This document shows positions 1 to 41,054 of a DNA stretch of 41,054 bases, piece by piece. Position 1 is the first letter of the stretch. Every line of letters begins with the position of its first letter. This DNA is from an uncultured Bacteroidota bacterium (GTDB lineage: Bacteria > Bacteroidota > Bacteroidia > Bacteroidales > WCHB1-69). The position numbers were made by a program, and so were the translations under genes. The stretch is from the NCBI GenBank assembly GCA_902797625.1, contig CADBTU010000052.1, forward strand, positions 1-41,054, read 5' to 3'. The notes beneath the pieces are model-generated. The model was not told the DNA's origin and did no database searches. It saw only the letters and a program-made list of their open reading frames with translations.

Positions 1-12
1 AATTAACCAAAA

Positions 13-642
13 ATGTCAGGATTAATAGGAAAAAAAATTGGGATGACTAGCATCTACGATGCCTCCGGCAAGGTTGTGCCGTGCACAGTGATAGAAGCTG
101 GTCCTTGCGTTGTAACGCAAGTGAAAACCGTCGAGACAGACGGCTACAGTGCTATCCAATTGGGGTACGACGAGAAGAAGGAGAAAAACACCACAAAGTC
201 TCTTAAGGGGCACTTTGCAAAGGCAGGAACAACTCCAAAGAAAATCGTTCGTGAATTTACACGTTTTGAAGAGGGGCACCAAAAATCATTAGGAGAGGTT
301 CTTGATGTAACAGTATTTGAAGAAGGTGAGTTTGTTGATGTAAGTGGAATGTCAAAAGGTAAAGGCTTCCAAGGTGTAGTAAAACGTCATGGTTTCGGAG
401 GAGTAGGAGATGCTACACACGGTCAGCATAACCGTCTCAGAGCACCAGGTTCAATGGGTGCATCTTCATATCCTTCACGTGTCTTCAAAGGTATGCGTAT
501 GGCAGGTCAAATGGGTAACGCAAAAGTAAAAATGATCAACCTACAGATTATGAAGATTGTGAAAGAGAAGAATTTGGTTTTAGTAAAAGGTTCCGTTCCA
601 GGAGCTAATGGTTCATATTTAATAATAGAGAGATGGAGCTAA
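13..642 (+). CDS. rplC: 50S ribosomal protein L3
   Basis: Ribosomal protein L3 binds 23S rRNA near the peptidyl-transferase centre and is an early assembly protein of the large subunit. The 209-residue length is normal. The N-terminus ([14 protein letters not shown]) and the central glycine-rich loop ([16 protein letters not shown], then [14 protein letters not shown]) are hallmark L3 segments. The ATG at 13 is the only start consistent with the family. The stop overlaps the start of rplD by 10 nt, so the two are probably translationally coupled. It is the first gene of the S10 operon in the window; rpsJ would be expected just left of the edge. No promoter is visible in the 12 bases before it. 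Confidence 0.98.
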
Positions 643-1262
643 CAGTATATAAGATAGATGGCAGTTCAACTGCAAAGACGGTTACATTGAATGATAAAAT
701 ATTCAATGTAGAGCCCAATGATCATGCAATATGGCTTGATGTAAAACAATATCTTGCAAACCAAAGACAAGGAACCCATGATACATTAGAACGCTCTACA
801 GTATCAGGAAGTACTCGCAAATTGAAACGTCAGAAAGGTACAGGAGGAGCACGTGCAGGTAGCATTAAGTCTCCAACAATACGTGGAGGTGCAACTGTTT
901 TCGGACCTCATCCACGCGATTATAGTTTCAAACTTAATAAAAAAGTGAAGCGTCTTGCTCGTTTTTCAGCTTTTACCTACAAACAACAAGAAGGTAAGAT
1001 TACAGTTGTGGAAGATTTTACTTTTGAAGCTCCAAAAACTAAGGAATATAAAGCAATGCTAAAAAACCTTAAGTTAGAAGGTGAGAAGACATTACTTCTA
1101 ATACCAGACTATGATAAAAATGTTTTGCTTTCAGGACGTAACCTCCAACGCACAAACATTATGCGTGCAACAGACGCTAACACATATCACGTTCTTAACG
1201 CAAATCACCTTATCATTTGTGAGAATAGTTTGAAAGAGCTTGATAAGATATTGAGCGAATAA
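633..1262 (+). CDS. rplD: 50S ribosomal protein L4
   Basis: L4 lines the peptide exit tunnel of the large subunit and in some bacteria also represses the S10 operon. The 209-residue protein has the conserved extended loop, seen as a Lys/Arg/Gly-rich stretch around residues 60-95 ([20 protein letters not shown], then [20 protein letters not shown]). The ATG at 633 lies inside the end of rplC, in another frame. Position and order match the standard S10 operon. No recognisable L4-binding leader can be judged because the start of the operon is outside the window. Confidence 0.97.
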
Positions 1263-1288
1263 TTACAAACAATTAAAAATCAGAAACA

Positions 1289-1579
1289 ATGAGTATAATC
1301 ATAAAGCCCATCATCAGCGAAAAGATGAACATGGTTTCCGAAAAGTATAATCGTTACGGATTTGTTGTTGATCGCAATGCTACAAAGCCAGAAATTAAGC
1401 GAGAAATAGAAGCTATTTATGGCGTGAAAGTAGTAAGAGTTAACACTTTAATCCAACGCGGAAAAACTACATCACGTAATACAAAGTCTGGTGTTATTTT
1501 CGGACAAAAGAATAATTTTAAGAAAGCTTACGTTTTCGTAGATAAAGATAACAAGATTGATTTTTATAGTAATATCTAA
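1289..1579 (+). CDS. rplW: 50S ribosomal protein L23
   Basis: L23 sits at the exit of the peptide tunnel and is the docking point for trigger factor and SRP. The product is 96 residues, normal for the family, with the conserved start ([12 protein letters not shown]) and the segment [12 protein letters not shown]. It follows rplD after a 26-nt gap and precedes rplB by 5 nt, the usual S10 order. Nothing unusual is seen. Confidence 0.97.
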
Positions 1580-1584
1580 TAAAA

Positions 1585-2409
1585 ATGGCATTAAAAAAAT
1601 ACAAACCAGTAACGCCGGGTCAGCGCTTCAAAGTTATTAGCGCTTTCGATGACATTACCACAAATAAGCCAGAGAAGAGTCTTTTGTGTCCTAAACACAG
1701 CACTGGCGGTAGAAATAATAGTGGTAAAATGACGGTACGGTACCGCGGAGGCGGTCATAAGAAGATGTACCGTTTGATAGATTTCAAGAGAAATAAGGAT
1801 GGTGTTCCGGCCACCGTAAAAACTATTGAGTACGATCCAAACCGTTCAGCACGTATCGCCCTTCTTTTCTATGCAGATGGAGAAAAACGTTATATAGTTG
1901 CTCCTCATGGCATTAAAGTTGGACAACAAATACTTAGCGGTTCAGGTGTTTCTCCAGACTTAGGCAATTGCCTCCCAATTGGTGAAATCCCATTCGGCTC
2001 TATTATTCACAATATAGAAATGCGTCCAGGTGAAGGCGGCAAGATTGCACGTAGTGCAGGTTCATACGCCCAACTTATGTCTCGTGATGGTCGCTATGCT
2101 ATTATCAAACTTCCTTCAGGCGAAACCCGTATGATTCTTTGTGCTTGTAAAGCTACCATCGGAATCGTATCTAATGGTGATCATAGTCTTGAGGTTTCAG
2201 GTAAGGCTGGTCGTAGCCGTTGGCTCGGTCGTCGCCCTCGCAACCGTGGTGTTGTTATGAACCCTGTTGATCACCCAATGGGCGGTGGTGAAGGTCGCGC
2301 TTCTGGTGGTAATCCACGTTCACGCAATGGTATGCCTTCTAAAGGTTACAAAACACGTCGCCCTAAGAAGAATTCTAACCAATATATTGTTGAAAGAAGA
2401 AAGAAATAA
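1585..2409 (+). CDS. rplB: 50S ribosomal protein L2
   Basis: L2 is a core 23S rRNA-binding protein needed for subunit association and peptidyl transfer. The 274-residue length is typical. Recognisable parts are the N-terminal [11 protein letters not shown], the [18 protein letters not shown] segment of the first RNA-binding domain, and the C-terminal [17 protein letters not shown], which contains the conserved His near the peptidyl-transferase centre. It begins 5 nt after rplW and is followed by rpsS after a 17-nt gap. Confidence 0.98.
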
Positions 2410-2426
2410 TCTAAAAGTTTATAATT

Positions 2427-2705
2427 ATGAGTCGTTCATTAAAAAAAGGTCCATATATACATTACAAATTGGAACAACGTGTAATTGCTGCGCAAGAGTC
2501 TGGCAAGAAAAGTACTATAAAGACTTGGTCGCGCGCTTCTATGATTTCACCAGATTTTGTAGGTTTGACTATCGCTGTTCATAATGGAAATAAATTTATT
2601 CCCGTTTATGTAACAGAAAATATGGTAGGTCATAAACTTGGTGAATTTGCTCCAACACGTATCTTCCGTGGACACGCAGGACAAAAAGATAAAGGTTCTA
2701 AGTAA
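2427..2705 (+). CDS. rpsS: 30S ribosomal protein S19
   Basis: S19 forms a complex with S13 in the head of the small subunit and contacts the A-site tRNA. The 92-residue product carries the family signature: [10 protein letters not shown] near the N-terminus, [17 protein letters not shown] in the middle, and [16 protein letters not shown] towards the C-terminus. In most bacteria rplV and rpsC follow immediately in the same operon. Here the gene is followed within 60 nt by a terminator hairpin and then a convergent operon, so the ribosomal operon ends at this gene. Confidence 0.98.
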
Positions 2706-2757
2706 AAATTATCTAATTTTAGATTATATATCCTAAATATATTTAAGTTAAAAATTA

Positions 2758-2784
2758 AGGACGTTTGACAGCGTCCTTTTTTTG
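2758..2784 (+). terminator. Intrinsic terminator after rpsS, probably bidirectional
   Basis: A 6-bp stem, AGGACG (2758-2763) with CGTCCT (2772-2777), has an 8-nt loop and is followed on the + strand by a run of eight T including the last stem base. On the - strand the stem is followed by TTAATTTTTAA. It sits between the convergent rpsS and the FAD oxidoreductase gene, 9 nt beyond the latter's stop, so it can serve both. The stem is short, so strength is uncertain. Confidence 0.75.
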
Positions 2785-2793
2785 TTTAAAAAT

Positions 2794-4329
2794 TTATTCT
2801 TTGGATGCTATATTTTCGAAAGCTTTATTTATTTTATTTACTATAATATCCTTACCAACAATAACTTCAGCGGTGTTTATTGCGGTTAAAGGCACTCCGC
2901 AGCATCCGTGTAGATATACGTTTTGTCCAGTCTGAAGTAGATTGGTAGCTTTTGTATGAATGGAGATAAAGCCACTGTGAAGGTCTTGGCTATCTTTAGC
3001 TATTCCATAGAGTGCACCTTCAGGAACGTTGTAAAAATCGCGTATTGTGAGAGGCGATGAGGAGAATATACCTTCAATATGATTCTCAAAATCAGGATAT
3101 ACAGCATTCATAATATCAAGAATTTTATGAATATGTTTTTTTTTCCAGTTTTTGTATTCCTTTCCACGATTCTCTACTGAGGTGTTTTTCCATTTTTCGC
3201 ATGAGGAGAAGGGCATCATAGCCAATATTTCCATTGAAGAAGCATATTCACCTTGATTTTCAACACAAGGTGTCAGATAGATAAAACCGTGAGGCCAATT
3301 ATGTTCATCGTATTCTCCGTGTTTCCATGACTTTGAATAATCTTTTTGTAAATAACAGGGATGATTTATATATTTGAAAGAATTGGGCTTAAACTTTATA
3401 AAAACGATGAAAGAGGAATATGTGTTTTTTGCATCGTTAATTCTATTTCTATATGCTTTTGTAAATAATTTATTTTCAGTAAGTTGTAGAAATGAAGATG
3501 GGTGAATTGCTGAAATAAACAGATCAGCAGAATATTCATTACCTTGCGAAGTTATAACTTTAGAAATCTCTTTGTCTTCAATAATTACGTTTACGACAGC
3601 CTCATTGTGTAAAACTCTACCATTGTTTTCTGTTATAACATTAGCGAGTGCATTTGCAAGTTGAATAGTTGAACCCACAAATCGACTTTGCCCTTTGATG
3701 TATAATGTGTTAATAAGAGCAAATATGTAAGACGGTGTATGTCCAGCTATCCCCCCGCACATAGGGTTCATATAAGCGAGAACTTCTTGTAGTTTTTTGT
3801 CTTTTATATAATGGCAAATTAGTTCATCGGCGGGTTTAAAAAACCATTCATCGTGTGCTAATTCGTTTGTATTGCTCGTTTTTAACGAAAAAAGCGGAAC
3901 TTCATCAGATAATTGAAATAGTTTGTTGACGTAGTTAAAGATGTTTTCCTTCTCTTCTGGAAATTCATTTTGAAAATAAGCTATAAAATGATCTTTACCT
4001 TCTGGGATTCTAAAAGTGCGATTGTCAGAAAGAAAGGTTATTTGGTCCATACATTCAGGATCAATGTCTTGTAGTTTTATTTTTTGAAGTATGTTTAAGT
4101 AGTTACATATTTTAAATATTGAGCCATCATTTTTAAAACCTCCAAGAATGTGCATTCCTGTATCGAAACTTATTCCGAATCGTTGAAAAGACTGCAGGCC
4201 TCCGCCAATGATGGCGTTTTTCTCAAGAATTGTAACAGAGAAACCTTCTTTGGCAAGCAGTGCGCCAGTAAATAAACCACCGATTCCGCCACCGATAATG
4301 ATAATATTTTCTATTTTTTTATCTATCAT
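2794..4329 (-). CDS. FAD-dependent oxidoreductase, CrtI/retinol-saturase-like (copy 2)
   Basis: A 511-residue flavoprotein of the phytoene desaturase/carotenoid isomerase/all-trans-retinol 13,14-reductase superfamily. These enzymes bind FAD and desaturate, saturate or isomerise long polyene chains. The N-terminus (residues about 8-40) shows the dinucleotide-binding GGGIGG motif with the downstream ILEKN acidic strand end, followed by GGGLQSF and FDTGMHILGG. A second FAD-contact region near the C-terminus includes NVYLHGCCGVPL. It overlaps the upstream paralogue by 11 nt and is the last gene of the thiL-ispG-exporter operon. It resembles its upstream neighbour throughout, suggesting tandem duplication. 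The substrate is unknown; a polyene lipid made by the right-hand cluster or a carotenoid are both possible. Confidence 0.85.
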   Translation of the reverse strand: MIDKKIENIIIIGGGIGGLFTGALLAKEGFSVTILEKNAIIGGGLQSFQRFGISFDTGMHILGGFKNDGSIFKICNYLNILQKIKLQDIDPECMDQITFLSDNRTFRIPEGKDHFIAYFQNEFPEEKENIFNYVNKLFQLSDEVPLFSLKTSNTNELAHDEWFFKPADELICHYIKDKKLQEVLAYMNPMCGGIAGHTPSYIFALINTLYIKGQSRFVGSTIQLANALANVITENNGRVLHNEAVVNVIIEDKEISKVITSQGNEYSADLFISAIHPSSFLQLTENKLFTKAYRNRINDAKNTYSSFIVFIKFKPNSFKYINHPCYLQKDYSKSWKHGEYDEHNWPHGFIYLTPCVENQGEYASSMEILAMMPFSSCEKWKNTSVENRGKEYKNWKKKHIHKILDIMNAVYPDFENHIEGIFSSSPLTIRDFYNVPEGALYGIAKDSQDLHSGFISIHTKATNLLQTGQNVYLHGCCGVPLTAINTAEVIVGKDIIVNKINKAFENIASKE

Positions 4330-5818
4330 TTTCTTGAAAAGTATTAGTTAAAAATTCAGAATTACCAAAAATATCGGAACAAACTGTCAAAGAACCGATA
4401 ATAACGCCTTGAAATCCGTGACTGTTAACGTTTTGTCCTGCGAGGTGTACATTAGAGAATTTAGTACGGTGAGCAATTCGAGTTAAAGCACCTCCACCAG
4501 CAATTTTTGATATTCCGTACATACCTCCGTATTCAGTACCAGTATAATCCAAGTATGTTAGGGGAGTAGAAGTATAATATTCAGCAATATTGTTGGTTAT
4601 ACCAGGAAAATCTTTTTCTAAAAATGATAGTAGTTTTTCAGCGCAATTAGCTTTGAAGGTATTATATTTTTCGCCTCGTTGCCCGATTTTAGATCCTATC
4701 CAATCTTCTACTTCATTGAAATTTATATATGACAGAACAACGCCAGATTCTGCAAATTTTTGATTAGTTTCATTACAAAAGTGCATATATAAATACCCTT
4801 TAGGCCATTCTTCTTTAGTGTAATATTCGCAATCCCAAGGGGTATTATTTTTATAAGAATAGAAGTTAAAGTTCATATATGGGACACTATTTTTCTTGAA
4901 ATTCAGATAAATAGAGAAACAACCTGGAGACTGTTGTAAATTGTTAATACGCTCGCGATACGTTTTTCTAATAATATGACTATCGGTTAACTCTAAAAAA
5001 CGTGCTGGATGTATTGCTAAGATAAACTCATCAGCCGTAAAAGAAGTGCCATTATCACAGATAATTTCTCTTGCAAAATTTTCCTTACTATTTAATTTTT
5101 CTACTTTATGATGTGTAAGAACTCTACCTCCATAGCTTTCGATAGTTTTGCATAAAGAGTTAGCAATTGTATCGCTACCGCCTATAATTCTGTAGGCTCC
5201 ATTTCTATAGAAATCCATAATGAAAGCAAAAAGTGAAAATGGTGTTCTATCTTTTCGAGCAGCGTAAAGAGGTAAATTTCCTACTAAAATATTTCTTAAA
5301 GTCTCATCTTCTATGGATTCATTCAAAACATTGTCTAATGGTAGGTCTCCTAAAATAAGTGCTTCGGAATCAGGAATTTGATTCTTACCAATGGTTTTAA
5401 TTGAAGAATTATTAACAACTAAATCTATCTTCATCCAAAGGTTTTCTAATTGTTTACTTTGGTGCGGAAAATCTATCTTTAGTTTTTCAAGGAGTGATTT
5501 TTTGCCTATAGGAAAAGAGTATTTTAATTTTTTGATTTTGAAAACGTCATAACCATCAGTATCTAAAGGAGAAAGGAGTATGTTTTTATCCAATTCCAAA
5601 TATTTCCAGATACCATTTAGGGGTTGGTTATCGCCAACAGAGCCAATAAAGTGCATTCCAGTTTCAAATTTTACACCTTTGCGTGTAAAACATTGCAGGC
5701 ATCCTCCAATTTGTGCGTTTTGTTCTAAAACGGTAACATTATAGCCATTTTTTGCTAATATAACGCCACAAGTAAGCCCGCCAAGTCCACTACCAACTAT
5801 TATAACACTTTTTTTCAT
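4319..5818 (-). CDS. FAD-dependent oxidoreductase, CrtI/retinol-saturase-like (copy 1)
   Basis: A 499-residue paralogue of the downstream gene in the same superfamily. The N-terminal Rossmann motif reads VGSGLGGL, then VLEQNAQIGGCLQCF and FETGMHFIGS, aligning residue for residue with copy 2. The C-terminal region includes AGGGALTRIAHRT and NVHLAGQNVNSHGFQGV, the usual second FAD-binding site of CrtI-like proteins. The ATG overlaps the stop of the exporter-acyltransferase gene in an ATGA arrangement, so the two are likely co-translated. No phytoene synthase lies nearby, so a classical carotenoid role is not supported by context. Oxidoreductases of this family also accompany aryl polyene and flexirubin-type clusters in Bacteroidota. 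Confidence 0.85.
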   Translation of the reverse strand: MKKSVIIVGSGLGGLTCGVILAKNGYNVTVLEQNAQIGGCLQCFTRKGVKFETGMHFIGSVGDNQPLNGIWKYLELDKNILLSPLDTDGYDVFKIKKLKYSFPIGKKSLLEKLKIDFPHQSKQLENLWMKIDLVVNNSSIKTIGKNQIPDSEALILGDLPLDNVLNESIEDETLRNILVGNLPLYAARKDRTPFSLFAFIMDFYRNGAYRIIGGSDTIANSLCKTIESYGGRVLTHHKVEKLNSKENFAREIICDNGTSFTADEFILAIHPARFLELTDSHIIRKTYRERINNLQQSPGCFSIYLNFKKNSVPYMNFNFYSYKNNTPWDCEYYTKEEWPKGYLYMHFCNETNQKFAESGVVLSYINFNEVEDWIGSKIGQRGEKYNTFKANCAEKLLSFLEKDFPGITNNIAEYYTSTPLTYLDYTGTEYGGMYGISKIAGGGALTRIAHRTKFSNVHLAGQNVNSHGFQGVIIGSLTVCSDIFGNSEFLTNTFQENDR

Positions 5819-8800
5819 ATCTTCGTTGTATAATAGTTTTGATAATATAATATTTTCTCGTTATATTCATCTGTTTCAATCTCATCACATAGTTTAGAAT
5901 AATGTTCTAAATAATGATGTCTCATCTTTTTTGCCGTGCAAAGGTCAATACTGTTGTCATTATCAGAACTATTTTCTAAGTATGGTTTATAACGTTCACC
6001 TATTTCGAGTAAAGTTTCGCCTTCGCACAGTATCAACTCTTCTTTAGGAAGAATGTGTCCAGCACCGTGAAGATAGAGAGGCAGAATATCAGCATTCAAT
6101 TTTCTTGCAAGTGCGAAAGCTCCCTTATGAAATCTCATAATTTTGCAGTCTGTAGAGCGAGTTCCTTCAGGGAAAATACAGATAGAGTATCCTCTTTCGT
6201 ATAAATCTTGAAGTTTAGGGAAATTATCTTCAAAACCATTGCTCACAGGATAAAATTCAGCTTTGCGAATAACGAGGCCATAAAGAGGGTTTCTCCAAAC
6301 CCAATCATTTGTGAGAAAAATTATCTTAGGAGTAAGTGAAAGAATATATAAAATATCTAAATGACTCTGATGATTACAGATTATAACAGCAGGTTTGTCG
6401 AATTTTTCGTTGTGATTATTTCTTAGTGTATGTTTAACACCAGGAATATGTTTAGAGTATAAAAGTGATATTTTTTGTATTACTTTGTGGAATTTTTCTC
6501 TTTTTTCATCAGAATCTTTGCCAATAAGAAAATAGAAGAAAGTAAAAGGTTGAACAAGTAGGAAAACCATAACCACAAAAGCACTGCCGTATATAAAAGA
6601 GTAGAATATTCGTTTTAATGTCAATGGTGTGCGACGTTTTTTACCATTCTTCTTAATCAAAAAATCGAAAAGCAACGGAGGTACGAAAACAGCCATTAGT
6701 ACAACTGTCAGCATTCCGATTATAGTTACTGTTGCTAATGAATGTAAGGCTGGATGTTTAGCAATAATTAAACAACCTATACCCGCAAACATAATAATTG
6801 CAGATATAAATACGCTGTGTTTATAGGCTGCTAATCGAGGTTTTCCAGTTGTGTATTCGTAAAGGAGCCCTTCGGTTATGAATATTGTATAGTCGTCGCC
6901 CTGACCAAAGATGAATGTGGCTAAAATAATGTTTACAATGTTAAATTGGATGTTTAATAGGTGCATGATTCCCAAAATCCAAATCCAAGCCAGTGTTAGA
7001 GGCAAAAATGCTAATAAAGCAATTTCTACTTTTCTGAAAGAGATTAGAAGGAAAACAAAAACCACGATTCCACACACAAGTCCGATGAAATCAAAAGATT
7101 CTCGAAGCATTTCTATAAGTTTGTCTCCTAACTCTTCGTTAGAGAAAAGGTAACAATTATCAGTTAAATATGTATCAATACTTTTATGTAGTTTGGTTTT
7201 ATCGTCTGTGTAAACATAGTTGATTATTTTACATCCTTCATCATCAAGAAAAATGTATTTGTTGAGAAATGGTTGAATAAAATCGTTGAAATCTTCTATT
7301 TCAGAAATGCCGTATTCATTGGTTAGCATTGATGTAAAAGGATAGAAAGCAGTAACTGAAAATCCTTCTCGATTAGCACAAATTTCAAATTGTTTGATAA
7401 TATCATTATGAGATTTTTCTTTCCAAAAATTATTCCAGCGATTAGCAGCTTCGAGCATTGATTTTTCATCAGGAAGAAATTCTCCTATTCCACTTATTTG
7501 TATGTCAGGATTAACTTTTCGAATATTTTTTATGAGATTGTTGTTGTGTTCAACGGCAGATTTTAAATCGTTGCCAATTGCAACAGCATAAAGTGCATCA
7601 GAAGGTTGAATTTCAGAGAGAACTTTCATACTTTCGCGTTGCTGTTCAGTCATAAAGTTTATATGCGAAAGGTTGCTATCGAATGATGTTTTTGTTGAAA
7701 AATATCCAAAAAATAGTGTGAGAATAGCAATAAGTAAGGCGATAAAAGATTTAGCTTTACTTCTTGAAAGATGAAAGTTAGAGAGTTTTCCAAAGAGTTT
7801 GTTTTCAGATGGAGAAGGGCGTTTTTTTATAAGGTGAGGAAGGAAGATAAGGACGAACAATATTGTTCCAAACAGCACTAAAGAACCAAATATTCCGAGA
7901 TCTTTCATAGCTTGAGCATCTAACCAAACTAAGCAGACAAAGGCGGCAATAGTAGTGATATTGCCAATAAGTAGAGGTCGAATCATCTCTATAAGAGTTG
8001 CTCGTCTATCGCCAATTTCTTTATATTCGTCAAGGAAATGTAATGGATAGTTAGCAGCTATACCTATGATTACAGAACCGATGCCTAATACAATTATGGA
8101 AGTTGAAGATTTGAGTACAGACATACCAGCTATAGCAAACAATACCCCGAATAAAATGGTAAATCCAACCCAAGCTATATCTGTTATTCTTCTGTAGTGT
8201 AAAAAGAGTATTAAAAATATTAAAACTAAGGCAATAGTTACAGCCAAAAGTGAATCTTTTTTTATTTGAGTGGAGTTTGCAACAGCGATTAACGGAGCTC
8301 CAATGGCAACAGCTTTGATGTCAGGGAATTCTGACTCAATTTCATATAGTAATTTATCAATATGTTTTGCAAGTTGAGTATTATTACCACTTTCGTTGGC
8401 ACCGAAAGGTGTATCAAAAGTAACAATACCATATTTTCCGTCAGCGGTAAATATGTAATCGTCAATGATTTGCATCGAACTATTAATTTTCAGACTTTGT
8501 AGTTTTTGCAGTGCTGGTGAAAATAGGCGAAGAGGATCGTAGGTTATAGTTTTTGCAAATGTTCCAGCCGAAGGTAACATCAATATTTTCTTATCCTCTT
8601 CGAGTTGATTGTTGATGAAATTTGGAGTTTTTAGCAGAGAATCTATACGATTATAATCACTTTCGGTTAGTAAATAAGGGATATGTTCATAAACAGCTTC
8701 TATGAGATCGAACATTTGAGTTTGGTCAACCGTAACCGATAAATTTTCAATCATAATATCCTCATCAACAATCTCTGCAAACTTTTCTATAGCCTCTATA

Positions 8801-9048
8801 ATTCTATCTTGTGATACGGAATCTTTCCCATAAAAAAGAATTGCAATATTATTTTGAGAGGTTAGTTGTTCTAATGATTTTCCTAGTTCATTATTGTTGT
8901 TATTTGGAAGAAACTTTGAAATATCTTCTTCATAATTTATTCTACTTGCAAGAAAAAAGAGCCCTAAGGTTAATAGAATCATTAAAACGAAAGAGAAAGT
9001 TCGTTTTTTTTCGAAAAAGTCGAATATAATTAGGAAAATTTTTTTCAT
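5815..9048 (-). CDS. MMPL-family (RND-like) exporter fused to PlsC-type acyltransferase
   Basis: A 1077-residue two-part membrane protein. Residues about 1-830 form an MMPL/RND-like lipid transporter: one N-terminal membrane helix, a large periplasmic loop, a helical bundle, a second periplasmic loop starting near residue 440, and another bundle. The TM4-like segment carries GQGDDYTIFITEG. Residues about 880-1050 are a lysophospholipid-acyltransferase domain with motif I NHQSHLD (H892 and D897) and motif III FPEGTRS (about 959-965). The likely role is moving a lipid-linked product across the inner membrane while esterifying it to an acceptor. Separate or fused versions (ApeM/ApeJ-like functions) occur in aryl polyene and flexirubin clusters. 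It shares ATGA overlaps with ispG upstream and the oxidoreductase downstream, so it is firmly in this operon. Confidence 0.9.
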   Translation of the reverse strand: MKKIFLIIFDFFEKKRTFSFVLMILLTLGLFFLASRINYEEDISKFLPNNNNNELGKSLEQLTSQNNIAILFYGKDSVSQDRIIEAIEKFAEIVDEDIMIENLSVTVDQTQMFDLIEAVYEHIPYLLTESDYNRIDSLLKTPNFINNQLEEDKKILMLPSAGTFAKTITYDPLRLFSPALQKLQSLKINSSMQIIDDYIFTADGKYGIVTFDTPFGANESGNNTQLAKHIDKLLYEIESEFPDIKAVAIGAPLIAVANSTQIKKDSLLAVTIALVLIFLILFLHYRRITDIAWVGFTILFGVLFAIAGMSVLKSSTSIIVLGIGSVIIGIAANYPLHFLDEYKEIGDRRATLIEMIRPLLIGNITTIAAFVCLVWLDAQAMKDLGIFGSLVLFGTILFVLIFLPHLIKKRPSPSENKLFGKLSNFHLSRSKAKSFIALLIAILTLFFGYFSTKTSFDSNLSHINFMTEQQRESMKVLSEIQPSDALYAVAIGNDLKSAVEHNNNLIKNIRKVNPDIQISGIGEFLPDEKSMLEAANRWNNFWKEKSHNDIIKQFEICANREGFSVTAFYPFTSMLTNEYGISEIEDFNDFIQPFLNKYIFLDDEGCKIINYVYTDDKTKLHKSIDTYLTDNCYLFSNEELGDKLIEMLRESFDFIGLVCGIVVFVFLLISFRKVEIALLAFLPLTLAWIWILGIMHLLNIQFNIVNIILATFIFGQGDDYTIFITEGLLYEYTTGKPRLAAYKHSVFISAIIMFAGIGCLIIAKHPALHSLATVTIIGMLTVVLMAVFVPPLLFDFLIKKNGKKRRTPLTLKRIFYSFIYGSAFVVMVFLLVQPFTFFYFLIGKDSDEKREKFHKVIQKISLLYSKHIPGVKHTLRNNHNEKFDKPAVIICNHQSHLDILYILSLTPKIIFLTNDWVWRNPLYGLVIRKAEFYPVSNGFEDNFPKLQDLYERGYSICIFPEGTRSTDCKIMRFHKGAFALARKLNADILPLYLHGAGHILPKEELILCEGETLLEIGERYKPYLENSSDNDNSIDLCTAKKMRHHYLEHYSKLCDEIETDEYNEKILYYQNYYTTKI

Positions 9049-10400
9049 TTCTTTGAGTTGTTTTCGATAGTTTTTTCAAGAATATCGAGAGCCATATCGA
9101 CAAATAAAGGGTCAGAAATACGCTCTTTACCTTCGTAAACACAAACTAATCCATTAGAAGCACCAACAATACCAAAGTCAGCATCAGCCATTTCGCCAGG
9201 ACCGTTCACAATGCAACCCATTACTGCAATTTTGAGGTTAGGATAGCCAGAAAAGCGTTCTTTAACTTTATGAAAAACAGTCTGTATATCATATTGTGTT
9301 CTGCCGCAAGATGGGCAAGCAATAAACTCTGTGTTGTTAATTTTAATTCTGCACGCTTGCAGTATAATGCTCTCTAAATTAGATATTTGAGATGAAGAGA
9401 AATTTTGGTTAATAAGTTTTAAGTCTGATAATTTATAGTTGAAGTGGGCGTAACCTGTTACAGCGGCAGCGCGACAAAGCCACGATTCAAAATCGATAGA
9501 GTTATCTTCAAAAATGAGTGTATTATCAGTGATTTTTAGAGAATTTAAGTCTATGTTTTTTACAGAAGATATGAGTTTGTGTGCGAAAGGTGATTCGTTT
9601 TCAGGATTTTCAGTAAGAGAAACACGAATAGTATCACCAATATTTGACAGGAGCAACGCGCCAATACCAGCTGCAGATTTAGCGCGCCCTTCTATGCCGT
9701 TGCCAGCCTCGGTAACTCCGAGATGCAACGGATAGTTAATATTACGCTCAATCATTTTGTTGTGGAGGAGTTTTGTAGCTCTCATCATAGTTAGAACGTT
9801 ACTCGATTTCATTGAAAGTACAATTTTGCTAAAGTTGAAAGCGTCGCAAATATTTAACCATTCAATTGCGGATTCAACCATAGCCTCAGGAGTATTTCCA
9901 TATTTGCTGACAATACGGTCGCATAGTGAACCATGATTAATGCCAATACGAATAGCGGTGCCGAATTTACTGCAAATACTGAAAAGAGGTTTTGCGCGGA
10001 CTGCCATGCGCTCTAAAGCAGCTTGATACTCACTGTTAGTGAGATTTAAATTTGCAAAGTTCCTTTTGTCGGTGAAATTTCCAGGATTTATTCTGACTTT
10101 GTCAACGATAGAAGCCACAGCTTCTGCAACTTTGGGATTAAAGTGAACGTCAGCAACGATAGGAATATTGTTGAATCCAGAATCAATAAGTTTAGTTTTG
10201 ATGATTTTAACAGCGTTTACCTCTTTTAAGGAAGGGACTGTTATTCTAATCATTTCTGCCCCAGAATCGATCATTTTAACACATTGTGAGAAAGTTGCAT
10301 CAACATCGGCAGTGTTTGTGTTGGTCATAGATTGCACTAATACAGGAGCAGTTCCGCCAATTAACCTATTTCCAATAAAGAACTGTTTGTAGCTGTTCAT
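9045..10400 (-). CDS. ispG: 4-hydroxy-3-methylbut-2-enyl diphosphate synthase, unusually short Bacteroidota type
   Basis: IspG (GcpE) reduces MEcPP to HMBPP in the MEP isoprenoid pathway using a [4Fe-4S] cluster. The N-terminal TIM barrel (residues about 8-275) shows VQSMTNT, ADVHFNPKVA, KVRINPGN, RIGINHGSL and HLGVTEAGNG. The C-terminal domain has cluster ligands C362, C365 and C396 within CPSCGRT and MGCIVNGPGEM. These match the Bacteroidota/plant type more than the E. coli type. That type normally carries a large central insertion giving over 600 residues, but this protein has 451 residues with only about 75 between the domains. It starts 6 nt after thiL and overlaps the exporter gene by 4 nt. 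The reductase and barrel motifs look intact. Confidence 0.95.
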   Translation of the reverse strand: MNSYKQFFIGNRLIGGTAPVLVQSMTNTNTADVDATFSQCVKMIDSGAEMIRITVPSLKEVNAVKIIKTKLIDSGFNNIPIVADVHFNPKVAEAVASIVDKVRINPGNFTDKRNFANLNLTNSEYQAALERMAVRAKPLFSICSKFGTAIRIGINHGSLCDRIVSKYGNTPEAMVESAIEWLNICDAFNFSKIVLSMKSSNVLTMMRATKLLHNKMIERNINYPLHLGVTEAGNGIEGRAKSAAGIGALLLSNIGDTIRVSLTENPENESPFAHKLISSVKNIDLNSLKITDNTLIFEDNSIDFESWLCRAAAVTGYAHFNYKLSDLKLINQNFSSSQISNLESIILQACRIKINNTEFIACPSCGRTQYDIQTVFHKVKERFSGYPNLKIAVMGCIVNGPGEMADADFGIVGASNGLVCVYEGKERISDPLFVDMALDILEKTIENNSKK

Positions 10401-10405
10401 TGTAG

Positions 10406-11440
10406 TTAAGATTGAGAGAAACCTTGAGCGTAGATAGGTACTTTTAGATTGTCTCCAGTTATCAGGTTATAGCCTGCAGACTTATCGTTAATATATCCAA
10501 TGATAGAGACGTTACTAACGTTTTTGATATTTTCAAAATCGCTTTGTTTGATAGTAAACATAAGTTCAAAATCGTCGCCACCATTAAGAGCTGCCACAGT
10601 GTGAACAATATCTAAATCTTTTAGGGTTACAAATGTTAACTCGGTCATAGGAAGTTTTTCTTCAAAAAGTGTACAGCCAGTGTCAGAGGCTTTGCAGATT
10701 TTGATGATAGCATCAGCGATTCCGTCGCATACATTGGTCATAGAAGTGGGCAATATGTTAGAGCGTCTAAGTTCTTCAATAATATCTATTCGAGGTTCTG
10801 GTTTTATCTCGCGTTGAAGTAGATAATCCTTCCCAGAAAAGTCTGGCTGAGCATTAGGGTTAACGTTGAAAACTTTTTTTTCACGTTCCAAGAGTAGAAG
10901 TCCAGTGTAAGCAGCGGCAAAGTCGCCCGACACACATATAAGTTCATTTTCAGTAGCACCTTTGCGAGAGCAGAGCAAAGCTGGTTCGCATTCGCCTATG
11001 GCGGTAATAGAGACAATGAGGTCTCTTGTTGAAGATGTAAGGTCGAATCCAGCAATGTCAGCGTGCACGGTATCGCAGCAGTTTAGTATTCCAGATAAAA
11101 GTTCGTTAACCATTTTTAGGTCGAAGCGGTCTGAAACGGCCACCGATACCAATAGTTGCGATGGGATGGCATTCATAGCCAGCACGTCTGAAAATGCTAC
11201 GGTAGAGAGTTTATAACCTAAGTGTTTAAGGGGAAAGTAAGTGAGATCGAAATGAACGTTTTCAATAAACGTTTTTGAAGAGAAGACGGATTGATTTCCA
11301 TTAGTTTCAACCACTGCGGCATCGTCTCCTGTTGCTACTATTGTTGAGGAATTCTCCTTAGGGAAGAATTTAGAAAATTCAGCCAGAAGGTCTTGTTTAC
11401 CTGGCATTTTGACGGTAGATTTGTCGTTGTTTCCAGTCAT
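10406..11440 (-). CDS. thiL: Thiamine-monophosphate kinase
   Basis: ThiL phosphorylates thiamine monophosphate to thiamine diphosphate with ATP in the cytoplasm. The 344-residue length fits. Visible landmarks are the ATP/Mg loop GDDAAVVE near residue 40, the LAMNAIPSQLLVSVAV segment, VSGDFAAAYTGLLLLE, the SMTNVCDGIADAI stretch, and NGGDDFELMFTI near the C-terminus. It is the first gene of a five-gene minus-strand operon with ispG, the exporter fusion and two oxidoreductases. ThiL and IspG have no direct link to the exporter, so the operon may simply pool housekeeping and accessory genes. No TPP riboswitch is visible upstream, where the tRNA-Leu and its terminator lie. Confidence 0.93.
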   Translation of the reverse strand: MTGNNDKSTVKMPGKQDLLAEFSKFFPKENSSTIVATGDDAAVVETNGNQSVFSSKTFIENVHFDLTYFPLKHLGYKLSTVAFSDVLAMNAIPSQLLVSVAVSDRFDLKMVNELLSGILNCCDTVHADIAGFDLTSSTRDLIVSITAIGECEPALLCSRKGATENELICVSGDFAAAYTGLLLLEREKKVFNVNPNAQPDFSGKDYLLQREIKPEPRIDIIEELRRSNILPTSMTNVCDGIADAIIKICKASDTGCTLFEEKLPMTELTFVTLKDLDIVHTVAALNGGDDFELMFTIKQSDFENIKNVSNVSIIGYINDKSAGYNLITGDNLKVPIYAQGFSQS

Positions 11441-11475
11441 TTATATGATAAATTGGTTGACGGCAATAAAAATTT

Positions 11476-11500
11476 AAAAGAGGCAGTTATGCCTCTTTTT
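11476..11500 (-). terminator. Intrinsic terminator of tRNA-Leu
   Basis: A 10-bp perfect stem, AAAAGAGGCA (11476-11485) with TGCCTCTTTT (11490-11499), closes on a GTTA loop. Read on the minus strand it ends in TTTTAAATTTTT. It lies 11 nt beyond the encoded CCA end of the tRNA and 36 nt before the thiL start, so it separates the tRNA from the thiL operon. Confidence 0.8.
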
Positions 11501-11510
11501 GTGTTGTTTT

Positions 11511-11595
11511 TGGTGCGGGTGGGGGGACTCGAACCCCCACGGCTCTCACCACCAGATCCTAAGTCTGGCGCGGCTACCAATTACGCCACACCCGC
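11511..11595 (-). tRNA. tRNA-Leu, anticodon UAG
   Basis: The minus strand folds as a class II tRNA. The acceptor GCGGGTG pairs with CACCCGC, the anticodon stem CCAGA/TCTGG encloses loop CTTAGGA with anticodon TAG, and there is a 13-nt variable arm region (TGGTGAGAGCCGT). The T arm is GGGGG-TTCGAGT-CCCCC. The discriminator A is followed by a genome-encoded CCA (11511-11513 on the plus strand as TGG). The long variable arm and anticodon give leucine, reading CUA/CUN codons. Confidence 0.96.
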
Positions 11596-11610
11596 TTAAA
11601 TAAGCGACGG

Positions 11611-11639
11611 CAAAGATACATTTTTTTTTTAATCTTCAA
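11611..11639 (-). promoter_or_regulatory. Bacteroidota-type promoter for tRNA-Leu
   Basis: On the minus strand a TATCTTTG box (11611-11618), matching the -7 consensus TAnnTTTG, stands 18 nt downstream of a TTG (11637-11639) in the -33 position. The box lies 15 nt upstream of the mature tRNA 5' end. Confidence 0.6.
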
Positions 11640-11640
11640 T

Positions 11641-12046
11641 AGTTATTTTTTTATATACCAAAATTAATTTTTACTCTCTGCAAAAACAAAAGAGGCTGAC
11701 GCTTCTAAGCGTATGAATTAAACCAAACCAAGGAGATATCACAGCTCGCAAATAGAGTCAAAGTTTTCTTGTATAACTGTTAATCGAAATTGCATACGTT
11801 GATTTTGTCATGATAGCAATATGTGTATAGTGAATAATAATATGACATTTTGTCAGTTAGTATTATACTGCGTTTTTAGATAATGGCATAACCTAACGAG
11901 AATTACCATTTGATATTTCATTTTCTCTGTTTAGCATATAAAATGACATAAAATTATAGAATTTGATTTATGGATAATTTTTGGCATAAAATTTGCAATG
12001 TTTATAGTCGATAAAAAAGATATACTAAACATCAAAATTAATAAAT
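11641..12046. other. Gene-free stretch upstream of groES
   Basis: About 400 bases between the tRNA-Leu promoter and groES contain no convincing ORF. The part nearest groES holds the candidate sigma-54 promoter. Upstream are several TGACA half-sites: TGTCA at 11806-11810, an inverted pair TGACA-TTT-TGTCA at 11843-11855, and TGACA at 11944-11948. A 14-nt palindrome-like element (ACGCTT-CT-AAGCGT) lies at 11699-11712. No CIRCE element of the HrcA type was found. A small RNA cannot be excluded, but nothing positively supports one. Confidence 0.5.
11981..11997 (+). promoter_or_regulatory. Candidate sigma-54 (-24/-12) promoter for groES-groEL
   Basis: The sequence TTGGCATAAAATTTGCA matches the RpoN consensus TGGCAyrNNNNTTGCA: GG at 11983-11984 and GC at 11995-11996, with exactly 10 nt between them. 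The predicted start is near 12008, leaving a leader of about 39 nt before the groES ATG. The TTTGC part also resembles the -7 TTTG of the Bacteroidota housekeeping promoter, but the TA is one nucleotide too far away for TAnnTTTG, so the housekeeping reading is imperfect. Confidence 0.5.
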
Positions 12047-12325
12047 ATGAAATCTACAATTAAACCATTAGCAGACAGAGTTTTAGTAAAACCTGCTGAA
12101 GCCGAACAAAAAACCGCTGGCGGAATTATTATTCCAGATACAGCTAAAGAAAAACCACAACAAGGAGTTGTAGTAGCTGTTGGTCCAGGTAAAAAAGATG
12201 AACCTATGACTGTGAAAGTTAAAGACACTGTTTTGTATGGAAAATATTCAGGAACTGAAATCCAGTTAGACGGTGAAACGTATCTCATTATGAAAGAAAG
12301 CGATATTTACGCTATTTGCAAATAA
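12047..12325 (+). CDS. groES: Co-chaperonin GroES
   Basis: GroES is the heptameric lid of the GroEL folding chamber. The 92-residue protein has the usual N-terminal [12 protein letters not shown], the mobile-loop region [21 protein letters not shown] that contacts GroEL, and the C-terminal segment [23 protein letters not shown] (here described in parts). It starts with ATG at 12047 and precedes groEL by 36 nt as in most bacteria. The upstream region suggests regulation by sigma-54 instead of a CIRCE/HrcA system. Confidence 0.98.
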
Positions 12326-13996
<1,671 letters not shown>

Positions 13997-14020
13997 TTTT
14001 TCATAATACATAATTTTGTG

Positions 14021-14049
14021 GCGGCTTTTTTATAAAAGCCGCTTTTTTT
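14021..14049 (+). terminator. Intrinsic terminator of groES-groEL
   Basis: A 9-bp perfect stem, GCGGCTTTT (14021-14029) with AAAAGCCGC (14034-14042), has a TTAT loop followed by seven T. The last T residues overlap the stop codon of the convergent HAD hydrolase gene (14048-14050). On the minus strand the hairpin is not followed by a T run, so it terminates mainly the groEL transcript. Confidence 0.88.
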
Positions 14050-14623
14050 ATACTTTTATGAATTTCATACCAACAGACTTTGCCCCGGCACCATCGGTAT
14101 CTTCACGATCTCCGAACATAATACACTCTTCAGGATTTACTTTTATCTTGTTACAAATTGAGATGAAAGCTTCTTTACAAGGTTTTAAGCCACCAAGTGC
14201 TGGTGCTTCAAAAATATAATCAACCCATTCTAAATCAAAATTTATAGCTTTAAGTTTCTCCTCAACAAATCCATAATCAGAAAAAACAACTGTTTTATAT
14301 CCTTTTATGCGATATTCTCTGAGAATATTTACAACTTTTGGATTAAACTTGTAATGTTTTGATAGTATTGACACCATTTCTGGCATATAATCACAATAAA
14401 ACCATTCTCTTGCATCTTTTTTATTAAAGAGTTGAAAAAAATGCTCTTCAAAATTTTCATGATTACCGAAAAACTTTCCGCTAATAGATTTTCTAACCTC
14501 TCTTTCTCTCTTTAGATAAGACAACTTACCCTTGAAAAGTTGTGAAAAAACAAGCCTTAACGGCAATAATTTCTTATCGTAAAGTGTACCGTCCAAGTCG
14601 AAAATAACCGCTTTATTGCTCAT
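14048..14623 (-). CDS. HAD-superfamily hydrolase (haloacid dehalogenase-like phosphatase)
   Basis: A 191-residue protein with HAD motif I FDLDGTLYD (nucleophile and acid Asp), motif II VVFSDYG, a conserved Lys region (LGGLKPCKEAF) and motif IV MFGDREDTDGAGA. An alpha-helical cap sits between motifs I and II, as in subfamily I phosphatases. Such enzymes dephosphorylate small metabolites; the substrate cannot be told from sequence. The ATG at 14623 is chosen over a TTG two codons earlier. It lies 38 nt downstream of the GH3 gene in the same direction and probably shares its transcript. Confidence 0.85.
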   Translation of the reverse strand: MSNKAVIFDLDGTLYDKKLLPLRLVFSQLFKGKLSYLKREREVRKSISGKFFGNHENFEEHFFQLFNKKDAREWFYCDYMPEMVSILSKHYKFNPKVVNILREYRIKGYKTVVFSDYGFVEEKLKAINFDLEWVDYIFEAPALGGLKPCKEAFISICNKIKVNPEECIMFGDREDTDGAGAKSVGMKFIKV

Positions 14624-14661
14624 TAGCAAAAAATATAATAGAAAAAGGTTAAGTAAATTTT

Positions 14662-16353
14662 TTATTCAATAACAAGTTTTTTAAATTTACTGTGTCGCAA
14701 TTCATCTTGCATTAGTAGTTGGATTTTGAACTGCCCATCGCGGTAACCTTCTGCCACACATTCTTCTTTATATTTTTCAAAGGAGTTACTAACCAAACGA
14801 TGTGTTACGGGAATTTTTAGACGTAAAGAATCACGTTTTGATTCGTACTCTATATTTATTTCTTTCAACTTTTTATCAACCAAAGTATTAAAATCTTCAG
14901 CTTGTTGTTGAGAAATGTTTATGTCTTCAAATTCGTAATAAAATCTATATCCTTTAATATCTAAATCTGCAAAGCCAACAAAGAAGCGGGTTTTAATATT
15001 GGTTTCATTTTCCACTTGATGTACTGCATTTATAAGTTGATTTTCGTGCAACTTTTCGCCAGTAAGAGATGTGATACCGTTAATTTTTTGAACCATGTGT
15101 ACAGTTGGCGTTTCCATAAATTTAGGTCCAACTTCTAATAAGTCGTTCATATTGTAGCGGTAAAGTCCAGCGAAAGTAGTTACGTAGGCACAGTAGCGCT
15201 TACCTTCTTCAAGCTCGTGAAGCAGATAAAAGTGAGGGTTAGGTGTATTAAGTTCTGACTCTTCCACAAATTCGTAAAAATGATAATGAGGGAAAAGTAC
15301 AGTGTTCAAAGAGCCATCGAGTACGAGTCCGAAGCGGCATTCTGAACTAAAATAGCCGAGTTCTTGATGGAAAGTTGATTCAGGGAAAGAGTTTTTGAAT
15401 TGATCTATATATATTGCAGTATTTCCGCACTTCCATGTACTGAGGATTTGGATATTAGGCCAGAAGTGTTTAGGAAGGACTTTTCCATGTTCTTCTTTTA
15501 GTTTCCTGAGTTTCTCGGCACGTTTGGGATTAGGCTTTAGCATTTTTTCTAACTCAGAGCGTATTTCAGGCTCTATATCAAACATTTCGCTTAATGTTCC
15601 ATTTTCAATATCCTTTATATATTCATCGTAATACTTGTCAATATTATTCTGCATCTCAACAATAGTAGAGGGGTTGGGAGTAACAATGATAGTGATATTC
15701 TGTTCAATACTTTTGCGCATAAGTACGTAATAACGAGCGTTGTAGTCGGAAATATCATAAACAGATTGTGGGTTTGCATATAATTTTTGTATGAATTTAG
15801 GCATATCATCGCGTGTAACTCCTGAAACAGAGCCATACATGGTTCCGTCGGGAGCTTCACCTTCTACAGATTTTCCAACAATAGCAAGCACTTTACCACC
15901 GAAACACGTACATCGATGTTTTATGAAATTGTATAGCCAAATTCGCGACATCTTAACATAAATTTTCCAAAGATATTTTCGAGTGATAGGAATCCATTTA
16001 GGTTCTGATGTTGTGCCTGATGTGGTTGCATATAAAAGAGGCTTTCCGTGAAAAAGTACATTCGCTTCTCCATGCTTGTGCCGCTCTACATATTGACGTA
16101 AATCCTCGTAATCGTTAGGCTTAACATTTTCTCTAAATCGTTTATAAAACTCTTCTTCATTTGTAGCTTTGAAGATGTGTTCAAAGTTGTGTTCTTTGCC
16201 ATAAACAGTATCCTTTGCAAAGAAAAGTATCTTTCGCAGTGTAATATAACTGTGCCTACGAGGATTTTTTGATACTTTTTTTAGTATATTGTATTGCATT
16301 CTTCCCGTAATTCCTATGAGAAGATTTACTAAAAGCATACGTTTCAAATCCAT
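14662..16353 (-). CDS. GH3-family acyl-adenylating enzyme
   Basis: A protein of about 563 residues of the GH3 family, members of the ANL adenylating superfamily known in plants for conjugating acyl acids such as auxin to amino acids. Bacterial members are uncharacterised in the main. The ATP-binding motif TTSGTTSEPKWIPIT, the TWKCGNTA segment, the GYFSSECRFG stretch and YRYNMNDLLEV are clear. The reading frame could extend 14 codons upstream, but the putative promoter -7 box covers that extension, so the ATG at 16353 (MDLKRMLLVN) is preferred. Its product could be an amide or thioester of an acyl acid; a link to the nearby acyl-CoA-reductase-like gene is only speculative. Confidence 0.88.
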   Translation of the reverse strand: MDLKRMLLVNLLIGITGRMQYNILKKVSKNPRRHSYITLRKILFFAKDTVYGKEHNFEHIFKATNEEEFYKRFRENVKPNDYEDLRQYVERHKHGEANVLFHGKPLLYATTSGTTSEPKWIPITRKYLWKIYVKMSRIWLYNFIKHRCTCFGGKVLAIVGKSVEGEAPDGTMYGSVSGVTRDDMPKFIQKLYANPQSVYDISDYNARYYVLMRKSIEQNITIIVTPNPSTIVEMQNNIDKYYDEYIKDIENGTLSEMFDIEPEIRSELEKMLKPNPKRAEKLRKLKEEHGKVLPKHFWPNIQILSTWKCGNTAIYIDQFKNSFPESTFHQELGYFSSECRFGLVLDGSLNTVLFPHYHFYEFVEESELNTPNPHFYLLHELEEGKRYCAYVTTFAGLYRYNMNDLLEVGPKFMETPTVHMVQKINGITSLTGEKLHENQLINAVHQVENETNIKTRFFVGFADLDIKGYRFYYEFEDINISQQQAEDFNTLVDKKLKEINIEYESKRDSLRLKIPVTHRLVSNSFEKYKEECVAEGYRDGQFKIQLLMQDELRHSKFKKLVIE

Positions 16354-16384
16354 TAACTTAGTCTTTTGTGTGAAAAAAAGTTTG

Positions 16385-16392
16385 CAAATGTA
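16385..16392 (-). promoter_or_regulatory. Promoter -7 element of the GH3 gene
   Basis: On the minus strand, TACATTTG fits the Bacteroidota TAnnTTTG -7 box. Transcription would begin near 16378, downstream of the longest possible start codon, which is why the shorter GH3 start is chosen. No clear -33 element is seen at the right distance. Confidence 0.5.
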
Positions 16393-16562
16393 CATAATTT
16401 TTGTTAAAGTTTAATAAAATTATTCAATTTATTGGTTTCGATTCGTCTATTTTTTTGTTGTAAAAGGGGTAATTCTGATCATTTTTATCTTGTGAAACTG
16501 AAAAAATCTCTCAATTAGTTAATTACAATTTATCAGTCTAAGTTTCATTCAAGAATTTTATG

Positions 16563-16570
16563 TAAATTTG
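16563..16570 (+). promoter_or_regulatory. Promoter -7 element of the malic enzyme gene
   Basis: TAAATTTG is an exact TAnnTTTG match 23 nt before the ATG at 16594. A good -33 TTTG is not evident, so the assignment rests on the -7 box and position in the divergent intergenic region. Confidence 0.5.
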
Positions 16571-16593
16571 CAGTTTGAAAAAACAATCAAAAA

Positions 16594-18036
16594 ATGGCTG
16601 ATTTTCTTGATAATTTAGATAAATTTTTTCCTTCAAACTTTACCGAAGAGCAAAAAGCAAAGGTGAAGACAATTTTTTATAAAAAGCTTTCGCTCGAAGC
16701 TCATAAGTTTTATTCTGGGAAGATGCAAACTCTTCCAAAAGTGCCTTTAGATAGTTTTAATTGGTTCAATGTTTGGTATACACCTGGAGTTTCATCGGTA
16801 TCAACAACAATTCGCGATAATAAAGATGAGTCTTTTATTCTGAGTAATCGTAGCAATCTTGTGGCTGTTGTTAGCGATAGCACAAGAGTTCTTGGCGATG
16901 GTGATTGTACACCTCCAGGAGGATTGGGTGTAATGGAAGGTAAAGCATTGCTGATGAAATATTTAGGAGGTGTTGATGCAGTTCCCCTCTGTATTGATAG
17001 TTGTGGTGAAACAGGCAAACCTACAGCTCAAAAGATTATTGATTTTGTTAAGATGGTTCAGCATAGTTTTGGAGCAGTTAATTTAGAAGATATTTCTCAA
17101 CCCAACTGCTATCGTGTGTTAGATGTTCTTCGTGAAGAATGTGATATTCCTGTTTGGCACGATGATGCTCAAGGAACAGCTTGTGTAACACTCGCTGGAA
17201 TTATCAATGCTTTGAAAGTTGTTGGAAAACAATTGCCTACAGCAAAAATAGTACTCTATGGTGCTGGAGCTGCTAATAGCAGTATCGCGCGTCTTTTGAT
17301 AGCAGATGGTGCTAATCCAAAAAACATCATAATGTTTGATAGAAATGGTTCTTTGCACAGAAATCGTATTGATTATGAGCAGAATCCAGATTTCTATCCT
17401 CAATGGAATTTGTGTAGAATTACCAATCCAGAATGTGTTACAGATGTTGAATCAGCTTTCAATGATGCAGATGTTTTGGTGGCACTTTCCCAACCAGGTC
17501 CTGATACTATAAAACAAGAATGGGTCTCGAAGATGGCCGAAAAAGCTATAGTTTTTGCTTGCGCCAATCCTGTACCTGAAATCTATCCCTATAAAGCAAA
17601 AGAGGCTGGAGCTTTCGTAGTTGCAACAGGACGTGGCGATTTTCCTAATCAGGTTAATAATTCAATATGTTTTCCAGCAATTCTGAAAGGTACGCTCACA
17701 GTTGCAGCTCGAAAAATTACTGATGAGATGGCTATTTGTGCTGCCCATTCAATAGCTTCTTATGCAGAACAAAAAGGTATTGATGAGAATGTGATTATGC
17801 CTTCAATGGTTGACACTGAAATGTTTCCAATTGTTGCCGCAGATGTTGCGGAATGCGCCGTTAAATCTGGTTTGGCACGACGAATATTGGACCGCAACGA
17901 CGTTCTCAAAATCGCAACTCACGATATTGATGAAGCGCGACGAATATCAAATCTCCTCTCAAAACACTCTTTCATATCTTCTTATCCTGAAAAAAATATA
18001 AAGGATATCTTTGATGAAATTTGTGCCGAAATTTAG
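16594..18036 (+). CDS. Malic-enzyme-like oxidoreductase, short divergent form
   Basis: A 480-residue member of the malic enzyme family, which oxidatively decarboxylates malate to pyruvate with NAD(P)+. The N-terminal domain has YTPGV with the candidate catalytic Tyr62 and MEGKALLMK with candidate Lys117. Metal-site acidic residues are plausible at E165/D166 and D190/D191 (NLEDISQPN, WHDDAQGTA). The NAD(P)-binding domain starts at YGAGAANSS near 222, and CANPVPEIYP matches the family. Two signature regions differ from the common form: HDDAQGTA where HDDQHGTA is usual, and GDGDCTPPGGLG before MEGK where a GLGNIG-type loop is usual. It lacks the phosphotransacetylase-like C-terminal domain of the roughly 760-residue MaeB enzymes. 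It appears to head the transcript with the next gene 7 nt downstream. Confidence 0.8.
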   Translation: MADFLDNLDKFFPSNFTEEQKAKVKTIFYKKLSLEAHKFYSGKMQTLPKVPLDSFNWFNVWYTPGVSSVSTTIRDNKDESFILSNRSNLVAVVSDSTRVLGDGDCTPPGGLGVMEGKALLMKYLGGVDAVPLCIDSCGETGKPTAQKIIDFVKMVQHSFGAVNLEDISQPNCYRVLDVLREECDIPVWHDDAQGTACVTLAGIINALKVVGKQLPTAKIVLYGAGAANSSIARLLIADGANPKNIIMFDRNGSLHRNRIDYEQNPDFYPQWNLCRITNPECVTDVESAFNDADVLVALSQPGPDTIKQEWVSKMAEKAIVFACANPVPEIYPYKAKEAGAFVVATGRGDFPNQVNNSICFPAILKGTLTVAARKITDEMAICAAHSIASYAEQKGIDENVIMPSMVDTEMFPIVAADVAECAVKSGLARRILDRNDVLKIATHDIDEARRISNLLSKHSFISSYPEKNIKDIFDEICAEI

Positions 18037-18043
18037 TCTTTTT

Positions 18044-19063
18044 ATGCAACACGATATTATATATTCTTTTCAAAAACTCTACTCGGCTCTTAATGATGAA
18101 CGCCTCGCTGCTGAAAAACTCTATCCATCTGTTCTCCAACAAAGTGTTGCTAATACTTGGTTTGTACCTGAATTTTGCAAATATTCACTAAAAGTTCTAA
18201 AAAATCTTATTTCTAATCAAGCGTTAGAAGATTTTTGTACATTTTTTTTTACGAATTCTGTAAAAATTTCCACTGAACAAAAAAAAATAGCTGTTGTTTT
18301 AGATAATAAAACACCATTTGATTTTATTGAAGCTCTCTTTCTAATCCTAATAACTGGAAATACTATTCTTGTTAAAAACAACAATAAAAATATATTTTTC
18401 AAAACTCTTGTAAACCTTTTTATTGATGTTGCACCAGATATTTCAAATAGAATTGTTTGCACAAACGAGTTTCAAGATATAGACGCTATCATTGCAGATG
18501 TTTCTGATGAAAAACTATCTGTTTACGAGAACTATTTTACAAATATTCCTCATTATTTTAGAAGAAATGAGTCTGCAATTGCTATTTTGAATGGAGATGA
18601 GACGGAAAAAGAGTTGCTTAATATAGCTGAAGATATTTATTGCTACTTTGGAATGGGACGCTTCTCGGTTAGATGTATTTTTGTTCCCGAGAATTATGAT
18701 TTTTCAAAATTAGTAGATATTTTTGCTAATAAATGTGATATTTTGAAACATCATAACCAATATCTTAACAATTTAGAATATCAAAAAACGGTAAAACTTA
18801 TGATGCGGCAAGATTATATTGATGCAGGAACTTTACTATTTGTAGAATCAGATTCTCTATTTCCTCCGATTAGTGTTGTGAATTTTATTAGATACCAGAA
18901 ACTTTACGAGCTTGATTTTTTTATAGAATCCAATAAAAACGAAATAAGTCGCATTGTATCCTCTTCAAAGATTCATTACGGAAATTCAGTTTTTGGCGAA
19001 TCGAATAACGTTTCAGCCTTTGATTTACTAAAAGATGAATCTTTAAGACTATTACTTTTTTAA
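18044..19063 (+). CDS. LuxC-like acyl-CoA reductase homologue, catalytic Cys apparently lost
   Basis: A 339-residue protein resembling the Bacteroidota acyl-CoA reductase (LuxC) family, aldehyde-dehydrogenase-fold enzymes that reduce acyl-CoA to aldehyde. Similar stretches include NIPHYFRRNESAIAILNGDE, the DIYCYFGMG segment, IFVPENYDF and SLFPPISVVNF. In the relatives I recall, the segment after YFGLG begins with the catalytic Cys (GLGCRNV). Here it reads GMGRFSVRC, with Arg206 at that position and the nearest Cys five residues later (C211). The upstream Gly-rich nucleotide segment is also weakly conserved. The ATG at 18044, 7 nt after the malic enzyme stop, is preferred over a TTG at 18011 inside that gene. 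It may be an inactive paralogue or a diverged enzyme. Confidence 0.7.
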   Translation: MQHDIIYSFQKLYSALNDERLAAEKLYPSVLQQSVANTWFVPEFCKYSLKVLKNLISNQALEDFCTFFFTNSVKISTEQKKIAVVLDNKTPFDFIEALFLILITGNTILVKNNNKNIFFKTLVNLFIDVAPDISNRIVCTNEFQDIDAIIADVSDEKLSVYENYFTNIPHYFRRNESAIAILNGDETEKELLNIAEDIYCYFGMGRFSVRCIFVPENYDFSKLVDIFANKCDILKHHNQYLNNLEYQKTVKLMMRQDYIDAGTLLFVESDSLFPPISVVNFIRYQKLYELDFFIESNKNEISRIVSSSKIHYGNSVFGESNNVSAFDLLKDESLRLLLF

Positions 19064-19074
19064 ATTTGATACAA

Positions 19075-20619
19075 ATGAAAAAAAGATTCATAATTCCGTT
19101 GTTTATTTTGTTAGGACTCTCAGCTATACCGCTAATGATAGGTATTTTTCATCTATATACCGAAGCTGAGAAAGTTCAACGAAGTATCTTTGTAAATGAA
19201 GTATTCTCGGCAGGAAACGAAGTTGTTGAGAAGATTGACGCTACCATAAAAAATGACACTCTTGCCCTCGAAGCACTTGATTCTGAAGTTGTAGATAAGG
19301 ATGTTATTGATTTTGGTGAGATTGTTTCAATGCAACACTCAAGAAGATTTTTGATAGATACTAATACAAATCAACCAATAGCCGTTGTAAATTCTACAAT
19401 ATATTATAAGGAAAATGATTCTAAAGCTGTTGCTAATGATACCGAATATTTTACTGCAGCTTTTAGAAAATTGTTTCCACTTTATAATGAAACAACTAAT
19501 CCTGTTGAGTTTCAAGATGGTATCACTAACTCATTTTATATTAAAGATTTGGAAATATTAAGAATAGACAGTACCACTATAAAATTGCTAAATCGCGACT
19601 ATTTAGAGAAGTTGATTTCTGAATCTCTACTTTCTGAAAATATTAATGCTCGTTTTGATTTCGCGCTTTTCAACGCTTTTACTTCCGAATATGTTATTGA
19701 ACCGTTTTACATATCTGAGGAAAGAATACAATCAAGTCAATATATTTTTCGCTTAAAATATAATGAAAAGGTAAGTTCCCCGCACTATTTGATTTTGTAT
19801 TTTCCTATGGAAAGAGGAATTTTCTTAAATAGGATGAGGGGGATATTAGTGCTTATTATTGTTTTCTTTATTGTTACATTCACAATCTCTTGCATAGCTT
19901 TATATTCTCTATATCGGCAAAAAAAGACTTCAGATGTTACCAATGAATTTATCAATAATGTAACTCACGAATTTAAAACACCTATAGCCACAATCTCATT
20001 AGCTTGTGAAGCTCTTTCTGATTTTTCAATGATTGAAGACCCAGAAATTAGAAGTTCTTACGTAAGTATCATTACAGATGAAAACAATAGATTGAAAGAG
20101 ATGGTGAACACTATTTTAGAAATTGCTCAATTGAGGAAAGGACAGGTGAAGATGAATGTTGAGTTTATTGATATGCACGAGTTAATTAGAAAAATAACAG
20201 ACAGTCTTACTCTTTTGGTGAAATCATCAAATGGTACTATCAATTTGGCATTGAACGCTGAGAAATACGAGATTTTTGGAGATAAAAACCATTTGAGTAA
20301 CTCAATTACGAATCTTATAGAAAATGGTATCAAATACTCAAATGATAATCCTGAAATATTAGTTTATACCATGTCTGACGAAAAATATCTCACAATCTCT
20401 GTTGCCGATCAAGGCATCGGAATCCCTAAAAAATCAATCTCAAAAATTTTTAATAATTTTTATAGAATTTCCTACGGTAATGTACACAATGTTAAGGGTT
20501 TTGGACTTGGATTGGGATATGTAAAAAAGATAGTATCTTTGCATCACGGTAAAATCGATGTTAGGAGTGAAGAGGGAAAAGGCAGTACTTTTACAATTAG
20601 TTTACCAATAAAAAATTAA
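19075..20619 (+). CDS. Membrane sensor histidine kinase (orphan)
   Basis: A two-component sensor kinase of about 514 residues in the inner membrane. An N-terminal helix (about 5-27) and a second (about 257-280) flank a periplasmic sensing region of roughly 230 residues with no recognised fold. The dimerisation domain carries the phospho-acceptor H298 in NVTHEFKTP. The ATPase domain shows the N box NLIENGIKYS, G1 DQGIGIP, FYRIS and G2 GFGLGLGY. The ATG at 19075 is preferred over a TTG three codons earlier. No response regulator lies next to it, so its partner must be elsewhere. The overall plan resembles Bacteroides RprX-type kinases, but this is only an impression. It is followed 12 nt later by the NSS symporter gene. 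Confidence 0.9.
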   Translation: MKKRFIIPLFILLGLSAIPLMIGIFHLYTEAEKVQRSIFVNEVFSAGNEVVEKIDATIKNDTLALEALDSEVVDKDVIDFGEIVSMQHSRRFLIDTNTNQPIAVVNSTIYYKENDSKAVANDTEYFTAAFRKLFPLYNETTNPVEFQDGITNSFYIKDLEILRIDSTTIKLLNRDYLEKLISESLLSENINARFDFALFNAFTSEYVIEPFYISEERIQSSQYIFRLKYNEKVSSPHYLILYFPMERGIFLNRMRGILVLIIVFFIVTFTISCIALYSLYRQKKTSDVTNEFINNVTHEFKTPIATISLACEALSDFSMIEDPEIRSSYVSIITDENNRLKEMVNTILEIAQLRKGQVKMNVEFIDMHELIRKITDSLTLLVKSSNGTINLALNAEKYEIFGDKNHLSNSITNLIENGIKYSNDNPEILVYTMSDEKYLTISVADQGIGIPKKSISKIFNNFYRISYGNVHNVKGFGLGLGYVKKIVSLHHGKIDVRSEEGKGSTFTISLPIKN

Positions 20620-20631
20620 AACAATAATATT

Positions 20632-21975
20632 ATGGATAGCAAGAGAAATGGTTTTTCATCAAATGTTGGAGCAATTTTAGCGGCAGCTGGAGGAGCAGTT
20701 GGGTTAGGTAATATCTGGCGTTTTCCATATATGTTAGGTCAAAATGGCGGTGGTGCTTTTCTGTTAGTGTATCTACTTTTTGTATTTATGATAGGAGTTC
20801 CGCTTATGATGACAGAATTTGTAATCGGAAGAGGAACACAAAGCAATGTGGTTGGTGCATATCGAAAACTTGGTACAACAAAACGTTGGGTGTTTTTAGG
20901 TGTTTTTGGGATTATAGCTGCATTCTTGATATATGCTTTTTATAGTGTTGTTGCAGGTTGGACGTTAAATTACATAGTCCTATCTCTGTCAGGTCAACTT
21001 TCTGGGTTAGAAAAGGAAACTGTTGCACAAGTTTTTTCAGATTTTACTCAAAGTTCTTTCTGGCCCGCGCTATCTCAATTCTTTTTTATAGCTATTACAG
21101 GCATTGTAATATCTTTTGGAGTTGAAAAAGGTATTGAACGCGTATCAAAAGTGTTGATGCCTGTGTTGTTTTTCTTACTTGTCGTTATGTGTGTACGCTC
21201 GATTACTCTTCCTGGTTCTGAAAAAGGACTTCTATTTCTCTTTAAACCCGATTTCTCAAAAATTAATGCTAATACTCTTTTGGCAGCCTTAGGACAGTCA
21301 TTTTTCTCTTTAAGTTTAGGAATGGGTGCAATGGTAACTTATGGTTCTTATATACGAAAACAAGATTCTTTGCTTAAAACATCAAATTGGATTTCTGTAT
21401 GCGATTTGTTGGTAGCAATTTTAGCAGGCATTGTTATTTTTCCCGCAGTATTCTCATTCGGAATGAACCCTTCTGCTGGCCCAGAACTCGTTTATGTTGT
21501 TCTTCCAAATGTTTTTAATAATATGCCTGGAGGTGTAGTTTTTGCCTCTGTGTTTTTTATTTTGCTTGGAATTGCTGCCCTTACCTCCACTATTTCTCTT
21601 TTGGAGATAATAGTTGCCTTTACAGTTGAAGAGTTGAATTGGAAGCGCTCAACATCTTCTGTTATAGTTTCATTTGGTGTTTTTCTAATAGGTGTTTTCT
21701 GTACTCTTTCATTCGGACCCCTTAAAGATTTTTTGATTTTTGGTCGCACAATATTTGAGCTTTTCGATCTTGTAACTGCCTCTTATATAATGCCTATTGG
21801 CGCTCTATTAATGACTATTTTCATCGGCTGGTTTACTCCAAAAGAAGTTATTAAAGAAGAAATATCTCACGGAGACAGTATGAAAGGCATTCTTTTCGAT
21901 ATATACTACTTTATAATTAGATACATTGCGCCTGCAGCGTTGTTAGTAATAATTATTTCAGGTTTTTTATCATAA
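20632..21975 (+). CDS. Sodium-dependent symporter, NSS/SNF family (LeuT-like)
   Basis: A 447-residue inner-membrane sodium:amino-acid (or amine) symporter of the neurotransmitter:sodium symporter family with about 11-12 hydrophobic helices. The TM1 signature AAAGGAVGLGNIWRFPY contains the unwound Gly-rich sodium/substrate site, followed by NGGGAFLLVY and GVPLMMTEFVIGR. The central segment LGMGAMVTYGSY matches the TM6 region. Substrate is not predictable. It starts 12 nt after the kinase and ends 4 nt before a FecCD permease, so these form part of one plus-strand transcript. Confidence 0.92.
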   Translation: MDSKRNGFSSNVGAILAAAGGAVGLGNIWRFPYMLGQNGGGAFLLVYLLFVFMIGVPLMMTEFVIGRGTQSNVVGAYRKLGTTKRWVFLGVFGIIAAFLIYAFYSVVAGWTLNYIVLSLSGQLSGLEKETVAQVFSDFTQSSFWPALSQFFFIAITGIVISFGVEKGIERVSKVLMPVLFFLLVVMCVRSITLPGSEKGLLFLFKPDFSKINANTLLAALGQSFFSLSLGMGAMVTYGSYIRKQDSLLKTSNWISVCDLLVAILAGIVIFPAVFSFGMNPSAGPELVYVVLPNVFNNMPGGVVFASVFFILLGIAALTSTISLLEIIVAFTVEELNWKRSTSSVIVSFGVFLIGVFCTLSFGPLKDFLIFGRTIFELFDLVTASYIMPIGALLMTIFIGWFTPKEVIKEEISHGDSMKGILFDIYYFIIRYIAPAALLVIIISGFLS

Positions 21976-21979
21976 AATT

Positions 21980-22978
21980 ATGATCAAAGAAAAAATAACA
22001 CTGCCAATAATATTGTTTATTGTTATTATTGTTTGTGCACTATTTGCAGGTAGTGTTGGAGTTATACACATACCTTTTAAAACTGTGATTGGAAGTCTTT
22101 TGCATAAGGTTGGATTTTCATTTCAAGTTTTTGATTATTCAGAGATAACCTTATGGCAATTACGTTTTCCAAGAATTGTGATGAGCATAATAGCAGGTGC
22201 CGCTCTCGCTGTTTGTGGCGGTGTTTTTCAGAGCATATTCCGTAATCCTGTTTGCGACCCATATATTTTAGGAATCTCTTCTGGAGCTTCTATCGGTGCT
22301 GCCGCTGCATTTATTCTTGGATGGGATTCTTTCCTCTTCGGAGTTACTGTTCCTGCACTTATAACTGCTCTTCTTACTCTCCTAATTATTATTGCTATAG
22401 CAGAGTTTAAAGGTCAACATTCTACAAATACTCTCTTATTGGTAGGAATAGCAATAAATTTCTTAATATCTGCTCTTATAACTCTTATTATGGTGATCAA
22501 TCAGCAAGAAATGCACAAGATATTTTTTTGGACTATGGGAAGCTTAACTAACGTATCGTGGATTGAAATTGCATTTGTATTGCCAATTATGATACTTTCT
22601 GTATTTCTATTGTTATATTATTCTAAAGCTATGAATATTTTGCAAGCTGGCGAGGAGACAGCCTTTATGTCAGGAGTTGATACAAAAAAAACAGTATTTT
22701 TAGTGTTGATTATAGCTTCGGTTTTAACATCTGTGATAGTATCTTTCTGTGGTTCTATAGGGTTCATCGGATTAATTGTTCCTCATATTGTACGAATTAT
22801 TTTTGGAAGTAATAATAGAAAAGTATTGGGGTATTCATTGTTTTTTGGTGCACTTTTTCTATTAATTGCCGATACTTTGGCGAGAACGATAGCTATTCCT
22901 TCAGAGCTGCCAGTAGGAAGTATCACTGCTATCGCTGGAAGTCCTTATTTTATATTTTTGGTGTTAAGAAAAAAATGA
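21980..22978 (+). CDS. FecCD/BtuC-family ABC transporter permease, without visible partners
   Basis: A 332-residue polytopic permease of the family importing iron-siderophores, haem or cobalamin. The typical segments are LRFPRIVMSIIAGAALAVCG, NPVCDPYILGISSGASIGA and GFIGLIVPHIVR, the last being the ATPase coupling region, with roughly 9-10 membrane helices. It begins 4 nt after the symporter. A FecCD permease normally works with an ATP-binding subunit and a periplasmic binding protein; neither is next to it here, since the following gene encodes a metal-binding protein after a separate promoter. Partners must be encoded elsewhere or upstream neighbours have been rearranged. Confidence 0.92.
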   Translation: MIKEKITLPIILFIVIIVCALFAGSVGVIHIPFKTVIGSLLHKVGFSFQVFDYSEITLWQLRFPRIVMSIIAGAALAVCGGVFQSIFRNPVCDPYILGISSGASIGAAAAFILGWDSFLFGVTVPALITALLTLLIIIAIAEFKGQHSTNTLLLVGIAINFLISALITLIMVINQQEMHKIFFWTMGSLTNVSWIEIAFVLPIMILSVFLLLYYSKAMNILQAGEETAFMSGVDTKKTVFLVLIIASVLTSVIVSFCGSIGFIGLIVPHIVRIIFGSNNRKVLGYSLFFGALFLLIADTLARTIAIPSELPVGSITAIAGSPYFIFLVLRKK

Positions 22979-23001
22979 TTATATTTTTTCACTCTTTTTA
23001 T

Positions 23002-23009
23002 TACTTTTG
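23002..23009 (+). promoter_or_regulatory. Promoter -7 element of the HMA-domain gene
   Basis: TACTTTTG fits TAnnTTTG and lies 66 nt upstream of the ATG at 23076, in the 97-nt gap after the FecCD permease gene. No clear -33 TTTG is present. Confidence 0.45.
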
Positions 23010-23075
23010 CAAAAATTTTTGATTAAACATTTTTGTTATTTAATAATCGCCAAATAGCTCAAAAATATTATAAAA

Positions 23076-23468
23076 ATGAAAAAAATTCTTTTATTAGTTT
23101 TGGTTTCTCTAATGACCTTAGGTCTTAGTGCACAACAATCTTCAAAAAGTCAACCAAGTGGAAAGGTTCAGACTATAACCATTCAAACAAATGGTGTTTG
23201 CGGTCAATGTGAAAAACGTTTTAACGAAAATGTACCTTATTTCAAAGGTGTTAAATCTTGTACGTATGACGTCAAAACCGCAAAGTTAACAATCAATTAT
23301 GATGCTAAGAAAACAAATCCTGAGCAACTTCGCCAAGAAGTGAGTAAACTCGGATATAATGCCGACAATATTAAAGCTGATGCTGCAGCTCGCGCAAAGC
23401 TACCTGCATGTTGCCGTCAAGAAGGAAAAACAGGATGCGGTAATCATAAATCTTGCTCTCACCATTAA
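23076..23468 (+). CDS. Secreted heavy-metal-associated (HMA) domain protein with Cys/His tail
   Basis: A 130-residue exported protein. Residues 1-20 form a signal peptide ending in LSAQ. Residues about 31-100 are an HMA (ferredoxin-like, CopZ/Atx1-type) domain with a metal-binding CxxC at C42 and C45 (GVCGQC) and the strand YDVKTAKLTINYD. The C-terminal 20 residues are rich in possible ligands: C112, C113, C121, H124, C127, H129 and H130. It probably binds copper, zinc or a related soft metal in the periplasm. It starts behind its own -7 box and is followed 13 nt later by xseA. Confidence 0.85.
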   Translation: MKKILLLVLVSLMTLGLSAQQSSKSQPSGKVQTITIQTNGVCGQCEKRFNENVPYFKGVKSCTYDVKTAKLTINYDAKKTNPEQLRQEVSKLGYNADNIKADAAARAKLPACCRQEGKTGCGNHKSCSHH

Positions 23469-23481
23469 TTAATATCTTTTG

Positions 23482-24870
23482 ATGTCTGAACGTGAGACAT
23501 TTAACGGTCATAGTATTTTCACTCTTTCGGATGTTGCAATGAGCATCCATAAAATGATTGAAAGAACCTATAACCGTCAATATTATGTTAAAGCAGAAAT
23601 ACTTAAATTAAACTACTATCCATATAGTGGTCATTGTTATCCAGAATTAGTTGAGAGAGATAATGGCAAAATTAAAGCAGAAATGCGTGCTATTATTTGG
23701 TCAGCAAAGTACAAAGATATAAATGATCGTTTTTTGAAGATAACTGGAGAGCCTCTAAAGGAGAACCTCTCCATTTTGTGTCTTGTAACGATACAATTTA
23801 GCCCTAAACATGGTTTAGCTCTTCATATTGAGGATGTTGAGCCGACTTTTACGCTCGGTGAGATGGAGAAAAGTCGCCTCGAAGTTATTGAACGCTTAAA
23901 AAAAGATGGTGTATATAACAAAAATAAAACATTAAAAATCCCTCTGCTTCCTAAGCGAATAGCAGTTATTTCTGTTGAAACAAGTAAAGGATATAGCGAT
24001 TTTATAAATACTTTAAGAAATAATAATAGGGGATATTTATTTTATACTGAGCTTTTTCCTTCAATACTTCAAGGTGATAAAGCTATTATTGGGATGATAC
24101 ATCAGCTTTCCGAGATTAAGAAAAGATTGTCAGAGTTTGATGTTGTTGTTATCGTGAGAGGCGGCGGCGGTGATGTCGGTCTGAGTTGTTACGATGATTA
24201 CAATCTTTCATCAGCAATTGCTACATTTCCTTTGCCAGTGCTTACAGGTATAGGTCATTCAACTAACACTTCTATCTGCGACTTAGTGGCTTTCAAAAGT
24301 TTTATAACACCTACTGATGTAGCTTTCTCTCTTATTGAAAAATATGAGTCTTTTGAATCTAAAGTTGATGAGTATATTGTTACTATTATCTCTAAATCAA
24401 AATTAAGAGTAATAGATGAAAAAAAAGATCTCCAAACCCTAATTTCACACTTTAGGTTACAGAGTTTAAGATTGTTAGATGTAAACAATAATATTTTTCT
24501 ATCACTCAATCAAGAGATACTTAATAGTTATAGAAATATTTTTTCAGAAAACAAGACAAAACATTCTATTTTAATCAATAAAGTGATAGGTAATATGAAT
24601 AGGCATTTAAGCTTGTCTATAAATTCATTACCAAATATATATGATAATATTGTGCGAGAGGTTCGAAATCTTTTAGAAAAAACTGATAGTGAAATAAATT
24701 ACTTATCTGAAAAATTACAAATTCTTAGTCCTGAGAATGTTTTAAAACGTGGTTATAGCATAACTTATTACAAAGGCAAAGCAATTACCGACTCATCGTT
24801 GTTATCTTCTGGTGATGAAATAATAACACATTTTTACAAAGGAAAAATAGTTTCAAGGGTAGGGGAATAG
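23482..24870 (+). CDS. xseA: Exodeoxyribonuclease VII large subunit
   Basis: XseA is the catalytic subunit of exonuclease VII, which degrades single-stranded DNA. The 462-residue protein has an N-terminal OB-fold segment (about 10-105), a catalytic core with VVIVRGGGGD, the GIGHSTNTSICDLVAFK stretch and TPTDVAFSLIE, then a long helical coiled-coil-like region (about 290-410) and a C-terminal segment ILSPENVLKRGYSI. The ATG at 23482 is used; a TTG directly before it adds one codon. The small subunit gene xseB, often adjacent, is not present before the terminator and the convergent operon. Confidence 0.9.
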   Translation: MSERETFNGHSIFTLSDVAMSIHKMIERTYNRQYYVKAEILKLNYYPYSGHCYPELVERDNGKIKAEMRAIIWSAKYKDINDRFLKITGEPLKENLSILCLVTIQFSPKHGLALHIEDVEPTFTLGEMEKSRLEVIERLKKDGVYNKNKTLKIPLLPKRIAVISVETSKGYSDFINTLRNNNRGYLFYTELFPSILQGDKAIIGMIHQLSEIKKRLSEFDVVVIVRGGGGDVGLSCYDDYNLSSAIATFPLPVLTGIGHSTNTSICDLVAFKSFITPTDVAFSLIEKYESFESKVDEYIVTIISKSKLRVIDEKKDLQTLISHFRLQSLRLLDVNNNIFLSLNQEILNSYRNIFSENKTKHSILINKVIGNMNRHLSLSINSLPNIYDNIVREVRNLLEKTDSEINYLSEKLQILSPENVLKRGYSITYYKGKAITDSSLLSSGDEIITHFYKGKIVSRVGE

Positions 24871-24890
24871 CTTGATAAATATGTAAAAAA

Positions 24891-24925
24891 AAGAGATGCA
24901 TCTTAAAAAAGTGCATCTCTTTTTA
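24891..24925. terminator. Bidirectional intrinsic terminator between xseA and the oxidoreductase operon
   Basis: A 10-bp perfect stem, AAGAGATGCA (24891-24900) with TGCATCTCTT (24912-24921), is flanked by an A run on the left and a T run on the right. It lies 20 nt after xseA and 19 nt beyond the end of the convergent gamma subunit gene, so it can stop both transcripts. Confidence 0.88.
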
Positions 24926-24940
24926 TATTTGGCAAAAAAC

Positions 24941-25492
24941 TTACAATGTATGATAAGGTGTAAGCAATTGTTTTCCGATTTCAACAGCTTCTTCATTCTT
25001 AGGAATGAGAGAGTGATGACGAGGAGGGAGAGATTTTTCAAGTCCCTTGTGTAACATTTCAGGTGTAACAAGAGGTTTTATTTTAAGAAATCCTCCTAAC
25101 ACAATCATATTGAACAACTTGCTAATACCCATTTCGTTAGCTTTATCAGCAGCTGCAACTTGATAGATATTTATATCTTTACGAGTTGGATGATTTGATA
25201 TGCCGTTTGGGTCGTAGATTAAGAGACCGCCAGGTTTTACAGCAGATTCAAACTTATCCATAGATTGTTGGTTAAGGATGATAGCTGTATCGAATTGGTT
25301 CAAATAAGGGGAGCAGATGCGTTCGTCGCTGATAATAACGGTAACATTAGATGTACCACCGCGCATTTCAGGACCGTATGAAGGCAACCAGCTCACTTCT
25401 TTTTCTTGCATGATGCCGGCGTATGCGAGAATTTTACCCATTGATAGTACTCCTTGTCCGCCGAAGCCTGCTATAATGATTTCTTCAGTCAT
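24941..25492 (-). CDS. korC: 2-oxoacid:ferredoxin oxidoreductase, gamma subunit
   Basis: A 183-residue subunit of a four-subunit 2-oxoacid:ferredoxin oxidoreductase, which converts 2-oxoglutarate or branched 2-oxoacids and CoA to acyl-CoA, CO2 and reduced ferredoxin. The N-terminal AGFGGQGVLSMGKILAYAG is the family signature, followed by SWLPSYGPEMRGGTSNV, which contacts CoA and the alpha subunit. It is the last gene of the ferredoxin-alpha-beta-gamma operon, 21 nt after the beta gene. Substrate (2-oxoglutarate or 2-oxoisovalerate) cannot be separated by eye, so the symbol is tentative. Confidence 0.9.
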   Translation of the reverse strand: MTEEIIIAGFGGQGVLSMGKILAYAGIMQEKEVSWLPSYGPEMRGGTSNVTVIISDERICSPYLNQFDTAIILNQQSMDKFESAVKPGGLLIYDPNGISNHPTRKDINIYQVAAADKANEMGISKLFNMIVLGGFLKIKPLVTPEMLHKGLEKSLPPRHHSLIPKNEEAVEIGKQLLTPYHTL

Positions 25493-25513
25493 TTTCTTAA
25501 GTTTTTTAATGAA

Positions 25514-26356
25514 TTATTTTTTTCTCAAAGAAAAGATCGTTTCGTTGGGTTGGTCGAAAGTGCCAATACGTTCAACAAACTTAGGATCGTATTTGCCGTC
25601 AACTTTCATATCTCCGAGAGGGAAGAATTTTAAAGTATTTTCTTCCATCCATTTATTTGCTTGAATAGGAGTCATTTTCCATCCTGAGTTACAGTTAGAT
25701 GTAACTTCTACAAAAGAAACGCCTTTGTTGAGTTTTTGGTTTTCAAAAGCCATTCGGATAGCCTTTTTACATCTGCGAGCAGCTGCAGGAGTGTAAACAG
25801 CTTGACGTGTAACATAATATGTTCCAGGAAGTTGAGCTAACATTTCTGTAACACGCATAGTGTGTCCCATAACTTTAGAGTCGCGACCGTAAGGACAAGT
25901 AACAGTTTCCATACCTTCGAGGGTGGTAGGAGCCATTTGACCGCCAGTCATACCATAAATACCGTTATTTATAAAAATCATTGTGATGTTTTCACCGCGG
26001 TTGCAGGCGTGCATAATTTCAGCGCAGCCAATAGAAGCTAAGTCACCATCACCTTGATACGAGAAAACAAATGTTTCTGGGCGCAGGCGTTTGATTGCAG
26101 ATGCGCAAGCTGGTGCTCTACCGTGTGCTGCTTCAACGAAGTCAACATCAAAATAGTTGTAAGCTAACACAGAGCAGCCTACAGGTGAAATACCGATAAC
26201 ATTATTTTGTATGCCCATCTCTTCGATTACTTCGGCAATGATTCTGTGAACAACGCCATGACCGCAACCAGGGCAATAGTGCATTGTAGCATCTGTTAAA
26301 ACAGGAGTGCGTTTATACACCAGATTTTCGGGTTTAATTATATCTTCTCTTGTCAT
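25514..26356 (-). CDS. korB: 2-oxoacid:ferredoxin oxidoreductase, beta (TPP-binding) subunit
   Basis: This 280-residue subunit binds thiamine diphosphate. The near-N-terminal HYCPGCGHGVVHRI supplies conserved cysteines and active-site residues, and the TPP/Mg motif starts at GDGDLASIGCAEI and ends about 28 residues later at IFINNGIYGMTGGQM. VEVTSNCNSGW near the C-terminus also matches the family. It lies 21 nt after the alpha gene and 21 nt before the gamma gene. Linkage with the thiL operon in the same window (thiamine diphosphate supply) is probably coincidental. Confidence 0.93.
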   Translation of the reverse strand: MTREDIIKPENLVYKRTPVLTDATMHYCPGCGHGVVHRIIAEVIEEMGIQNNVIGISPVGCSVLAYNYFDVDFVEAAHGRAPACASAIKRLRPETFVFSYQGDGDLASIGCAEIMHACNRGENITMIFINNGIYGMTGGQMAPTTLEGMETVTCPYGRDSKVMGHTMRVTEMLAQLPGTYYVTRQAVYTPAAARRCKKAIRMAFENQKLNKGVSFVEVTSNCNSGWKMTPIQANKWMEENTLKFFPLGDMKVDGKYDPKFVERIGTFDQPNETIFSLRKK

Positions 26357-26377
26357 TGTTTCAAATATTTAAAATTA

Positions 26378-27469
26378 TTAAATCATTTTTTTCAAAGCAT
26401 CGAGAATTTCAACCGGAGTTGGGATAACGCCACCATAACGACCGTAGTGTTCAACAGGAACTTTATATTCAACGGCCATTTTAACGTCTTCAATCATTTG
26501 TCCAGCATTCATTTCAACACTCAATATTTTCTTCATGCGCCCACCGATTTCTTTAATAGCTTTAGTGGGGAAAGGCCACAATGTGATAGGGCGGATAAGT
26601 CCAACTTTTATACCTTCGGCGCGAGCTAACTCAATAGATTTCATACAAATACGAGCAGCCGACCCGTAAGCTATGAACAAATAATCAGCATCTTCACATT
26701 GTATAGCTTCAAAACGAGTATCTTCTTCTTCGCACTTTCTGTATTTAGCTTGTATGCGGTCGTTGATAGCCTCTTGTTTAAGAGCTTCCAGCTCAAGAGA
26801 AGTAACAATTCTATGTTTTCCAGTTGATCGATGTCCAGTTGCAGCCCAAGGACAATGTTCTTCAATATATTCATTTGTCCAGCGTGGTTTATAATCGTCA
26901 ACCATCACTTTTTCCATTACCTGTCCGATAACGCCATCTGAAAGTATCGCCACTGGATTACGGTATTTGAAAGCCAAATCAAAACCGAGTTCAACGAAAT
27001 CATACATTTCTTGCACAGTTGCAGGGGCGAGAGTTATGAGTCTGTAGTCTCCGTGTCCACCGCCTTTTGTTGTTTGGAAATAGTCAGATTGTGATGGTTG
27101 GATAGTACCAAGACCAGGACCGCCACGAACTACGTTTACACAAATAGCTGGGAGTTCTGCACCAGCGAGATATGACAAACCTTCTTGCATAAGAGAAAAA
27201 CCAGGTGATGAAGAAGATGTCAAAACGCGTTTTCCAGCGGCAGCGCCAGCGTAAACCATATTTATAGAAGCCAATTCACTTTCGGCTTGCAAAACAACCA
27301 TACCTGTGTAGGCAGGAGAGTTTTCATCGTATGGTCTTTCCGCCATTAAATGCTCTAAAACTTCTGATTGCGGCGTAATAGGATAACCAAAATATCCATC
27401 TGCACCGCAACGAATAGCAGCCTCAGCGATGGCTTGGTTTCCCTTCATTAATACTAATTCTTTTGCCAT
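26378..27469 (-). CDS. korA: 2-oxoacid:ferredoxin oxidoreductase, alpha subunit
   Basis: The 363-residue alpha subunit holds the pyrimidine-binding domain. Signature segments are GNQAIAEAAIRCGADGYFGY with PITPQSEVLEHL, SSSSPGFSLMQEGLSYLAG, and GGPGLGTIQPSQSDYFQT. The C-terminal domain includes AYGSAARICMKSIELAR and GLIRPITLWPFPTKAI. Such proteins are often annotated VorB in Bacteroidota. It sits between the ferredoxin-like subunit gene and the beta gene. Confidence 0.93.
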   Translation of the reverse strand: MAKELVLMKGNQAIAEAAIRCGADGYFGYPITPQSEVLEHLMAERPYDENSPAYTGMVVLQAESELASINMVYAGAAAGKRVLTSSSSPGFSLMQEGLSYLAGAELPAICVNVVRGGPGLGTIQPSQSDYFQTTKGGGHGDYRLITLAPATVQEMYDFVELGFDLAFKYRNPVAILSDGVIGQVMEKVMVDDYKPRWTNEYIEEHCPWAATGHRSTGKHRIVTSLELEALKQEAINDRIQAKYRKCEEEDTRFEAIQCEDADYLFIAYGSAARICMKSIELARAEGIKVGLIRPITLWPFPTKAIKEIGGRMKKILSVEMNAGQMIEDVKMAVEYKVPVEHYGRYGGVIPTPVEILDALKKMI

Positions 27470-27520
27470 TTTAATGATTTTTAATTAATTGTTGTTAATA
27501 ATCTTTTTATTTGTCCACAA

Positions 27521-27751
27521 TTAGTCAACTTTTGCGCGATAAACTTCAATTACCCCGTCAGGACAAATAACTGCACAACTCGCGCAGCCAATGCAAGAAT
27601 CAGGATTGATCATTTCCAAATAGTTGTATCCTTTGGCATTTACCTTCTTTGAAAGGTCGATGCACTTAGGATCTTGAGGACAACCAGTTATGCACACCGC
27701 ACAACCCTTACACTTTTCAGTGTCGATAACTAAAGCTCCTTTAAATGCCAT
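27521..27751 (-). CDS. korD: 2-oxoacid:ferredoxin oxidoreductase, delta subunit (2[4Fe-4S] ferredoxin)
   Basis: A 76-residue two-cluster ferredoxin. The cysteine motifs are CKGCAVCITGCP at residues 14-25 and CIGCASCAVICP at 53-64, each giving one [4Fe-4S] cluster together with the distal Cys of the other. It is the first gene of the oxidoreductase operon and passes electrons from the catalytic subunits to soluble ferredoxin. The gap to the alpha gene is 51 nt. Confidence 0.93.
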   Translation of the reverse strand: MAFKGALVIDTEKCKGCAVCITGCPQDPKCIDLSKKVNAKGYNYLEMINPDSCIGCASCAVICPDGVIEVYRAKVD

Positions 27752-27820
27752 AATTTTATTGTTTTTTTGTTAGTTATTTTGTTGATTTTTTGTTATTTCT
27801 ATATGTTCTATTAAGAGCTG

Positions 27821-27828
27821 CAAATGTA
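27821..27828 (-). promoter_or_regulatory. Promoter -7 element of the oxidoreductase operon
   Basis: TACATTTG on the minus strand matches TAnnTTTG, 69 nt upstream of the korD ATG. A TTTG further upstream is about 26 nt away, longer than usual, so only the -7 element is claimed. Confidence 0.45.
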
Positions 27829-27918
27829 TGATTTTTTTCTTTAGTTATGCTAATCAAACGGGAAATATTTCCATTTTTTTATTGCTATTCACTAAAAATA
27901 AACTTTCTGCTATTGAAT

Positions 27919-27960
27919 AAAAGAAAACGGCAGGTTCGAACAAACCTGCCGTTTTCTTTT
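27919..27960 (-). terminator. Strong intrinsic terminator after the PpiD-like gene
   Basis: A perfect 18-bp stem, AAAAGAAAACGGCAGGTT (27919-27936) with its complement at 27943-27960, closes on CGAACA. It lies 23 nt downstream of the minus-strand PpiD-like stop. The A/T-rich ends of the stem supply the T tract in either direction, so it may also shield against read-through from the left. Confidence 0.9.
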
Positions 27961-27983
27961 ATTTGGTTTTGGAACTGTCAAAA

Positions 27984-30146
27984 TTATTTTTGATAAAATC
28001 TTCCACGATTATCTAAAACTTTCATTTTGGAAGTGAGGTAATTCATGAGAGTGCTTTCGTTACGTTCGCGACCTAAAACAGCATTTTGCAAATAATTTTT
28101 TTGTAAGGCTATATTGTCATTACCTTGAGCAGGACGATTTTCAATAATATTTACAACGTATGCAAAGTTATTGCCGCTAATTGCAGTAGGTTTGTTAACT
28201 GGCAAATTGAAGATTTGACCAATAGCCTTGCCTTCAACACCACGGTTCATATAGTAATCGCCAGCGAAACTCAATATAATGCTATCTGCAACAGAAACAC
28301 CGTATTTTGAAGCGACACTCTGAATATTTCCAGACTTCAAATCGTTGTTCAACTGTTCTGCAACTTTTTCAACTTTAGTTTGATGTTCAAGAATGGTCTT
28401 AATTTCATCTTTCACATCCTTATATTTTTGAATACCTTGTTCTCTAATTTTTGCCACAGAAGCTACAGCGAAAAACATTCTGTTAATATTGAAAACATCA
28501 GAAATATCATCTTTCTTAACATCATCACCAAACGACCAGCTAACGATGTCGCGGCAGGATGGTAATTGAGCAATATTCGCAGCCATAGAGTTAACACGTT
28601 CTCCATTTACAACTTGAATACCTTCTTTTTGAGCCTTAGAAACGAGTTCTTCATTATTTGTTACAGCTGCTGCAAATTGACTTGCTTGTGTACGAAGGTT
28701 TCTAACAGTTGCTTCTGAAGCTGTGATGTCGCGATCGTAAAGAACAAATTGACGCTTTTCAATAGGAGTTGTGCGTGTGAGAGCTTGGAATACAATATAA
28801 CCATTAGGAGCTTTATAAACATAGATGCCGCCATTAGGAGTATTCAAAAGATTGTTGTAAAGTTCAGGAATTGTACCACGCTCAGGAATCCAAAACGTTG
28901 TATCTCCTTTTTCACGTCCGTATAAATAATTAGGTTGAAGTGCAAATATAGAACTTTGTCCAGAGGTTATTACCTGACGTAAGCTGTCAGCTAATAAACG
29001 AGCTTCCTTCTTAGAATAAGGAGCTTCTTTATATTGTGCAGTTTTGAAAGGCAACTCTATAGTTGCTACGAGTACTGAATCAGGGCGATGAGCAACACCA
29101 AAAACTTTTCCGTAGTACCATTTAACATTCTCGTAAGCAAAAGGAGCAATAAAACTGCCTACAGGAGTTTTGAATATTAAACTATCAAGTTCAGGAATTG
29201 TAATGTCTGACTCTTTATAATATGTGCTATCAACAAATCCAATACCTTTATGGTTAGCAAATTCGAGTAACGACATTTGTTGGAGACGAGTAAAGTCTGC
29301 GTTTACACTATCTTCTATCTCTTTAAGGTCAGCTGTTGTTGGGTTTATTTGGAATATAGCTACATTAAGATCGCGCAAATTTTCTTTAACGTTGAATATT
29401 TCAGACTTGTGAGTTTTGTAAAAATCTTTCATTTGACTTTCTGAAACGTCAGCTTTAATATTTTGGAAAGCAGACAATTCAGGGTTAACTGTTACCAAAG
29501 AGGCTAACACCATAGTATTGTCTTGTCCGAGTTTCTTGGCCATATTATCTGAGAAATTGATAGAATTTTGCGTGAGTGCAAAATATTTCTGAGATTTTTC
29601 TGCGCTGATAGCAAAGCGAACCAAAGCCTGATAAGCGTTGTAGATCTCTTTAGCACCATCTTCATTTGCGTATGATTCAATGTTGGAAATGATTCCCATT
29701 GCATTTTCTGGACCATACATCTGAGCGAGTGCATTTGCAAATTGTGCAATAAATTGATTAGGTTGATTTGTGCTCAAGGATGCATTCATATTTTCCTTGA
29801 AATCCTCTATCATTTGATTGTTGTATGACATACCTAACTTCTCTAATTGTGCATCCATTGTTTGGTCTTGGAGAAGTTGTTGCCATGTCATCTCGTGGAT
29901 TTGATAGGTTTCATTGTCTTCAAAAGAACTTTTGTTCTGCAAGAGCTTCATGAGGGCTGTATTTTCCTCATATTGTTTACTGTAAACCATATCCAACTTC
30001 TTGCCATTAATTTTGGCTACTGTATTTTTGTTGGAGAAAGTTCTGGTGACATTGGAAAGGTCGCCTAAGATGAATGCTAAGAGGGCTAAACCGATTATCA
30101 CCAATAAAAGCACACCGTGCTTACGAATTGAGCCTATTGCTGCCAT
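27984..30146 (-). CDS. PpiD-like periplasmic chaperone/peptidyl-prolyl isomerase (SurA_N domain)
   Basis: A 720-residue membrane-anchored periplasmic protein. Residues about 12-30 form one transmembrane helix (LLLVIIGLALLAFILGDLS). SurA/PpiD-type N-terminal helices follow (VAKINGKKLDMVYSKQYEE and MTWQQLLQDQTMDAQLEKLG). The middle holds a region like a parvulin rotamase domain (around 340-460), and a second such region seems to lie near the C-terminus (GVEGKAIGQIFNLPVNKPTA). The family helps fold outer-membrane and periplasmic proteins. Whether the parvulin sites are catalytically active cannot be judged. The gene stands alone with its own promoter and terminator. Confidence 0.87.
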   Translation of the reverse strand: MAAIGSIRKHGVLLLVIIGLALLAFILGDLSNVTRTFSNKNTVAKINGKKLDMVYSKQYEENTALMKLLQNKSSFEDNETYQIHEMTWQQLLQDQTMDAQLEKLGMSYNNQMIEDFKENMNASLSTNQPNQFIAQFANALAQMYGPENAMGIISNIESYANEDGAKEIYNAYQALVRFAISAEKSQKYFALTQNSINFSDNMAKKLGQDNTMVLASLVTVNPELSAFQNIKADVSESQMKDFYKTHKSEIFNVKENLRDLNVAIFQINPTTADLKEIEDSVNADFTRLQQMSLLEFANHKGIGFVDSTYYKESDITIPELDSLIFKTPVGSFIAPFAYENVKWYYGKVFGVAHRPDSVLVATIELPFKTAQYKEAPYSKKEARLLADSLRQVITSGQSSIFALQPNYLYGREKGDTTFWIPERGTIPELYNNLLNTPNGGIYVYKAPNGYIVFQALTRTTPIEKRQFVLYDRDITASEATVRNLRTQASQFAAAVTNNEELVSKAQKEGIQVVNGERVNSMAANIAQLPSCRDIVSWSFGDDVKKDDISDVFNINRMFFAVASVAKIREQGIQKYKDVKDEIKTILEHQTKVEKVAEQLNNDLKSGNIQSVASKYGVSVADSIILSFAGDYYMNRGVEGKAIGQIFNLPVNKPTAISGNNFAYVVNIIENRPAQGNDNIALQKNYLQNAVLGRERNESTLMNYLTSKMKVLDNRGRFYQK

Positions 30147-30194
30147 AGATTTATGATATTTATTTAGTAATTTTTATATTCAAAAAAAAACGCG

Positions 30195-30226
30195 CAAAAG
30201 TAGCATTTTTTTCTCTAAATTCCAAA
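30195..30226 (-). promoter_or_regulatory. Promoter of the PpiD-like gene
   Basis: On the minus strand, TTTG (30223-30226) is separated by exactly 20 nt from TACTTTTG (30195-30202). This is a full match to the Bacteroidota TTTG...TAnnTTTG promoter, ending 48 nt before the ATG at 30146. Confidence 0.7.
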
Positions 30227-30261
30227 TATCTTTTTAATTTTATTTTATCTAACTGATTTAT

Positions 30262-30300
30262 AAATAAAAAAGCCTGCAAAATCAAAACGATTGCAGGCTT
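30262..30300 (-). terminator. Intrinsic terminator of ornithine carbamoyltransferase gene
   Basis: A 10-bp perfect stem, AAGCCTGCAA (30270-30279) with TTGCAGGCTT (30291-30300), is followed on the minus strand by TTTTTATTTA. It starts 24 nt beyond the stop of the minus-strand gene at 30325. Confidence 0.88.
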
Positions 30301-30324
30301 GTGTTTAGTTATATTTTTTGTTGT

Positions 30325-31326
30325 TTAGTCGCCTAATGTTGCAACCATAACAGCTTTAATTGTATGCATACGGTTTTCAGCTTCATCGAAAACAATTGAA
30401 TTTTCTGATTCAAAAACATCTTCGGTAACTTCAATACCATCAAGTCCGAATTGTTTGTTAACATCGCGACCAACTTCTGTTTCTAAATTGTGATAAGCTG
30501 GGAGGCAGTGCATGAACTTGCACTTTGGATTACCAGTGAGAGCCATCATTTCTTTATTCACTTGGTAAGGTTTGAGAAGTTTGATACGTTCTTTCCAAAC
30601 TTCAACAGGTTCACCCATAGAAACCCAAACATCCGTATATAAGAAATCGCATCCTTTAACACCTTTCTTAACGTCATCGGTTACAGTAATTTTGGCACCT
30701 GTTTCTTTTGCAATTTCTTGACATTGTTTAATAAGGGCTTTATCTGGTTGAAGAGCTTTGGGAGCAACGATTCTTACATCCATCCCCATTTTAGCACCAC
30801 CAACCATTAAAGAGTTACCCATATTGAATCGAGCGTCTCCTAAGTAAGCGTATGTTACTTGATTGAGAGGTTTATCAACGTGTTCACTCATAGTAAGGAA
30901 ATCGGCAAGTATTTGGGTTGGATGAAATTCATTGGTGAGACCATTCCATACGGGAACACCAGCATATTCAGCAAGTTCTTCAACAGTAGCTTGTTTAAAT
31001 CCACGATATTCAATACCATCGTACATACGGCCGAGCACGCGGGCGGTATCTTTCATAGATTCTTTAACACCAATCTGGGAACCTGAAGGCCCAAGATAGG
31101 TAACGTGAGCTCCTTGGTCGTGCGCTGCAACTTCAAATGCACAACGTGTACGTGTTGAAGTTTTCTCGAATATGAGTGCTATATTCTTACCTTTGAGGCG
31201 GGGTTGTTCTGTTCCTGCATACTTGGCGCGTTTTAAATCGCGAGCCAAGTCAAGCATAAATTGGATTTCTGCTGGAGTGAAGTCCAACAATTTCAAAAAG
31301 CTTCTGTTTCTTAAATTGAATGCCAT
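30325..31326 (-). CDS. argF: Ornithine carbamoyltransferase
   Basis: The enzyme joins carbamoyl phosphate and ornithine to citrulline in arginine synthesis, or runs in reverse in the arginine deiminase pathway. The 333-residue length fits. The carbamoyl-phosphate loop [10 protein letters not shown] (residues 53-62), HPTQILADF, and the ornithine-site Cys motif MHCLPAYHN are all present. The C-terminal part ([20 protein letters not shown], then MHTIKA) looks closer to the catabolic ArcB/E. coli ArgF branch. The HCLP motif argues against the N-succinylornithine transcarbamylase of Bacteroides. No arcA or arcC is adjacent, so anabolic or catabolic use is open. It has its own promoter and terminator. 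Confidence 0.93.
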
Positions 31327-31378
31327 AAAATTATAGTTAAATTATAAATAAATGAATTTGATTTCAAAAAATCGGCGG

Positions 31379-31386
31379 CAAATATA
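31379..31386 (-). promoter_or_regulatory. Promoter -7 element of the ornithine carbamoyltransferase gene
   Basis: TATATTTG on the minus strand fits TAnnTTTG exactly, 52 nt before the ATG at 31326. A properly spaced -33 element is not obvious. Confidence 0.5.
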
Positions 31387-31511
31387 CAAAAAAATATACA
31401 ATATAGTGTTACTTTCAAACTAAAATTGTTGTATAAATTCAATACTATACTTGATATTACAACATTACATTGGTATTGATTCTTTGTGGTATGCAGAATA
31501 CGATTGCTAAC

Positions 31512-32384
31512 TCAAGATAGTTTAATTTCTTGGTAATCCTTTTTGAACCAAGTTAGCTGTTTTTTTGCATAGCGGCGAGTATGGGTTTTAATGTCTTCAA
31601 TAGCTTTGTCGAGAGTACATTTTCCATCAATAAAATCGAATAGTTCTCTATAACCAACAGTGTTTAAGGCGTTTAGATTACGATATTGGTATAAACTTTT
31701 AACTTCTTCCAAAAGACCATCATCCATCATTTTGTTAACTCTTTTGTTAATTCTGTCGAAAAGTATATCTCTGTCGCGATTTAAATAAAACTTCTCAATA
31801 TTAAAGTCTCTATTTTTTTTTGTATTGTGCAAAAAACTTGAATAAGGTTTTCCTGTTTGCAGAGAAATTTCAAGAGCGCGTATCATTCTTTTATGGTTAT
31901 TGGTGTCATTTGTAGCAATAAAATCAGGGTCTAAAAGATTTAATTGAGCGCGGATGGCTTCGATGCCATTGTTAATGAATAAGTTATTTACATATTCTCG
32001 CAATTGAAAGTTTACGTCAGGCAATTCATCAATTCCGTTACAAACAGCGGCGATGTATTGTGGACTACCTCCAGTCATAATCACAACAGGAAAATTGCGA
32101 AACAGTTGTTTTAGAAGATTAAGAACATCTTGTTCGAAGAGATACACATTATAATAGTCATGAATTGAGAGCATACCAACAAAGAAGTGTTTAGCTGCGG
32201 CAAGTTCTTCATCTGTAGGGTAAGCGGTACCAATACGCATTTCCTTATAAAATTGGCGCGCATCAGCTGATATTATAGGAATCTGCCAACGTTGCGCCAA
32301 TTCTATAGTGTAAGATGTCTTTCCAACTCCTGTTGGTCCAGTTAAGATAAGAAGAGTTGGGGAGCTAAAATTCGTTAAATTCAT
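31512..32384 (-). CDS. miaA: tRNA dimethylallyltransferase
   Basis: MiaA transfers a dimethylallyl group to N6 of A37 in tRNAs reading UNN codons. The 290-residue length is slightly short but usual for Bacteroidota. The P-loop GPTGVGKT is at residues 16-23, followed by SADARQFYKEMRIGTA (usually ADSRQ, so Ser is replaced by Ala), NNHKRMIRALEIS, LNTVGYRELFDF and RRYAKKQLTWF. The canonical GGSGLY is GGSPQY here. The first 20 nt overlap the end of the upstream gene in a different frame. It is the third gene of the yebC transcript. Confidence 0.92.
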   Translation of the reverse strand: MNLTNFSSPTLLILTGPTGVGKTSYTIELAQRWQIPIISADARQFYKEMRIGTAYPTDEELAAAKHFFVGMLSIHDYYNVYLFEQDVLNLLKQLFRNFPVVIMTGGSPQYIAAVCNGIDELPDVNFQLREYVNNLFINNGIEAIRAQLNLLDPDFIATNDTNNHKRMIRALEISLQTGKPYSSFLHNTKKNRDFNIEKFYLNRDRDILFDRINKRVNKMMDDGLLEEVKSLYQYRNLNALNTVGYRELFDFIDGKCTLDKAIEDIKTHTRRYAKKQLTWFKKDYQEIKLS

Positions 32385-32964
32385 TCAGATCAGAATAATC
32401 TTCTTCATTGTAACCATCATCGAAATCGTCGTCAAAATTATCCTCATCATCTAAAGAGAGAACAGATTCATCAAACTCTGGTTGTGGCATATCTGATATA
32501 GAGACTTTCACAGGAAGTTCACCTTTGCTGAAAGTACAGCGCGGAAAATCTTCTGGCTTATCTGTTTTTGCAGCCTTTTGAAATTCTATATAGAAAGTTT
32601 TAGGGTTAATAAAATCATATTCGTAGAGAATGTTTTGATGAGGGTCTGTGATAAAATCCTTTAGAATAGCTTCTTTCATCACAAATTTAGGAATATTGCT
32701 TTTAGTACTGAAAGTATCTTCTTCGTCGTAATCAGGATTTTCAAAAGAATCATCCTCGTCAGAGGTATCAGTGAGAGTGATTTCTTTTTGTTTATTCCAT
32801 TTCTGGTCACAAATTGAGAACGCTGCAAATTCATTGCCTTTTAACCCAAGACAATCATAAAGAAAATGGTGAAAATCCTCAAAATTAGAGTTTGCAGGAA
32901 TTTCAACATCTCTTTCAAAGTCTTCAATTTCATCAAAAAATACTTTAAACTTGTAATAGTACAT
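32365..32964 (-). CDS. pRiA4b ORF-3-like / IS1096 TnpR-passenger family protein
   Basis: A 199-residue protein of the family annotated as plasmid pRiA4b ORF-3-like, of unknown function despite its mobile-element name. The N-terminal half (KFKVFFDEIEDFERDVEIPA, FHHFLYDCLGLKGNEFAAFS) matches the family fold. The C-terminal 35 residues are extremely acidic, with runs of Asp and Glu. There is no transposase, inverted repeat or other mobile-element sign around it, so the family name should not be read as a transposon. It lies between yebC (36-nt gap) and miaA (20-nt overlap), an arrangement I recall from other Bacteroidota. Confidence 0.8.
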   Translation of the reverse strand: MYYYKFKVFFDEIEDFERDVEIPANSNFEDFHHFLYDCLGLKGNEFAAFSICDQKWNKQKEITLTDTSDEDDSFENPDYDEEDTFSTKSNIPKFVMKEAILKDFITDPHQNILYEYDFINPKTFYIEFQKAAKTDKPEDFPRCTFSKGELPVKVSISDMPQPEFDESVLSLDDEDNFDDDFDDGYNEEDYSDLNEFNEF

Positions 32965-33000
32965 AACGTATGGGGTTTAATGGTTTTTTTAAGATAGAAA

Positions 33001-33729
33001 TTATGCCTCTTCTGCTTCAGGTTCAACCATATTATGGAAGACATTTGTTACATCTTCATCTTCATTGATTTTATCAAGAAGAGCCTCAACTTCAGCGCGT
33101 TGCTCATCGTTGAGAGTTTTCATCTCTTTAGGTATTCTATCGAATTTAAAGCTTCTAATTTCAAAATTATTATCTTCTAAGAATTTTTGAATAGGCCCAA
33201 AGGATTTATATTCAGCAAGGACAATAATTTCCTCATCGTCAGCGTCAATTTCAGCATCAAAATCCATCATTGAAAGTTCGAATTCTTCAATATCAATTTC
33301 AGGATTACGGGTTATTGTGAATATACATTTATGATCGAATAAGAAATCTAACATACCAGATGTTCCGAGAGAACCGCCGAATTTGTTGAAATAACTACGA
33401 ACGTTAGCTACAGTACGCTGGTTGTTATCGGTAGCAGCTTCAATCATTATGGCAATTCCGTGAGGTCCACGACCTTCATAAACCATCTCTTTATATTCAG
33501 ACAAATCTTTTTCAAAAGCACGTTTTATGGCGCGATCGATATTGTCTTTTGGCATATTTTCATTTTTTGCTGTCTGTATTAGCAAACGAAGTTTAGAATT
33601 TTGATCAGGATCAGGACCTCCTGCTTTGGCCGCCATTGTTATTTCTTTTCCCAAACGTGTGAATGTTTTAGCCAAATACGCATTACGTTTGAAGATTCTT
33701 GCCTTACGATATTCAAATGCTCTTCCCAT
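33001..33729 (-). CDS. yebC: YebC/PmpR/TACO1-family protein
   Basis: A 242-residue member of the YebC family, reported either as DNA-binding regulators or as translation factors that relieve ribosome stalling. The opening motif MGRAFEYRKARIFKRNAYLAK, seen here in parts, replaces the common AGHSKWxxIKHRK start and is typical of the Bacteroidota branch. Later conserved parts include GGPDPDQNSKLRLLIQTAK, MPKDNIDRAIKRA and YEGRGPHGIAIMIE. It is the first gene of a transcript with the pRiA4b-like gene and miaA, and it diverges from the polyene-type cluster. Confidence 0.92.
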   Translation of the reverse strand: MGRAFEYRKARIFKRNAYLAKTFTRLGKEITMAAKAGGPDPDQNSKLRLLIQTAKNENMPKDNIDRAIKRAFEKDLSEYKEMVYEGRGPHGIAIMIEAATDNNQRTVANVRSYFNKFGGSLGTSGMLDFLFDHKCIFTITRNPEIDIEEFELSMMDFDAEIDADDEEIIVLAEYKSFGPIQKFLEDNNFEIRSFKFDRIPKEMKTLNDEQRAEVEALLDKINEDEDVTNVFHNMVEPEAEEA

Positions 33730-33778
33730 TTTGTTGTGTTTTAGTTATACGATTCTATAATTCTGAATTTAACGGCTG

Positions 33779-33808
33779 CAAATATACAATTTTTCCTTTG
33801 AATGCAAA
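33779..33808 (-). promoter_or_regulatory. Promoter of yebC
   Basis: On the minus strand, TTTG (33805-33808) and TATATTTG (33779-33786) are 18 nt apart, matching the Bacteroidota promoter pattern. It ends 49 nt before the yebC ATG and is divergent from the promoter of the biosynthetic cluster. Confidence 0.65.
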
Positions 33809-33830
33809 CATAATAATAATTGCTCATAAG

Positions 33831-33861
33831 TTGTTTTTTTTTCAAAAAAATACTATTTTTG
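33831..33861 (+). promoter_or_regulatory. Promoter of the polyene-type biosynthetic operon
   Basis: TTG (33831-33833) and TATTTTTG (33854-33861) are separated by 20 nt, fitting the Bacteroidota consensus. The first ACP gene starts 48 nt later at 33910. No other promoter is evident downstream, where genes overlap or are closely spaced. Confidence 0.6.
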
Positions 33862-33909
33862 CCATTTCTTATTTTATGTAGTTTCTAAAAACATTATATC
33901 GTTGATAAT

Positions 33910-34152
33910 ATGGAAATTAAGCAAATTGAAGAAAAGGTAAAAGCATTTCTTGTAGAAGATTTAGAAATTGAAGGGGAGAAAATTTTTCCTGATGCACGTT
34001 TGAAAGAAGATCTCGGTATAGATAGTCTTGATTTTGTAGATATAGTAGTGATTGTTGAGAAAACATTTGGTTTTAAGATAAAACCTGAAGATATGAAAGA
34101 TGTTAAAACCCTCTCTCAATTCTGCGAATATATCGCCTCTAACGTTGAGTAA
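33910..34152 (+). CDS. Acyl carrier protein (first copy)
   Basis: An 80-residue acyl carrier protein. The phosphopantetheine attachment Ser39 lies in LGIDSLDFVDI, and the acidic helix II (VEKTFGFKIKPEDM) fits the fold. It carries growing acyl chains for the ketosynthases and dehydratases encoded downstream. It begins a plus-strand operon of at least twelve genes. A dedicated ACP at the head of such a cluster corresponds to ApeE in aryl polyene systems. The housekeeping ACP would normally sit beside fabF and is not this one. Confidence 0.93.
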   Translation: MEIKQIEEKVKAFLVEDLEIEGEKIFPDARLKEDLGIDSLDFVDIVVIVEKTFGFKIKPEDMKDVKTLSQFCEYIASNVE

Positions 34153-35047
34153 AAAAACTATTGTCTCCACAACTGAAAACCACTGGCAGGGTAGGACAGA
34201 TGGCACTAATTGGATGCATAATGCCCTAACTGTTTTTATGCGTTTTGTTCCGCTTAGATTTATGTATCTTATTGCGGACATTTTTGTAGTACCCTTCTAT
34301 TTACTATTTTCTAATTCATATCTTGCTATCTATCATTATTTTAGAAAAATTCATAACTATAATCCTATAAAGTCTTTTTTCTCAACTTATAAGAATTATT
34401 GTCAGTTTTCAAAAAATATTCTTGATAAATTCTATATGTTTTCGGGCGGAAAGTTTGATTTTGAAATTGAAAATATGGATTTGTATGAGTCTTTTTCAAA
34501 AAAAAATGACGGATTTTTGATTTTTAGTGCTCATGTTGGTAATTATGAACTTGCTGGATACACTCTTAGAGCAACCGATAAACCTTTTAACGCACTTGTT
34601 TTTGCAGCTGAAGCTGATATAATAATGAAAAATAGAACGAAACTATTTGCTGGAAATAATATCAAGATGATTCCTGTAACGGAGGATATGTCGCATCTGT
34701 TTACATTAAATAACGCTCTTGAAAAAGGTGAGAGTGTTAGCATACCCGCAGATAGAGTAGTTGGAGAACAAAAGACTTTCGCAACAACTTTTCTTGGACG
34801 CGAGGCACTTTTTCCCGCAGGTCCTTTTCTATTAGCAGCTAAACGGGATTTGGATGTGCTCTCAATCCAAGTGATGAAAGTTGCAACAAAAAAATACCAT
34901 ATATATATCAAAGCACTTGATAAATATGGTGCTTCAGTTCAAGAACGTTCGATGAATTTACTTCATTCTTATATTACTCATATAGAAACCGTTTTACGAA
35001 CCTATCCTCATCAATGGTTTAATTTTTATGAATTTTGGAAATCCTAA
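34145..35047 (+). CDS. Lipid A-type lysophospholipid acyltransferase (LpxL/HtrB-like)
   Basis: A 300-residue membrane-associated acyltransferase of the LpxL/HtrB family, corresponding to the acyltransferase ApeD of aryl polyene clusters. An N-terminal hydrophobic segment (MRFVPLRFMYLIADIFVVPF) is followed by the catalytic H-x4-E in SAHVGNYE (H130, E135) and by ADRVVGEQKTF and FPAGPFLLA, typical later motifs. It probably acylates the lipid anchor or transfers the polyene chain. A start at TTG 34145 is chosen: it overlaps the ACP stop by 8 nt and gives the family's N-terminal WQGRTDG. The longer ATG at 34100 would overlap ACP by 53 nt. Confidence 0.85.
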   Translation: MSKKTIVSTTENHWQGRTDGTNWMHNALTVFMRFVPLRFMYLIADIFVVPFYLLFSNSYLAIYHYFRKIHNYNPIKSFFSTYKNYCQFSKNILDKFYMFSGGKFDFEIENMDLYESFSKKNDGFLIFSAHVGNYELAGYTLRATDKPFNALVFAAEADIIMKNRTKLFAGNNIKMIPVTEDMSHLFTLNNALEKGESVSIPADRVVGEQKTFATTFLGREALFPAGPFLLAAKRDLDVLSIQVMKVATKKYHIYIKALDKYGASVQERSMNLLHSYITHIETVLRTYPHQWFNFYEFWKS

Positions 35048-35062
35048 CTTGCTAATATTTAC

Positions 35063-35503
35063 GTGATGATTGATATAACTAAAATAAATGTAAAAGAACT
35101 TATTCCTCAAAAGGAGCCTTTTGTTATGCTCGATAATCTGCTATTTGCTAATAGTTATTCCGCAGAGTCGTCTTGGAAAATACCATCAAACGCTATTTTC
35201 GTAAATAGTGGAAAATTATCTCCTTGCGCTTTTCTCGAAAATATGGCTCAAACCTGCGCTGTACAGCTTGGTTATATCGATAAATATATTTTTAATAATA
35301 TCATAGTGCGAATAGGATTTATCGGCTCTGTGAAAAATTTTACAATTTTAGAAATACCATCTGTAGGTGATACTATTATTACTAAGATTGAAATTTTAGA
35401 ACAGATAATGGATATGAAACTCATTAACGCTGTATCGAAAATTGATGATAGAGTTGTTGCAACAGCAGAATTGAAAATAGCAATTTCTGATAAATCTTTG
35501 TAA
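35063..35503 (+). CDS. Hotdog-fold dehydratase-like protein (ApeP-type)
   Basis: A 146-residue hotdog protein resembling 3-hydroxyacyl-ACP dehydratases of aryl polyene clusters. The segment LIPQKEPFVMLDNLL corresponds to the FabZ start, and SPCAFLENMAQTCAVQLGY to the central helix. The FabZ catalytic GHFP sequence is absent; that region reads VNSGKLSP. The ApeP/ApeI-type dehydratases use a different arrangement, so activity cannot be ruled out. It starts 15 nt after the acyltransferase and is followed by the ketosynthase gene after 2 nt. A second ATG one codon in (35066) would also serve. Confidence 0.75.
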   Translation: MMIDITKINVKELIPQKEPFVMLDNLLFANSYSAESSWKIPSNAIFVNSGKLSPCAFLENMAQTCAVQLGYIDKYIFNNIIVRIGFIGSVKNFTILEIPSVGDTIITKIEILEQIMDMKLINAVSKIDDRVVATAELKIAISDKSL

Positions 35504-35505
35504 AA

Positions 35506-36663
35506 ATGAGAGTAGTTAAGGTTTCAGATAGTATAATCTCTCCTTTGGGTTTTTCTGTTGAAGAAAACTTCGACTCTCTGTTGCGAGGAGGTTCTGCTTT
35601 GCGAAAGTATAATAGATTGTGGGGACTTCCTTTTGAATTTATGGCTTCAATTTTTGATGAAGAGGAACTAAACAATTACTTTATAGAAAATATTGACATA
35701 ACAAAACTGCCTCATTCAAATTGCACAAAGTTTGAAAAAATTGCACTACTTTCAGCTTTTAAAGCTATTTCTTCAGCAAATATTGACCCAAAATCGCATC
35801 GAATTTTATTCATATTATCATCTACGAAAGGAAATATTGAACTTCTGTCAACCTCGAATTTTGATCCAAATAGAGTTTTACTTGGCAATACTGCTCAAAT
35901 GATTGCTCGCTATTTTGGAAATACTAATAAACCTATTGTGGTTTCAAATGCTTGCATATCGGGGTTGTGTGCTCAAATTGAAGCTATGAGGTTTTTGAAA
36001 TCAGGTAGTTACGATTTTTGTGTTGTGATTGGAGCAGACGTGTTATCTCCGTTTATAGTTTCTGGTTTTAATTCTTTGAAAGCCCTCTCTACAGAGCCGT
36101 GTAAACCTTTCAGTATAAATCGCAACGGACTTAATTTAGGCGAAGCTGCAGCAACAATCATCTATTCCACTGTTGATGATGGGAAGAATAATTGGGAAAT
36201 TGTGTGCGGAGCAACTCGTAATGATGCTAATCATATTTCTGGACCTTCCCGCACAGGTGATGGAAGTCTCTCCGCATTAAACTATGTTCTACAATATTCA
36301 GGATGCAAAATTGCAGATATTGCCTTTGCCAACGTTCACGGAACAGCTACTCCATATAACGATGAAATGGAATCTATTGCACTTGAGCGCGCTGGTTTGA
36401 GTGATTTGCCAATAAATTCTTTAAAAGGTTTTTATGGACATACTCTCGGTGCTGCTGGTGTTTTGGAAGTGATTCTCTCTATGTGTTCTCTCGATAAAGG
36501 TAAGATTCTCCCAACGCATGGATTTGATAGCTTAGGCGTATCTGGAAATATAAATGTAATATCTACTTTACAAGAAACAAATAAACACTCTTTTTTGAAG
36601 TTACTTTCTGGTTTTGGCGGCTGTAATTCTTCTGCAATCTTTACTAAATTACGCAAACTATGA
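35506..36663 (+). CDS. Beta-ketoacyl-ACP synthase, first ketosynthase of the cluster
   Basis: A 385-residue FabF-like ketosynthase that extends acyl-ACP by decarboxylative condensation with malonyl-ACP. The complete catalytic triad is present: C150 in SNACISG, H278 in NVHGTATP and H312 in KGFYGHTLGA. FSINRNGLNLGEAAA also matches the family. It is shorter and more divergent at its N-terminus than housekeeping FabF. The stop overlaps the next gene by 4 nt (ATGA), linking it to a small KS-like protein that may be its partner subunit. Confidence 0.9.
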   Translation: MRVVKVSDSIISPLGFSVEENFDSLLRGGSALRKYNRLWGLPFEFMASIFDEEELNNYFIENIDITKLPHSNCTKFEKIALLSAFKAISSANIDPKSHRILFILSSTKGNIELLSTSNFDPNRVLLGNTAQMIARYFGNTNKPIVVSNACISGLCAQIEAMRFLKSGSYDFCVVIGADVLSPFIVSGFNSLKALSTEPCKPFSINRNGLNLGEAAATIIYSTVDDGKNNWEIVCGATRNDANHISGPSRTGDGSLSALNYVLQYSGCKIADIAFANVHGTATPYNDEMESIALERAGLSDLPINSLKGFYGHTLGAAGVLEVILSMCSLDKGKILPTHGFDSLGVSGNINVISTLQETNKHSFLKLLSGFGGCNSSAIFTKLRKL

Positions 36664-37235
36664 AAGAAAGAAATTTTCTCATAAAACATTCTGTAAAAAT
36701 TGAACCTAACAAGGTGTCTCTTGATGGAATAGATGTTTTGCTGTCTGAAAGATATAACACTTTTTTGAGTGATATTTATCACGAAAAGAGACTTGCTTAT
36801 CCGAAATTTTTCAAAATGGATATTCTTTGTAAAGTTGGGTTCTTAGCCACCGAGATTCTTCTTGAAGCAGAGAATATAGAGAGATTTGTGCCTCGCCGCG
36901 ACCGCTCTATAATATTTTGTAATAAATCCTCATCTGTATCTACAGACTTAAAGTTTACTCATGATATTTTAGATTTGGATAATTTTTATCCGAAACCTTC
37001 TCTCTTTGTTTATACGCTCCCTAATATTGTTACTGGTGAAATTGCTATAAGAAATAAATATTTTGGTGAAACAAATCTTTTTGTAATGAATGATAGAGAT
37101 GATAATGTAATCTCAGAACTTGTTGAACATGCTCTGATGGATGAGGAAATAAATAGTGTTGTAGGAGGTTGGATTGATGCTGAATCTGAGAATGATTATG
37201 AAGCAGACTTATGCATATTTGAAATAAAACAATAA
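36660..37235 (+). CDS. Small thiolase-fold/KS-like protein without an evident active site
   Basis: A 191-residue protein I cannot place firmly. Its middle (ATEILLEAENIER, then SIIFCNKSSSVSTD, then FVYTLPNIVTGEIAIRNKY) resembles half of a ketosynthase/thiolase fold: the Pxx-Asn-x-x-x-GEIAIR stretch is where a ketosynthase would have its nucleophile region, but no Cys is there. Proteins of this size occur next to ketosynthases in Bacteroidota flexirubin/aryl polyene clusters, where they may act as a non-catalytic partner or chain-length factor. It overlaps the KS gene by 4 nt and precedes the second ACP by 11 nt. No signal peptide or membrane helix is visible. Confidence 0.6.
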   Translation: MKERNFLIKHSVKIEPNKVSLDGIDVLLSERYNTFLSDIYHEKRLAYPKFFKMDILCKVGFLATEILLEAENIERFVPRRDRSIIFCNKSSSVSTDLKFTHDILDLDNFYPKPSLFVYTLPNIVTGEIAIRNKYFGETNLFVMNDRDDNVISELVEHALMDEEINSVVGGWIDAESENDYEADLCIFEIKQ

Positions 37236-37246
37236 ACATAAAAAGT

Positions 37247-37504
37247 ATGGAACTTATTGAAGAATTAAAATTAAAGATGATTGAGGCTTTGAACCTCGAA
37301 GATTTGAAACCAGAGGATATAGATAACGACGCACCTCTTTTTGGAGATGAAGGTATTGGATTAGATTCTATCGACGTACTCGAACTTATAGTTTTGATGG
37401 AACGAAATTATGGAATTAAAATTTCAGATTCAAAAACGGGAAAACATATATTTTCATCAGTTCGAACAATGGCCGATTTTGTTGCTGAAAACAGGACAAA
37501 GTAA
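37247..37504 (+). CDS. Acyl carrier protein (second copy)
   Basis: An 85-residue ACP with the phosphopantetheine Ser41 in IGLDSIDVLEL. The sequence differs clearly from the first ACP, notably in the acidic loop APLFGDEGIG before the motif and a longer C-terminal helix. This form is like ApeF-type carriers and those paired with polyene synthases. The stop codon shares one base with the ATG of the second ketosynthase (TAATG at 37502-37506). Two different carriers in one operon suggest either starter versus elongation roles or two acyl products. Confidence 0.92.
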   Translation: MELIEELKLKMIEALNLEDLKPEDIDNDAPLFGDEGIGLDSIDVLELIVLMERNYGIKISDSKTGKHIFSSVRTMADFVAENRTK

Positions 37505-38685
37505 TGCACGACCGCGTAGTTATAACGGGCATAGGGTTAGTTACAGCTCTTGGTAATAATGTTACTGAGAATCTTCATAATCTTACTAATGCTGTTTCAG
37601 GCATAAAACAGATGAAATTTTTAGTATCTGAGCAGAAACAATTTCCTGTTGGAGAGGTGAAACTTTCAAATCAAGAGATGTGTGAAATTCTTGATTTGCC
37701 GTACGATTGTCATATTTCGCGAACCTCATTGCTTGGTATTCTTGCACTTAAAGAGGCTCTAAAAGATAGTGGTTTGCTTGATACAAAAGGATTAGGGTTG
37801 ATTTCTGGCACTACGGTTGCGGGAATGGACATCACAGAGCAACATTATCCAGAGCCATTGCCACCCAACAAACCTCCAGTTCACGATTGTTGTTCAAATA
37901 CGAATTTTATTGCTGACTATTTCGGGCTTTTTGATTATACCTCCACTATATCAACAGCATGTTCGTCAGCTTTAAACTCTTTGATTTTAGCAAAGATGCT
38001 TATTGAGAATGGTGTTAAATACAAGGTGGTTGCTGGAGGTACCGAAGCTTTATCAAAATTTCATCTTAATGGATTTAGGTCGCTAATGATTCTTGATGAA
38101 AATCCGTGTCGCCCTTTTGATAAAACACGCTCAGGGTTGAATCTTGGCGAGGGTGCTGCGTATCTCGTGCTTGAAAGTGAGAGTTCTGCAAAAGAGCGAG
38201 GAGCAAAAATTTTAGGAGTTCTTAGCGGTACTGGAAACGCTTGTGATGCCTTCCATCAAACAGCAACTTCTCTTTCTGGCGAAGGAGCGTTTCTCGCAAT
38301 GAATAAGGCTATAACTTCTGCTGGAATTACCCCCAAGGATGTTGATTATATCTCTGCACATGGCACAGGAACTCCTGATAACGACTCTTCTGAAAGTGCT
38401 GCAATATTGCGCCTGTTCGGTGATGATTATCCACCAATATCCTCCACAAAATCCCTAACTGGACACACCACAAGTGCTTCTGGTTCTATTGAGGCAGCTT
38501 TTTGTCTTTTAGCGATAAATAACTATTTCATACCTCAAAATGTAGGTTACTCTGCTCCAGATGAAAATTGTATTGTTCCTTTCGTGGGTGAAAATACTGA
38601 AGATTTAAAACTTAACAATGTTATGTGCAATGCTTTTGGATTTGGAGGCAATGATTCATCAATTATTATCTCACGATATGAATAG
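37504..38685 (+). CDS. Beta-ketoacyl-ACP synthase, second ketosynthase (FabF-like)
   Basis: A 393-residue FabF-like ketosynthase with an intact triad: C153 in STACSSALN, H286 in SAHGTGTPDND and H321 in KSLTGHTTSAS. The N-terminal VVITGIGLVTALGNN and PFDKTRSGLNLGEGAA also fit. It is closer to canonical FabF than the first ketosynthase in the cluster. The stop overlaps the start of a shorter KS-like protein by 8 nt, as in KS/chain-length-factor pairs of aryl polyene clusters (ApeO-ApeC type). Confidence 0.92.
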   Translation: MHDRVVITGIGLVTALGNNVTENLHNLTNAVSGIKQMKFLVSEQKQFPVGEVKLSNQEMCEILDLPYDCHISRTSLLGILALKEALKDSGLLDTKGLGLISGTTVAGMDITEQHYPEPLPPNKPPVHDCCSNTNFIADYFGLFDYTSTISTACSSALNSLILAKMLIENGVKYKVVAGGTEALSKFHLNGFRSLMILDENPCRPFDKTRSGLNLGEGAAYLVLESESSAKERGAKILGVLSGTGNACDAFHQTATSLSGEGAFLAMNKAITSAGITPKDVDYISAHGTGTPDNDSSESAAILRLFGDDYPPISSTKSLTGHTTSASGSIEAAFCLLAINNYFIPQNVGYSAPDENCIVPFVGENTEDLKLNNVMCNAFGFGGNDSSIIISRYE

Positions 38686-39295
38686 AGTTTTTGTTACAGC
38701 TATTGTTGATAGTGTTTCTGAAGAAGAAATAAAAAATCTAATATCTCCAGTAAAATCTCGTAGGTTTGGATTTTTACAGAAACGCGCACTTGCAATTGCT
38801 ATTAAAGCCCTCGAAGATGGCAAAGTAGACAAGCCTGATATGATTCTGAATGGAACTTTTATGGGCTGTATCGACAATTCTCTGAAAATTCTTGAAAATA
38901 TGCACTCAGAAGGTGAATCGGTTTCTATGCCTACAGCTTTTATGCAATCAACACACAATACAATATCTTCTCTTATAGCGATTTATACTAATAACCATGC
39001 TTATAATGCAACATATTCTCATGGTGATATATCTTTTGAATGTGCCTTGCAAGATGCTTTTCTTCATCTTAAATCAGGATTAGCAACTTCAGCATTGGTG
39101 TGCAAAAATGATGAGATTACTTCTTTTATGCAACAAAATCCTGACTTTTTCGGAACTATAACTCCAAAAGATATTTCTGAAGCGTGGGTTCTTACTACCA
39201 ATCCTAATATAACTCCTATTTTTGAGATTCAAGATGTTGTTATTTCACATAAAAAAGGTTACGATTCGGCAAAAATTCTAAAAATTAAATTATGA
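38678..39295 (+). CDS. KS-like chain-length-factor-type protein (ketoacyl-synt_2 type)
   Basis: A 205-residue protein of the N-terminal ketosynthase-like family found as the partner of a ketosynthase in aryl polyene clusters (ApeC-like). The signature MPTAFMQSTHNTISSLIAI is typical: the place of the active-site Cys is taken by Thr/His. SRRFGFLQKRALAIAIKAL is another family stretch. It most likely forms a heterodimer with the ketosynthase encoded immediately upstream and sets chain length. The ATG at 38678 overlaps the KS stop by 8 nt and is preferred over a start 60 nt earlier. Confidence 0.82.
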   Translation: MNRVFVTAIVDSVSEEEIKNLISPVKSRRFGFLQKRALAIAIKALEDGKVDKPDMILNGTFMGCIDNSLKILENMHSEGESVSMPTAFMQSTHNTISSLIAIYTNNHAYNATYSHGDISFECALQDAFLHLKSGLATSALVCKNDEITSFMQQNPDFFGTITPKDISEAWVLTTNPNITPIFEIQDVVISHKKGYDSAKILKIKL

Positions 39296-39642
39296 GACTA
39301 ATCCTTTTAGCTTTACTACAATCAATGTTACTATGTTCTGGACAGGTTTTTCTAAAATTAGCTTTAGAAAAAATGGGATCTTTTGAAATGAAAATATCAT
39401 TTTTTTTCTCGCAATTCGTTAATTTCTGGTGGCTCGCAACAGGAATATGCTATGGCTCTGCAGCAATTCTGTGGTTCTATATACTAAAAAATTTTCCTTT
39501 CTCAAAAGCCTATCCCTTGATTTCTGTTTCTTATGTTTTTGGAATGATAGCTGCAGTAGTTGTATTCAAAGAAACTGTTCCACCTATTAGATGGTTGGGA
39601 GTACTTCTTATTATGGCAGGCTGTTTTTTTATCGCAAAATAG
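39292..39642 (+). CDS. Small four-helix EamA/SMR-type transporter
   Basis: A 116-residue membrane protein with four helices, like one half of an EamA transporter or an ArnE/ArnF-type flippase subunit. Hydrophobic segments lie at about 3-22, 44-64, 71-91 and 98-115. Tell-tale parts are SGQVFLKLALEKMG at the first helix, PFSKAYPLISVSYVFGMIAAV and the C-terminal RWLGVLLIMAGCFFI. Placed between the KS partner and the LolA-like gene, with ATGA overlap to the former, it may flip an undecaprenyl- or lipid-linked intermediate. It could work as a homodimer. Confidence 0.82.
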   Translation: MRLILLALLQSMLLCSGQVFLKLALEKMGSFEMKISFFFSQFVNFWWLATGICYGSAAILWFYILKNFPFSKAYPLISVSYVFGMIAAVVVFKETVPPIRWLGVLLIMAGCFFIAK

Positions 39643-39670
39643 ACACGATATTATTTTTAAATTATTAGTG

Positions 39671-40306
39671 ATGCGTAAAAATTTTTTAATATCAATTATC
39701 GTAATTTTATTCACTATTTCTCTCGGGGCTCAATCATTAAAAAAAGTACCTCAAGAGCAACAAGAAAAAATTATCTATAATATTGAAAAAAATGTTTCTT
39801 CAGTAAAAACTATTCAGTGTGATTTTCAACAAATTAAAAATGTATCTCTGCTGAATGACAAAGTAATATCTAAAGGAAAAATGTTCTTTTCTAATGGAAA
39901 TCTTCGCTGGGAGTACCAAATACCTTATCACTATGCTTTTGTCGTTTTTAACCAACAGGTTTTTGTGAAATCTGAAAACGAAATAAAAAAAATGGACGTT
40001 CAAAGCAGTCAATTCTACAAACGTATTGCTCAACTAATGGTTAGTACAATTTCTGGAAATAATCTCTCACAGAATAATGAATTTAATGTTGAATTATATT
40101 CTATTGGTACAAAATATGTGGCAAAACTCATTCCAAAGCAGACTAAACTTAAAAAGATGTTTGTTGATATAAATCTTCATTTTAATAATGCTCAAAATCT
40201 TGTTGAAAAAATTGTTATAAACGAGGCTTCTGGTGATAAAACAACTATAGAAATTATGAATGCAAAAACAAATGTGATAATCACAGATTCGATATTTTTA
40301 CAATAA
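39671..40306 (+). CDS. LolA-like outer-membrane lipoprotein carrier protein
   Basis: A 211-residue periplasmic protein with a signal peptide ending at about residue 20 (FTISLGAQ). The mature part has the LolA-like pattern: repeated strands including CDFQQIKNVSL, SKGKMFFSNGNLRWEY and QVFVKSENEIKKMD. It is the counterpart of ApeL, thought to shuttle the polyene lipid from the exporter to the outer membrane. The upstream start at 39560 in the same frame is rejected because it lacks a signal peptide and overlaps the transporter gene. The ATG at 39671 lies 28 nt after that gene. Confidence 0.85.
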   Translation: MRKNFLISIIVILFTISLGAQSLKKVPQEQQEKIIYNIEKNVSSVKTIQCDFQQIKNVSLLNDKVISKGKMFFSNGNLRWEYQIPYHYAFVVFNQQVFVKSENEIKKMDVQSSQFYKRIAQLMVSTISGNNLSQNNEFNVELYSIGTKYVAKLIPKQTKLKKMFVDINLHFNNAQNLVEKIVINEASGDKTTIEIMNAKTNVIITDSIFLQ

Positions 40307-40341
40307 AATTAACTAGTTACCTTAAACTTTTTGCAATAATT

Positions 40342-40701
40342 ATGATTTTAGAAAATCACTTATATTACATAGTCGCTCAGGAAGATAAATCTTTTAGACT
40401 GAAACTCTTGTCAGATAGTGTGATTTTTAAAGTTCATTTTGAAGGTTTACCTATACTTCCAGGCGTTTGTATAGTTCGCATAGCAACTGAACTTGTTGAA
40501 AAAATTATAGGAAAATCTTTGCAGCTTTCTGAAATTCGTAGTATAAAATTTCTCGATATAATTTCCCCAGATGAGATTCTTGAAATAGATTATATTTTTA
40601 GCGAAATTGTAGAAAAAGACAATACTATTGTTGCAAAGGGTATTGTTTCAGATGGAAATAAAACATTTTCTAAGTTTTCAATATTATTTAGTGTAGTTTA
40701 A
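40342..40701 (+). CDS. Hotdog-fold 3-hydroxyacyl-ACP dehydratase-like protein (ApeI-type)
   Basis: A 119-residue hotdog protein. The segment FKVHFEGLPILPGVCIV is close to the FabA/FabZ/ApeI active-site stretch (usually GHFPxxPxxPG), with candidate catalytic His32. The following helix RIATELVEK fits. It probably dehydrates 3-hydroxyacyl-ACP during polyene elongation. It is the second hotdog protein of the cluster, and unlike the first it retains the His-containing motif. It is followed at once by the glycosyltransferase gene (1-nt gap). Confidence 0.8.
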   Translation: MILENHLYYIVAQEDKSFRLKLLSDSVIFKVHFEGLPILPGVCIVRIATELVEKIIGKSLQLSEIRSIKFLDIISPDEILEIDYIFSEIVEKDNTIVAKGIVSDGNKTFSKFSILFSVV

Positions 40702-40702
40702 T

Positions 40703-41054
40703 ATGAACTGTAAAGATTTTTTCAAAGCAGAAAGAATCTGTGTGATAATTCCCACTTACAATAATGCTTCTACTTTGCTTGATGTGCTTAATAGAGTGTT
40801 AGTCTTTACCGATGATTTGATAGTTGTTAATGATGGTTCAACCGATGACACAAATAAAATATTAGAAGATGAAACTTTTTCAATTATCGAGAAGGTTTCT
40901 TATTCAAAAAACCAAGGCAAAGGTTACGCATTAAAGGTTGGTTTTAAACGTGCTTTAGCATTAAATTATAATTATGCTATTACTTTGGATTCAGATGGAC
41001 AGCATTTTCCTGAAGATATACCACTATTCTTGGAAAACTATTCTAAAAATAGAA
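40703..41054 (+). CDS. Glycosyltransferase family 2, partial (runs off the window)
   Basis: An open frame from ATG 40703 to the edge, 117 codons without a stop. The translation shows a GT-A fold: RICVIIPTYNNAST, then LIVVNDGSTDDTN, KNQGKGYALKVGF and the metal-binding DSDGQH. This matches dolichol-phosphate mannosyltransferase-like GT2 enzymes; in aryl polyene clusters ApeJ combines such a domain with an acyltransferase. Whether this gene continues into an acyltransferase domain cannot be seen. It probably adds a sugar to the lipid headgroup. Confidence 0.85.
   Translation, partial: MNCKDFFKAERICVIIPTYNNASTLLDVLNRVLVFTDDLIVVNDGSTDDTNKILEDETFSIIEKVSYSKNQGKGYALKVGFKRALALNYNYAITLDSDGQHFPEDIPLFLENYSKNR

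Follow-up and report, generated by a model that had tools for sequence, protein, structure and literature searches.

Core genes of a predicted aryl-polyene lipid pathway in a Bacteroidota genome, with a second ketosynthase and its putative small chain-length factor

Organization of the operon and its genomic complement

The window analysed here is an entire contig of 41054 bases (C52) from a 1.81 Mb Bacteroidales metagenome-assembled genome that is 99.6% complete and assembled in 139 contigs. Positions 33910-41054 of its + strand carry 12 co-directional genes with intergenic distances of -8 to +35 bp and reading frames that are all intact (Table 1). The gene list, single strand and gene order given in an earlier note made from the letters alone all hold: the two acyl carrier proteins (ACPs) are distinct and both carry the DSL/DSI serines, while the LpxL-type acyltransferase, the small flippase-like protein (EamA), the LolA-like carrier and the family 2 glycosyltransferase (GT2) are each backed by Pfam. 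The start codon of the LpxL-type gene is uncertain (TTG 34145, ATT 34160 or ATG 34100). Because the window is the whole contig and stops at 41054, GT2 is incomplete, and its remainder was not located.

Table 1. Features of the window, with strand and basis of assignment
Feature	Position	Strand	Basis
FAD-dependent CrtI/CrtD-like oxidoreductase 2	2794..4329	-	47% to cluster gene of a relative
FAD-dependent CrtI/CrtD-like oxidoreductase 1	4319..5818	-	Syntenic with operon in relatives
MMPL/RND exporter with C-terminal acyltransferase domain (ApeM plus ApeD)	5815..9048	-	54% to exporter in the cluster of relative G005; PF03176, PF01553
Promoter match, Bacteroidota type, TTG-N20-TATTTTTG	33831..33861	+	~48 bp upstream of ACP1; consensus match only
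ACP1, ApeF-like acyl carrier protein	33910..34152	+	PF00550 1.5e-13; 46% to E. coli ApeF
LpxL-type acyltransferase	34145..35047	+	PF03279 1.2e-13; matches acyltransferase half of E. coli ApeJ
HD1, predicted hotdog dehydratase half-site subunit with acid (Glu59/Gln63), ApeP-like	35063..35503	+	FabZ models 8.8e-8; hhalign to ApeP
KS1, active ketosynthase of probable second KS-CLF pair	35506..36663	+	PF00109/PF02801; own clade 100/100
CHP, 191 aa, putative minimal chain-length factor and KS1 partner, without nucleophile	36660..37235	+	Predicted fold; fusion to KS1
ACP2, ApeE-like acyl carrier protein	37247..37504	+	51% to E. coli ApeE; PRK09184 over cut-off
KS2, active ketosynthase, ApeO-like	37504..38685	+	32% to ApeO over 403 aa
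KSn, ApeC-like chain-length factor, KS2 partner	38678..39295	+	PF13723 (Ketoacyl-synt_2); PDB 7f28_A (ApeC) 2.4e-9
EamA small membrane protein, ArnE/ArnF-like	39292..39642	+	PF00892 6.7e-10; ArnE/ArnF models below cut-off
LolA2 periplasmic carrier, flexirubin type	39671..40306	+	NCBIfam NF053544 LolA2_flexi 167 bits, cut-off 125
HD2, predicted hotdog dehydratase half-site subunit with His32, ApeI-like	40342..40701	+	PF22818 18 bits, below cut-off; hhalign to ApeI 96%
GT2 glycosyltransferase, cut by contig end	40703..41054	+	PF00535 8.7e-20; 36% to glycosyltransferase half of ApeJ

The earlier parts list overlooked the exporter and two flavoproteins on the - strand of the same window (2794-9048), which are the same genes that come after GT2 in relatives. 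Its remark that no ketoreductase or starter gene is present applies to C52 and not to the genome: contig C34 carries an ammonia-lyase, a ketoreductase, a third ketosynthase (KS3, ApeR/FlxC type) and a methyltransferase side by side, and contig C36 an acyl ligase together with a small hydrolase. The ammonia-lyase, ligase and ketoreductase that the earlier note proposed to look for beyond 41054, where C52 ends, are found in these two places. Five proteins of the genome score over curated NCBIfam cut-offs for the flexirubin pathway, namely the FlxA tyrosine ammonia-lyase (845 bits, cut-off 700), the FlxB reductase (405, cut-off 340), the FlxJ methyltransferase (592, cut-off 560), the FlxY ligase (680, cut-off 520) and LolA2.

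Relatives recovered by protein search are Bacteroidales, mainly rumen and gut metagenome-assembled genomes together with Prevotella and Segatella isolates. The operon occurs in most members of the genus examined, and the order HAL-KR-KS3-MT-ACP1-LpxL-HD1-(TE)-KS1-CHP-ACP2-KS2-KSn-EamA-LolA-HD2-GT2-MMPL-FADox recurs in most of about 80 Bacteroidales loci. In the genome studied here the pathway is spread over at least four places, and a 4HBT thioesterase, known from many relatives, was not found in a search run without a positive control; we count both observations, as well as the cut GT2, against the aryl-polyene lipid reading developed below.

Probable dehydratase halves and ketosynthase pairs

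The two hotdog dehydratase-like proteins had been described as duplicated parts; both are present, but the description is partly misleading, as their active sites are complementary. HD1 retains Glu59 and Gln63 invariantly in 61 sequences and lacks the catalytic His, whereas HD2, without the conserved acid motif, retains His32 and a Pro/Gly motif that are likewise unchanged across 61 sequences. An identical Glu-only/His-only split is seen in E. coli ApeP and ApeI, and ApeI/ApeP is a published heterodimeric dehydratase with a single active site (PMC8041823). Given the complementary split and this precedent, HD1 and HD2 are most likely complementary halves of one heterodimeric dehydratase: a single enzyme encoded by two genes, with no duplication.

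The ketosynthases KS1 and KS2 are active-site-complete, as had been proposed. The Cys150-His278-Lys307-His312 set of KS1 is invariant in 61 family members and that of KS2 in 59, and the same four residues are kept without exception in KS1, KS2 and KS3 (59-61 members each). In a maximum-likelihood tree KS1, KS2, KS3 and FabF form four separate clades, and each of the first three has members from Bacteroidales and from further families of the class, so that KS1 is old; its origin as a recent duplicate of KS2 is ruled out by this separation across families (100/100). KS1 occurs together with KS2 in every relative genome that has the operon, the one seeming instance of KS1 without KS2 (G004) being only apparent, with a contig that stops just past CHP. 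A role for KS1 as a stand-in for missing FabH was likewise rejected: in the 94% complete genome of G006, a member of the genus, KS1, KS2 and canonical FabH are all missing.

Both ketosynthases are followed by a protein for which the earlier note proposed the part of a ketosynthase-like partner without nucleophile. For KSn this is borne out by its Ketoacyl-synt_2 assignment and by its matches to solved ApeC chain-length factors (CLFs), its first PDB match being 7f28_A from Acinetobacter (PMC8358021) and its third 6qsp_B from Xenorhabdus (6.5e-7). CHP has no family match in Pfam or NCBIfam, and since its profile comparison with KSn gave no signal (hhalign E 0.33), it was judged by fold comparison, which agrees with the proposed part. 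The leading PDB matches of its AlphaFold model (pLDDT 87.8) in Foldseek are ketosynthase and CLF chains, headed by the ishigamide CLF (6kxd_B, E 2.6e-7), and the model also matches ApeC from two species; a profile search returned the same best PDB match weakly (E 0.018). The hhalign match between CHP and KS1 (E 3e-73) was discarded, as it is produced by KS1-CHP fusions within the KS1 alignment. KS1 and CHP are encoded as one fused protein in 24/68 loci, and KS2 and KSn in 36/83, which argues that the members of each pair work together. The predicted fold of a relative's fused KS1-CHP (pTM 0.92) is compatible with a fixed KS-CLF arrangement. We conclude that CHP is a putative minimal chain-length factor, with a ketosynthase fold that lacks the catalytic Cys and with a position adjoining, or fused to, the active KS1.

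KS1-CHP and KS2-KSn are most likely two separate KS-CLF heterodimers, both acting on the polyene chain. The earlier view of two ketosynthase/partner pairs thus survives on the strength of the fusions and the fold, but its extension to two modules of elongation, with a separate ACP in front of each, exceeds the evidence. The system is a dissociated type II one with a third ketosynthase of ApeR/FlxC type in the genome, ACP1 of relatives adjoins KS3, the methyltransferase and LpxL rather than KS1, and Bacteroidota usually have KS1 and KS2 in this order.

Relation to characterized polyene systems

Comparison with the aryl polyene cluster of E. coli CFT073 (apeA-apeR, NC_004431 1143727-1158748; PMC8253772) yields counterparts nearly throughout: ACP1 corresponds to ApeF, ACP2 to ApeE, KS2 to ApeO, KSn to ApeC, KS3 to ApeR, the ketoreductase to ApeQ, the methyltransferase to ApeB, LolA to ApeL, HD2 to ApeI and HD1 to ApeP. 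The fusions differ, E. coli ApeJ joining a GT2 to an acyltransferase, with its halves matching LpxL and GT2 here, whereas in this genome the acyltransferase is fused to the MMPL protein, which corresponds to ApeM and, C-terminally, to ApeD. The starter differs too, as E. coli begins from 4-hydroxybenzoate with ApeH and this genome has a tyrosine ammonia-lyase and FlxY. KS1 and CHP, in contrast, are ketosynthase-type parts without an E. coli Ape counterpart of their own. The features of an aryl polyene cluster found here comprise an ApeO-ApeC-type KS-CLF, two free ACPs, a probable split dehydratase, an acyltransferase, GT2, LolA and MMPL for envelope attachment and export and, elsewhere in the genome, a ketoreductase, an ApeR-type ketosynthase and an acyl ligase. 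Outside this family, the best structural match of CHP is the CLF chain of the ishigamide KS-CLF Iga11-Iga12 (PDB 6kxd); CHP is from Bacteroidota, 191 aa and roughly half-size, with 13% identity, whereas ishigamide belongs to actinomycetes.

With the flexirubin cluster flxA-flxY of Chitinophaga pinensis and Flavobacterium johnsoniae (PMC3992019) the genome shares the FlxA-type tyrosine ammonia-lyase, FlxB, FlxJ and FlxY, several ketosynthases, two dehydratases, LolA, a glycosyltransferase, an exporter and an acyltransferase; the C. pinensis cluster itself has five ketosynthase genes (FlxC, I, L, N, O) plus two dehydratases (PMC3992019). Five flexirubin equivalogs, LolA2_flexi included, would also fit a true flexirubin pathway, whose end product is a dialkylresorcinol esterified with an aryl polyene, as would the identical KS1-CHP-ACP2-KS2-KSn core in loci with DarA/DarB, which this core adjoins in other families of the class. 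That end product is nonetheless very improbable here. The Flx proteins of the polyene half are present, but the DarA/DarB half for the dialkylresorcinol was not found: across the 99.6% complete genome the KAS III-type domain PF08541 has no match and PF08545 matches weakly, only in KS2 itself, and the flanks of the Bacteroidales loci, to which the DarA search was confined, lack DarA and DarB except for one weak DarB match (3e-6, in L057), while control loci were positive in 4/4. Since DarB is absent, no dialkylresorcinol ester is expected, and an aryl-polyene lipid rather than a true flexirubin is indicated; the genome further differs from the flexirubin cluster in having its genes over several loci and no halogenase seen nearby.

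Predicted pathway and competing readings

The operon very probably supplies the central functions of a flexirubin/APE-type route to an aryl-polyene lipid, namely building the polyene and attaching it to the envelope. The match to aryl polyene/flexirubin systems pointed out in the earlier note is strongly backed by the Flx equivalogs, the one-to-one E. coli Ape counterparts and the conserved synteny. Gene content, homology, active sites, fusions and predicted fold are the observations from which we infer the reactions, step order and product that follow. The FlxA-type ammonia-lyase, whose presence suggests a tyrosine starter, would convert tyrosine to 4-coumarate, which the FlxY-type ligase would activate for ACP loading. 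Malonyl units would then be added by KS3, KS2-KSn and KS1-CHP, and each turned into a double bond by the FlxB-type reductase and the putative HD1-HD2 dehydratase without enoyl reduction, with ring decoration by the FlxJ/ApeB-type methyltransferase. The polyene acid would be joined to a lipid by the LpxL-type and MMPL-fused acyltransferases with GT2, and transferred to the outer membrane by MMPL, EamA and LolA2. Judged by its genes, the product is predicted to be a tyrosine-derived, ring-methylated aryl-polyene acid on an outer-membrane lipid.

As KS, ACP and dehydratase genes also belong to fatty-acid synthesis, an ordinary or unsaturated fatty-acid operon with no polyene link has to be considered, and its probability is close to negligible: the FabF of primary metabolism sits elsewhere (C9) and in its own clade, and the genome encodes equivalogs specific to flexirubin as well as a CLF of the ApeC type. 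Family-level placement rules this reading out. A decaying pathway that yields no finished lipid would account for the scattered parts and for the thioesterase missing from the uncontrolled search; we hold it to be improbable, given the intact frames, conserved active sites, promoter consensus and tight operon, and the thioesterase is absent from several other relatives as well. A different division of labor would have KS1-CHP build a second acyl chain, such as a modified fatty acid within the lipid anchor, and leave the polyene to KS2-KSn and KS3, giving two product lines. KS1 as an old, separate clade and no recent KS2 copy (100/100) fits this, as does the completion of the polyene in E. coli by ApeO-ApeC and ApeR, with no counterpart of KS1 or CHP (PMC8358021, PMC8253772), but KS1 accompanies KS2 in every operon-bearing relative genome and the operon holds no additional reductase or enoyl reductase for such a chain, which makes two product lines rather unlikely. 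We tentatively entertain, as a possibility to be taken seriously, a broader proposal: that aryl-polyene/flexirubin pathways of Bacteroidota run two KS-CLF heterodimers, the second with unnamed, very small CLFs (CHP), and that this second pair performs a step missing from the E. coli-type pathway, for example lengthening of the polyene or synthesis of a second acyl chain for the lipid.

Aryl polyenes rank among the most common specialized metabolites of Gram-negative bacteria, and prediction across 8,160 rumen genomes gave 2,800 of their clusters (PMC8241843). Its E. coli Ape counterparts and recurring Bacteroidales gene order make this a known kind of cluster: the operon is the core of a pathway already known and widespread, whose predicted product in gut and rumen bacteria is a yellow aryl-polyene lipid bound to the membrane. 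Its only unusual part is the hitherto unnamed KS1-CHP pair. The structural literature that we found on aryl-polyene ketosynthase machinery is proteobacterial, and CHP as a putative CLF, with KS1-CHP as a probable second KS-CLF pair, would set the Bacteroidota version of the pathway directly and testably apart from the E. coli-type one.

Arrangement of the pathway genes

The MMPL/RND exporter and two FAD-dependent, CrtI/CrtD-like flavoproteins of the operon's predicted aryl-polyene lipid pathway are encoded ~25 kb upstream of the operon and on the opposite strand, and the pathway cluster has therefore been split apart in the lineage of this Bacteroidales genome. An ispG-like gene precedes the exporter/flavoprotein group. 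Another contig, C36, carries a second MMPL/RND homologue, which is weaker (28% identity) and close to the FlxY-type acyl ligase gene; in several relatives (loci L104, L105) the cluster is followed by a second MMPL gene.

Coordinates of further genes in this genome and in relatives
Feature	Location	Strand	Also at
Exporter and two flavoproteins	2794-9048	-	
Second MMPL/RND homologue	C36:46584-48965		
Small secreted-looking protein	L064:4167-4688		L060, L063

FabH in the genome and genus

FabH (KAS III, PF08541) was not found in this 99.6% complete genome, nor was a homologue of canonical strength in any of the 36 genomes examined from its genus, g1; it is present in most other families of the same order. 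KS1, the active ketosynthase of the second KS-CLF pair, is ruled out as a FabH stand-in for starting fatty acid synthesis, because both are absent from the genus member G006.

Variants in relatives

Fusions of the ApeO-like ketosynthase KS2 with its chain-length factor into single proteins of ~740-810 aa, with an additional C-terminal stretch, occur at L049, L070, L085, L094, L106 and other loci. Several Segatella/Prevotella clusters carry a gene for a small secreted-looking protein between the ketosynthase KS3 and methyltransferase genes, weak matches to which adjoin class-level flexirubin loci.
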